42,285 bases of DNA from Actinomycetes bacterium. Lineage in GTDB: Bacteria; Actinomycetota; Thermoleophilia; BMS3ABIN01. The stretch spans positions 1 to 42,285 of the forward strand of contig JAJYXB010000020.1 of assembly GCA_021791195.1 (NCBI GenBank), given 5' to 3'. The position numbers were made by a program, and so were the translations under genes. Position 1 is the first letter of the stretch; each line of letters opens with the position of its first letter. Positions 1 to 42,285 of the stretch are shown one piece after another. Below the pieces are notes generated by a model that was not told the origin of the DNA, ran no database searches, and saw nothing but the letters and a program-made list of their open reading frames with translations.

Positions 1-105
1 CTGAAACCGATCGGCGACATCCCGCCGGCAGAACTGGAAGCTCAATATCGTGGACAAGAAGGCAGAGAAATCATAGAGTTACCCAAACAAACGAGTCTCC
101 GGTAA
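1..105 (+). CDS. IS3-family transposase OrfB, C-terminal fragment (runs off left edge)
   Basis: Frame 1 is open from the first base to a TAA at 103-105 and encodes 34 residues beginning LKPIGDIPPAELEAQY and ending in TSLR. The IPPAE..EAxY segment and the SLR end are the usual C-terminus of OrfB (DDE integrase) of IS3-family elements. The catalytic core lies outside the window. The terminal inverted repeat follows 4 bp after the stop, as expected for the right end of an IS3 element. A matching orfA start lies on the same strand at the other end of the window. Confidence 0.85.
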   Translation: MKPIGDIPPAELEAQYRGQEGREIIELPKQTSLR

Positions 106-108
106 ACC

Positions 109-120
109 CGGGGCGATTCA
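109..120 (+). repeat. IS3 right terminal inverted repeat
   Basis: CGGGGCGATTCA at 109-120 is the exact reverse complement of TGAATCGCCCCG at 42160-42171, just upstream of the orfA start at the right edge. The pair therefore looks like the right and left ends of one type of IS3 element. The two copies lie in the same orientation at opposite ends of the contig. The true repeat may be a few bases longer than the 12 that can be matched. Confidence 0.8.
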
Positions 121-237
121 CTTTGGGCTTTAGGGCGTGATGCTCCGGAATCTCCTGCCCGCTGCGATAACAACCTGGTCAAGCATCATTCTGACATTTA
201 TATTTACAAATCCCGGACGTTTGTGTAAGTTGGATTA
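121..237. other. Short non-coding spacer between IS3 end and DedA remnant
   Basis: No coding frame is convincing here. It is more AT-rich toward its right end, with a loose inverted repeat (TTTACAAA at about 209 and TTTGTGTAA at about 221) close to the DedA start. A promoter may be present but no clear -35/-10 pair can be named. Confidence 0.4.
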
Positions 238-606
238 ATGAACTCCATAATCGAAATACTCGCTCATTTCGTTACCAATAGCATTTCTGTACTGGGCTAC
301 CCTGGCGTTTTTTTAGCGATGGCTATCGAATCAGCCTGTATCCCGCTGCCTTCCGAAGTCATTATGCCCTTCTCCGGTTTTTTAGCATTTCAGGGCACAT
401 TTAATCGATTTTGGTTGGGGTTGTCGGCGCTTTTGGCAACCTTGTCGGCTCACTCATAGCTTATTATGTCGGAAAATGGGGTGGGTTACCGTTGGTTGAA
501 AAATACGGCAAATTCATCTTGATATCCCACCATGATATCCAGAAAGCCCATAAGTGGTTTGATCGGCACGGCAAAAGCACAGTCTTTTTTACCCGCTTAA
601 TTCCCG
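238..606 (+). pseudogene. DedA/SNARE-associated membrane protein, frameshifted and 3'-truncated
   Basis: The first frame (238 to about 410) encodes a DedA N-terminus with ESACIPLPSEVIMPFSG. Near 407-411 the reading moves to a second frame that continues correctly with GNLVGSLIAYYVGKWGG and then KSTVFFTRLIPG. Restoring one T in the TTTT run (giving FLVGVVGAFGN) would repair the frame. The protein stops making sense at about 606, immediately after FFTRLIPG, where family members continue into a conserved membrane segment. The next bases belong to a response regulator. DedA proteins are polytopic inner-membrane proteins linked to lipid flipping and envelope homeostasis. This copy lacks roughly its C-terminal third and cannot be functional. 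Confidence 0.85.
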
Positions 607-1200
607 GCAGACGCCATCAGGATGGTTGACGCCGGCGGCTTTGACATGTTGCTGGTGGACCTGCACATTCCCCGGGTTAAAAGCGGCAACGGCGGCGGCC
701 CGCAGCCTGCCGTCGAAGACATCGCCGATCAGCAGCCGTCCATGGCTGCCGGTCTGGAGCTGATCAGGCACTGTGCCACCCGGCGGCCGGATGCCAAGAT
801 CGTCGTTCTTACCTACTCAAATCTTGCCGGGCACTTCTTCCTTGCCAACCAGGCGGGAGCCGACGCATATCTTGTCAAGGATCACATCGATTGCAAAAAC
901 TTCACCCAGGACCTGATGACGGTAGCTGCCGGTGGCAGGCCATTCTCGGCGCCCTTCCTGGAAAAGAAGGTGTGGGATGCGCAGAAGTCCGGCTTCGCGT
1001 TCCCGTACGGCCTTACGGAAAGAGAAGTCAAAATCCTCACTTTGATGTGTGTGGGCGCCAAGGACAAGGAGATCGCGCAAAAACTGTTCCTGGCGGAGCG
1101 CTCCGTGCATCGCGCGGTTGAAACGATCCGTGAAAAGCTCGCCGTGGAGAACCGCGCCCAGGTAATCGCCCTGGCGGTGCGGGAGGGGCTGGTGGAGTAA
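607..1200 (+). pseudogene. NarL/FixJ-type response regulator, 5'-truncated
   Basis: The open frame reads ADAIRMVDAGGFDMLLVDLHIP, the middle of a receiver domain including the phospho-acceptor Asp. It continues through an atypical Gly/Pro/Gln-containing stretch, the conserved VLTYSN strand (T/S switch) and YLVKDHID (Lys), and ends with a LuxR-type helix-turn-helix (LTEREVKILTLM, then KEIAQKLFLAERSVHRAVETIREKL). About 45 residues at the N-terminus, including the first beta strand and the acidic pair that binds Mg, are missing. The DedA remnant is fused directly in front. An ATG at 622 could still start a 192-residue protein, so expression of an unregulated DNA-binding fragment cannot be excluded. 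I treat it as a remnant of a deletion or rearrangement. Confidence 0.8.
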
Positions 1201-1241
1201 GCTTTCGCTTTTAACCCACATTTTTGGCAAGCGCTTCCGGT

Positions 1242-4200
1242 CTAATTCAGCACCGTCCCCAGCACCTCATTAAAGAACCCGTTCCAGAGCACCCGCTGGG
1301 AGGCGATGAGGCTGGGGGTAGTCCCGGGGCAGCTGCCGTTGGAGCTGAAGGCCTGGGAGCAGGATCTTACCTCCACCGGACCGTTCATCGTCCCGTCAAA
1401 CATCGGCGTAACGTTCTTGCCCGGGTCAATAACGCCGGGGTTGTCCTTGGCCGGGGGCATCACCTGTCCGGCGATGCTTACCTGGTAGTAGACATTGTCT
1501 GTGGCTGAAGGATTGGCCACCAGCACCCAGTTGGCGGAGTTCTTGCCGTCGTACCAGGTCCAGTTATAGTCACCTGCCAGGCTCGCTGCCGGATAGCCGG
1601 GCACCTCTTCAAACGACTTGGGTGTGGTGGAGCGCTGCGAGGCAATCACGTTGGGACTGGTTCCCGGGCAGTTACCCGACTGGTCAAAGGCCTGCGAGCA
1701 GCTTGTAACCTCCACCGGGCCGCCTATTATCTGGTCGAACTGGGGCGTGACGTTCTTGCCCGGAGCGATAATGCCGGGATTGTCCTTGGCCTGGGGCATC
1801 ACTTGGCCGGCAACCCTGACCTGGTAGTAAACATTGTCTGTGGCTGAGGGATTTGCTACCAGCACCCAGTCAGCCATGTTCTTGCCGTCGTACCAGGTCC
1901 AGTAGTAGAGGCCGGAGAGCTGGCTGGCCGGGGTACCGGGCACCTCGTTAAAGGCGGTGCTGCCGTTAGAAAGTACCCGCTGGGAGGCGATCACGTTGGG
2001 GCTGGTGCCCGGGCAGTTACCCGACTGGTCAAAGGCCTGCGAGCAGCTTGTGACCTCTACGGGGCCGCCGATTATGTTGCCGAACTGGGGCGTGACTTTT
2101 GCTCCCGGGGCGACGACGCCGGGATTGTCCTTGGCCTGGGGCATCACCTGGCCGGCAACCCTGACCCGGTAGTAAACGTTATCCGTGGCGGAGGGGTTTG
2201 CCACCAGCACCCAGTCAGCCATGTTCTTGCCGTCGTACCAGGTCCAGTAGTAGTGGCCCGAGAGGCTCGCCTCATCGGTGCCCGGGACCTCCTCGAAGGA
2301 GTTGCCGAAGAGTATCCGCTGGGAGACTAACGCCTTGCCGCCGGTCAGGGAGTCCAGCTTCACCGGGCCGTCAGTCGTGCCGTCCTGTTTGAACTTAAGG
2401 GTATCTCCCGGGGCGATCACCCCGGCGCCCAGACCGAAGCTGTTATCAAGACTTTCATTTACTGAAGCAATACCAAGACCGAAGCTCAGGTTGTGACCCG
2501 AACCGGTAGGATCGGCCATCAGGATCCAGTTAGTCATGTTCTTGCCGTCATACCAGGCCCAGTAGTAGTTATGTGCCTGTGCAACGGTGAAGGAACCGTT
2601 AATCCGGGAAGTGTTGCCGGCGTTGTCGGCGACGCTCACCTTAATGGTGTGGGCGCCCTCAGCCAGGCCGCTGACCGGGCAGCTGATGGAGGTGGCCGTG
2701 GCGGTGCAGCCGCTTAGACGTGTGGCTGAACCGTCGAGGTATACCGCGGCGGAACTCGAGTTGATGCCGGCGCCGCTATCGGTGTAGCTGGCGTAGACCG
2801 TCACGGAGGCGCTGCTTAGCGTGCCGGTGGGCGCCAGATTGCTCAGCGCCGGCGGCGTGGTGTCGGAGCTGACCGTAAAGGACCCCGATGCGGCGGCGGT
2901 GTTGCCGGCGTTGTCGGCGACGCTCACCTTAATGGTGTGGGAGCCGTTGGCCAGGCCCGTGACCGGGCAGCTGATGGAGGTCGCCGTGGCGGTGCAGCCG
3001 CTTAGGACACCGCTGTCTAAGTAGACCTGGGCGGTGGCGGAGCTAATGCTGGCGCCGCTATCGGTGAAGTTGGCGTAGACCGTCACGGAGGCGCTGCTTA
3101 GCGTGCCGGTGGGCGCGATGCCGCTTACCGCCGGCGCAACCGAGTCCACCATAAATGACCCCGAGGCGGTGCCGGTGTTGCCGGCGTTGTCGGCGACGCT
3201 GACGGTGTAGTTATGGGCGCCCTCAGCCAGGCCCGTGACCGGGCAGCTGATGGATGTGGCCGTGGCGGTGCAGCCGCTTACGGCGGTGCCGTCCAGAGCC
3301 ACTGCCGCAGAAGCGGAGTTGATGCCGGAGCCGGAGTCAGCGTAGTCGGCGGTGATGGTCGTGCTGGTCGTGCTGATCAGGCCGCTGGGCTGAAGGTTGG
3401 TTACGCTCGGCGGGGTTGTATTTTGGAAGGTATAACTAAAGACGCCGTCGCCCCAGGTGCCGGCAAAGAGGGTTTGATCGGATACAAAGTTCGGCGAGAG
3501 GGCCACGGAGCGAACAGCCGTGCTGGCAAGCCCGCTATTTATAGCGCTCCAGCTGGTGCCGCCGTTTGTGGTCTTAAAGACGCCGCCCCAGGTGCCGGCA
3601 AAGAGGGTTTGATCGGATGCAAAGTTCGGCGAGAGGGCCACGGAGTATATATACATGTTAGTAAGCCCGCTATTTATAGCGCTCCAGCTGGTGCCGGCGT
3701 TTGTGGACAAAAAGACGCCGCCGGCGGTGCCGGCAAAGAGGGTTTGATCGGATGCAAAGTTCGGCGAGAGGGCCACGGAGTTTACATCCGTGCTGGCAAG
3801 CCCGCTATTTACAGCGCTCCAGCTGGTGCCGGCGTTTGTGGATATAAAGACGCCGCCGCCGTAGGTGCCGGCAAAGAGGGTGTGGTCGGTGGCAAAGTTC
3901 GGCGAGAGGGCCAGCGAGCTAATATCCGTGCTGGTAAGCCCGCTATTTATAGCGCTCCAGCTGTTGCCGGCGTTTGTGGATATAAAGACGCCGTAGGCGG
4001 TGCCGGCAAAGAGAGTGTGGTCGGTGGCAAAGTTCGGCGAGAGGGCCACGGAGTATATATACATGTTAGTAAGCCCGCTATTTATAGCGCTCCAGCTTCC
4101 GCCGGCGTTTGTGGACAAAAAGACGCCGCCATAGGTGCCGGCAAAGAGAGTGTGGTCGGTGGCAAAGTTCGGCGAGAGGGCGAGCGAACTAATATACGTG

Positions 4201-5399
4201 CTGGTAAGCCCGCTATTTATAGCGCTCCAGCTTCCGCCGGCGTTTGTGGATATAAAGACGCCGCCCCAGGTGGCGGCAAAGAGGGTTTGATCGGATGCAA
4301 AGTTCGGCGAGAGGGCCACTGATTTTATAGCCGTGCTGGCAAGCCCGCTATTTATAGCGCTCCAGCTGGTGCCGCCGTTTGTGGACTTAAAGACGCCGTC
4401 GCCCCAGGTGCCGGCAAAGAGTGTATGGTCGGATGCAAAGTTCGGCGAGAGGGCCACTGAGTTTATATCCGTGTTGGTAAGCCCGCTATTTATAGCGCTC
4501 CAGCTGGCGCCGGCGTTTGTGGACAAAAAGACGCCGCCGGAGGTGCCGGCAAAGAGAGTGTGGTCGGTGGCAAAGTTCGGCGATACGGCCACCGAGTTAA
4601 CAGTCGTGCCGGTAAGCCCGCTATTTACGGCGCTCCAGCTTCCGCCGGCGTTTGTGGACAAAAAGACGCCGCCGAAGGTGCCGGCAAAGAGGGTTTGATC
4701 GGATGCAAAGTTCGGCGAGAGGGCCACTGATTTTACAGCCGTGCTGGTAAGCCCGCTATTTACAGCGCTCCAGCTGGTGCCGCCGTTTGTGGTCTTAAAG
4801 ACGCCGCCCAAGGTGCCGGCAAAGAGGGTTTGATCGGATGCAAAGTTCGGCGAGAGGGCCACTGAGTTTATATCCGTGTTGGTAAGCCCGCTATTTACAG
4901 CGCTCCAGCTGGTGCCGCCGTTTGTGGATATAAAGACGCCGCCGGAGATTCCGGCAAAGAGAGTGTGGTCTGTGGCAAAGTTCGGCGATACGGCCACTGA
5001 GTTAACAGCCGTGCCGGTAAGCCCGCTATTTACAGCGCTCCAGCTGGTGCCGCCGTTTGTGGAGATAAAGACGCCGCCCCAGGTGCCGGCAAAGAGAGTG
5101 TGGTCTGTGGCAAAGTTCGGCGATACGGCCACTGAGTTAACAGTTGTGCCGGTAAGCCCGCTATTTACAGCGCTCCAACTGGTGCCGCCGTTTGTGGACT
5201 TAAAGACGCCGCCCCAGGTGGCGGCAAAGAGGGTTTGATCGGATGCAAAGTTCGGCGATACGGCCACGGAGTTGATTAAACCTCCATATGGTCCGTTGCT
5301 GGTCCACTGATTTGTCCCCGCAAAGCTGGTGGAGGGAAGAACAAGCAGGCAGAACAGAAACAATCCAGCAAGCAAGCGAACCATCATTCTAAATTTCAT
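1242..5399 (-). CDS. Secreted repeat protein: 14 Asp-box (BNR-like) repeats, 3 Ig-like modules, 4 C-terminal modules
   Basis: The predicted product has 1385 residues. I choose the ATG at 5399 because a GGGGGG Shine-Dalgarno lies about 9 nt upstream and the protein then opens with a signal peptide (MKFRMM, a hydrophobic stretch, then SFAG at about residue 27). The same frame is open 53 codons further up, but that part looks non-coding. Residues 44 to about 655 are 13 full and one partial copy of a 45-residue repeat (SVALSPNFASDQTLFAG...GGVF.STN.G.SWSA.NSGLT), typical of sialidase/Ycf48-like beta-propeller folds. Next are three Ig-like modules of about 90 residues (CTATATSISCPV..GLAEGAH), then four modules with WTWYDGKN..DWVLVANPSATDNVYY and paired cysteines. 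No sortase motif or C-terminal membrane anchor is seen, so it is probably secreted or surface-associated. Function is unknown; adhesion or glycan binding are possibilities. It stands alone, convergent with the broken regulator. Confidence 0.85.
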   Translation of the reverse strand: MKFRMMVRLLAGLFLFCLLVLPSTSFAGTNQWTSNGPYGGLINSVAVSPNFASDQTLFAATWGGVFKSTNGGTSWSAVNSGLTGTTVNSVAVSPNFATDHTLFAGTWGGVFISTNGGTSWSAVNSGLTGTAVNSVAVSPNFATDHTLFAGISGGVFISTNGGTSWSAVNSGLTNTDINSVALSPNFASDQTLFAGTLGGVFKTTNGGTSWSAVNSGLTSTAVKSVALSPNFASDQTLFAGTFGGVFLSTNAGGSWSAVNSGLTGTTVNSVAVSPNFATDHTLFAGTSGGVFLSTNAGASWSAINSGLTNTDINSVALSPNFASDHTLFAGTWGDGVFKSTNGGTSWSAINSGLASTAIKSVALSPNFASDQTLFAATWGGVFISTNAGGSWSAINSGLTSTYISSLALSPNFATDHTLFAGTYGGVFLSTNAGGSWSAINSGLTNMYIYSVALSPNFATDHTLFAGTAYGVFISTNAGNSWSAINSGLTSTDISSLALSPNFATDHTLFAGTYGGGVFISTNAGTSWSAVNSGLASTDVNSVALSPNFASDQTLFAGTAGGVFLSTNAGTSWSAINSGLTNMYIYSVALSPNFASDQTLFAGTWGGVFKTTNGGTSWSAINSGLASTAVRSVALSPNFVSDQTLFAGTWGDGVFSYTFQNTTPPSVTNLQPSGLISTTSTTITADYADSGSGINSASAAVALDGTAVSGCTATATSISCPVTGLAEGAHNYTVSVADNAGNTGTASGSFMVDSVAPAVSGIAPTGTLSSASVTVYANFTDSGASISSATAQVYLDSGVLSGCTATATSISCPVTGLANGSHTIKVSVADNAGNTAAASGSFTVSSDTTPPALSNLAPTGTLSSASVTVYASYTDSGAGINSSSAAVYLDGSATRLSGCTATATSISCPVSGLAEGAHTIKVSVADNAGNTSRINGSFTVAQAHNYYWAWYDGKNMTNWILMADPTGSGHNLSFGLGIASVNESLDNSFGLGAGVIAPGDTLKFKQDGTTDGPVKLDSLTGGKALVSQRILFGNSFEEVPGTDEASLSGHYYWTWYDGKNMADWVLVANPSATDNVYYRVRVAGQVMPQAKDNPGVVAPGAKVTPQFGNIIGGPVEVTSCSQAFDQSGNCPGTSPNVIASQRVLSNGSTAFNEVPGTPASQLSGLYYWTWYDGKNMADWVLVANPSATDNVYYQVRVAGQVMPQAKDNPGIIAPGKNVTPQFDQIIGGPVEVTSCSQAFDQSGNCPGTSPNVIASQRSTTPKSFEEVPGYPAASLAGDYNWTWYDGKNSANWVLVANPSATDNVYYQVSIAGQVMPPAKDNPGVIDPGKNVTPMFDGTMNGPVEVRSCSQAFSSNGSCPGTTPSLIASQRVLWNGFFNEVLGTVLN
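3435..5270 (-). repeat. Tandem 135-bp coding repeats (13 full plus 1 partial)
   Basis: The 45-codon unit of the secreted repeat protein is repeated head to tail with very high nucleotide identity, for example the recurring GCAAAGTTCGGCGA block. Two copies carry one extra codon (GTW-GD-GVF and GTY-GG-GVF). Differences are confined to a few hypervariable positions: the residue after GT, the K/I/L before STN, and the four residues after NSGLT. Such uniformity suggests recent expansion or gene conversion, and the array is a likely site of misassembly. Confidence 0.9.
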
Positions 5400-5579
5400 A
5401 ATTAGCCCCCCCAATTGAGATTTGCCCGAACGATCCTCGTTAGAAAGCATGGCACCGTAAACAGATTCACGGGGCGTCAGACTGCCGGCGGAAAAATCGT
5501 TGCAGCAAGGGTAACATAGAGGATTAGTTGTGTATAGAGGAAAACTGACCTTAGGCACATGCCAGTCGCCAAAAAATGC

Positions 5580-7394
5580 TTACGCCCGCAGATGCAGCGG
5601 CACGCTGGTTGCCACCACGCCTTTCTTGAACAGCAAAATACCTTTGATCAGCAATGCGGTCTGGTTGTGTAGCAGGTGGTGCCACCATTTCTGCGGTACG
5701 AACTCGGGCAGCACTACGGTGATGACGCCGTCAGGATGCATGGTGCGGACGTCCTCGATGTAATCCATCAGCGGCTCGATCACGGAGCGGTAGGGCGAAT
5801 CCAGCACCCGCAGCGGCACGCCCATGCCATATTCCTGCCACTTCTGCTGCACGCGTTCGGTCTCCTGCGGATCGAAGCAGACATAGACCGCCACCACATC
5901 ATCTGACAGCACCTTGGCATACCTGATCGCCTGGATCACCGCCCGCTGCACGCCCGAGACCGGCACGATCACGGAGTGGTGCTCGAATTCTACCTCCCTG
6001 GGGGCTCCCTCCAGTGAAAGCTGACTGGCGATCGAATCGTAGTGCTTCCTGACCTGGCGGGTGAGATAGACGATCACGGGAATGGCGATCACCACGATCC
6101 AGGCGCCGTAGATGAACTTGGACGAAGCGATGACGACCAACACCACCGCTGTTGTTACCGCGCCGAAGCCGTTGATAACCATATTGCGCCGCCATTTGCC
6201 TTCCCGGAGCTTCAGCCAGTGATGGACCATGCCCGCCTGCGAAAGGGTGAACGCCAGAAAGACGCCCACGGCATAGAGCGGGATGAGCGCGTTTGTTTTG
6301 CCGCCGAAGATGACCACCAGCGCGGCGGCGAACAGGCCGAGGATGAGGATGCCGTTGGAGAACACCAGCCGGTCGCCGCGGCTGCCGAACTGCCGGGGCA
6401 TGAAGCCGTCAGCGGCCATCACGGAGGACAGCCGCGGGAAATCCTGGAAGGAAGTATTGGCCGCCAGGATGAGGATAAGCGCCGTGGCGAACTGGATGAA
6501 GTAGTAGGGGATGCCCTTGCCGGCGAATACGATTGCCGCCAGCTGCGATAAAACAGTCTCGTTGGCAATCGGCAGGATGTTGAAATGATCGGACAGGAAG
6601 GAGATGCCGATGAACATCGAGCCGAGGATGGCCGCCATCCAGATCAGCGTGATACTGGCGTTGCGCGGCTCCGGCGCCTTGAACGCCCGCACGCCGTTGG
6701 AGACCGCCTCGATGCCGGTCATGGCGGTGCAGCCGGAGGCGAATGCCTTGAGAATGACGAAGATGGCGAAATATGACTCGGTAGCCTGCAGCGTTTGCGG
6801 CGGCGGCACCGGCGAGCCGGTGAGGTACTTGAACAGGCCGACGCCGATGAGGGCGAAGATGCTGAAGATGAACAGGTAGGTAGGCACGGAGAAGATGCGG
6901 CCCGCCTCGCGCACACCGCGCAGGTTGCCCAGCATCAGCAGGGCGATCGCCACCAGCGACAGTATCACCTTGTGCGGGTCCAGCGCCGGGAAGGCCGAGG
7001 TGATGGCCGCCACACCAGCGGTGATGCTTACTGATACCGTCAGCACATAGTCGATCAGCAGCGCCGCGCCGGCCACGAGCCCGAAGTTGTCGCCGAGGTT
7101 GTCCTTGGCGACGATATAGGAGCCGCCGCCGGACGGATAGGCATGGATCGTCTGGAAATACGAGGTAACGACGATGATGATCAGCGCCGCGATGACCACC
7201 GAGATGGCCATCGAGTAGTTGATCAGCGCCGTGCCGGCGACCACCAGCGCCAGCAGGATTTCCTCAGTGGCGTAGGCGACCGACGACAGCGCGTCGGAAG
7301 AGAAGATGGCCAGGCCGGTGACCCGGGAGAACCGCTCGTGCTTCTCCTTGACGGTCTCGACGGGCTGGCCGATGAGAAAGCTTTTCAGTGACAT
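5580..7394 (-). CDS. kimA: KimA-like potassium importer / APC-superfamily permease
   Basis: The 604-residue protein has about 12 hydrophobic segments (roughly residues 30-430) followed by a soluble C-terminal domain of about 170 residues. The N-terminus resembles Bacillus subtilis KimA (YdaO): FLIGQP, LAIFSSDALSSVAYATEE, the YPSGGGSYIVAKDNLG loop, LLIDYVLTVSVS and LRGVREAG. Length and layout also fit KimA, a high-affinity K+/H+ symporter of the KUP group controlled by c-di-AMP in Firmicutes. Assignment beyond the family is inference; an amino-acid permease of the APC superfamily is the alternative. It lies just downstream of the hyp terminator and probably has its own promoter. Only about 65 nt separate terminator and start, too short for a c-di-AMP riboswitch. 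No strong Shine-Dalgarno is visible before the ATG. Confidence 0.75.
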   Translation of the reverse strand: MSLKSFLIGQPVETVKEKHERFSRVTGLAIFSSDALSSVAYATEEILLALVVAGTALINYSMAISVVIAALIIIVVTSYFQTIHAYPSGGGSYIVAKDNLGDNFGLVAGAALLIDYVLTVSVSITAGVAAITSAFPALDPHKVILSLVAIALLMLGNLRGVREAGRIFSVPTYLFIFSIFALIGVGLFKYLTGSPVPPPQTLQATESYFAIFVILKAFASGCTAMTGIEAVSNGVRAFKAPEPRNASITLIWMAAILGSMFIGISFLSDHFNILPIANETVLSQLAAIVFAGKGIPYYFIQFATALILILAANTSFQDFPRLSSVMAADGFMPRQFGSRGDRLVFSNGILILGLFAAALVVIFGGKTNALIPLYAVGVFLAFTLSQAGMVHHWLKLREGKWRRNMVINGFGAVTTAVVLVVIASSKFIYGAWIVVIAIPVIVYLTRQVRKHYDSIASQLSLEGAPREVEFEHHSVIVPVSGVQRAVIQAIRYAKVLSDDVVAVYVCFDPQETERVQQKWQEYGMGVPLRVLDSPYRSVIEPLMDYIEDVRTMHPDGVITVVLPEFVPQKWWHHLLHNQTALLIKGILLFKKGVVATSVPLHLRA

Positions 7395-7461
7395 ATTATT
7401 GCGTTAGATAAAATGCTGCCCGAGACTGCGCGATTTGCGAAGCCTCCGCGATTTTCCATAG

Positions 7462-7487
7462 AAAAAACCGCCTGCGAGTGGCGGTTT
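7462..7487 (-). terminator. Intrinsic terminator closing the hydrogenase/hyp operon
   Basis: Read on the minus strand, AAACCGCC and GGCGGTTT form a perfect 8-bp stem around a 7-nt loop (ACTCGCA), followed by a run of T residues (7467 down to 7462). It lies about 70 nt beyond the hypE stop and before the kimA-like gene, so it separates the two units. Confidence 0.85.
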
Positions 7488-7558
7488 CAAGCCGTGCCCG
7501 TATTGTAATCCCGCGTGGGGGGCGTTTCAACCTGAATCGCGCCACCTGGTTGCTGAAC

Positions 7559-8647
7559 CTAGCAGATACGCGGCAGTTGCTCGCCGGCCGGCATCTGGAC
7601 CACCCGCCGGCTGCCCATCACGGTGCGGGCGTAGACGCGGTTTCGGCTCCGGCTGCCCGTATCCGGAGTGGCTGCGGCGGTGGCGGGACTCCGGCTGGCA
7701 TCATCGCCAGGGCCGGTTTCCCCGGGGCGCAGCACCCGGCCGATGACGGCCGCCCCGGTCCCCAGCGGATGGCTGTGCATCGCCTCCAGCAGCCGTTCCG
7801 CATCCTGCGACGCCACGAACGCCACAAGCTTGCCCTCGTTGGCCAGGATTAGCGGATCAAGGCCAAGAAGTTCGCAGGCGCCGCGCACTTCGGCGCGCAT
7901 GGGGATCGCCGCCTCATCAATCTCGATGGACACTCCCGCCGCAAGGGCGATCTCGTTCAGCAGCGCCGCCAGTCCGCCGCGGGTGGGATCGCGCATGGCA
8001 TGGATGCGCGGCGTCGCCTCCAGCATCTGGCGGACCATTTCTCCCAGCGGCGCGCAGTCGCTTTTCAGCTCGACGTCGAACTTCATCCCTTCGCGCTGGC
8101 TGAGGATGGCTATGCCATGGTCGCCGAGGCTGCCGCTGAGGATCACCGCGTCGCCGGGCCGGGCGCCGGCCGCGGAGATGTGCACGCCCGCCGGGATCAC
8201 GCCGATGCCGCTGGTGGTGATGAAGAGCCCGTCAGCGGCGCCCTGCTCCACGACCTTGGTATCGCCGGCAACCACCTGCACACGCGCTTCGCGGGCAGCG
8301 GCGCGCATCGACTGTGCGATGCGCTCGAGCTTAGCGATGGCGAAGCCGTCCTCGATGATAAAGCCGGCAGAGATATAAAGCGGCGCCGCGCCCATCACCG
8401 CCAGGTCGTTCACGGTTCCGGTCAACGACAGGCGGCCGATATCGCCGCCCGGGAAGAAGAGGGGGGAGACCACATGGGAGTCGATCGTGAACGCCAGCCG
8501 GCCCTGCAGTTCCAGCGTCGCCGCGTCGTCCATCCGGTTGAGGATGGGATTGCCAAGAGCGCGGGCGAAGACGTCGCCCACCAGCTCGCGTGTCAGGCGG
8601 CCCCCGCCGCCGTGCGCCAGCCGGACCGTGTCTTCCGGGCCGCTCAT
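7559..8647 (-). CDS. hypE: HypE, hydrogenase maturation factor (thiocarboxamide to thiocyanate dehydratase)
   Basis: HypE accepts a carbamoyl group from HypF on its C-terminal cysteine and dehydrates it with ATP to a thiocyanate, the source of the CN ligands of the NiFe site. The 362-residue protein shows the PurM/AIR-synthase-like fold signature (DDAATL..., GDIGRLSLTGTVNDLAVMGA, DPTRGGLA) and ends exactly in PRIC, the substrate-carrying C-terminal Cys. A stretch of about 25 residues rich in Ser, Ala, Pro and Thr is inserted just before the conserved tail (RVYARTVMGSRRVVQMPAGEQLPRIC region). This is unusual and may be a flexible linker for the swinging tail. It is the last gene of the operon, 9 nt after hypD. 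Confidence 0.95.
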   Translation of the reverse strand: MSGPEDTVRLAHGGGGRLTRELVGDVFARALGNPILNRMDDAATLELQGRLAFTIDSHVVSPLFFPGGDIGRLSLTGTVNDLAVMGAAPLYISAGFIIEDGFAIAKLERIAQSMRAAAREARVQVVAGDTKVVEQGAADGLFITTSGIGVIPAGVHISAAGARPGDAVILSGSLGDHGIAILSQREGMKFDVELKSDCAPLGEMVRQMLEATPRIHAMRDPTRGGLAALLNEIALAAGVSIEIDEAAIPMRAEVRGACELLGLDPLILANEGKLVAFVASQDAERLLEAMHSHPLGTGAAVIGRVLRPGETGPGDDASRSPATAAATPDTGSRSRNRVYARTVMGSRRVVQMPAGEQLPRIC

Positions 8648-8656
8648 GGCCTCATC

Positions 8657-9859
8657 TCACATCTCATAATGGAAGTAGGCCGCGCACGTTCCCTCCGAGG
8701 AGACCATGCACGGGCCAACGGGATGATCGGGATTGCATTCGCCGGCAAAGAGGCCGCATTCCGGGGGACGTTTCCGGCCGGTGAGGATCTGCCCGCAGAT
8801 GCAGCCGCGCGGTTCGCGTGAATAGCCGGTGTCGACCTCGAGCACTTTTTGCGCATCATGGGGAAGGAACTCTTCGCGCAACATCAGTCCGCTCGCCGGG
8901 ATGCGTCCCAGGCCGCGCCAGTCGGCGTCGCATGGCTCGAAGACCGAATATAGCAGCTCCATCGCCGCCGGATTGCCTTGCGGCCTGACGCCGCGGCTGT
9001 ACTGGACCGCGACGCCGGCCTTGCCCGCCTCCAGCTGGTCCATGATCATGTTCAGCGAAAGCAGGATATCAACTGGCTCGAAGCCGGCGATGACGCAGGG
9101 CAGGCCGTGTTCCGCGGCCACCGGGCGGTAGGCGTCCGGGCCGATGATCGCCGAAACGTGACCGGGACAGAGGAAGGCGTCCATCGCCATCTCCGGCGAG
9201 GCGCACAGCGCCGCCAGCGCCGGCGGCACCAGCTTGTGCACCGAGTGGACGAGGAAGTTTTCCAGGCCGCTCCTTTGCGCTTCGATCAGCGCCGCCGCCA
9301 CCGTGGGCGCGGTGGTCTCGAAACCGACGCCAAAAAAAACTACCCGCCGCCCGGGGTTATCCCGGGCGATCTGAAGCGCGTCGAGCGTCGAATAGACGAC
9401 GCGGACGTCGGCGCCGCTGCTGCGGGCCTCGGCCAGGCCTGTGCGCGTGCCCGGCACCTTGAGCATGTCGCCGAACGTGGCGGCGATCACTCCCGGCAGC
9501 TGCGCCATCTCGATGAAGGCGTCGATGTCGCGGTTGGCGGTGACGCAGACGGGGCAGCCCGGCCCCGAGATCAGCTTCAGCCAGGGCGGCAGCGTCTGGC
9601 GGATGCCGTGACGCGAGATCGCCATCGTGTGCGTTCCGCACACCTCCATGACCTTAAGCTCAGTCGCGCCGCCGTCGGTCGCATGGGTCCTGCCTGCCGC
9701 GGGCAGGCCGGCCGCGGCGCGCTCCGTGAGCGACTTTAGCAGGCGGATGGCATCTGCGCTCTCGCGGAAATCATCCACAAAATCAAGCCGCGGCGTCGCC
9801 CGGCTCATTTCCGGCAGCCCCGCGTCGCCGGTCGATATTCCCGGCCGGCTACTGTCCAT
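8657..9859 (-). CDS. hypD: HypD, Fe(CN)2CO assembly scaffold
   Basis: HypD is an iron-sulfur protein that, with HypC, holds the iron while CO and CN ligands are added. Visible signatures are MEVCGTHT (Cys74), GPGCPVCV (Cys102, Cys105), FGVGFETTAPT and a cysteine-rich C-terminus (GCICGQIL...PPECGLFAGECNPDHPVGPCMVSSEGTC). These Cys residues bind the [4Fe-4S] cluster and the iron precursor. The 400 residues are slightly longer than usual because of an N-terminal extension and an Ala/Gly-rich insert at about 48-68. The ATG at 9859 overlaps the hypC stop by 11 nt; an internal ATG (residue 18) is possible. HypC-HypD coupling matches their known complex. Confidence 0.95.
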   Translation of the reverse strand: MDSSRPGISTGDAGLPEMSRATPRLDFVDDFRESADAIRLLKSLTERAAAGLPAAGRTHATDGGATELKVMEVCGTHTMAISRHGIRQTLPPWLKLISGPGCPVCVTANRDIDAFIEMAQLPGVIAATFGDMLKVPGTRTGLAEARSSGADVRVVYSTLDALQIARDNPGRRVVFFGVGFETTAPTVAAALIEAQRSGLENFLVHSVHKLVPPALAALCASPEMAMDAFLCPGHVSAIIGPDAYRPVAAEHGLPCVIAGFEPVDILLSLNMIMDQLEAGKAGVAVQYSRGVRPQGNPAAMELLYSVFEPCDADWRGLGRIPASGLMLREEFLPHDAQKVLEVDTGYSREPRGCICGQILTGRKRPPECGLFAGECNPDHPVGPCMVSSEGTCAAYFHYEM

Positions 9860-10085
9860 AGCCGGCTTCCAGTGAATCTGATAGCTCGTCGAATAGCGCC
9901 AGCGTCTTCATGGCTTCGGCCTCGTCGAGCCGCGATATGGCGAAACCGGCATGTAGCAGCACGTAATCACCCAGGGACGCCTCCGGCAGCAGCACCAGCG
10001 ACGCCTGTTTGCGCAGGCCGCCGATCTCCACTACCGCGGTCTGGTTGTCAAGTTCGATTATCTTTGCCGGCACGGCAAGGCACAT
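9849..10085 (-). CDS. hypC: HypC, hydrogenase assembly chaperone
   Basis: This 78-residue protein begins MCLAVPAKI, the family hallmark. Cys2 is the residue that binds the Fe(CN)2CO unit and later the large-subunit precursor. The second half carries GDYVLLHAGFAISRLDEAEA, also typical. The start is at 10085, only 2 nt after the hypF stop; the reading frame stays open upstream but lies inside hypF. Only one HypC/HybG paralogue is seen here, so it probably serves the single hydrogenase of this operon. Confidence 0.95.
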   Translation of the reverse strand: MCLAVPAKIIELDNQTAVVEIGGLRKQASLVLLPEASLGDYVLLHAGFAISRLDEAEAMKTLALFDELSDSLEAGYGQ

Positions 10086-10087
10086 GG

Positions 10088-12436
10088 TCAGGACTCCTTC
10101 GGATAGCTGTCGCGGCACAGGAGCAGCGCCGCCTGTCCCAGCGCCAGGCCGCCGTCGTTGGGCGGCACCATGCCATGACTGAGGACTTTCAGGCCCCAGC
10201 GGGCAAGGCCGCCGCTCACCAGTTCCAGCAACAGCAGGTTCTGGAAAGCGCCGCCGCTCAAAGCGGCCGTGTCCAGGCCGTCGCGCTCCGCCAGGCCGGC
10301 GGCCAGGTCCACGAGTGCCGTGGCCAGCCCCTGGTGAAACCGGGCGGCGATGGCGCCGGGCGCCTCGCCCCGGCCGAGGTCGGACATGATGCTCCTGACG
10401 GCGTTGCCGGGCGAAAGCAGCCAGGGACCGGCATCCGCCGCGATCTCGAACCGGTAGGGCGCCGGATGCGGCAGCGATTCCGCATTCTTTGCCAGCCATC
10501 GCCTGGCGGCCGCTTCCAGCTCCATCGCGCCCTGGGCCTCATAAGTAACCGTATTCCTGCCCAGGACAAGCGACGCCACGGCATCGAACAGGCGGCCGCA
10601 GCTCGAGGTGGCAGGGCAGTTGAGCCGCCCCTCCAGCTGGCGCAGCAGCAGCCGTTTTTTGGCGGCGTCGATGCCGATGATGTCGGCGACTAGGTCCACG
10701 TCCGCGGGGGCATGCGTCCAGGCGAGCGCCAGCGCCGTGCGCCACGGCTCGCGGATCGCCGCCTCGCCGCCCAGCAGCGGGAAATACTGTAGATGGGCGG
10801 CGCGCTTGAGGCCGCCTGCCAGGCTGCCGGTGAAAAACTCACCGCCCCAGATGGCGCCGTCGTCGCCCAGGCCGGTGCCGTCCAGCGCCATGCCGACGGC
10901 TGCGCCGGTAAAGCCGTTCTCCGCCAGGCAGGCAGCTATATGTGCGCGGTGGTGCTGGAATCGGGTTACGGGTTCGCCCCGGTCAAGGCAGTACGATGTC
11001 GAAAGATAGCCGGGATGCAGATCGCACGCCAGCCGCCGGGGCCGTGCGCCGAAGATCTCCTCAAAAAGTTTCTCGGTGTGTTCGTAATGCTCGAGCGTGG
11101 CTGCATTTCCGAGGTCGCCGATATGCTGCGAAAGGAATGCCTGTTTGCCGCGCGTGAGGCAGAACGCGCTCTTGAGCTCGCCGCCGCCGGCCAGCACCGG
11201 CTCGTGCTCCATTTCATCTCCCAGCGGCAGCATCACCGGCATCGGTGCGTAGCCGCGCGCGCGCCGGAGAAGGACCGTGCGGCCGCCGGGGCCGATCATC
11301 GCGACGCTGTCGTCGTAGGTGGAGCGGATGCCGCGGTTGTGCAGCAGCAGCAGATCCGCGACCGGTCCCAGCCGTTCGACGGCCTCGTTGTTCGTGCGGC
11401 AGATCGGCTCACTGAAACGGTTGCCGCTGGTCATGATCAGCGGCTGGCCGACCGCGTCCATCAGCAGGAAATGAAGCGGAGTGTAAGGAAGCATCACGCC
11501 CAGGTGGTCCAGGCCTGGCGCCGCGACGCCCCCGACATGGCTGGCGGTCCGGGTCCTGAGCAGAACGATGGGACGCTCAACCGACTCCAGCAGCGCCTTT
11601 TCCGCCTCGCTAACCAGGCAGAGCAGCCCCGCTTCATCCGCTGAGGCCGCCATGACCGCGAACGGTTTGTGCGGCCGCTGTTTCAGCTGTCTGAGCCGGC
11701 CGACCGCTTTTTTATCGCCGGCCAGACAGGCCAGCTGGAACCCGCCCAGGCCCTTCAGGGCCACGATCTTGCCCGCCAGCAACGCCGCCGTCGCTGCTTG
11801 GACCGGATCCACCGCCGGCAGGGCGGCGCCGTCGCGGCCAGCCAGCCACAGGCTGGGCCCGCAGTGGGGGCACGCATTCGGCTCCGCGTGGAAGCGGCGG
11901 TTGGCCGGATCCTCATATTCCGCCAGACAGTCCGGGCACATTTCGAACGCAGACATGGTGGTGAGGCTGCGGTCGTAAGGGAGGCCTTCCATGATGGTGA
12001 AACGCGGACCGCAATCGGTGCAGTTGATGAATGGATAGCGGTAACGGCGGTTGTCCGGATCGAAGAGCTCCTGCTGACAGGCATCGCAGGTGCAGCTGTC
12101 GGGACTGACCAGCTGACGCCGGCTGCGGCCCGAGAGCGATGTCCCGATCTCGAACCGCGAGCGGCCGGCGGGCTCCATGACAACGGTCTCGACAGAGGTA
12201 ATCAGCGCCCGCGGCGGCGCTTCGGTGCGGATGTCCTCAACCAGGGAGGCAACCGCGTCCGCGGCGCCTTCCACGTCGATCTCGACGCCGGCGGCGGTAT
12301 TGATCACCCGGCCGGCAAGACCGCGGCTCGTCGCCTGGCGGTAAATGAACGGCCGGAAGCCCACGCCCTGCACCACGCCGGTGACCGAGATGACGATCCG
12401 TGTGGGATTTGTTGTGCTGTTGCCTGTGCGTGACAT
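10088..12436 (-). CDS. hypF: HypF, carbamoyltransferase for hydrogenase cyanide ligand synthesis
   Basis: The 782-residue protein has the full HypF layout. An acylphosphatase domain at about 13-98 carries VVQGVGFRPF. A double zinc-finger region has CxxC pairs at about 117/120, 139/142, 167/170 and 189/192. A YrdC-like carbamoyl-adenylate domain covers about 205-385, and a Kae1-like transferase domain covers the rest (HHRAHIAACLAE, later SGGAFQNLLLLE). It makes carbamoyl-AMP from carbamoyl phosphate and ATP and transfers the carbamoyl group to the terminal Cys of HypE. It lies between hypB (38-nt gap) and hypC (2-nt gap). All catalytic regions look intact. Confidence 0.95.
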   Translation of the reverse strand: MSRTGNSTTNPTRIVISVTGVVQGVGFRPFIYRQATSRGLAGRVINTAAGVEIDVEGAADAVASLVEDIRTEAPPRALITSVETVVMEPAGRSRFEIGTSLSGRSRRQLVSPDSCTCDACQQELFDPDNRRYRYPFINCTDCGPRFTIMEGLPYDRSLTTMSAFEMCPDCLAEYEDPANRRFHAEPNACPHCGPSLWLAGRDGAALPAVDPVQAATAALLAGKIVALKGLGGFQLACLAGDKKAVGRLRQLKQRPHKPFAVMAASADEAGLLCLVSEAEKALLESVERPIVLLRTRTASHVGGVAAPGLDHLGVMLPYTPLHFLLMDAVGQPLIMTSGNRFSEPICRTNNEAVERLGPVADLLLLHNRGIRSTYDDSVAMIGPGGRTVLLRRARGYAPMPVMLPLGDEMEHEPVLAGGGELKSAFCLTRGKQAFLSQHIGDLGNAATLEHYEHTEKLFEEIFGARPRRLACDLHPGYLSTSYCLDRGEPVTRFQHHRAHIAACLAENGFTGAAVGMALDGTGLGDDGAIWGGEFFTGSLAGGLKRAAHLQYFPLLGGEAAIREPWRTALALAWTHAPADVDLVADIIGIDAAKKRLLLRQLEGRLNCPATSSCGRLFDAVASLVLGRNTVTYEAQGAMELEAAARRWLAKNAESLPHPAPYRFEIAADAGPWLLSPGNAVRSIMSDLGRGEAPGAIAARFHQGLATALVDLAAGLAERDGLDTAALSGGAFQNLLLLELVSGGLARWGLKVLSHGMVPPNDGGLALGQAALLLCRDSYPKES

Positions 12437-12474
12437 GATGTCGTAGCGGTGATGCTGGTTCGCCGGGCGGCCGT

Positions 12475-13128
12475 CTAGCCGGTCACCTTCGCTGCCGTAT
12501 CGGTCAGCCAGCGGCTCCAGGCGCCGGCGCCGTCTCCATCCTTGCAGGAAAGCTCGATGATGGGAGCGCGCGGATTCAGCCTCCCGACAAGCTGTCTGAA
12601 CTCGTCAAGATCGAAGTCGCAGTAGGGAAGCAGATCGATCTTGTTGACCAGCACGGCGTCGACTTCGCGAAACATCAGCGGATACTTGTGCGGCTTGTCG
12701 TCGCCCTCGGCTACGCTGGCGATCATCACCCGCGCGGTCTCGCCCAGATCGAACTCGGCGGGGCAGACCAGATTGCCCACGTTCTCAATGATGATGAGGT
12801 CCAGTTCCTCCAGCTCCAGATAGCCGAGCGCCGATGAGATCATCGCCGCCGTCAGATGACAGGAGCCGCCGGTGTTGATCTGCAGCGCGGTCACATCCAG
12901 CGCCTCGATCGCCAGCGAGTCGATCTCGGAAGCGATGTCTCCCTCGATCACCGCCAGCCGCAGCGGACCGGCGTTCTCGATCGCCCTGATGATGGTGCTC
13001 GTCTTGCCGGCCCCGGGTGAGGCCATCAGGTTTACCATGCAGACATCATGCTGTCCCAGCAGCTCGCGGTTGCGGGCGGCGGCCGCGGCGTTGGTCTGGA
13101 GGATGTTCTTCCTGACTTCGATCTTCAT
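12475..13128 (-). CDS. hypB: HypB, GTPase for nickel insertion
   Basis: The 217-residue protein has a P-loop at about 37-44 (ASPGAGKTS), the dimer-interface metal site (GGSCHLT, Cys90-His91), EGD in switch I and NKIDLL for guanine recognition. It lacks the His-rich nickel-storage N-terminus of some homologues. I place the start at the ATG at 13128. It overlaps the hypA stop by 4 nt (ATGA), and the upstream frame is Arg-rich antisense-like sequence overlapping hypA. HypB works with HypA to load Ni into the large subunit after the iron moiety is in place. Confidence 0.95.
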   Translation of the reverse strand: MKIEVRKNILQTNAAAAARNRELLGQHDVCMVNLMASPGAGKTSTIIRAIENAGPLRLAVIEGDIASEIDSLAIEALDVTALQINTGGSCHLTAAMISSALGYLELEELDLIIIENVGNLVCPAEFDLGETARVMIASVAEGDDKPHKYPLMFREVDAVLVNKIDLLPYCDFDLDEFRQLVGRLNPRAPIIELSCKDGDGAGAWSRWLTDTAAKVTG

Positions 13129-13532
13129 GAGGAATCCCCGCCGGCGCCGGTCCCGGTCCCGGCGCCAATTCCGTCGCCGGCGCCGGCGCCGGTCTCGACA
13201 TCGATGCTGTCGATATACATTTCCTGTCCCTCGATGAGCTCCACCGCCGGCGAGCCACAACGGGGGCAGGAATAAAATATCTGCCGCGGACGGAATGACT
13301 CGCCGCACTGCGAGCAGTCCGCCCTTGCCTCCACTTTTTGAAACACGAGCCGGGCGCCTTCGGCGATTGTGCCCCGGGAAAGCTCGCTAAAATAAAACTC
13401 GATCGATTCGTCAACGAACGATGACAGTTCTCCTAGCACCACGGTCACCTCGCCGACGTGGCTGGCGCCGGCCTTGACGGCCTCTGCCTGGATGATTTCC
13501 AGCATGCTCTCGGTGACGGCATATTCATGCAA
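13125..13532 (-). CDS. hypA: HypA, nickel metallochaperone
   Basis: This 135-residue protein starts MHEYAVTESML, placing the nickel-binding His at position 2. A zinc site is formed by Cys73/Cys76 and Cys89/Cys92 (CSQCGESF ... CPRCGSP). The C-terminus carries a non-conserved tail of about 20 residues made almost only of Gly, Ala, Thr and Asp (from about 115), where most HypA proteins end at about residue 115. The tail is encoded by a low-complexity GC-rich run just before the hypB start. It overlaps the preceding endopeptidase homologue by 8 nt and hypB by 4 nt. Confidence 0.93.
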   Translation of the reverse strand: MHEYAVTESMLEIIQAEAVKAGASHVGEVTVVLGELSSFVDESIEFYFSELSRGTIAEGARLVFQKVEARADCSQCGESFRPRQIFYSCPRCGSPAVELIEGQEMYIDSIDVETGAGAGDGIGAGTGTGAGGDSS

Positions 13533-14106
13533 TCCGGGCTCCGGATGCCGTGGATGGGTCCACCGTGCGCGGCTGGAGCTCGAACCCGGAGGCGGCCAGC
13601 AGCTCGATCACGATGTTGATGATCTTGGGAATGGCGCCGCGCACTTCCCGGGAGAGCCCGTCGCCGAAGCTCCGCTTCCGGCCCGGTTGCACGCCGATGA
13701 TCGTGGCGGTTGATTCATCGCCGCCCAGATCCGATGCCAGCAGGGCCTGCGCGATGTCCAGTTCGTTGAGGGACAGCCTTGTGGCCGGCGCCACGTCAAG
13801 CTCATCGGAGTTGAACATGAAAATGCTTCCCGGCTTCGAGCTGGACTCGATCGCATCGATGATGAATGCCTGCTCCGCGGCGGCGATCAACGCCAGCAGC
13901 CGCATGTCGCCGGCGCCGCTGTCGACCACGGCCACTTCTGCGGGAAACTCGTATTTCGCCAGCAGTTCCCGGACCACGGCTACGCCGAGTCCGAGGTCGC
14001 CCGTGGCGGGGTTTCCTATTCCCAGGACCAGTATCTTCGTGTCGGGCCATTCTTTGCCGGCAGCGAAGCGCTGTTGAGTGAACGGGTTCAGGTTTCTTTC
14101 TGACAT
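13525..14106 (-). CDS. Second M52-type hydrogenase endopeptidase homologue, metal-site residues altered
   Basis: The 193-residue product starts at the ATG at 14106 and keeps the M52 fold signature (ILVLGIGNPATGDLGLGVAVV, VVDSGAGDMRLL, AFIIDAIE, PGSIFMF). Compared with its upstream neighbour and the E. coli HybD family, the acidic residue in GDDG/ADEG is Leu (GDLG). The usual S-x-H-E/IHG histidine region reads LSLNELD, so no His is present there. Two of the three nickel-recognition ligands described for HybD (Glu16, Asp62, His93) therefore appear lost, while the Asp of IIDAI is kept. It may be a non-catalytic helper or act by another mechanism; it could also process a different substrate. It overlaps both neighbours (19 and 8 nt), so it belongs to the operon. 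Confidence 0.75.
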   Translation of the reverse strand: MSERNLNPFTQQRFAAGKEWPDTKILVLGIGNPATGDLGLGVAVVRELLAKYEFPAEVAVVDSGAGDMRLLALIAAAEQAFIIDAIESSSKPGSIFMFNSDELDVAPATRLSLNELDIAQALLASDLGGDESTATIIGVQPGRKRSFGDGLSREVRGAIPKIINIVIELLAASGFELQPRTVDPSTASGARIA

Positions 14107-14636
14107 CTGTTTCTCCGCCAGTGTCTGACTTCTCCGGTAACGAGCTTCTGCACCCGGGCGGCGGCAGCCGCCACCTCCGGCGTCAGCTGGCAGTCGTTGG
14201 GGCGGACGTCGCCCACCTGCACCGCCAGCACGACAACCTCCGGCTCGATGCCGCGCATGCGCGCGCTGGTGAGCAGGTAGCCGACTCCCATGCCGTGGAT
14301 ATTGTTGGAGCGCAGGGTGGTAACCCCGGCCTCGTCGGGATGGAAGCGGAAAATGGCTCCCGGCTCGGCGCCGGCGTCGATGGCGTCGATAACAATCACC
14401 AGGTCGCATTCAAGGAAGTAACGCATCAGCGCCATGCCCGCGGTGCCCCCGTAGACCAGCTCCACGTCATCGCCAAGAGGTTTCTGGCTCAGGCTTTCGA
14501 TGATGCTGATGCCGACGCCGTCGTCGCCCATGAGGGTATTGCCCACACCGATCACGGCCACAGGCGGCGTGCCGCCGGCCGGTGCCGGTACGGCGGCCGG
14601 TTCGAATACGGGAACGGCGTTGCCGGCGGTACTCAA
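14088..14636 (-). CDS. hyaD: Hydrogenase maturation endopeptidase (HyaD/HybD family, M52)
   Basis: The predicted 182-residue protein carries VAVIGVGNTLMGDDGVGISII, IVIDAIDAGAEPG and NNIHGMGVGYLL, which supply the acidic, Asp and His ligands used to sense nickel in M52 proteases. It removes the C-terminal peptide of the large subunit after Ni insertion. That peptide would be the 15 residues following His527 of the Sec-containing large subunit in this operon. No ATG is available before the conserved core. I choose a TTG at 14636 because it overlaps the cytochrome b stop as TTGA and has GGAGGAGGAG about 9 nt upstream. The first 25 residues are then Ala/Pro-rich and unconserved. Confidence 0.88.
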   Translation of the reverse strand: MSTAGNAVPVFEPAAVPAPAGGTPPVAVIGVGNTLMGDDGVGISIIESLSQKPLGDDVELVYGGTAGMALMRYFLECDLVIVIDAIDAGAEPGAIFRFHPDEAGVTTLRSNNIHGMGVGYLLTSARMRGIEPEVVVLAVQVGDVRPNDCQLTPEVAAAAARVQKLVTGEVRHWRRNRCQKET

Positions 14637-15283
14637 GCCCGCGTCTCCTCCTCCGCCTGTTTGTGTCCCACTTCCCGCCAGGCGAACATGAGCGGCACCT
14701 CCCAGATGACCTCGGCGAACACGAGATAGACATGCACCGCCACCGTGCAGATGAAAACCCATGTGATCAAGTAATGGATCGTGCGCATCACCACCAGGCC
14801 GCCGAAGAAATCGGTGAACGGCTGGAAGAAAGCCTGCGCCGGCTCCCAGATGGCGAGGCCGGTCAGCGCCGCCAGGGCGATCAGCAGGATCCAGAACAGG
14901 TAGGTCAGCTTCTGCAGCGGGTTGAACTTCATCTGCTGCGGATAGTCCTTCCGCAGGAAAAGGTAGTACTTGATCGTATCCACCAGGGCGCGGCCCGAGC
15001 CCTTGTGGAACCAGAACCAGTGGAAATCGCGGTACTTGACCCGCTGTCCGACCGCGGCGGTGCCGCCGCCGAAGAACGACCAGTAGATCCTGACGATGGT
15101 CGTCAGGATGAACACCCACATGAACGTGAAGTGCAGCATCCGGTTGACGCTCATCGCGCCCCCGTAGTAAGGCTCCCAGATGTAGAGGCCGGTAGCGATC
15201 AGCACCAGCAGCGACACCAGGTGGACCGCGTGCATGATGACAGCCGGCAGCGGATGTTCCTGTCTTGTCGGTGGAACCCTCAT
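14633..15283 (-). CDS. hyaC: Ni/Fe-hydrogenase b-type cytochrome subunit
   Basis: The 216-residue protein has four predicted membrane helices (about 15-35, 50-70, 125-150, 165-190). Histidines suited to bis-heme b ligation occur in the helices (HAVHLVS, RMLHFTF, MRTIHYLITW, VAVHVYLVF). This membrane anchor passes electrons from the small-subunit Fe-S chain to the quinone pool. The ATG at 15283 has GGAGG upstream, and this overlaps the TAG that ends the large subunit when its TGA is read as Sec. The gap is then 9 nt, against 75 nt if the TGA were a stop. Confidence 0.93.
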   Translation of the reverse strand: MRVPPTRQEHPLPAVIMHAVHLVSLLVLIATGLYIWEPYYGGAMSVNRMLHFTFMWVFILTTIVRIYWSFFGGGTAAVGQRVKYRDFHWFWFHKGSGRALVDTIKYYLFLRKDYPQQMKFNPLQKLTYLFWILLIALAALTGLAIWEPAQAFFQPFTDFFGGLVVMRTIHYLITWVFICTVAVHVYLVFAEVIWEVPLMFAWREVGHKQAEEETRA

Positions 15284-15292
15284 GGCCGCCTC

Positions 15293-16921
15293 CTACCGTA
15301 CCCTGAACTTGAGGACCCGGTTGCTTTTCGGTTCAATCACGTGAACCGCGCAGGCCATTCATGGGTCAAAGGTGTGCACCACCCTGAGAATCTCCAGCGG
15401 CTTGGCGGGATCCACTACCGGCATCCCCACCAGCGCCTCCTCGACCGGCCCGCGCACCCCCTTGTCGTCACGCGGCGACAGGTTCCAGTTGGACGGCGGC
15501 ACCGCGGCGTAGGTGTCCACCTTGCCGCCGTTCAGCTTGACGTAGTGGCAGAGGGCGCCACGGGGCGCGTCCCAGCCGCCGACGCCGGTGCCGCTGCCGT
15601 CGAGGTCCAGGTCAGTGTAGACCTTGTTGTCACCTTTGCCGATATTTGCCAAAAGGTCGTCGGCCCAGCCCACGGCGTTGTCGCAATTGACCTTTGCCTT
15701 GATCACGCGGGCGGCGATGCGTCCCAGGTTGGACATCAGGATCTCGGGCTTGCCGGCGGCGCCCACGGCCGCCAGCGTGCTGTCCACCAGCTGCTTGACT
15801 TCCGTCCGGCCGGCGAGATAGGCCACCAGCACCTGCGCCAGCGGGCCGACCTCCATCGGCCGGTCCTTGTCGGTGAGCCGCACCGCCTGGGTCCAGTCGT
15901 ACTTGCCTTCGGGGAACGCTTCTCCCTCGATCGGCGGCAGCTGCGTGAATTTGATCGGCTCCTGGCCGGAGTCGAGTGGGTGCTTGCCGTCGCCGACGCT
16001 GTCATCGAACCACGAATGCATCGTGTAGCGGCGGGTCATGCCGGGATCGACTTTCTGCAACTCGAGCTTGCTGTCGAAAATCCCGCCGCGCGGGAACAGG
16101 CGGTCGTAAGGATCCTGGCTGGCCTCGTCGAGCACGCCCCAGGTGAGGTAGTTGCCCACACCCTTGCCGGTCTTGGCCAGGTCGAGGTAGTAGGGCGCGA
16201 TGGCGAGCAGGTCCGGGACCATCACCGTGTCGACGAAGTCCTTCACCTGCTGCATGCGCGCCTTGTAGAACATGATCTCGTCGTACGCCGGCAGCTGCGT
16301 GACGCCGCCGGGGATCAGGTGGTGCACCATCGGATAGCGGCCGCCCAGGATGCTGTTGGCCTCATTGGCTTTCTGCTGCGCGTCGATCGCCTGCAGGTAA
16401 TGGGCGGTCAGCTCCAGGTTCATGTCCGGCGGCAGCTTGTAGCCCGGATGATCCCAGTACATGTTGGCGAACGGCCCCAGCTGGCCCGACTGGACTACCG
16501 CCTTCAACCGGTCCTGAACCGCCTTCAGCGCCGGCGTCGCCGGCTTGGCGTTAAGGGCGTCGGGCACGTTGACATAATCAAATGCGTTGAGGATGTAGAA
16601 CCAGAGGATGTGGTCGTAGCCGATCTGCGCCGCCTCGGTCATGTTGCGGATCAGCCGGGCATTGTCATCCACTTTGGCGACGCCCAGCGCCCGCTCCACC
16701 GCCTGCACCGAGTTGATCGCATGCGGGTTGGGACAGACGCCGCAGATGCGCTGGGCAAACTGCCAGACGCTGCGGGCGTCGCGATTTTTCAGAAAGATCT
16801 CAAAGCCGCGGAAAAGGGTGGACGTATTCCAGGCATCGGTGACCTTGCCGTCCTCCACCTTGCATGTGATGCGCAGGTGACCCTCGATCCTGGTGATCGG
16901 GTCGATGACTACCTTGGTCAT
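15293..16921 (-). CDS. hyaB: [NiFeSe] hydrogenase large subunit with in-frame TGA (selenocysteine 521)
   Basis: This is the catalytic subunit of a membrane-bound group-1 uptake hydrogenase, splitting H2 at a Ni-Fe site. The N-terminal pair is RICGVCPNPHA (Cys60, Cys63), and RIEGHLR and other family blocks are present. The C-terminal motif, normally DPCMACAVHV (as in HybC), reads DP-TGA-MACAVHV with the TGA at 15361-15359. The frame then continues with VIEPKSNRVLKFRVR and a TAG at 15295-15293. Reading TGA as Sec gives 542 residues with Sec521, Cys524 and a cleavable 15-residue tail after His527. Without readthrough the protein would lose two essential nickel ligands. A hairpin fits SECIS (separate entry). 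The 1-nt overlap with the small-subunit stop shows tight coupling. A sequencing error (TGC to TGA) is the main alternative. Confidence 0.88.
15329..15348 (-). promoter_or_regulatory. Candidate bacterial SECIS element
   Basis: In the mRNA, 10 nt after the TGA, CGGUUCA pairs perfectly with UGAACCG (7 bp) around a 6-nt loop CGUGAU that contains a GU. The loop begins 17 nt after the UGA, within the spacing range reported for bacterial SECIS elements. The hairpin lies inside coding sequence and must also encode part of AVHVIEP, so chance cannot be excluded, but its position and perfect pairing match SelB recruitment. Confidence 0.7.
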
Positions 16922-18102
16922 CAGCTGCCTCCCTTTTCGCTGCCGGGTTTAGTGTCGTCTGGGTCTTCGGACTGCTTCTTCCAGTGGTCGGGCTGGTCGA
17001 CCGGGCCCCGTTCCTTTGAAAGCGGACCGCCTTTACCCATCCGTCCCCTGGCGGTCTGGACCACGGCGTGGGCGCCGATGCCGATCGCGGTGGCGATACC
17101 GAGCGCTTCGCCGATGGCGACCGGCGAGATGTCGCCAGGGGTCCTGATGCCTGATTCCTTGCTGTAGAATGGCGTCAGCTTGTCCCAGAAACCGGGTTCG
17201 GAGCAACCGATGCAGGGCCCCGCCTTGACCGGCCAGCTGATGTCGCCGTTCCAGCGGTTGATCGGACAGGGCGCATATGTCACCGGTCCCTTGCAGCCCA
17301 TCTTGTACAGGCACCAGCGGTCCCGGGAACCCTCGTCGCCGAACTGCTCCACGAACTCGCCGTTGTCGAAATGACCGCGGCGTTCGCAGTTATCGTGGAC
17401 CGTCTGGCTGAACAGGAATTTCGGCCGGCCCTTGTCGTCCAGCTCCGGCAGCTTGCCGTTGACCAGGATGTAGACAAGTATGGCCAGCGTATCCTCGGCG
17501 TTGCCGGGGCAGCGGGGCGAGTTGATCACGACGGCGTTGCTGATGCCGCCCTCATTGCGCAGGTAGTCGCCGACACCCTTGGCGCCGGTGGGATTGGGAG
17601 CCGCCGCCTGGATGTTGCCGTAGCAGGCGCAGCTGCCGATGCAGATCGTCCCCTTGGCTTTCTGGTAGGCGTCCTTGACGATCTCCATCGAGGTGCGGCC
17701 GGCCACTGTCATCGCTTCGGGGATGCCGGTGGCGATGGCGCCTTCGACGATGTAATAAAAATCGCGGGAGTTGACCGTGTCGGTGAAGCTTTTATCTGCC
17801 TGGAAGCCGGCCGGCGCCATCACCGCTTCGTGGTAATTGAGCGAGATCTGCTGCAGGATCAGCTGGGCCGGGTCGGGCTTGCGCGCCTGCAGCAGGTTGA
17901 CCGAACATCCGAGGCATTCCTGAAACAGCGACCAGACGACTTGCGGGCGCCGGGCCAGATCCTCGAGGGCCTCGGCGACACTGGTAACCGCCATCGGCCC
18001 CGCGACTCCGATAACCGACGCCAGCGTCGCGCAGCACTTGAGGAAATCGCGGCGGGTCAGTCCCGGAAACACGGACATCTCATCTTCTTCCCTGCGGTTC
18101 AA
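16921..18102 (-). CDS. hyaA: Hydrogenase small subunit, Tat-exported, membrane-anchored
   Basis: The 393-residue protein carries a twin-arginine signal (TRRDFLKCC at about 16-24, then a hydrophobic stretch), so the enzyme faces the outside of the membrane. Fe-S ligands are visible: ECLGCS (Cys63, Cys66), GSCACYG and PRCPGN for the proximal cluster, VHDNCERRGHF and WCLYKMGC for the distal cluster, and PCIGCSEPGFWD for the medial cluster. The Pro in SWPVKAG is retained; in characterised [NiFeSe] enzymes this position is Cys, giving a medial [4Fe-4S]. The medial cluster here may therefore be [3Fe-4S] as in normal [NiFe] enzymes. A moderately hydrophobic segment at about 330-355 is a likely C-terminal anchor. 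The TTG start is chosen because of a perfect Shine-Dalgarno (GGAGGTGAG). An ATG 24 nt downstream is the alternative. Confidence 0.93.
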   Translation of the reverse strand: MNRREEDEMSVFPGLTRRDFLKCCATLASVIGVAGPMAVTSVAEALEDLARRPQVVWSLFQECLGCSVNLLQARKPDPAQLILQQISLNYHEAVMAPAGFQADKSFTDTVNSRDFYYIVEGAIATGIPEAMTVAGRTSMEIVKDAYQKAKGTICIGSCACYGNIQAAAPNPTGAKGVGDYLRNEGGISNAVVINSPRCPGNAEDTLAILVYILVNGKLPELDDKGRPKFLFSQTVHDNCERRGHFDNGEFVEQFGDEGSRDRWCLYKMGCKGPVTYAPCPINRWNGDISWPVKAGPCIGCSEPGFWDKLTPFYSKESGIRTPGDISPVAIGEALGIATAIGIGAHAVVQTARGRMGKGGPLSKERGPVDQPDHWKKQSEDPDDTKPGSEKGGS

Positions 18103-18107
18103 ACCGG

Positions 18108-18116
18108 CTCACCTCC
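18108..18116 (-). promoter_or_regulatory. Strong Shine-Dalgarno deciding the TTG start of the small subunit
   Basis: On the minus strand GGAGGTGAG ends 5 nt before TTG at 18102. It is nearly a full complement of the 16S 3' end, while the next ATG (18078) has only a weak purine stretch before it. Confidence 0.7.
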
Positions 18117-18260
18117 GTACGTAGATGAAGAGCACGTACCTTTGTGGAGAAACATCCAGTTGATCGTCCAGCAATATATGCGTCAAGTCTCTTTTATTTA
18201 AAACCCTTTCGTGCCGGGCGCCCAGATTGTTCATGTTTTGTCTGCGGGTTGCCTGGGAAC

Positions 18261-18294
18261 AAAAAAGCCGGCACGCAGTCAAGGTGCACCGGCT
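18261..18294 (-). terminator. Intrinsic terminator inside the hydrogenase leader (attenuator candidate)
   Basis: On the minus strand AGCCGG pairs with CCGGCT, extended by U-G, G-U and C-G pairs. T residues follow the stem (18266-18261). It lies about 160 nt before the small-subunit start with no minus-strand gene in front of it, so it would act on the operon's own leader transcript. Confidence 0.65.
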
Positions 18295-18295
18295 G

Positions 18296-18329
18296 CCGGT
18301 TCACAGTCCCTCCAAAGGGGCTGTGCCGG
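18296..18329 (-). promoter_or_regulatory. Leader hairpin adjacent to terminator, possible aptamer/antiterminator part
   Basis: On the minus strand CCGG-CACAG pairs with CTGTG-AA-CCGG, with further CCC/GGG pairing inside. Its 5' arm CCGGC can alternatively pair with GCCGG of the terminator (18293-18289), which would prevent terminator formation. Further upstream are two smaller potential hairpins (GGGA/TCCC and GAAT/ATTC). The set does not match a riboswitch class that I recognise. Confidence 0.4.
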
Positions 18330-18395
18330 AATCACGCTTTATGAATCTGGATTCGGGAAGGCTTGAATACATGAGTCTCCCTGTCGCTTGGGACA

Positions 18396-18423
18396 ATCCT
18401 ATCATGCCGCTGCTGGTTGTCAA
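18396..18423 (-). promoter_or_regulatory. Predicted sigma-70-type promoter for the hydrogenase operon
   Basis: On the minus strand TTGACA (18423-18418), a 16-nt spacer and TAGGAT (18401-18396) preceded by an extended TG one base upstream. Transcription would start near 18389 and give a leader of about 285 nt holding the hairpins and terminator described separately. Confidence 0.5.
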
Positions 18424-18603
18424 TGGACAGCATGCACGCACAGACGTTGAATCGCATTTTTTAAAATGGTAGTTTATAAGTTCATTGCTGTAATATGGCT
18501 GTAAAATGCAAAAATTCGTCTGCAGGACGCCGCCGGCCGGCTGGTCCGGCTGAAGGAGACTGATGGCGAGTTGAGGGGGCTTTACTCCTCTTGAAGGAGA
18601 ATC

Positions 18604-19404
18604 ATGTTTGAGATCGGCACGACTTTACGCGACTCGCGTGTGCGCAGGAATATCTCCCTGCCACAGGCCGAGGCGGAGACCAAGATCAGGGTCAAATACA
18701 TCCAGGCGATGGAGAACGAGGACTTCGATGTCCTTCCCGGCAGCACCTACGCCAAGGGATTCCTGCGGACTTACGCGGACTATCTGGACCTCGACTACCA
18801 GGTGGTTCTGGATGAATACAACGAGCGGTTCGGCACCGGCGAACACCGCGAGCATAATATCCAGCCGCCGCGCACCGCGCGGCCGAAAGCTCCCCACAAA
18901 CGGCAGAATTACCTGTTTGTGGCGGTCGTCGCCGTGGTCATCATCGCCGTGCTGGCTTACCTGGGATGGGGCAATTCCGGAAACCAGCAGGCGACACTGA
19001 CGCCCGCCAGCATGGACACCACCACGCAGACTGCCACGGGCGCGGGCGCTGCCAGCACTGGACCCGCGACGGCGCCGGCAACCGCGACCGTCAATACCGC
19101 ATCCACGCCCACCCGGACCCAGCCTGTCGGGCTGCAGTCACTGGCTTTCTCCGCCACCAGCGGCGACAACTGGATCGAGGTCAGGCGCGGCTCGGCATCG
19201 GGGGAGGTCATCTGGGGCGGGACTCTATCCAAGGGCAACAGCAAGAGCTTCACCGCCGACGCTCTGGCAGGGGGCTCTGTCTGGCTGAAGCTGGGCAGCA
19301 CCGTCGGCCTTCAGATCAGGGTCAACGGCCAGTCGCAGCAGGTCGGCTCTTCGGTGGGGGCTGTTTTCAAGGTTACACCTAACGGCCTGGTCCGCCAGGG
19401 TTGA
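18604..19404 (+). CDS. RodZ-like helix-turn-helix membrane protein
   Basis: The 266-residue protein has an N-terminal HTH_25-type domain (GTTLRDSRVRRNISLPQAEAETKIRVKYIQAMENEDFDVLPG..YAKGFLRTYADYLDLD). A basic linker, one transmembrane helix at about 101-120 (YLFVAVVAVVIIAVLAYLGW), a Thr/Ala-rich linker and a C-terminal DUF4115-like beta domain (LQSLAFSATSGDNWIEVR...) follow. This is the RodZ layout, linking MreB to the envelope; in Actinobacteria and related groups such proteins often precede pgsA. GGAGA lies just before the ATG. It overlaps pgsA by 4 nt. It diverges from the hydrogenase operon across a 500-nt spacer. Confidence 0.85.
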   Translation: MFEIGTTLRDSRVRRNISLPQAEAETKIRVKYIQAMENEDFDVLPGSTYAKGFLRTYADYLDLDYQVVLDEYNERFGTGEHREHNIQPPRTARPKAPHKRQNYLFVAVVAVVIIAVLAYLGWGNSGNQQATLTPASMDTTTQTATGAGAASTGPATAPATATVNTASTPTRTQPVGLQSLAFSATSGDNWIEVRRGSASGEVIWGGTLSKGNSKSFTADALAGGSVWLKLGSTVGLQIRVNGQSQQVGSSVGAVFKVTPNGLVRQG

Positions 19405-20027
19405 CGGACCGCCCCAAGAGCGTCATGCGCCAGGCTGTTTCGACTCCTTTCAGCGTCATACGCCGTTTCCGTCTGCCGGTCAATCTCGCCAACGGTCTGA
19501 CCATCCTGCGGATCATGCTGATCCCGGTGTTCATGGTCTTCCTGCTGCAGTTCGAGCTGATCCCTCACAGCGTCGATATCGCCGTGGCCATTTTTGTTCT
19601 CGCCGCCGTGACCGACACGCTGGACGGTTATTTTGCACGCTCGCGCAATTCGGTCACGGTGCTGGGCCAGTTTCTGGACCCGCTCGCGGACAAACTGCTG
19701 ATCTCCGCCGCCCTCATCTCGCTGGTCTCGCTGGACCGCATTTCCGCCTGGATCGCGATGCTGATAATATCCCGGGAGTTTTCGGTCTCGGGCCTGAGGC
19801 TGGTGGCGGCGGCCAGCCGCGTCGTCATTCCCGCCAGTCCGCTGGGCAAGATCAAGACTTTCAGCCAGATTGTCGCGGTCGTGGCGCTGATCCTGCCCGG
19901 ATTTGGCTATATCTTCGGCAAACCGCTCAGCTGGTATCTGATCTACCTGGCGGCGTTGCTAACTGTAATTTCTGGTGTGGATTACTTCGTCAGGGCCAGG
20001 GGCTGGTTGATGGCGCCGGAGGATTAG
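19401..20027 (+). CDS. pgsA: CDP-diacylglycerol--glycerol-3-phosphate 3-phosphatidyltransferase
   Basis: PgsA makes phosphatidylglycerol phosphate, the first step to phosphatidylglycerol and cardiolipin. The CDP-alcohol phosphotransferase motif D-x2-DG-x2-AR-x8-G-x3-D-x3-D is complete (DTLDGYFARSR...LGQFLDPLAD). NLANGLTILRIMLIPVF and several hydrophobic helices fit the family. The start is either the TTG at 19401, nested in the rodZ-like stop as TTGA, or the ATG at 19425; the coupled TTG gives 208 residues. Confidence 0.93.
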   Translation: MTDRPKSVMRQAVSTPFSVIRRFRLPVNLANGLTILRIMLIPVFMVFLLQFELIPHSVDIAVAIFVLAAVTDTLDGYFARSRNSVTVLGQFLDPLADKLLISAALISLVSLDRISAWIAMLIISREFSVSGLRLVAAASRVVIPASPLGKIKTFSQIVAVVALILPGFGYIFGKPLSWYLIYLAALLTVISGVDYFVRARGWLMAPED

Positions 20028-20119
20028 CCCCCGGCTGATCGATGATTTCCGGCCAGGCGCAGGCTTTTTGCGCGAGCCCGCTACAGAGAAAAGGGCACAA
20101 TGCCCGGGAGAGGATTTTC

Positions 20120-21442
20120 GTGACCACGGATCCGCAGGCGGTGATACTGACTATCGGCACCGAACTCACCGAGGGCCGGGTGGCGGATACCAACACCTCT
20201 TTCCTGGCCGCCGATCTGGAAAGACGGGGCGTGCGCGTCTCGCACGCGCTGACGGTTTCCGACAATCGACAGGAAATCGGCAGATCGCTGCGGTTCGCGC
20301 TGGAGGACAGACCGGCGCTGATCGTGCTGGCTGGCGGCCTCGGACCCACTGAGGATGACCTGACCGCTCAGGCGGTGGCGGCGTCCCTGGGCCTGGAGAT
20401 GAAGCGGGACGCCGCGGCCCGCCGGTTTGTCAGCGAGGCCGTGCGAGAGGGGGAGCTCAAGCCCTACCAGGAGAAGCAGGCCATGTTGCCGGATGGCAGC
20501 GAGCCGCTCCGGCCGGCTGGCACCGCGCCCGGGTTCCTGCTGCGCTCCGGGGCCAGCCTGATCGTTGCCTTTCCGGGAGTCCCGTCTGAACTGAAGGCGA
20601 TGTGGGAGGGATTGTTCGCCCATCCCGAGGTCGCACAAATCATCCAGAATGCCCGCGTCCGCTATCGCGACCGGCTGAATTTCTATGGCGTCGGCGAGCC
20701 CCGGGTCGGTGAGGCAGCCGAGGCTATCCTGGGAAAGGCTCAGGTAGCGGTTGACGTCAGCATCTGTTCGCGGCGGGGAGAGGTGTTACTGGAGGCGGTG
20801 GCGTCCCGGGAGTCTAAAGACCAGGTTCAGCATTTGATCGCAAACCTCAGGGAACGCTTCAGTGATTTCGTCTATTCGGCTGGAGCGGAGGTCGAGGCCG
20901 TGCTTGCCGAGCGTCTGCGCATCGCGGGCAAGACCCTGGCGGTGGGAGAATCCTGCACCGGAGGGATGCTGGGCGAGGCCATCACGCGCGTGCCGGGCGC
21001 ATCCGCCTTCTTCCTCGGAGGTGTGATCGCTTACAGTAACGATGTCAAGCGCACGCTGCTGAAAGTGAGGCAGGAGACGCTCGATAACGCCGGTGCTGTC
21101 TCAGAGCCCGTGGCCCAGCAGCTGGCCCTGGGCGTGAGGGCGCTTGCCGGCGCCGATTACGGAGCCGGGATCACCGGCGTCGCCGGTCCTGAGGGCGGCA
21201 CACCGGAAAAACCGGTCGGCCTGGTATTCATCTGCGCTTCGTCCGACGGGGGCGACATCGTGCGCCGGTTCGATTTCCGGGGCGAGCGCGCTGATATCCG
21301 CGAAGCGTCCGTGACCGCGGCGCTGCACATGCTGCTCGAGAAGCTGGCCGCCGACGGGATCGGCGGTGGTGACGACGCGGCGCCGTCTGGCGGCGAGGCG
21401 GCTGGCGCCGGCGGCGCGTCCGGGGACCAGAAAGCTTCCTGA
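20120..21442 (+). CDS. cinA: CinA family: competence/damage-inducible protein, NMN amidohydrolase
   Basis: The protein has 440 residues from the GTG at 20120 (GGGAGAGGA Shine-Dalgarno); the frame is open from 20042 but those 26 codons look non-coding. The N-terminal MoaB/MogA-like (COG1058) domain carries ILTIGTELTEGRVADTN and GGLGPTEDDLT. The C-terminal deamidase domain carries VGESCTGGMLGEAITRVPGASAFFLGGVIAYSNDVK and GVAGPEGGTPEKPVG. CinA recycles NMN/ADP-ribose pyridine nucleotides and often sits beside recA. A Gly/Ala-rich tail of about 25 residues ends the protein. Confidence 0.93.
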   Translation: MTTDPQAVILTIGTELTEGRVADTNTSFLAADLERRGVRVSHALTVSDNRQEIGRSLRFALEDRPALIVLAGGLGPTEDDLTAQAVAASLGLEMKRDAAARRFVSEAVREGELKPYQEKQAMLPDGSEPLRPAGTAPGFLLRSGASLIVAFPGVPSELKAMWEGLFAHPEVAQIIQNARVRYRDRLNFYGVGEPRVGEAAEAILGKAQVAVDVSICSRRGEVLLEAVASRESKDQVQHLIANLRERFSDFVYSAGAEVEAVLAERLRIAGKTLAVGESCTGGMLGEAITRVPGASAFFLGGVIAYSNDVKRTLLKVRQETLDNAGAVSEPVAQQLALGVRALAGADYGAGITGVAGPEGGTPEKPVGLVFICASSDGGDIVRRFDFRGERADIREASVTAALHMLLEKLAADGIGGGDDAAPSGGEAAGAGGASGDQKAS

Positions 21443-21593
21443 GCCCCGCTTCATCCCCTTTTGAGGGCACAACCCCGCTGCCTGCTTCACTTCTTCGATA
21501 TACCCCGTGGGGGTTAAATAAACCCCGGCAATTGCCGAAAAGCAATTTGCGGCGCAACCGCGCCCGCTCTTAAGCGATAAAAGGAAGTTCAGC

Positions 21594-23402
21594 ATGGCTG
21601 GGAACGATCCGGCTGCGCGCCAACAGCTCCCGGATGCGCTCCCCAGGCGCGGATGGGTGCTCAGAGCGGCCATATTTCTGTTCGCGATCGCGGTGATGGG
21701 CAATCTGGATGCCCTGGTTGACGTTTTCGAGCATCCGCGGCAGCCTTATTTCGATACGGACCATCTGATTGTCGGCGGCCTGGCCATCCTCGCCACCTCC
21801 CTCCTGCTCGGCGGGATCTGGGTCTATTTCGACAGACTGCAGCGGGCATCGGCGGATTCGCGCCGCGCCAGGCAGGCTTCACATGAAAACCAGGAAAAGT
21901 ACCTGCAGCTGTTCGAGAGTTCGCTCGACATGGTATTCATCTGTTCGCCCATGGAGAAATTCGAGGATATCAATCCCGCCGGGGTAAGGCTCCTGGGATA
22001 CGGATCCCGCGAAGAGGTCATGGCGATCGATGTGGGGCGCGACCTCCATGCCAGCCTCGCCGATTGGGCGGAATATCAGCGCCTGATGCTGCAGAATGGC
22101 TGCGTCGATAACTTCGAACACGAGCTGAAGCGCAAGGACGGGAAAAAGATCTGGGTCGTCGAGAGCAGCACGGCCATATTCGATGCGGATGACAATCTCG
22201 TCGGCTGCCGCGGCATCGTGCGCGACGTCTCCGAGCACCGGCGGCTGGAGAGCGAGCTCCTGACTGCGCAGAAAATGGAAAGCATCGGCCGGCTGGCGGG
22301 CGCGGTCGCTCACGATTTCACCAACCACATCACCTCCATCCAGGGTAATATCGACCTGGTCCTGATGGGCGCGCCCAATGGGCCCATGCGCGAAAACCTG
22401 CAGGCGGCGCGCCTGTCCGCGGAACAGGCGGCTGGCCTGACCAGGCAGCTGATGCTGCTCAGCCAACGCCATCCGCTGGAAGTGCACCGCATCGATGTCA
22501 ACGAGCTGCTGGCAAGAATGAAGGATATGCTGCGGCTGCTTGCTGGCGAGCATGTCTCACTTTCTACCGGCCTGTCGGCCGATCCGGCCGTGATCGAGGC
22601 CGAGCCAAATACCGTCCAGCAGATGGTGATCAATCTTGTGGCCGGCGCCAGGGAGGCGATGCCTGGCGGCGGCGCCGTCTCGATCAGGACAGCCAACGTG
22701 AGCATGGATGAGGAATCGGCTCAGCATCACGAAGACGCCTATCCTGGCGATTTCCTGACGATCGCAGTCCGCAGCGCTGGTGATGGCTTCAATGAGAAGA
22801 CGGCCACCGGGAGCGACGGCCAGGACCGTTACGGAGATACCTGTCAGTCAAGTAGAGCCGGCGTGCGGATGCCGGTTGTCTACGCAGCCGCGCTGCAGCA
22901 CAGCGGCTGGGTCGAGTTCGAGAATCTTCCGGTGGATGGCTGTTCGGCAACCATCTATCTGCCGCTGGCGCCGGTTGCGGCCGGGGCGGCCGTTGAAGCC
23001 GATCGCGAGAGCATGCTTTTCCAGGGTAACCGGGAGCGGCTGCTGCTGGTCGAGGATGATGAACCGGTAAGGATCACCGCGGAAAAAATACTGCGTGAGA
23101 ACGGCTACAAGGTCTACGCCGCGGCTGACGCGCGTGAGGCCTTCAACATCTTTGTGAACGAAAAAGGCGATTTTGACCTGCTGTTCAGCGATGTGGTCCT
23201 GCCGGGGGAGACGGGGATCGATCTCGCCGAACAGCTGGCTTCGTTCAAGCCCCAGCTGCCGGTCCTGCTGGCGAGCGGTTACAACGACACCGCTTTGGAC
23301 TGGGACGTGGTCAAGTCGCGCGGCTATGGTTTTTTGCAAAAACCTTATGCCCTTTCCAATCTGCTGCAGGCGGTCCGCGGCCTGCTGGTGAATCTGGGCT
23401 GA
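21594..23402 (+). CDS. Hybrid histidine kinase-like protein (2 TM, PAS, degenerate kinase core, receiver)
   Basis: The 602-residue protein has two membrane segments (about 22-42 and 60-77), a PAS domain (about 100-215; YLQLFESSLDMVFICS, INPAGVRLLGY) and a phosphorylatable His (GRLAGAVAHDFTNHITSI, about residue 239). The ATPase domain is eroded. The N-box reads INLVAGAREAM (normally NLAVNARDAM). The DxGxG motif is replaced by SAGDG, and the glycine-rich GxGL loop is GVRM. The C-terminal receiver domain (about 480-600) is intact: LLLVEDDEPVR, SDVVLPGETG with the acceptor Asp, ASGYND and QKPY. I infer a receiver fed by another kinase, or a phosphatase or scaffold role. GGAAG lies 5 nt before the ATG. 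The stretch before the gene holds a GGCAATTGCC palindrome near 21529. Confidence 0.8.
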   Translation: MAGNDPAARQQLPDALPRRGWVLRAAIFLFAIAVMGNLDALVDVFEHPRQPYFDTDHLIVGGLAILATSLLLGGIWVYFDRLQRASADSRRARQASHENQEKYLQLFESSLDMVFICSPMEKFEDINPAGVRLLGYGSREEVMAIDVGRDLHASLADWAEYQRLMLQNGCVDNFEHELKRKDGKKIWVVESSTAIFDADDNLVGCRGIVRDVSEHRRLESELLTAQKMESIGRLAGAVAHDFTNHITSIQGNIDLVLMGAPNGPMRENLQAARLSAEQAAGLTRQLMLLSQRHPLEVHRIDVNELLARMKDMLRLLAGEHVSLSTGLSADPAVIEAEPNTVQQMVINLVAGAREAMPGGGAVSIRTANVSMDEESAQHHEDAYPGDFLTIAVRSAGDGFNEKTATGSDGQDRYGDTCQSSRAGVRMPVVYAAALQHSGWVEFENLPVDGCSATIYLPLAPVAAGAAVEADRESMLFQGNRERLLLVEDDEPVRITAEKILRENGYKVYAAADAREAFNIFVNEKGDFDLLFSDVVLPGETGIDLAEQLASFKPQLPVLLASGYNDTALDWDVVKSRGYGFLQKPYALSNLLQAVRGLLVNLG

Positions 23403-23438
23403 TTCGCCAGACCGCGGCTCAGGCCGGCCCGGTGAGGG

Positions 23439-23538
23439 CTGCCTGCCGTCCCTTCCGGCCCTTCACTGTTGCATCCGGCGAGCGCCGGCTACATCCGCGA
23501 CGAATCAGGTCTGCCTGCCATCCTTCCGGCCTTTCACT
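23439..23538. repeat. Two imperfect direct repeats of about 28 bp
   Basis: CTGCCTGCCGTCCCTTCCGG at 23439-23458, with 9 further bases, recurs at 23511-23538 with a few differences and one missing base. The copies start 72 bp apart. They lie between the kinase gene and the toxin-antitoxin promoter and do not code. Only two copies are present, so this is not a CRISPR array. Confidence 0.5.
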
Positions 23539-23569
23539 TCACCGCGGGGTTTGCTTGCGGCGCGCCCGA

Positions 23570-23624
23570 TTGACATTTCCGCGCGCCATGATTATTATAC
23601 GGGCCGTATGACAAATCGTATGAC
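23570..23624 (+). promoter_or_regulatory. Promoter and operator of the toxin-antitoxin pair
   Basis: TTGACA (23570-23575), a 17-nt spacer and TATTAT (23593-23598) make a near-consensus promoter. A perfect palindrome ATACGG-G-CCGTAT (23597-23609) overlaps the -10 element. CGTATGAC occurs at 23605 and again at 23617, 12 bp apart, the kind of repeat bound by ribbon-helix-helix antitoxins. GGAGG follows just before the antitoxin ATG. Autorepression is inferred. Confidence 0.7.
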
Positions 23625-23639
23625 ACACAGGAGGCGCAC

Positions 23640-23882
23640 ATGGCGCGCCGCAAGGCCCGTACATCGATAACCATCGCCCCGGAGCTCCTGGCCGCGGTCG
23701 ACCGTAAGGCCGCGGCGGATGGGCGCACCCGCAGCGACCTGGTCTGCGAGGCCGTTGCTTCATACTTCGCCAGCGCGGAAGAAAAACTGCTGGCGGAAGG
23801 ATACCGGGAGATGGCGGGGGAGTCGCTCGAGCTGGCCAGGGAATCCGAACTTGCGCAACATCAGGCCTGGCCAGAGTGGTGA
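23640..23882 (+). CDS. Ribbon-helix-helix antitoxin (CopG/MazE-like)
   Basis: The 80-residue protein begins with RKARTSITIAPELLAAVDRKAAADGRTRSDLVCEAVASYF, the beta strand and two helices of a ribbon-helix-helix DNA-binding domain. An acidic, probably helical C-terminal half (EEKLLAEGYREMAGESLELARESE) would wrap and block the toxin. It has a GGAGG Shine-Dalgarno and overlaps the MazF-like toxin by 7 nt, the standard order of a type II toxin-antitoxin operon. Confidence 0.85.
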   Translation: MARRKARTSITIAPELLAAVDRKAAADGRTRSDLVCEAVASYFASAEEKLLAEGYREMAGESLELARESELAQHQAWPEW

Positions 23883-24301
23883 CAGGAAGATCCGGGAACC
23901 CGCTGCGCCAGGAAAAACCTGCTCCTGGCAAGAAAACCACGACGCGCCTGTTGAAACGCGGTGATATATGCTGGGCCGATTTCCCCTCGTGTGGAGAGGG
24001 CGCCAATCAAGGGAAAAGACCGGCGCTTTTGATTCAAAACAATATGGGGAACAGGTTTTCACCGACGGTGATCGTCACGCCGATCAGCTCGAGGATCAGC
24101 AGGCAGCAATACCCGATCAACGTGGTCTTGCCGGAAGGTACGCTTGACCGGCCGGCTGAGATCAGGGTCGGCCAGATCGTTACGATTGACAGGTTCAGGC
24201 TCGGTCCCAGGATAACGCGGCTTCCCGCAAGCGTGATGGCGCGGGTGGACGAAGCCATCCGTGTCAGCCTGGGGCTGCCCAGGGATCGGGAAGGAAGTTG
24301 A
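23876..24301 (+). CDS. mazF: MazF/PemK-family toxin (mRNA interferase)
   Basis: The core reads LKRGDICWADFPSCGEGANQGKRPALLIQNN, then TVIVTPISSRI, then VGQIVTIDRFRLG, the conserved strands of MazF/PemK endoribonucleases. The first available start is GTG at 23876 inside the antitoxin end, giving 141 residues with an unconserved 26-residue N-terminus. A TTG directly before KRGDIC (near 23952) would match the usual family start but lacks a Shine-Dalgarno. Cleaves RNA at specific short sequences when free of antitoxin; the target sequence cannot be told from the gene. Confidence 0.85.
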   Translation: MVTGRSGNPLRQEKPAPGKKTTTRLLKRGDICWADFPSCGEGANQGKRPALLIQNNMGNRFSPTVIVTPISSRISRQQYPINVVLPEGTLDRPAEIRVGQIVTIDRFRLGPRITRLPASVMARVDEAIRVSLGLPRDREGS

Positions 24302-24939
24302 ACCGGGACTATCCAGCCAGGCCGTCCCGGCGTCAGGGGCGGGGGGAGCGCTTTCACGAAGGCCACGAGCGCCGGCCCGAAGGGCCGACATTCCGGCTGT
24401 TCATCGCGGTCGAGATCCCGCCCGAAGTGACACGCCGTCTGGCCGGCTGGCAGCAGGAGTATCTGGCCGGCGACCGGGCGCTGCGGCTGACTCCGGAGGA
24501 GCAGCTGCACATAACGCTGGTTTTTCTCGGTCACATGAGGGAAAAAGAGCTGGGGCTGGCTTCGGAGCAGATGGACGAGCTGGATGGAGAGTCGCCGCCG
24601 GATTCGTTCGACGTGACCGCTGGCGGGGTCGTGGGGCTGCCGCGGCGCGGCGCTCCCAGGGTGATCGCCGCCACGATCGAGGAGCCGGCGGGAATACTAA
24701 GACAGATCCATGACCGGCTGGTGGCCGGACTGGTGGAAAAACAGCTTTACAAGCGGGAGAAAAGGCCATTCTTTCCCCACGTGACCATCGCCCGTGTCCG
24801 CGGCCGCACGCAGCTGGATCTGGAGGTGATTCACCCTGATCCGGTTAAATTTACAGCCGTCCGGATCACGCTGTATAATAGCATTCTCAAGTCAAGCGGG
24901 GTTGTGCACAAGGCCCTGAAAACGGTCCAGCTGAACTAA
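24298..24939 (+). CDS. thpR: RNA 2',3'-cyclic phosphodiesterase (ThpR/LigT family)
   Basis: The 213-residue protein contains both HxT motifs of the 2H phosphoesterase family, [10 protein letters not shown] and [11 protein letters not shown], and [13 protein letters not shown] at the start of the fold. These enzymes open 2',3'-cyclic phosphates and can ligate tRNA halves in vitro. The TTG start at 24298 overlaps the MazF-like stop (TTGA) with GGAAGGAAG before it. The first 30 residues are Arg-rich and unconserved. It ends 16 nt before recA, a common neighbour of cinA and recA in this type of genome. Confidence 0.92.
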
Positions 24940-24955
24940 AAAACTGGAGGCAGAA

Positions 24956-26068
24956 GTGGAAAAAGACAAGGCGTTGGAAGCTGCATTGGGCCAGATCGAA
25001 CGGCAGTTCGGCAAGGGGTCGATTATGCGGATGGGGGATGATTGCGCCGGGATCCAGGTCGGCGTGATCCCGACGGGCGCTCTGGCGCTCGACATCGCGC
25101 TGGGCATCGGCGGCCTGCCCCACGGCCGTGTCGTGGAGGTGTTCGGACCGGAGGCATCCGGCAAGACGACTCTTGTCTATCACGTCATCGCCGAGGCGCA
25201 GAAGCGCGGCGGCATCGCCGCTTTCATCGATGCCGAGCATGCGATGGACCCTGTCTACGCGCGCCGGATCGGCGTCAACGTCGACGACCTGCTGGTCTCC
25301 CAACCCGATTACGGCGAGCAGGCACTCGAGATAGCCGAGATGCTGATCCGCAGTGGCGCGCTCGATGTCGTCGCCGTGGACTCGGTGGCGGCGCTAACAC
25401 CTAAGGCTGAGATTGAGGGTGAGATGGGCGACTCTCACGTCGGCCTTCAGGCCCGCCTGATGTCGCAGGCGCTCAGGAAGCTGGCCGGCACCCTGAACAA
25501 GACCGGCACCGTTGCCATCTTCACCAATCAGCTTCGGGAGAAGATCGGCGTCATGTTCGGCAATCCCGAGGTTACTCCCGGGGGCAAGGCGCTTAAGTTC
25601 TACGCTTCCGTCCGACTCGATCTGAGGCGGATAGAGACGCTCAAGGAGGGGACGCAGGCGATCGGCAACCGTGTGCGCGCCAAGGTGGTCAAGAACAAGA
25701 TGGCGCCGCCTTTCCGCCAGGCCGAGTTCGACGTCATGTACGGGGAGGGCATTTCCCGGGAAGGGAACATCCTCGACATGGGCGTAGCCCACGGGATCGT
25801 CGACAAAAGCGGCGCCTTTTTCTCCTATGGCGGTGAACGGCTGGGCCAGGGGCGCAACAACTCCAAGCTGTTCCTGAAGGAGAACAAGGATATCGCCCAG
25901 GCGATCCTGGGAGAGACGTTGCACGCTGCCGGCGTGGAAATTGACGCTCCTGAAAAGCCGGCGGCTGAAGCGGCTCCCGGGGCCGTGTCCGCTGCCACTG
26001 CCAAGGCGGCTCCGGCTACTGCCAAGTCGGCCGCGGCCACTGCCAAGGCGACTGCGGCCAAAGCCTGA
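24956..26068 (+). CDS. recA: Recombinase A
   Basis: The 370-residue protein has the Walker A motif [53 protein letters not shown] (Walker B), the [17 protein letters not shown] loop and the usual C-terminal domain. It starts with GTG at 24956, with GGAGG 6 nt upstream. The last 35 residues are a low-complexity Ala/Lys/Thr/Pro tail (repeated ATAKA), replacing the acidic tail of E. coli RecA. It catalyses homologous strand exchange and triggers LexA cleavage. No recX follows; an intrinsic terminator comes 25 nt after the stop. No SOS box was recognised upstream. Confidence 0.97.
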
Positions 26069-26092
26069 CCAGACCAAATAACCAAATAAAAT

Positions 26093-26116
26093 AACCCGCA
26101 AGCTGCGGTTTTTTAT
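26093..26116 (+). terminator. Intrinsic terminator after recA
   Basis: AACC-C-GCA pairs with TGCGGTT (7 bp, one bulged C) around a short AGC loop and is followed by six T residues. It ends the plus-strand unit that includes thpR and recA. Confidence 0.8.
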
Positions 26117-26171
26117 CGATTCGGGCGGTCTTGGTGCCGCCTGTTTTGATTTCGCCTGCCGGATGCGGTTA

Positions 26172-26274
26172 AGCTTTCCGGCTCACCGCGTTCTTCATTG
26201 ACCGGCAGGAAAGGCCGCGCTTTTGCGCGAACCGTGCCGGTCGAGCTTTCCGGCTCACCGCGTTTTTCATTGAC
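26172..26274 (+). repeat. 31-bp direct repeat pair upstream of the putative small RNA
   Basis: AGCTTTCCGGCTCACCGCGT begins both copies, at 26172-26202 and 26244-26274. Each copy is 31 bp and ends in TTCATTGAC; they differ at one base. The starts are 72 bp apart. The second copy runs into the TTGACA of the predicted promoter and the first carries TTGACC at the same place, so they may be duplicated promoter or regulator-binding regions. Confidence 0.7.
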
Positions 26275-26299
26275 AGCGCCGACTGCTGGAGGATAAAAT
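26270..26299 (+). promoter_or_regulatory. Predicted strong sigma-70-type promoter
   Basis: TTGACA (26270-26275), 18-nt spacer, TAAAAT (26294-26299). The first downstream gene is rny at 26631, but a strong terminator at 26517 intervenes, so the immediate product is a transcript of about 235 nt. Confidence 0.65.
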
Positions 26300-26305
26300 A
26301 AAAGC

Positions 26306-26540
26306 GTAAATATCTGCTTTGCATAACAGGCAAATCGTTGTAGATTTCCTGCTTTTCTTCGAATTTTTGGCCGAACTAACTGAACATGACAGCCAGAATG
26401 GGCCTAGTGAAAAACATAAAGAGCAGTTCTGTAATTCACTAAAATAGATACCCGGCGGGTTCACGCTCCGGAAGGTGCGGGATCCAGCATTTCAGGAAAA
26501 GCAGTAATCTTTTTATGCCGAGCAGACGCTCGGCTTTTCT
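26306..26540 (+). ncRNA. Putative small RNA between recA and rny
   Basis: A near-consensus promoter and a strong intrinsic terminator bracket about 235 nt that is clearly more AT-rich than the rest of the window and has no credible reading frame. Long-range pairing is possible: CTGCTTTTC near 26351 is an exact 9-nt complement of GAAAAGCAG near 26496, and CTGCTTT near 26316 competes for the same partner. That would give a long-armed, switchable structure. Length and end-to-end pairing would allow a 6S-type RNA, but I cannot recognise a family. It could also be a regulated leader of rny. Confidence 0.5.
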
Positions 26541-26547
26541 CATTTTT
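26517..26547 (+). terminator. Intrinsic terminator of the putative small RNA
   Basis: GCCGAGC and GCTCGGC form a perfect 7-bp stem around AGAC, followed by TTTTCTCATTTTT. It lies 84 nt before the rny start, in the same direction. Confidence 0.85.
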
Positions 26548-26553
26548 AGGGAA

Positions 26554-26606
26554 GGCCGGGTGGCTTAGCCGGGGTGCGGAGCCCGCAAGCGCGCCCGCCG
26601 CCGGCC
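26554..26606 (+). promoter_or_regulatory. GC-rich hairpin in the rny leader
   Basis: GGCCGG (26554-26559) pairs with CCGGCC (26601-26606), with additional GC pairing inside. It ends 16 nt before the GGAGAAG Shine-Dalgarno of rny and could affect its translation or stability. No T run follows, so it is not a terminator. Confidence 0.4.
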
Positions 26607-26630
26607 AAATATAATCAGAATGGAGAAGAA

Positions 26631-28163
26631 ATGACTGTAGTGCTGATTGCGATCGTGGTCGCGATCGTCTCTCTCGGCGCCGGCTTCTTTCTGCGCAAGG
26701 TTCTCGCCGATACGAAACTTGCCAGTCTGGAGCTGGATAGCGAGAAGGTCAAGGCGGAGGCGGCCAGGGAGATAGAGACGATCCGCCGTACCGCGGATGT
26801 TGAGGCGCGCGAAAAGCTGCAGCAGATTCGCGAGGAAGCCGAGAACGAACTCAAGCAGCGGCGGGCCGAAGTCCTCAAGGGCGAGCAGCGCCTGGAGGAC
26901 AAGGAGAAGATGCTTACCGACCGGGAGCGCGATCTGCAGCGGCGCGAGCAATCCCTGGCCGACCGGGAGGTCAACACCAAGCGCGTTTCAGAGGAGCTGG
27001 AGCAGGCCCTGAAGGAACAGCGGCAGCAGCTGGAGCGGGTATCCGGGCTTACGAGCATCCAGGCCAAGGACCTTTTGCTCAAGCAGGTCGAAGAAGAAGC
27101 GCGCCATGACATGGCCAAGCTGATCCGTTTCGTCGAGGAGGAGGCCAAGCGTGAGTCGGACCGGCGCGCTCGCAACATCCTCTCGCTCAGCATCCAGCGC
27201 ACCGCGGCGAACCACTCCGCCGAGACCACGGTGTCTGTGGTGCCGCTTCCGTCGGATGAGATGAAAGGCCGCATCATCGGCCGCGAAGGCCGGAACATCC
27301 GCGCTCTGGAAAATATCAGCGGCATCGACGTCATTATCGATGACACACCTGAGGCAGTGGTCCTCAGCGGCTTTGACGGCGTAAAACGTGAGATTGCCAG
27401 GCTGACCCTGACCAAGCTGCTTGGCGACGGGCGCATCCATCCGGCCCGCATCGAAGATACTTACAAACAGGCCAAGGCCGAAGTGGAGAGGGCGATCATG
27501 GAGGCCGGCGAGCAGGCGACGCTGGAAGCCAACGTACACGGCCTGCCCGAGAATCTGGTCAAGCTGCTTGGCAGGCTCAAGTACCGCACCAGCTATGGAC
27601 AGAATGTGCTGTCCCATTCCCTTGAGGTCAGCCATGTCGCCGGCATCATGGCCGCGGAGCTGGGCGCGAGCGCCAAGCTGGTGCGGCGTGCCGGCCTGCT
27701 GCACGACATCGGCAAGGCGGTCGATCACCAGATCGAAGGCACTCACGCCGGCATCGGCGCCAATCTGGCGAAGAAGAACAAGGAAGGCCAGGCGATCTGG
27801 CATGCGATCGAGGCGCATCATGGGGACGTCGAGCCGCAGACAGTGGAGGCCGTGCTTGTGCAGGCCGCGGACGCTGTCAGCGCCGCCCGTCCGGGCGCCC
27901 GCCGCGACAGCCTCGAGAGTTATATCAAACGGCTGGAATCTCTGGAAAGCATCGCCTTGAGCAAGAACGGGGTCGAGAAGTGCTATGTGATGCAGGCGGG
28001 CCGTGAGATCCGCGTCATGGTCAAGCCCGGCGAGGTCGATGACGACGAGGCGGCTCTGCTCTCACGCGAAATCGCCAAGGAGATCGAGAAGCAGCTGGAT
28101 TATCCCGGTCAGATCAAGGTGACCGTCATCCGCGAGAGCCGCGCGACCGAATTCGCGAAGTAA
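26631..28163 (+). CDS. rny: Ribonuclease Y
   Basis: The 510-residue protein has an N-terminal membrane helix ([19 protein letters not shown]). A long charged coiled coil (about 30-185) leads to a KH domain ([24 protein letters not shown]) and an HD domain with [15 protein letters not shown] and the metal-binding HD pair. RNase Y starts mRNA decay at the membrane in Firmicutes and Actinobacteria-type genomes lacking RNase E dominance. I choose the ATG at 26631 (GGAGAAG 4 nt upstream), which begins directly at the membrane helix. A GTG at 26574 adds 19 unconserved residues. Confidence 0.96.
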
Positions 28164-28230
28164 TAGTTGCCGGAACGGGGAGTTTTTCCCTCGCCTGGCG
28201 CTCCGCGCGCGGCGTATTCGTTTTCCAGCG

Positions 28231-29562
28231 ATGCCTACATATCATCTCACCACATTCGGCTGCCAGATGAACGATCACGACTCGGAGCGGATCCGGGGCG
28301 TACTGGAAGCGTGCGGCTGGGAGCTGGCTGACGCTGCCGAAGACGCCGACCTGCTGGTTTACAACACCTGTGCCGTGCGCCGCAGCGCCGAGAGCCGGCT
28401 GCTGGGCAGGCTGGGCGAAGCCCGCCGCCTGAAGAAGAAGCGGCCGGCGCGCCAGATCGCCATCGGCGGCTGCTTCGCGCAGAGCCGCCGCGACCGGATA
28501 TTTGCCGAGCTGCCGTTTGTCGATGTCGCTTTCGGTCCGCAGAACATCGGCCAGTTGCCTGGGCTGCTGGAGGCGGCCGCCACCGGTCCCGCTCCTGCCT
28601 GTGCGTTTGACGAACAGCCCTTTCCCAGTGCCGGTCTGCCGGCGCGGCGTCCGGACCGCCACCGTGCCTGGGTGCAGGTGATGACCGGCTGCACCAATTT
28701 CTGCAGTTACTGTGTCGTGCCGCAGGTGCGCGGCCCGGAGCGCAGCCGTGCGGCGGTTGACATTGCGGCTGAAGTGGAAAGACTCGTAGCCGGCGGCGTG
28801 GTGGAGATAACTTTACTGGGACAGAATGTCAACGCTTACGGACTCGACCTGGCGGAGGCCGGCGGCAAGACCGGCAGGCCGGAGGATTTCGCCGGCCTCC
28901 TGGCGCGGCTGGACGGGATCGCCGGCCTCGAACGGATCCGTTTCACCACTTCCCATCCGAAGGATCTGGACGACGCGCTGATCGAGGCCATCCGCGACAT
29001 CCCCAGCGTCTGCGAGCATCTGCACCTGCCGGCCCAATCCGGCTCGACGCGCATCCTGACAAGGATGAACCGCGGCTACACCCGCGAGCAATATCTGGAG
29101 CGGGTCGGGCGGCTTTACGAAGCCATCCCGGCCCTGGCGCTGACAACGGACCTGATCGTCGGGTTTCCCGCCGAGCGTGAGGAGGATTTTTACCGCACCA
29201 TGACCCTGGTGGAGGGTTGCCGCTTCGACGGCGCCTTTACCTTTGTTTATTCCCCGCGTCCCGGTACCGGGGCGGCGGAGATGCCTGGCCGCGTTCCCGA
29301 GGTCACAATCAGCCGGCGCATGCGCGAGCTGATTCAACTGACGCAGACGCTGGCCGAAGAAAAGAACAGGGCGCTGGTGGGAAGCCTGGTCGAAGTACTG
29401 GTGGAAGGCGCCAGCCGTCAGGGGGGCGGGCAACTCCGGGGCCGCACCCGCACGAACAAGATCGTCAATTTCAGTGGCACAGCCAGGACCGGCGATCTGG
29501 TCAGGGTCAGCATCGACGTCGCCAGCTCCACCACGCTGGGAGGGCGTCAGGCAGGCGGTTGA
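28231..29562 (+). CDS. miaB: tRNA-2-methylthio-N6-isopentenyladenosine37 synthase
   Basis: MiaB adds the methylthio group to i6A37 of tRNAs, downstream of MiaA, which is also in this window. The 443-residue protein has the N-terminal UPF0004 domain with Cys11 (FGCQMND), Cys47 (NTCAVR) and Cys81 (GGCFAQ) for the auxiliary [4Fe-4S]. The radical-SAM motif GCTNFCSYC (Cys154, Cys158, Cys161) and a C-terminal TRAM domain (LVEVLVEGAS...GRTRTNKIVNF) follow. It begins 67 nt after rny without a clear Shine-Dalgarno. Confidence 0.95.
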   Translation: MPTYHLTTFGCQMNDHDSERIRGVLEACGWELADAAEDADLLVYNTCAVRRSAESRLLGRLGEARRLKKKRPARQIAIGGCFAQSRRDRIFAELPFVDVAFGPQNIGQLPGLLEAAATGPAPACAFDEQPFPSAGLPARRPDRHRAWVQVMTGCTNFCSYCVVPQVRGPERSRAAVDIAAEVERLVAGGVVEITLLGQNVNAYGLDLAEAGGKTGRPEDFAGLLARLDGIAGLERIRFTTSHPKDLDDALIEAIRDIPSVCEHLHLPAQSGSTRILTRMNRGYTREQYLERVGRLYEAIPALALTTDLIVGFPAEREEDFYRTMTLVEGCRFDGAFTFVYSPRPGTGAAEMPGRVPEVTISRRMRELIQLTQTLAEEKNRALVGSLVEVLVEGASRQGGGQLRGRTRTNKIVNFSGTARTGDLVRVSIDVASSTTLGGRQAGG

Positions 29563-29629
29563 TACAGGTGGTTGCGTCCTGATTCAGCGCACCGGATTAG
29601 GGGAACAATTCTTTTTGGAGGAAATGACC

Positions 29630-30466
29630 ATGTCAGAAGACCCGATCAGCACAACCATCCGCCAGCCGGCCGCCGCCGGCCAGTTCTATCCCGGGCAGCG
29701 GGAGGAGCTCGAACGGACCGTCAAGGACCTGATCGGTCCGGGACCGGCGCAGAAAGCGCTCGGGGTAGTGGTGCCGCATGCCGGCTACAAGTATTCAGGA
29801 CGGGTGGCGGGCGCCGTGTATGGCGCGGTTGACTTACCGGAAGTATTTATCATCCTCGGCCCGAATCACACCGGCATGGGCGCGCCGGCCTCGATCATGA
29901 CAGCCGGGACCTGGAGGATGCCCGGCGGTGATGTTCCCATCGATACGGAGCTGGCCGGCGAGGTGCTGGAAAACAGCCGCCTCCTGGAAGAAAACGCCGC
30001 CGCCCATCTGCGCGAGCATTCGATCGAGGTGCAACTGCCGTTTCTTCAGTACATGGTCGGGCTGCCGCTGATCGTGCCCATCAGCCTGATGATCAGCCGC
30101 CCGGAGCAATGCCTGGACATCGGCGAGGCGCTCGCGGCGGCGATCCGGGAATTTCCGGCGCCGGTACTGATCGTCGCCAGCTCCGACATGTCGCATTATG
30201 AGAGCCAGGCCACGGCGCAGCAAAAAGATAAACTGGCGCTGGAGCAGATCCTGCAGCAAAGTCCCGAGGGCCTGCTTAAGACCGTGCGCGAAAATCAGAT
30301 CTCGATGTGTGGCGCGGCGCCGGTCGCCACGATGCTTTACGCCTGCCGGGAGCTGGGCGCCGGCGATGCGCGGCTGATCCGGTACGAGACCTCTGGCGAT
30401 GTCACCGGCGATTACGGCCGGGTGGTAGGGTATGCCGGCGTGGCGGTTAATCCCGCACGAGATTGA
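29630..30466 (+). CDS. MEMO-family protein (AmmeMemoRadiSam system protein B)
   Basis: The 278-residue protein shows the MEMO signatures: RQPAAAGQFYPG, VVPHAGYKYSGRVAGAVY, ILGPNHTG, REHSIEVQLPFLQ, ASSDMSHYES and CGAAPVATMLYA. The conserved His, Asp and Cys residues are those of the dioxygenase-like fold. The start is at 29630 because GGAGG ends 8 nt before it; the ATG at 29624 would be too close. The biochemical role in bacteria is unsettled. It commonly occurs with an AMMECR1 protein, as here, and a radical-SAM enzyme, which is not in this window. Confidence 0.9.
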   Translation: MSEDPISTTIRQPAAAGQFYPGQREELERTVKDLIGPGPAQKALGVVVPHAGYKYSGRVAGAVYGAVDLPEVFIILGPNHTGMGAPASIMTAGTWRMPGGDVPIDTELAGEVLENSRLLEENAAAHLREHSIEVQLPFLQYMVGLPLIVPISLMISRPEQCLDIGEALAAAIREFPAPVLIVASSDMSHYESQATAQQKDKLALEQILQQSPEGLLKTVRENQISMCGAAPVATMLYACRELGAGDARLIRYETSGDVTGDYGRVVGYAGVAVNPARD

Positions 30467-30485
30467 AAGAACCCTGTGACATTGT

Positions 30486-31031
30486 ATGGCCCCTGTTCCT
30501 GAAATAAACCCCGCAATACTTGCCCGCCAGGTATTGAAGGCGGCGCTTGAGTACAGCCGGCTGCCGGATCCGCCGGATGGTGAGTTCTACCGGCGGCGCG
30601 CGGCCTGTTTTGTCAGCATCAAGAAGAACGGCGAACTGCGTGGCTGCATGGGGACGCTGGAGCCGGTGGAAAATGACCTGGCGCATGAGCTCATCCGCAA
30701 CGCGCAGGCGGCCGCCTTCTCCGACCCCCGTTTCCCGCCGCTGGTGCTGGGAGAGCTGTCGGCGCTGAAGTTCAGTGTCGATGTCCTCAGCGCCGCCGAG
30801 CAGGTCAATTCCCATGCGGAGCTCGACTGCAAGAAATACGGCGTCATCGTCGGTTGCGATTACCGCCGCGGCGTGCTGCTTCCCGACCTCGATGGCGTTG
30901 AGTCCGTGGAGCACCAGCTGCAGATCGCCTGCCAGAAGGCGGGCATCGCCGCCCACGAGGAGTTTCAGGCGCACCGGTTCACGGTTGACCGCTACGATGA
31001 AGACTGGCTGCCCGGACAGCAGCCCGGCTAG
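30486..31031 (+). CDS. AMMECR1-domain protein (AmmeMemoRadiSam system protein A)
   Basis: The 181-residue protein contains the hallmark LRGCMGTLEP, an upstream FVSIKKNGE strand, and KYGVIVGCDYRRGVLLPDLDGVESVEHQLQIACQKAGI, all typical of the AMMECR1 domain. It lies 19 nt after the MEMO gene and is probably cotranscribed. Function is unknown; the recurring pairing with MEMO and a radical-SAM protein suggests a shared modification pathway. It converges with the HPP-family gene, leaving 5 bp between the stops. Confidence 0.9.
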   Translation: MAPVPEINPAILARQVLKAALEYSRLPDPPDGEFYRRRAACFVSIKKNGELRGCMGTLEPVENDLAHELIRNAQAAAFSDPRFPPLVLGELSALKFSVDVLSAAEQVNSHAELDCKKYGVIVGCDYRRGVLLPDLDGVESVEHQLQIACQKAGIAAHEEFQAHRFTVDRYDEDWLPGQQPG

Positions 31032-31036
31032 CGCCG

Positions 31037-31573
31037 TCAGAACCAGAAATGCGGGTAGCGCCTGTGGCGGGAAAGGTTGTTGACCAGAAGCGCCACAGTC
31101 AGCAGGACCAGCGCTCCTGCCCCCACGGGCACCAGCACGAACAAAAACCCGAGATTGTGTACCTTGTCGCCGCCTGTGATCGCAATCAGCGCCGTGGCGC
31201 CGCCCGGCGGGTGGACGGTGTGGGTCAGCACCATCAGAGCAATCGCCAGTGAGACTCCCGCGGAAACGGCCACCGTGCCGCCTCCGAGCATCCTGAAGGA
31301 CGCCACTCCGACAAAAGCGGACAGCATGTGCCCCCCAAGCAGGTTTCGCGGCTGCGAAAAAGGGCTGGTGCTGGCCGCGTAGACCAGCACGGCGGAAGCT
31401 CCGAAGGAGCCGATCAGAAAGACGGAATCGTGCGGCGCGAAGAGGGCGTTCGAGATTATGGCGCACAGTCCCAGTCCCGCTGCCGAGCCCACCAGGGCCC
31501 AGAACGCCTCCCGGGGATGAGGCCAGGCCGGCCTCTTGCCGCCGCCTCTCATCTTCAGTAAATAGTCTTTCAT
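31037..31573 (-). CDS. HPP-family integral membrane protein
   Basis: The 178-residue protein has about four hydrophobic helices and the family motif HTVHPPGGATALIAI (HPP), plus SFGASAVLVYAASTSPFSQPRNLLGGH. HPP proteins are small membrane proteins; some plant and cyanobacterial members transport nitrite, but most are uncharacterised. It starts 18 nt after the cooS stop and is probably in the same transcript. Whether it serves the CO dehydrogenase, for example in metal or anion supply, is open. Confidence 0.85.
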   Translation of the reverse strand: MKDYLLKMRGGGKRPAWPHPREAFWALVGSAAGLGLCAIISNALFAPHDSVFLIGSFGASAVLVYAASTSPFSQPRNLLGGHMLSAFVGVASFRMLGGGTVAVSAGVSLAIALMVLTHTVHPPGGATALIAITGGDKVHNLGFLFVLVPVGAGALVLLTVALLVNNLSRHRRYPHFWF

Positions 31574-31591
31574 GCAACGGCCTCTCAGGTA

Positions 31592-33478
31592 TTACGACAG
31601 GCCCAGGCGCCGGCGTTTGTCCTCGATATGCGCGATGATCAGCGCCGCCGCGTTTTCAGGATCGTCCTCGACGGCGACCTTGCCGCCGGTCAGCCCTTCG
31701 ACATCCTGTGTGAGCACGCGCGTGACCAGCTCGCTTCCGGTTACCGGCGGCACCGGGGAGAGATGGGTGAAGAGGCCGTAGGCCACCGAGAAGAAAGCAT
31801 CGGCCACCGCTTTTTGTTCCAGCCATTCGGGCGCCGAGACCGCCACGGGCAGTTCGGATGTGTCCACGCTGAGCGTGCCGGCTATGGCGGCGGCGACGTC
31901 GGCGATGCGGCCGATGTCAGTGCAGGAACCGAACGACAGCACCGGCGGCACTCCCAGGGAATCGCAGACGGCCCGCAGGCCGGGCCCCGCCAGGGCGGAG
32001 GCATCCGGCCCGGTAAAACCGGCGTTCTGCAGCGTCGAGCTGGTGCAGCCGCCGGTCACTACCAGGATATCGCTGGCGATCAGCCGCTCCGCGATCTTGA
32101 TGATATTGCAGCCGCGCGCTGACGGGCTGGCGGTCGTGCAGCCGACGACAGCAGCGATGCCCCGGATGCTGCCGGAAGCGATCGCGTCCACCAGGGGCTG
32201 GACGCTGCCTCCCAGCGCAGCGACCACCGATTCGGTGGAAAAGCCGGCGACGCTGTCGCGGCTCTCCTGCGGGACGGTGACCTCGCCGCGTTCGGCGAAC
32301 GCCGCCACCGCGCGCTCGAGGATCTCCCGGGCGGTGTCTGCTGCGGTCTGCGGCGTATGCTCCAGGCGCTCGACGCCGCTCATCCTCACCGCCTGATCGG
32401 TAGTGACCAGCCTGGTGGCGAAGCGCTCGGCGTATTCCGGCAGCGAAGGGATCGAGCAGTTGTAGTCCATCATCACCAGATCGATGGCGCCGGTGCCGAG
32501 AGCGAATTCCTGGTGCAGCCAGTTGCCCAGCTGGCCGGCGAAAGCGCCGCCGCGCTGCAACAGCTCCTGGCCTTCGCACATGGAGCCATAAACCTTGATG
32601 CCCGCGGCTCCTGCCGCGCCCGCCATCTGCCCGAACTCCTCGCTAGCCGCGAGCTCTGCCACCAGCGAAGCCAGTAGCGGCTGGTGGCCGTGGGCCACAA
32701 TGTTAACCGTGGCAGGATCCAGCACTCCCAGGTTGGTGGAGGAGCCGCCGATGACAGCGCCTCCCAGGATGATGTCCTGGAGCCGGTTGATGGCGTGCAG
32801 GCCGGCATAGGCATTGGCGATGGAGAGCTTCATCGCCGTAAGCAGCAGGTCTACCGGATCGTTGTTGACGCTGGTCATGCATTTGACCAGGGCGGTGCGG
32901 ATCTCGGAATTGACGCCGCCGGGCATGATGCCCAGCTCGCGCCAGACTGCCACCCGCCCGGCGGGGGCCAGCGCTTCCACCAGCGCCAGCTCTTCGGTGT
33001 CGGGCTTGTTGAGCTCGTGGATGAAAAGTCCGGCGACTTCGCGGGCCAGGACCGCCACCGGCTGGCCGGCGTCGATTCCCAGCGCCTCAGCCAGCGACTC
33101 GAGCCGGGAAACGTCCCTGACGGTGAAAGCGCAATCATCCCCGGCGGCGGCAAGCAGGGCCCTGGCGGCATTCTCGGCATGGTACGTGTTTCCGGCCGTG
33201 CCGATGGCGGCTTTTTGCAGCAGGTTGCGCGCCACGATCAGGTCGGGCGAGGCGCCGCAGACCCCCGCGGGCGATTTGGCCGTGATCCGGCAGGGCCCGT
33301 TGGCGCACAGAACGCAGCAGGTTCCCTGAATCCCCTGCTTGCACTGGGGCTGCTGGCTCTCGTAGCGGTCGAAGACCGTCGTCATGCCGGCATCATGGAC
33401 GGAGGCGTCCATCGCGCACAAGGCGGCGTCGGCGCAAAGGCCGTCGCATTCCGTAGTTCCTGTTTCCCGGTTCTGCAT
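31592..33478 (-). CDS. cooS: Ni-dependent carbon monoxide dehydrogenase, CooS type
   Basis: CooS oxidises CO with water to CO2, two electrons and two protons. The 628-residue protein has the N-terminal cluster ligands QQPQC (Cys46) and TCCVLCANGPCRI (Cys54, Cys55, Cys58, Cys63), and Cys74. These fit the D and B clusters, with spacing like Rhodospirillum rubrum CooS. C-cluster residues are present: AHGHQPLL (His), SMCEGQE, DYNCSIPSL, VVGCTT, TGGCTSSTL and FGSCTDIGRI. Local contexts differ from the common ICCTGNE and VGCNN forms, so it is a divergent clade. A further N-terminal Cys group (CDGLC..ALC) is unusual. No cooF, cooC, acetyl-CoA synthase or CO-linked hydrogenase lies nearby. An operator overlaps its promoter. 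Confidence 0.92.
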   Translation of the reverse strand: MQNRETGTTECDGLCADAALCAMDASVHDAGMTTVFDRYESQQPQCKQGIQGTCCVLCANGPCRITAKSPAGVCGASPDLIVARNLLQKAAIGTAGNTYHAENAARALLAAAGDDCAFTVRDVSRLESLAEALGIDAGQPVAVLAREVAGLFIHELNKPDTEELALVEALAPAGRVAVWRELGIMPGGVNSEIRTALVKCMTSVNNDPVDLLLTAMKLSIANAYAGLHAINRLQDIILGGAVIGGSSTNLGVLDPATVNIVAHGHQPLLASLVAELAASEEFGQMAGAAGAAGIKVYGSMCEGQELLQRGGAFAGQLGNWLHQEFALGTGAIDLVMMDYNCSIPSLPEYAERFATRLVTTDQAVRMSGVERLEHTPQTAADTAREILERAVAAFAERGEVTVPQESRDSVAGFSTESVVAALGGSVQPLVDAIASGSIRGIAAVVGCTTASPSARGCNIIKIAERLIASDILVVTGGCTSSTLQNAGFTGPDASALAGPGLRAVCDSLGVPPVLSFGSCTDIGRIADVAAAIAGTLSVDTSELPVAVSAPEWLEQKAVADAFFSVAYGLFTHLSPVPPVTGSELVTRVLTQDVEGLTGGKVAVEDDPENAAALIIAHIEDKRRRLGLS

Positions 33479-33557
33479 GTGCGCTCCTTTTGATGATGCT
33501 GGCTAATATTTGGTTTTCCGGACGTCGGGACGTCCTGGCCGCAAGAGCATATAGCAA

Positions 33558-33585
33558 GATAAACACTGTGTCAATAGTGTTTATC
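33558..33585. promoter_or_regulatory. Perfect inverted-repeat operator overlapping divergent cooS and regulator promoters
   Basis: GATAAACACT (33558-33567) and AGTGTTTATC (33576-33585) form a perfect 10-bp inverted repeat with an 8-bp spacer. On the minus strand the spacer region contains TTGACA (33574-33569) with TATGCT 17 nt downstream, a likely cooS promoter. On the plus strand TTTATC (33580-33585), a 17-nt gap and TATACT (33603-33608) form the probable regulator promoter. A dimeric regulator bound here would block both. Confidence 0.8.
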
Positions 33586-33645
33586 CGGGCAGGCAAATAG
33601 CGTATACTTTGAACTGCGCTACAACCGCGAACCGCTGGAGAGGAT

Positions 33646-34326
33646 TTGGCAGCAAGCAGCGACGAAATCACCAGGATCCTGGCGGATCCGACCAGGATGA
33701 GGATATACCGTCACGTCATCGCCGCCGGCGGCGAGCCGGTCACGGTCACCGGCGTCGCCGGCAGCTTCGGCCTGCATCCTAACGTGGCCAGGATGCATCT
33801 GGAGAAGATGACGGCCGGTGGGCTGCTGGAATCAGAAGTGTTCAAGGCTGGCAACGGCGGCCGTCCCGGGCGCCGCTATCGCGTGGGCGGCGCCGTTACG
33901 GGCCAGTACCCGCCGCGCGACTACCGCCTGCTGGCTTCGATCGCGCTAGGGGCCATCGAGAACGGCCTGCGGCCGGAAACCGTGGCCCGCCGCGCCGGTG
34001 TCGAGGAGGGGAAAAAGCAGCTGGCGGCCGCCGGCCTGGCCGCGGAAAGCCCGCTGCCGGTCCGGATCAGGAGCCTGAAGACGATCTTCGACGAGCAGGG
34101 ACTGTTCGCCCGGATATCCAGCGACGACCAGGGACGGCTGAACGTCGATGTCCTGAACTGCATCTTCCGGGAGCTCTCCGGGGAGACACAGCTGGTCTGC
34201 AGCCTGCATCACAGCCTGGTCCAGGGCATCTGTGAATCCCATTTGGGGAAGATCCGCCTTGCGAGCCATTCGGGCATCTCCAAAGGTGGACATAATTGCC
34301 GTTTTCTCATAACACCGTTGTCGTAG
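33646..34326 (+). CDS. Cysteine-rich winged-helix regulator, SufR/ArsR-like
   Basis: The 226-residue protein begins with a winged helix (ITRILADPTRMRIYRHVIAAGGEPVTVTGVAGSF...HPNVARMHLEKMTAGGLLE, then the GRPGRRYRV wing). The C-terminal half has four spaced cysteines (LNCIFREL, QLVCSLHH, QGICESHLG, HNCRFLI), like the Fe-S or metal binding tail of SufR-type regulators. The start is TTG at 33646 with GGAGAGG just upstream. Divergence from cooS across a shared operator suggests it senses CO, redox state or iron-sulfur status and represses cooS and itself. The identity of the signal is inference. Confidence 0.8.
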   Translation: MAASSDEITRILADPTRMRIYRHVIAAGGEPVTVTGVAGSFGLHPNVARMHLEKMTAGGLLESEVFKAGNGGRPGRRYRVGGAVTGQYPPRDYRLLASIALGAIENGLRPETVARRAGVEEGKKQLAAAGLAAESPLPVRIRSLKTIFDEQGLFARISSDDQGRLNVDVLNCIFRELSGETQLVCSLHHSLVQGICESHLGKIRLASHSGISKGGHNCRFLITPLS

Positions 34327-35255
34327 CCATCTTCGGCCCCACGGCCGTGGGCAAGAGCAGCGTGGGCGCAAGCGTCGCCGCCGCTGCCGGCGGCGAGATC
34401 ATCTCCGCTGATTCGATGCAGGTCTACCGCGGCCTGCCCATCCTCACCGATCAGCCGCCGGCACAGCTGCTTGCCCGCGTGCCGCACCATCTGGTCGGCA
34501 GCCTGCCGCCCGGCGAGGAATACAGCGCCGCCCGTTTCGACCGCGAGGCGGGGGCAACGATCGCCGCAGTCGCCGGCCGCGGCCGCCTGCCGATCGTCGT
34601 GGGTGGCACCGGCCTCTACATCCGCGCTCTGCTGGGGGATTTTTCTTTCGCCGGACGGGGCGAGGCCGGGTCGCGCCGACGGTGGGAAGCATTGATAGCG
34701 CGAGAAGGGAAGGAAGCAGCGCTGGCCCGGCTGCAACAGCTTGATCCCGGCGCCGCCGCCGGCATCGACGCCGGCAACCCCAGACGGCTGGCGCGGGCGC
34801 TGGAGGCAGCCGAAAGTGGCCGGCCGCTGTCCGCCCAGCGTGACCGCCTGTGGTCGCCGCGGTCGAAGTACCGGGTGCTGTCCTTCGGCCTTGAGCTTCC
34901 CCGGGAGGAGCTCTACCGCCGGATCGACGAGCGGGTGGAACGGATGCTGGCGGCGGGGGCCCTGGATGAGGTGCGCACCGCCCTGGCTGGACCGGTTTCC
35001 CGCACCGCGGCTCAGGCGATCGGCTTCGGGGAGCTGGCCGCCTGCCTGGAGGGAAAGCTGACGCTGGATGAGGCGGCAGCCGCCATCCGCCAGAAAAGCC
35101 GCCGCTACGCCAAGCGCCAGCTGACCTGGATGCGAAAGATGCCTGATATTGTTAGAATCGATCTGGCCGGCGAGACCGCGGACCGGGCGGTGGACGTGAT
35201 CATTGAGCGGCTGCGTGCCGCGGGACTTGCAGCCGGACCAGACCCGGCTCCGTAA
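34296..35255 (+). CDS. miaA: tRNA dimethylallyltransferase
   Basis: MiaA prenylates A37 of tRNAs reading codons beginning with U. The 319-residue protein has the P-loop GPTAVGKSS, SADSMQVYRGLPILTDQP, PHHLVG, VGGTGLYIRALL, and KSRRYAKRQLTWMRK near the C-terminus. The start is TTG at 34296 with AGGTGGA about 6 nt upstream, overlapping the end of the regulator by 31 nt. This suggests cotranscription of the regulator with miaA. MiaB is encoded 5 kb upstream. Confidence 0.94.
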   Translation: MPFSHNTVVVAIFGPTAVGKSSVGASVAAAAGGEIISADSMQVYRGLPILTDQPPAQLLARVPHHLVGSLPPGEEYSAARFDREAGATIAAVAGRGRLPIVVGGTGLYIRALLGDFSFAGRGEAGSRRRWEALIAREGKEAALARLQQLDPGAAAGIDAGNPRRLARALEAAESGRPLSAQRDRLWSPRSKYRVLSFGLELPREELYRRIDERVERMLAAGALDEVRTALAGPVSRTAAQAIGFGELAACLEGKLTLDEAAAAIRQKSRRYAKRQLTWMRKMPDIVRIDLAGETADRAVDVIIERLRAAGLAAGPDPAP

Positions 35256-35291
35256 AACCCCGCTGATTCCTGAAGGGTTCCGTTTACGACG

Positions 35292-36161
35292 ATGGCTGCA
35301 TCCAATGTTGAGTTTTCCAAGTGGCATGGCATCGGCAACGACTACATCATCGTAGCCGCTGCCGACCTCGGCTTCGATTTGACCCCCGCGCGGGCGGCGG
35401 CGCTGTGTGAACGGCATTTCGGCATCGGCGCCGACGGCATCCTGCTCTGGAGCGGTACCGAGGCTGCCGGCTTCCGGCTGGATATCTTCAACCCCGATGG
35501 CAGCAGGGCCGAGATGTGCGGCAACGGCATCCGCATGCTGGCGCGCCATCTGGTTTCGCGGGGATTCGCCACCGGCAGCCCGCTGGCAGTCGACACCGAC
35601 GCCGGCATCATCGCGCCGGATGTGCTGGCTGACGGCTCCGTGCGCGTCCTCATGGGCCGGGCGCGGCTGGGCGGCGCCGGCATCCTTGGCTACGAGGGCG
35701 TCCGGGGAGAGAGCGAAGCCATCGGCGTCACCCTGGAAGCGGCCGGCTCCGGGTACGAGTTCACATTTGTCAGCATGGGCAATCCTCATTGCGTTATCGA
35801 GGTTGACAGGCTGGATGACCTGGACTTGCCGCTGCTGGGCAGCGCCATCGAGAATCATTTCCTGTTTCCGGAGCGCACGAACGTGGAGTTCATGCGCGTC
35901 ATGGGAAAGGGCGAAGTGGCCATGCGGGTCTGGGAGCGGGGCGTGGGGGAGACAAACGCCTGCGGCACCGGGGCCTGTGCGGTTGCCGTGACCGCCATCC
36001 GTACGCGGGGCCTGAGCAGCCCGGTAACGGTGCATCTGCCCGGGGGCGATCTGGTGATAGAGGTGGGCGAAGACATGGAAGTCCACATGACCGGACCGGC
36101 GGAAGAGATTTATTCAGGTTCCCTCTCTGAGACATTCATCAACCGGATAAAGGAGCTTTGA
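35292..36161 (+). CDS. dapF: Diaminopimelate epimerase
   Basis: The 289-residue enzyme converts LL- to meso-diaminopimelate. The two catalytic cysteines are in place: Cys76 ([13 protein letters not shown]) and Cys224 ([13 protein letters not shown]). [15 protein letters not shown] and [10 protein letters not shown] are also typical. The ATG at 35292 follows a weak Shine-Dalgarno. It lies directly before dapL, which makes LL-DAP, so the two genes cover consecutive steps of lysine and cell-wall DAP synthesis. Confidence 0.96.
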
Positions 36162-36163
36162 GG

Positions 36164-37321
36164 ATGAGATTTTCTCACCGCATGGATGGGCTGCCGCCCT
36201 ATCTGTTCGCGGAGATCGAGCGCAAGGTGGCAGAGAAAAAGAAGGCCGGCGTAGATGTGATCAGCCTCGGCATCGGCGATCCGGACACGCCCACTCCCGC
36301 GCATATCGTCGAGGAGATGCAGCGCCAGATCGCCGATCCCGCCAATCACCGCTATCCCAACAACCGCGGCCTGGACGAATTCCGCCAGGCGGTGGCGACT
36401 TTCTACAAAAGCCGCTTTGGCGTCGATCTCGATCCCGAGACCGAGGTCTTTCCGCTGCTGGGATCGAAGGAGGGCATTGCCCATATCTGCTTCAATTTTC
36501 TGGACGCCGGCGACGTTTGTCTGGGCGCCGACCCGGGCTATCCGGTCTATGCCGGCGGGCCGGTGCTTGCCGGCGGCGAGCCCGTGCCGCTGCCGCTGAG
36601 GCCGGAACTGGGCTTTCAGCCTGACCTGGCGTCTATCCCCGACGACATCGTCAAGCGGGCAAAAATGCTGTTTGTCAACTATCCCAACAATCCCACCGGC
36701 GCCGTCATCGAGAACGATTTCTTCGAGCATCTGGTGGAGTTTGGCCGCCGGAACGACATCTGCATCATCCACGACAACGCTTATTCCGAGATCACCTTCG
36801 ACGGCTACGTCGCCCCCAGCTTTCTGGAGACGCCCGGAGCCAAGGAAGCCGGCATCGAGTTTTATTCGCTCTCGAAGACGTACAACATGACCGGCTGGCG
36901 CATCGGCGCCGCCGTCGGCAACGCCGAAGTGATCGAGTCGCTCTGGCGGCTGAAGACAAACGTCGATTCGGGCATGTTCCAGGCGCTGCAACGCACAGCC
37001 GCCTTTGCGATGACCTCGACGCAGAAACCGGTCCGGGAGATGTGCGCCATCTACCAGCGCCGCCGCGACCTGGTCGTTGGCACGCTCCGGGAGATCGGCA
37101 TCGAAGTGACGCCGCCGAAGGGCACGATCTACATCTGGGTGCCGGTGCCGGACGGCTACACTTCTGCCGGCTTCGCCGACATGGTGCTGGAGAAATGCGC
37201 CGTGGTGGTGCCCCCGGGTTCAGGCTACGGCCCCTCCGGCGAAGGCTTCGTCCGGATATCGCTGACGGCTCCCGAGGACCGCATCGCCGAGGCGCTGGAC
37301 CGGATCAAGGATAACCTCTAG
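36164..37321 (+). CDS. dapL: LL-diaminopimelate aminotransferase
   Basis: The 385-residue fold-type I PLP enzyme has [63 protein letters not shown] (PLP lysine) and a C-terminal [13 protein letters not shown]. The family converts tetrahydrodipicolinate directly to LL-DAP, bypassing succinylated or acetylated intermediates. Placement after dapF supports DapL over AlaC-type transaminases, which are close relatives. I choose the ATG at 36164 (GGAG about 9 nt upstream) over the TTG at 36158, which overlaps the dapF stop. Confidence 0.9.
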
Positions 37322-37322
37322 C

Positions 37323-37415
37323 AGGGACGTTGTTTTCCTAAAGATCCTAAATTTTATTTCCGGGCTGGCTCAAGCTGGCTCAAAGAACAGGATCATCTGG
37401 AAAGCAACGTCCCCT
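37323..37415. repeat. 93-bp palindromic element (MITE- or REP-like)
   Basis: AGGGACGTTGTTTTCC at the left is mirrored by GGAAAGCAACGTCCCCT at the right, with two small irregularities. A second inner pair, GATCCT/AGGATC, continues the same long hairpin. The centre carries GCTGGCTCAA twice. The unit fills the gap between dapL and hflX almost exactly and is AT-richer than its neighbours. It looks like a small non-autonomous mobile or REP-like element rather than a terminator. Confidence 0.65.
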
Positions 37416-37427
37416 AAGGCCAGGAAT

Positions 37428-38684
37428 TTGGAGACCGCCTACCTCATAGCAATCATGCCCGGCCCCGCGGCTGACGCCGACGAAGAGCCGCTGGCCGAAC
37501 TCAAGGAGCTGCTGGCGACCGCCGGCGCCGGCTATGCCGGCCAGATGATCCAGCGGCGGGACGCTCCCGTGGCCGCCACCTACTTTGGCAAGGGCAAACT
37601 CCAGGAGCTCCAGTCAGAGCTGGCGCGGATCGAGCCGGATCTGGTGGTCGTGGAGGATGAACTGACGCCCACGCAGCAGCGGAATCTGGAGGACCGGCTG
37701 GGCGTGCGGGTCATCGACCGCGCGGCGCTCATCCTCGACATCTTCTCCCAGCACGCCCATACCGCTGAAGGCAAGCTGCAGGTCGAGCTGGCGCAGCTGC
37801 AGTTCAATCTCACCCGCATGCGGGGGAAGGGCACTCAGCTCTCCCGCCTGGGCGGCGGCATCGGCACCCGCGGCCCCGGCGAAACCAAGCTCGAGGTCGA
37901 CCAGCGGGTGGCGCGCAAGCGCATCGGCACTCTCAAGCGGCGCCTCAGGGATGTTTCCCTTTCACGCGAAGTGATGCGCCGCTCACGGCTGTCTTCGCAG
38001 CTGCCGCTGGTGGCGATGGCCGGCTACACTAACACCGGCAAGTCGAGCCTGCTGAACGCGTTGACATCCGGCGGCGTCTCGGTCAACGACCGCCTGTTCG
38101 AGACGCTCGATCCCACGACGCGGGCGTATGAGTTCGGAGGCCGCACCTATCTGCTCACCGACACGGTCGGCTTCATCCGCAAGCTGCCTCATCAACTGAT
38201 CGAGGCTTTCCGTTCCACCCTGGAAGAAACCCTCGTGGCGCACTTGATACTTCATGTGGCCGATGCCAGTGTACCTGAAGAGGAGCTTGAGGATGTCATC
38301 GGGGTGGTGGATGGTGTCCTGGACGAGATCGCGGCGGCTTCGATGCCGCGGCTGCTGGTGCTCAACAAATGCGATCTGCTGGAACCTGGCCAGGAGGCGT
38401 TTCTGCGCCGCACCTGGCCGGACGCCGTACTCACCTCGGCGCTGACCGGCGCCGGACTGGACACCCTGAGGCAGCGAATCGCCGATTTTTTCAACTCCCG
38501 GCTGGAAAGTGTGGAGCTGTTCTTCCCTTATGGCAACGGCAGGCTCATCGGCGAGATCTACCGGATTGGTACAGATGTCGAGCTCGAGAACCGCGCGGAT
38601 GGCGTCGTCGTGCGGGCGCGGCTGCCGCGCGACGAAGCCGCCCGCTTCGCCCGGTTTAAAAAACCCCCGGCGGACTTAAGATAG
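37428..38684 (+). CDS. hflX: GTPase HflX, ribosome-rescue/splitting factor
   Basis: The 418-residue protein has the N-terminal HflX domain (RRDAPVAATYFGKGKLQEL, VVEDELTPTQQRNLEDRL, QHAHTAEGKLQVELAQLQF, GGGIGTRGPGETKLE). The G domain has the P-loop GYTNTGKSS, DTVGFI and LNKCDLL. HflX splits stalled or heat-damaged 70S ribosomes. The start is TTG at 37428 with AGGA close upstream, since the family's first beta strand (AYLIAI) begins right there. The next ATG (37455) would remove it. Confidence 0.95.
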   Translation: METAYLIAIMPGPAADADEEPLAELKELLATAGAGYAGQMIQRRDAPVAATYFGKGKLQELQSELARIEPDLVVVEDELTPTQQRNLEDRLGVRVIDRAALILDIFSQHAHTAEGKLQVELAQLQFNLTRMRGKGTQLSRLGGGIGTRGPGETKLEVDQRVARKRIGTLKRRLRDVSLSREVMRRSRLSSQLPLVAMAGYTNTGKSSLLNALTSGGVSVNDRLFETLDPTTRAYEFGGRTYLLTDTVGFIRKLPHQLIEAFRSTLEETLVAHLILHVADASVPEEELEDVIGVVDGVLDEIAAASMPRLLVLNKCDLLEPGQEAFLRRTWPDAVLTSALTGAGLDTLRQRIADFFNSRLESVELFFPYGNGRLIGEIYRIGTDVELENRADGVVVRARLPRDEAARFARFKKPPADLR

Positions 38685-38918
38685 ATGCACGGCACAGGCG
38701 CGGGGCGGCGAAGGGCTGCCGCCGTTCAGCCTCGAACCATGTTGCGCCAGGCTGAACCGTGACAGTAATGGATTTTTTCGGGAGGATATCAAGCTGAGCC
38801 GAAAGACGATCCCGGGCCTGCCGGTCGCGGCGGCGTGCCTGCCGCCCGGCGGTTGCCAGGGAGCGCTGATGAGCATGCCGGCGGGCGGCGTCCAGGCTGC
38901 TCTGATAGACTGCTGTCC
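38685..38918. other. Spacer between hflX and dut, nothing identified
   Basis: The 234 nt are GC-rich with short open frames but none looks coding. No lexA remnant, tRNA or terminator is evident, although lexA is a common neighbour of hflX in related gene orders. Confidence 0.4.
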
Positions 38919-39350
38919 ATGAGGATCCCGATCAAGAAGCTGCATCCGGACGCTGCTCTGCCGGTGCATGCCTACGGCGACGGCGACGCCGGCGTCGACC
39001 TGGCCAGCGTCCAGCAGTTAACGCTGGCGCCGGGGGAGAGGGCGCTGGTGGCGACGGGCATCGCCCTGGCCATTCCCAGGGGCTTCGGCGGCTTCGTGCA
39101 GCCGCGCTCAGGCCTGGCGGCGAAATACGGCATCACGCTGACCAACGCGCCGGGGCTGATCGACAGCAATTACCGCGGCGAGATCAAGGTGATCGTCCAG
39201 AACACCGGCGAGGATGAATTTCCCATCGGCGTCGGCGACCGCATCGCGCAGCTGGTCATCATGCCTGTCGCGCACGCCGAGTTCGAAGCGGTGGACGAGC
39301 TGCCGCCGACCGACCGCGGCCCGGGCGGCTTCGGCTCCAGCGGCATCTAG
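38919..39350 (+). CDS. dut: Deoxyuridine 5'-triphosphate nucleotidohydrolase
   Basis: The 143-residue trimeric dUTPase has all five motifs: DAGVDLAS, PRSGLAAKYGI, LIDSNYRGEIKV, GDRIAQLVI and RGPGGFGSSG. It hydrolyses dUTP to dUMP, supplying thymidylate synthesis and keeping uracil out of DNA. The frame is open upstream to 38835, but the conserved protein begins at the ATG at 38919 (MRIPIKKLHPDA). Confidence 0.96.
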   Translation: MRIPIKKLHPDAALPVHAYGDGDAGVDLASVQQLTLAPGERALVATGIALAIPRGFGGFVQPRSGLAAKYGITLTNAPGLIDSNYRGEIKVIVQNTGEDEFPIGVGDRIAQLVIMPVAHAEFEAVDELPPTDRGPGGFGSSGI

Positions 39351-39367
39351 CGAATGGGAGAGTCTGG

Positions 39368-39373
39368 TATAAT
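39368..39373 (+). promoter_or_regulatory. -10 element of tRNA-Pro
   Basis: A perfect TATAAT lies 9 bp before the mature tRNA 5' end. A -35 is not clear. Confidence 0.5.
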
Positions 39374-39382
39374 CCCCGTTGT

Positions 39383-39459
<77 letters not shown>

Positions 39460-39529
39460 ATCTCCTGCAAATCAGCAGATTCTTCTTTTAGTTTCCTTGA
39501 CAGATATTGCTTAGTGTAAATTGAGGGGT

Positions 39530-39975
39530 TTAGTAATCCGTGTCACCCAACGGGTCTGCCTTCGCAAAAGCCTCTCTAAGCCTCTTGCCTGTCATATGAA
39601 CGTAATAAACCATCGTATAGTCTTCGGGTCCACGTGTCCTAGAAGCTCCTGAAGCGCGCAGGGGTCACCTCCGTTGCTTATGTAGCGAGTCGCAAACGTA
39701 TGTCTGAGAGTGTGCGGGCTGACTCTGACGCCTGTTATTCCAGCCTTCTTTCCGAGCCTCGAAATACGCAAAATTATCAGATGAACATTGCGCGGTTTCA
39801 GTTTTTCGCCAGTCGAAGTTACGAACAGAGCATCCTGATATTCGATGCCAGTGAGCGCCAGACGTGCTCTCAGATAGCTTCTAAGGCTTCGCGCCAGCCT
39901 GGACCAAAGAATACCAATCGTTCCCTGTCTCCCTTACCTTGGACTCGGAACAAACGCACATCGACCGCAAGGTAG
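39530..39975 (-). pseudogene. Tyrosine recombinase (XerC/D-like phage integrase), frameshifted and N-terminally truncated
   Basis: The minus strand encodes the catalytic half of a tyrosine recombinase in three frames: FRVQGKGDRERLVFFGP, then LARSLRSYLRARLALTG...VSPHTLRHTFATRYISNGG...LLGHVDPKT, then MVYYVHMTGKRLREAFAKADPLG and a TAA at 39532-39530. The HxLRH box, the LGH His and the Tyr nucleophile region are recognisable. Shifts occur near 39900 (one G lost would restore GPGLARS) and near 39615. The upstream end meets the IS21 remnant near 39952-39975, so the N-terminal half is gone. Its position just after tRNA-Pro suggests the integrase of an old island. Confidence 0.85.
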
Positions 39976-40517
39976 TAAGAGAGCTATCGGGACTTAGCTT
40001 CGCCGAGCGGGCTGAGAACGTTATCCTGCTGGGTCCGCCGGGTGTCGGCAAAACGCATCTGGGCATCGCCCTGGGGGTAAAGGCGGTGGAAGCCGGCCAC
40101 CGGGTGCTGTTTATGACGATCGAGAACCTGACCATGCGACTGGCCCGCGCCCGCTCTGAGAACCGGCTTGAGCGCCAGCTGCAGCAGTTTACCTATCCCA
40201 AGGTGCTCATTCTCGACGAGATGGGCTATCTGCCCATGAGCCGCGAGGACGCGAGCCTCTTCTTCCGCCTGCTTTCCCGCCGCTACGAGAAGGCCAGCAT
40301 CATTATCACCTCCAACAAGAGCTTCACCGACTGGGGCGAGATCTTCGGCGACCAGGTGATGGCCACTGCCATCCTCGATCGGCTGCTGCATCACTCCACC
40401 GTGATCTCCATCAAAGGCGATAGCTACCGGCTCAGGGAGAAGAAAAAAGCCGGCATGCTGGAAAAACAGCGGTCCAGAAAGGAGGATGAGGCTAAAAAAG
40501 AACCGGCGAAAACCTGA
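39952..40517 (+). pseudogene. istB: IS21-family helper ATPase IstB, 5'-truncated
   Basis: The frame encodes about 190 residues from HIDRKVVRELSGLSFAERAENVILLGPPGVGKTH (Walker A) through LILDEMGYLP (Walker B) and IIITSNKSFTDWGEIFGD to a Lys-rich tail. Family members have roughly 60 more N-terminal residues, which are missing here together with istA. A TTG at 39939 could still start translation. IstB assists IstA in target selection for transposition; alone it is not mobile. Confidence 0.88.
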
Positions 40518-40586
40518 TCACTAAAACCGGCAAAAAAGGGACATTTTATTCCGGCAAACAGGGGACAAAGTTAGCTGGCATTGACA
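39952..40586 (+). mobile_element. IS21-family remnant (istB plus right end)
   Basis: Downstream of istB are GGGACATTTTATTCCGGCAA and GGGGACAAAGTTAGCTGGC, ending in TTGACA at 40581-40586, a layout I associate with IS21-family right ends. The left end and istA are absent. The right end interrupts a serine recombinase gene on the other strand. Confidence 0.75.
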
Positions 40587-40690
40587 ATTCTCACGAATAA
40601 GCTTCATGCAGGCTTCTCTTTGGGCGGGGATGGAATATCCGCCCCGGCCTGCTCTCTTGTTGAAACTCGTAAGTAGATTACGCATCTCAT
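40587..40690 (-). pseudogene. Serine recombinase N-terminus, frameshifted and cut by IS21
   Basis: From ATG at 40690 (GGAG upstream) the minus strand reads MRCVIYLRVSTREQAG, the catalytic-serine start of a resolvase or large serine integrase. It continues in another frame as GGYSIPAQREACMKLIREN until the IS21 end at 40586. Adding one G to the GGGG run near 40645 gives a continuous REQAGGGYSIPAQREA. The rest of the gene is missing on this contig. Confidence 0.8.
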
Positions 40691-40702
40691 GACAAATCTC
40701 CG

Positions 40703-40899
40703 TTAATGTTCTCGTTTTTTTGAGAAATGGAAGATATATAGCATTTCGAGAATGCCGGCAGTGTTTATGACCAACAGCGCCGAAACCAAGGTTTGTCATT
40801 CTGTCTGGCTGCTTTCCAGAGAGCGACGCCCTTCCAAGGAATAGTCCAGAGGGCAAGAAGAGTAATGAGCTTCCGGTGTTTCTGAAAATAATGTTTCAT
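40703..40899 (-). pseudogene. Small membrane protein of DUF5652 type, one frameshift
   Basis: From the ATG at 40899, overlapping the methyltransferase stop as ATGA, one frame reads KLITLLALWTIPWKGVALWK, AARQNDKPWF. After a one-base shift the other reads ALLVINTAGILEMLYIFHFS, KKREH, ending in TAA at 40705-40703. Together they give about 65 residues with two hydrophobic helices and the WKGxALWxAA signature. One additional T in the TTT run (near 40783) would restore the frame, so this is either a fresh mutation or a sequencing error. Confidence 0.7.
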
Positions 40900-41681
40900 T
40901 TCTTTTTCTCCTTCCTTATCGCAATCTGCCGGAGCTTCCAACTGACCGGCTTTAGCGATGTTTCTTTTACCTCCATCACTTGCTCTAAATTAACCACAAA
41001 ATCTTCAATTTCCTCATTGTTATACAAGGCTCGCACATATTCCGAATTTTTCAAGGTCTGCATGTTCATGAAGAACATGGCGGCCGCGTCCTTGGCTGAT
41101 ATGCTGGCTTCCTTGATTCGGTTTGATGTTGGTTCTGCGTCTGCAAATGACAATGTGGACACAAGAGGACCGATAAACATTCTCTTGTTTTGAAGTTCGA
41201 GACTGCGCTCAAGCAGTTCAAGGTATTTTTGAAAAAGTGTCTCGTCCGTGTCTATTTGCTCCAGCTCTTCGAGGAGAAGAAATCCGCCGGGTTTGAGCTG
41301 GGTAAGCCATTTATTAACTGTCCCGCTTGGATTTTCCAAATGTAGAAGAATGTAACGGGTAAAAATGATGTCCGCCGGACCAACTGGAAAAGGCGTATCG
41401 GTTATGTCATGACATATGAAAGACAATCCGTCAGAAGAACTTGCATCCTCGGCCTCGGCAATGAAATTAACTGATTGGTCGATGCCGATGGTTTCTGTGC
41501 CATTCAAGACTTTGGCCAGCAACCTAGTGGTATGGCCAGGACCGCAGGCAAGATCAAGAACAAGATCTGATTGTGGTAACGCGGTATCATTTAGAAATGA
41601 TTCGGTCGATGGAGCAAACAAGTCAGCGACCAGCTTAAGCCTTTTTGCTGCTGTCTCATTGTCTCCCAGAATATAGTTCAT
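40896..41681 (-). CDS. Class I SAM-dependent methyltransferase
   Basis: The 261-residue protein has motif I LVLDLACGPGHTT, an acidic TIGIDQS strand, ADIIFTRYILLHLENP and LKPGGFLLLEELE, all features of a Rossmann-fold methyltransferase of the UbiE/COQ5-like group. The substrate is unknown. It ends in a Lys-rich RKEKKK. Its ATG shares one base with the stop of the XRE regulator, and the DUF5652-like gene overlaps its own stop, so the three form one operon. The region is AT-richer than the core genome and lies in the mobile end of the contig, suggesting transfer. Confidence 0.88.
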   Translation of the reverse strand: MNYILGDNETAAKRLKLVADLFAPSTESFLNDTALPQSDLVLDLACGPGHTTRLLAKVLNGTETIGIDQSVNFIAEAEDASSSDGLSFICHDITDTPFPVGPADIIFTRYILLHLENPSGTVNKWLTQLKPGGFLLLEELEQIDTDETLFQKYLELLERSLELQNKRMFIGPLVSTLSFADAEPTSNRIKEASISAKDAAAMFFMNMQTLKNSEYVRALYNNEEIEDFVVNLEQVMEVKETSLKPVSWKLRQIAIRKEKKK

Positions 41682-42037
41682 TATTTCTTTTTCTCCCTGG
41701 CCTTCATGACCGCTTTATATGATCTGACGATTGATTCCTTTTCTTTTGAAGTCATGTTGGGGACTTCCTTAAACATCATGGTAAATCCCGGATCGGTGAG
41801 CCCCATATCTTCCAACTTGGCGTCCGCCAGCAGGTTGTCCATCTCTTCCTGTGTCATGCCGAGAGCCTTAGCCCATTTTTTCAGCTTGTCGGGCTGGGGA
41901 ACAAAAACGCCACGTTCCACATCAGAAACATAAGTGTCGTTTTTGTAGCCGAGGACACTGCTGATCTGTTTCTGGGTGAGACCTTTCTGTCTCCGAAGGC
42001 TTTTTAATTTGTCCCCGAGAATTTCTCTTACGCTCAT
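41681..42037 (-). CDS. XRE-family helix-turn-helix regulator
   Basis: The 118-residue protein has an N-terminal HTH_3 domain (LGDKLKSLRRQKGLTQKQISSVLGYKNDTYVSDVERGVFVPQPDKLKKWAKALG). A charged C-terminal part follows (TSKEKESIVRSYKAVMKAREKKK). The ATG at 42037 is chosen; a GTG 6 nt earlier is possible. AGGTG is close before it. It is translationally coupled to the methyltransferase and probably regulates this operon. The IS3 element has inserted about 120 bp upstream and may have separated it from upstream control sequences. Confidence 0.88.
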   Translation of the reverse strand: MSVREILGDKLKSLRRQKGLTQKQISSVLGYKNDTYVSDVERGVFVPQPDKLKKWAKALGMTQEEMDNLLADAKLEDMGLTDPGFTMMFKEVPNMTSKEKESIVRSYKAVMKAREKKK

Positions 42038-42159
42038 TATCACCTACGTAGATTTACATAACTATTGAAGCCATCATTTCACGGAATTGAAAAGCTGGCA
42101 AGAGCCCGTCTTGGACAACCTGTGGAAAACTGATAATCGCCAGCCTCTTAATCAGGGTA

Positions 42160-42171
42160 TGAATCGCCCCG
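42160..42171 (+). repeat. IS3 left terminal inverted repeat
   Basis: TGAATCGCCCCG is the exact reverse complement of 109-120. It lies 38 bp upstream of the orfA ATG, as expected for the left end of an IS3 element. Confidence 0.8.
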
Positions 42172-42209
42172 ACTTTCCTGGAGGCTCCATCTTTTGAGAG
42201 GATGGAGTC

Positions 42210-42285
42210 ATGAACACACGAAAGCGGTATCCCAAAGAGCTGAAGGAACGTGCGGTGCGGATGGTGCTCGACCACAAGGACGAGT
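42210..42285 (+). CDS. IS3-family transposase OrfA, N-terminal fragment (runs off right edge)
   Basis: From the ATG at 42210, preceded by GGATGGAG, the frame encodes TRKRYPKELKERAVRMVLDH, the start of the HTH_Tnp_1 domain of IS3 OrfA proteins. It continues past the end of the window. Confidence 0.88.
   Translation, partial: MNTRKRYPKELKERAVRMVLDHKDE

Follow-up and report, generated by a model that had tools for sequence, protein, structure and literature searches.

One operator and its regulator alternate between a clade-D CooS and cNOR in an actinobacterial family

Comparison of the window (the whole 42,285-nt stretch of DNA analyzed here) with related genomes revealed that one regulator gene and the palindromic operator in front of it alternate, as divergent partners, between a clade-D CooS and cNOR, the cytochrome c NO reductase encoded by norCB. 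We lean somewhat towards the interpretation that the regulator is an Fe–S repressor of a nitrosative- or redox-stress module, which would be released by NO and would have either enzyme under its control. The coordinates of the features are compiled in table 1.

Table 1. Features of the cooS–regulator region and their positions in the window
Feature	Position	Strand	Remarks
Regulator, 226 aa	33646-34326	+	ArsR-type winged helix, ~residues 4-87; V4R/TRAPPC3-like sensor domain, ~87-226
Proposed metal/Fe-S ligands	C172 34159-34161, C185 34198-34200, H188 34207-34209, C218 34297-34299	+	invariant; ligand role putative
Second CooS, clade-D type	31592-33478	-	B-, C- and D-cluster ligands all kept; N97; K556; three N-terminal Cys
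HPP-family membrane protein (TM_HPP)	31037-31573	-	cooS operon; 18 bp between cooS and its start
Operator, perfect inverted repeat GATAAACACT-N8-AGTGTTTATC	33558-33585	.	core CACTNTGTCAATAGTG at 33564-33579
cooS -35 box TTGACA	33569-33574	-	inside operator center
cooS -10 box TATGCT	33546-33551	-	17-bp spacer to -35
Regulator -10 box TATACT	33603-33608	+	TATAAT or TATACT in 8/9 genomes
Weak regulator -35 TTTATC	33580-33585	+	in operator right arm

The operator, its promoters and its distribution

The first-pass annotation had placed a perfect palindrome between cooS and the regulator, which the sequence bears out: the full operator reads GATAAACACT-GTGTCAAT-AGTGTTTATC, with zero mismatches between the arms, and sits in the 167-bp intergenic region between the two divergent genes. 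The underlying gene calls were also correct, with the enzyme matching TIGR01702 at 721 bits and the regulator carrying an N-terminal HTH_20 domain (Pfam, E 2.5e-12). Dinucleotide shuffles of the intergenic region produced a perfect 10-bp inverted repeat (spacer 0–20) in 6 of 3000 cases, and the conservation of the element is stronger evidence for an operator than these shuffle statistics. A scan of 399 genomes of the class with the core CACTNTGTCAATAGTG returned eight exact matches, compared with none for the backward control, and all eight lay between the regulator and its divergent partner (cooS in five, norC in three). When one mismatch was allowed in the 19 family genomes, the core was present in 9/9 of those with an intact regulator and absent from the others, the remaining one-mismatch sites lying within unrelated ORFs. 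The same element was found upstream of the orthologous regulators in the family genomes. In the relatives with the cooS–regulator pair, where the first-pass annotation had proposed looking for it, it recurred in all five other genomes, four with the exact core and one with a single mismatch; its absence there, which that annotation had named as a finding that would refute it, was not observed. The accompanying proposal to search elsewhere in the genome was also carried out; the operator is unique in its own 2.15-Mb genome, with no second site at ≤3 mismatches, and within the window no second site appeared even at ≤3 mismatches (0 in 100 shuffles). A wider regulon in this genome was considered and rejected, the examined sites with one to three mismatches being inside or beside unrelated ORFs, and none was found because the backward control yields equally many weak matches. 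Since the core is specific to regulator sites across genomes, operator and regulator look like a single-target, self-regulated switch.

The asymmetric operator center coincides with a perfect TTGACA −35 box on the minus strand, and TTGACA-17-TATGCT was the sole promoter-like site found between positions 30950 and 34400 of the window. Across the family, eight of nine genomes have TTGACA at the center and one has TTGACT; a hexamer resembling a −10 box lies 15–17 bp downstream. The regulator −10 box is placed just beyond the other arm of the operator. That the palindrome covers both promoters, as had been claimed, holds for cooS and is likely for the regulator, whose −35 candidate in the operator arm is weak. 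A protein bound to the palindrome would cover the cooS −35 box and abut the regulator promoter, and for this reason the arrangement favors repression by the regulator.

The operator is recognizable beyond the closest orthologs, since the more distant regulators of the f5 genomes (G057, G082, and G086) retain a version of it, for example CACACTGTGTCAACGGTGTTTA. Upstream of the regulator in f5 genomes (L012–L017), a second, different palindrome, such as TTTACACTGCCTAGACAGTATAAA, adjoins the operator-like site, and the f3 paralogs (L018–L031) have another autoregulatory-looking upstream motif in common, approximately CACTACN6CGTGTTTACA.

A winged-helix regulator with a V4R/TRAPPC3-like domain

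Apart from HTH_20, Pfam detected in the regulator only a weak MetOD1 match, with neither a CRP-type or PAS heme domain nor an Rrf2 domain of the NsrR/IscR type. The first-pass view that its architecture differs from those of CooA and RcoM is upheld; these two regulate CO dehydrogenase genes, as the present protein would, but they are heme proteins of CRP or PAS type, and no such domain occurs here. A structure search with the AlphaFold2 model (mean pLDDT 81.7) matched residues 4–87 to ArsR-type winged helices (Z 13.1 to 6j05) and residues 87–226 to TRAPPC3/Bet3/V4R folds (Z 10.4 to Bet3/TRAPP); the matches include no solved SufR or ArnR relative. The predicted sensor-domain fold also resembles Zn-binding TRAPPC3 and the aromatic-binding PoxR/MopR domains. 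The four spaced cysteines described in the first-pass annotation are reduced to three by comparison: C172, C185, and C218, together with H188, are invariant in 24/24 homologs from Actinomycetota and Bacilli, and C196 is not conserved among them. These residues, the CX12C spacing, the ArsR-type winged helix, and the V4R/TRAPPC3-like fold suggest that an Fe–S-type sensor, as had also been proposed, is the most likely kind of regulator.

The closest published description is that of the NO-sensing repressor ArnR from Corynebacterium glutamicum, which combines a winged helix with a TRAPPC3-like sensor domain and has a conserved His close to its three Cys (PMC12343034); it carries a [4Fe-4S] cluster, and its DNA binding is abolished by NO (PMC12343034). 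Judged against that description, the regulator has the same features, namely an ArsR/MarR-type winged helix followed in the predicted structure by a V4R/TRAPPC3-like C-terminal domain, and three conserved Cys (179/193/223 in ArnR) with a conserved His near them; both proteins are actinobacterial with NO-related targets, putative ones in the case of the regulator. They differ in these targets, which are narKGHJI and hmp for ArnR and cooS–HPP or norCB here, and in Cys spacing (x13/x29 in ArnR versus x12/x32). SufR (Rv1460 and cyanobacterial SufR) likewise combines a winged helix with three C-terminal Cys in CX12C spacing, and the Mycobacterium tuberculosis protein requires three Cys with this spacing (PMC6034842). 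SufR is an Fe–S repressor of its own or a divergent operon, a logic the regulator would share if it holds a cluster, and M. tuberculosis SufR responds to NO; the repressor function of SufR-type proteins is lost under NO and reactive oxygen species (ROS) (PMC9045647). However, the regulator scored 13.6 bits with the SufR model TIGR02702, far under the cut-off of 178.8, and it has no adjoining suf genes: its neighbors are cooS, norCB, or miaA, with nifS–nifU only in f5 homologs. The control of norCB and hcp by NsrR/HcpR follows a comparable logic, an NO-answering Fe–S (or heme) regulator over NO reductase genes, although the protein families (Rrf2 or CRP/FNR) are unrelated.

Some neighborhoods deserve separate mention. 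In the window, the regulator and miaA ORFs overlap at 34296–34326, where miaA begins, and because of this overlap both genes may be co-transcribed and co-translated. In f5 genomes (L073 7358–8476 and relatives), the gene divergent from the regulator encodes a CxxC-containing DUF166 protein. The Bacilli homologs examined (L106–L137) have as divergent neighbor a small gene that looks Spx/MgsR-like (ArsC-type); a cooS or nor partner was rejected for them, this being the nearest divergent gene, and the cooS/norCB partner rule holds only within the actinobacterial family.

The second CooS and its exchange with norCB

The CooS of the window is a second copy, nearly every family genome also having a canonical CooS with ~35% identity to it. 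In the tree it groups with the CooS-V lineage (100/100 support), apart from canonical CODHs. Its acid–base His is replaced by Asn (N97), the catalytic Lys (K556) is retained, and the Cys that CooS-V swapped for Glu is still present as Cys301. Placement against the 24 published groups (PMC6344411) kept it out of D-1, the CooS-V hybrid-cluster subclade, by virtue of Cys301; filing under D-3 was rejected, the alignment giving Asn rather than Tyr at the acid–base position. The type II D-cluster, full C-cluster, Lys, and three N-terminal Cys agree with D-3 and the Asn with D-2, such that the enzyme appears to lie between the two groups. D-3, the nearest published group, occurs in carboxydotrophs (PMC6344411), and CO chemistry by the window CooS is possible because every C-cluster ligand is retained. 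CooS-V of Carboxydothermus hydrogenoformans (7b7q; PMC9311411) resembles it in belonging to the same deep CODH lineage, in its lost acid–base His, and in having no adjoining CO accessory genes, but it has an Fe/S/O hybrid cluster and Glu in place of Cys295, whereas the window CooS keeps that Cys. CooS-V, the clade-D enzyme that has been studied, shows no CO turnover and reacts with hydroxylamine (PMC9311411), and a stress role for clade D is believed but unproven according to a recent survey (PMC13056359).

In three sister genomes (G016, G017, and G008), the divergent partner is a NorC-like cytochrome c with NorB instead of cooS. The NorB sequence aligned with the solved cNOR 3o0r_B at E 3.6e-118 and with the cbb3 oxidase 3mk7 at E 5e-4, which places it, at the sequence level, with cNOR rather than with cbb3 oxidase. 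The exchange can be followed in place: G016 and G008 have regulator–norCB in the AMMECR1–miaA slot that holds HPP–cooS in the window. The cassette adjoins AMMECR1 in the window, G004, and G016. On the other side, the regulator, or what is left of it, leads into miaA in the window as well as in G005, G016, and G008. A regulator remnant is still beside miaA in G017, norCB occupies the slot in G006 with regulator and operator gone, and the slot is empty in G001, G002, G003, G011, G012, G013, and G015. None of the 19 family genomes combines any two of the second CooS (present in six), cNOR (in four), and true Hcp (in one), a pattern whose weight is limited by the draft state of genomes. Because the regulator tree does not settle the order of its three branches (cooS of genus 1; norCB; cooS of genera 6 and 7), a single origin of the cooS association is possible.

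Several loci appear degraded or rearranged. At the expected operator place in G006 (L140 3560–3830), a worn TATGTCAAAATAG alone is left. G005 (L010/L067) conserves a deletion remnant in which only the 66-residue end of CooS (residues 563–628) persists, the operator is lost, and the regulator lacks an in-frame HTH region. In G004, of the same genus as the window, a frameshift splits cooS (L063 8936–10836; residues 1–261 and 254–628 in different frames), the operator is kept, and the regulator is present for no fewer than its first 175 residues, where the contig ends.

The HPP gene comes after cooS in G000 and G011, is also located behind it in G018, stands beside regulator–norCB in G017, and is absent behind cooS in G004, G013, and G015. 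An IS200-like transposase ORF, judged by eye, separates cooS from HPP in G018 (L061 6074–6511). A DUF438-hemerythrin-PAS protein adjoins norCB in G017 (L065 5653–7188) and is possibly related to Fe–S repair or NO.

Candidate signals and the role of the clade-D enzyme

The interpretation that we favor begins with an ArnR/SufR-like dimeric repressor whose putative Fe–S cluster would be held by C172, C185, C218, and probably H188. In its holo form it would bind the palindrome, blocking the −35 box of the cooS–HPP promoter and limiting its own transcription. Damage to the cluster by NO or another agent would then release the regulator and allow cooS–HPP to be made, and the clade-D CooS may act in nitrosative or redox defense, the role that norCB would hold in the sister genomes. 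NO is the favored signal within this scheme. In Desulfovibrio desulfuricans 27774, exposure to NO induced cooS, an HPP-family gene, and hcp (2.01, 1.75, and 3.17, respectively, in the published table of expression changes; PMC5701242); the NO-induced cooS and HPP genes correspond to the gene pair of the window operon, although this cooS may belong to another clade. A cooS is also within the sigma-B oxidative/nitrosative set of Clostridioides difficile (PMC7494833), and nitrite is transported by an HPP protein in chloroplasts and cyanobacteria. NrfA-type nitrite reductase was not found in the window's own genome or in the cooS genomes, and its lack in the former leaves no evident source of NO from within.

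The CO-dependent switch originally envisaged, in which the regulator senses CO via a metal or Fe–S center and induces cooS for CO oxidation, appears improbable. It would explain why the regulator stands divergent from a CooS with complete C-cluster ligands, in a pair kept, now or formerly, in six genomes. Nevertheless, it is not supported because sister genomes pair the same regulator and operator with norC–norB; moreover, the genes for cooC, cooF, hydrogenase, and ACS are absent beside the window cooS, the acid–base His is missing, and the canonical CooS of the genome family is the other copy. The first-pass annotation had named control of an unrelated gene set as an argument against its own proposal, and this is partly what the relatives contain, with norCB as partner in three sister genomes and nifS–nifU directly behind the more distant f5 homologs. 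What the regulator senses is probably iron–sulfur stress and not CO.

Such a sensor could also report general Fe–S, iron, or oxygen status in the manner of SufR or IscR, inducing cooS–HPP or norCB whenever clusters fail and without specificity for NO. The f5 nifS–nifU genes, the SufR-like CX12C spacing, and the inactivation of SufR-type repressors by both NO and ROS (PMC9045647) fit this reading; the alternative partner norCB suggests NO in particular, and we consider the general sensor rather unlikely. V4R/TRAPPC3 domains can bind Zn, which counts against the Fe–S repressor, and the fold likeness to Zn-binding TRAPPC3 and to aromatic-binding PoxR/MopR, along with a CooS that may need Ni, could point to a cluster-free Zn/Ni or small-molecule sensor controlling cooS for metal homeostasis. 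Three Cys and one His invariant across two phyla, as well as nifS–nifU and norCB as partners, fit Fe–S better, and the cassette has no metal transporter, making this sensor very improbable.

Within the preferred interpretation of an NO-released Fe–S repressor, the clade-D CooS might itself be a nitrosative-stress enzyme, reducing NO, hydroxylamine, or N-oxides, that stands in for cNOR by a swap under one unchanged V4R-type Fe–S repressor and operator, with HPP as its membrane partner. We offer this proposal tentatively and with some doubt, and action of clade-D CooS on N-oxides would be a novel and as yet unproven step. The findings add cooS and norCB to the genes associated with ArnR/SufR-like regulators, and they caution that a cooS-linked regulator need not be a CO sensor. 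The partner swap hints at the purpose of the puzzling clade-D CooS, and the alternation of cooS and norCB under one regulator and operator gives the clade-D CODHs a concrete, testable role.
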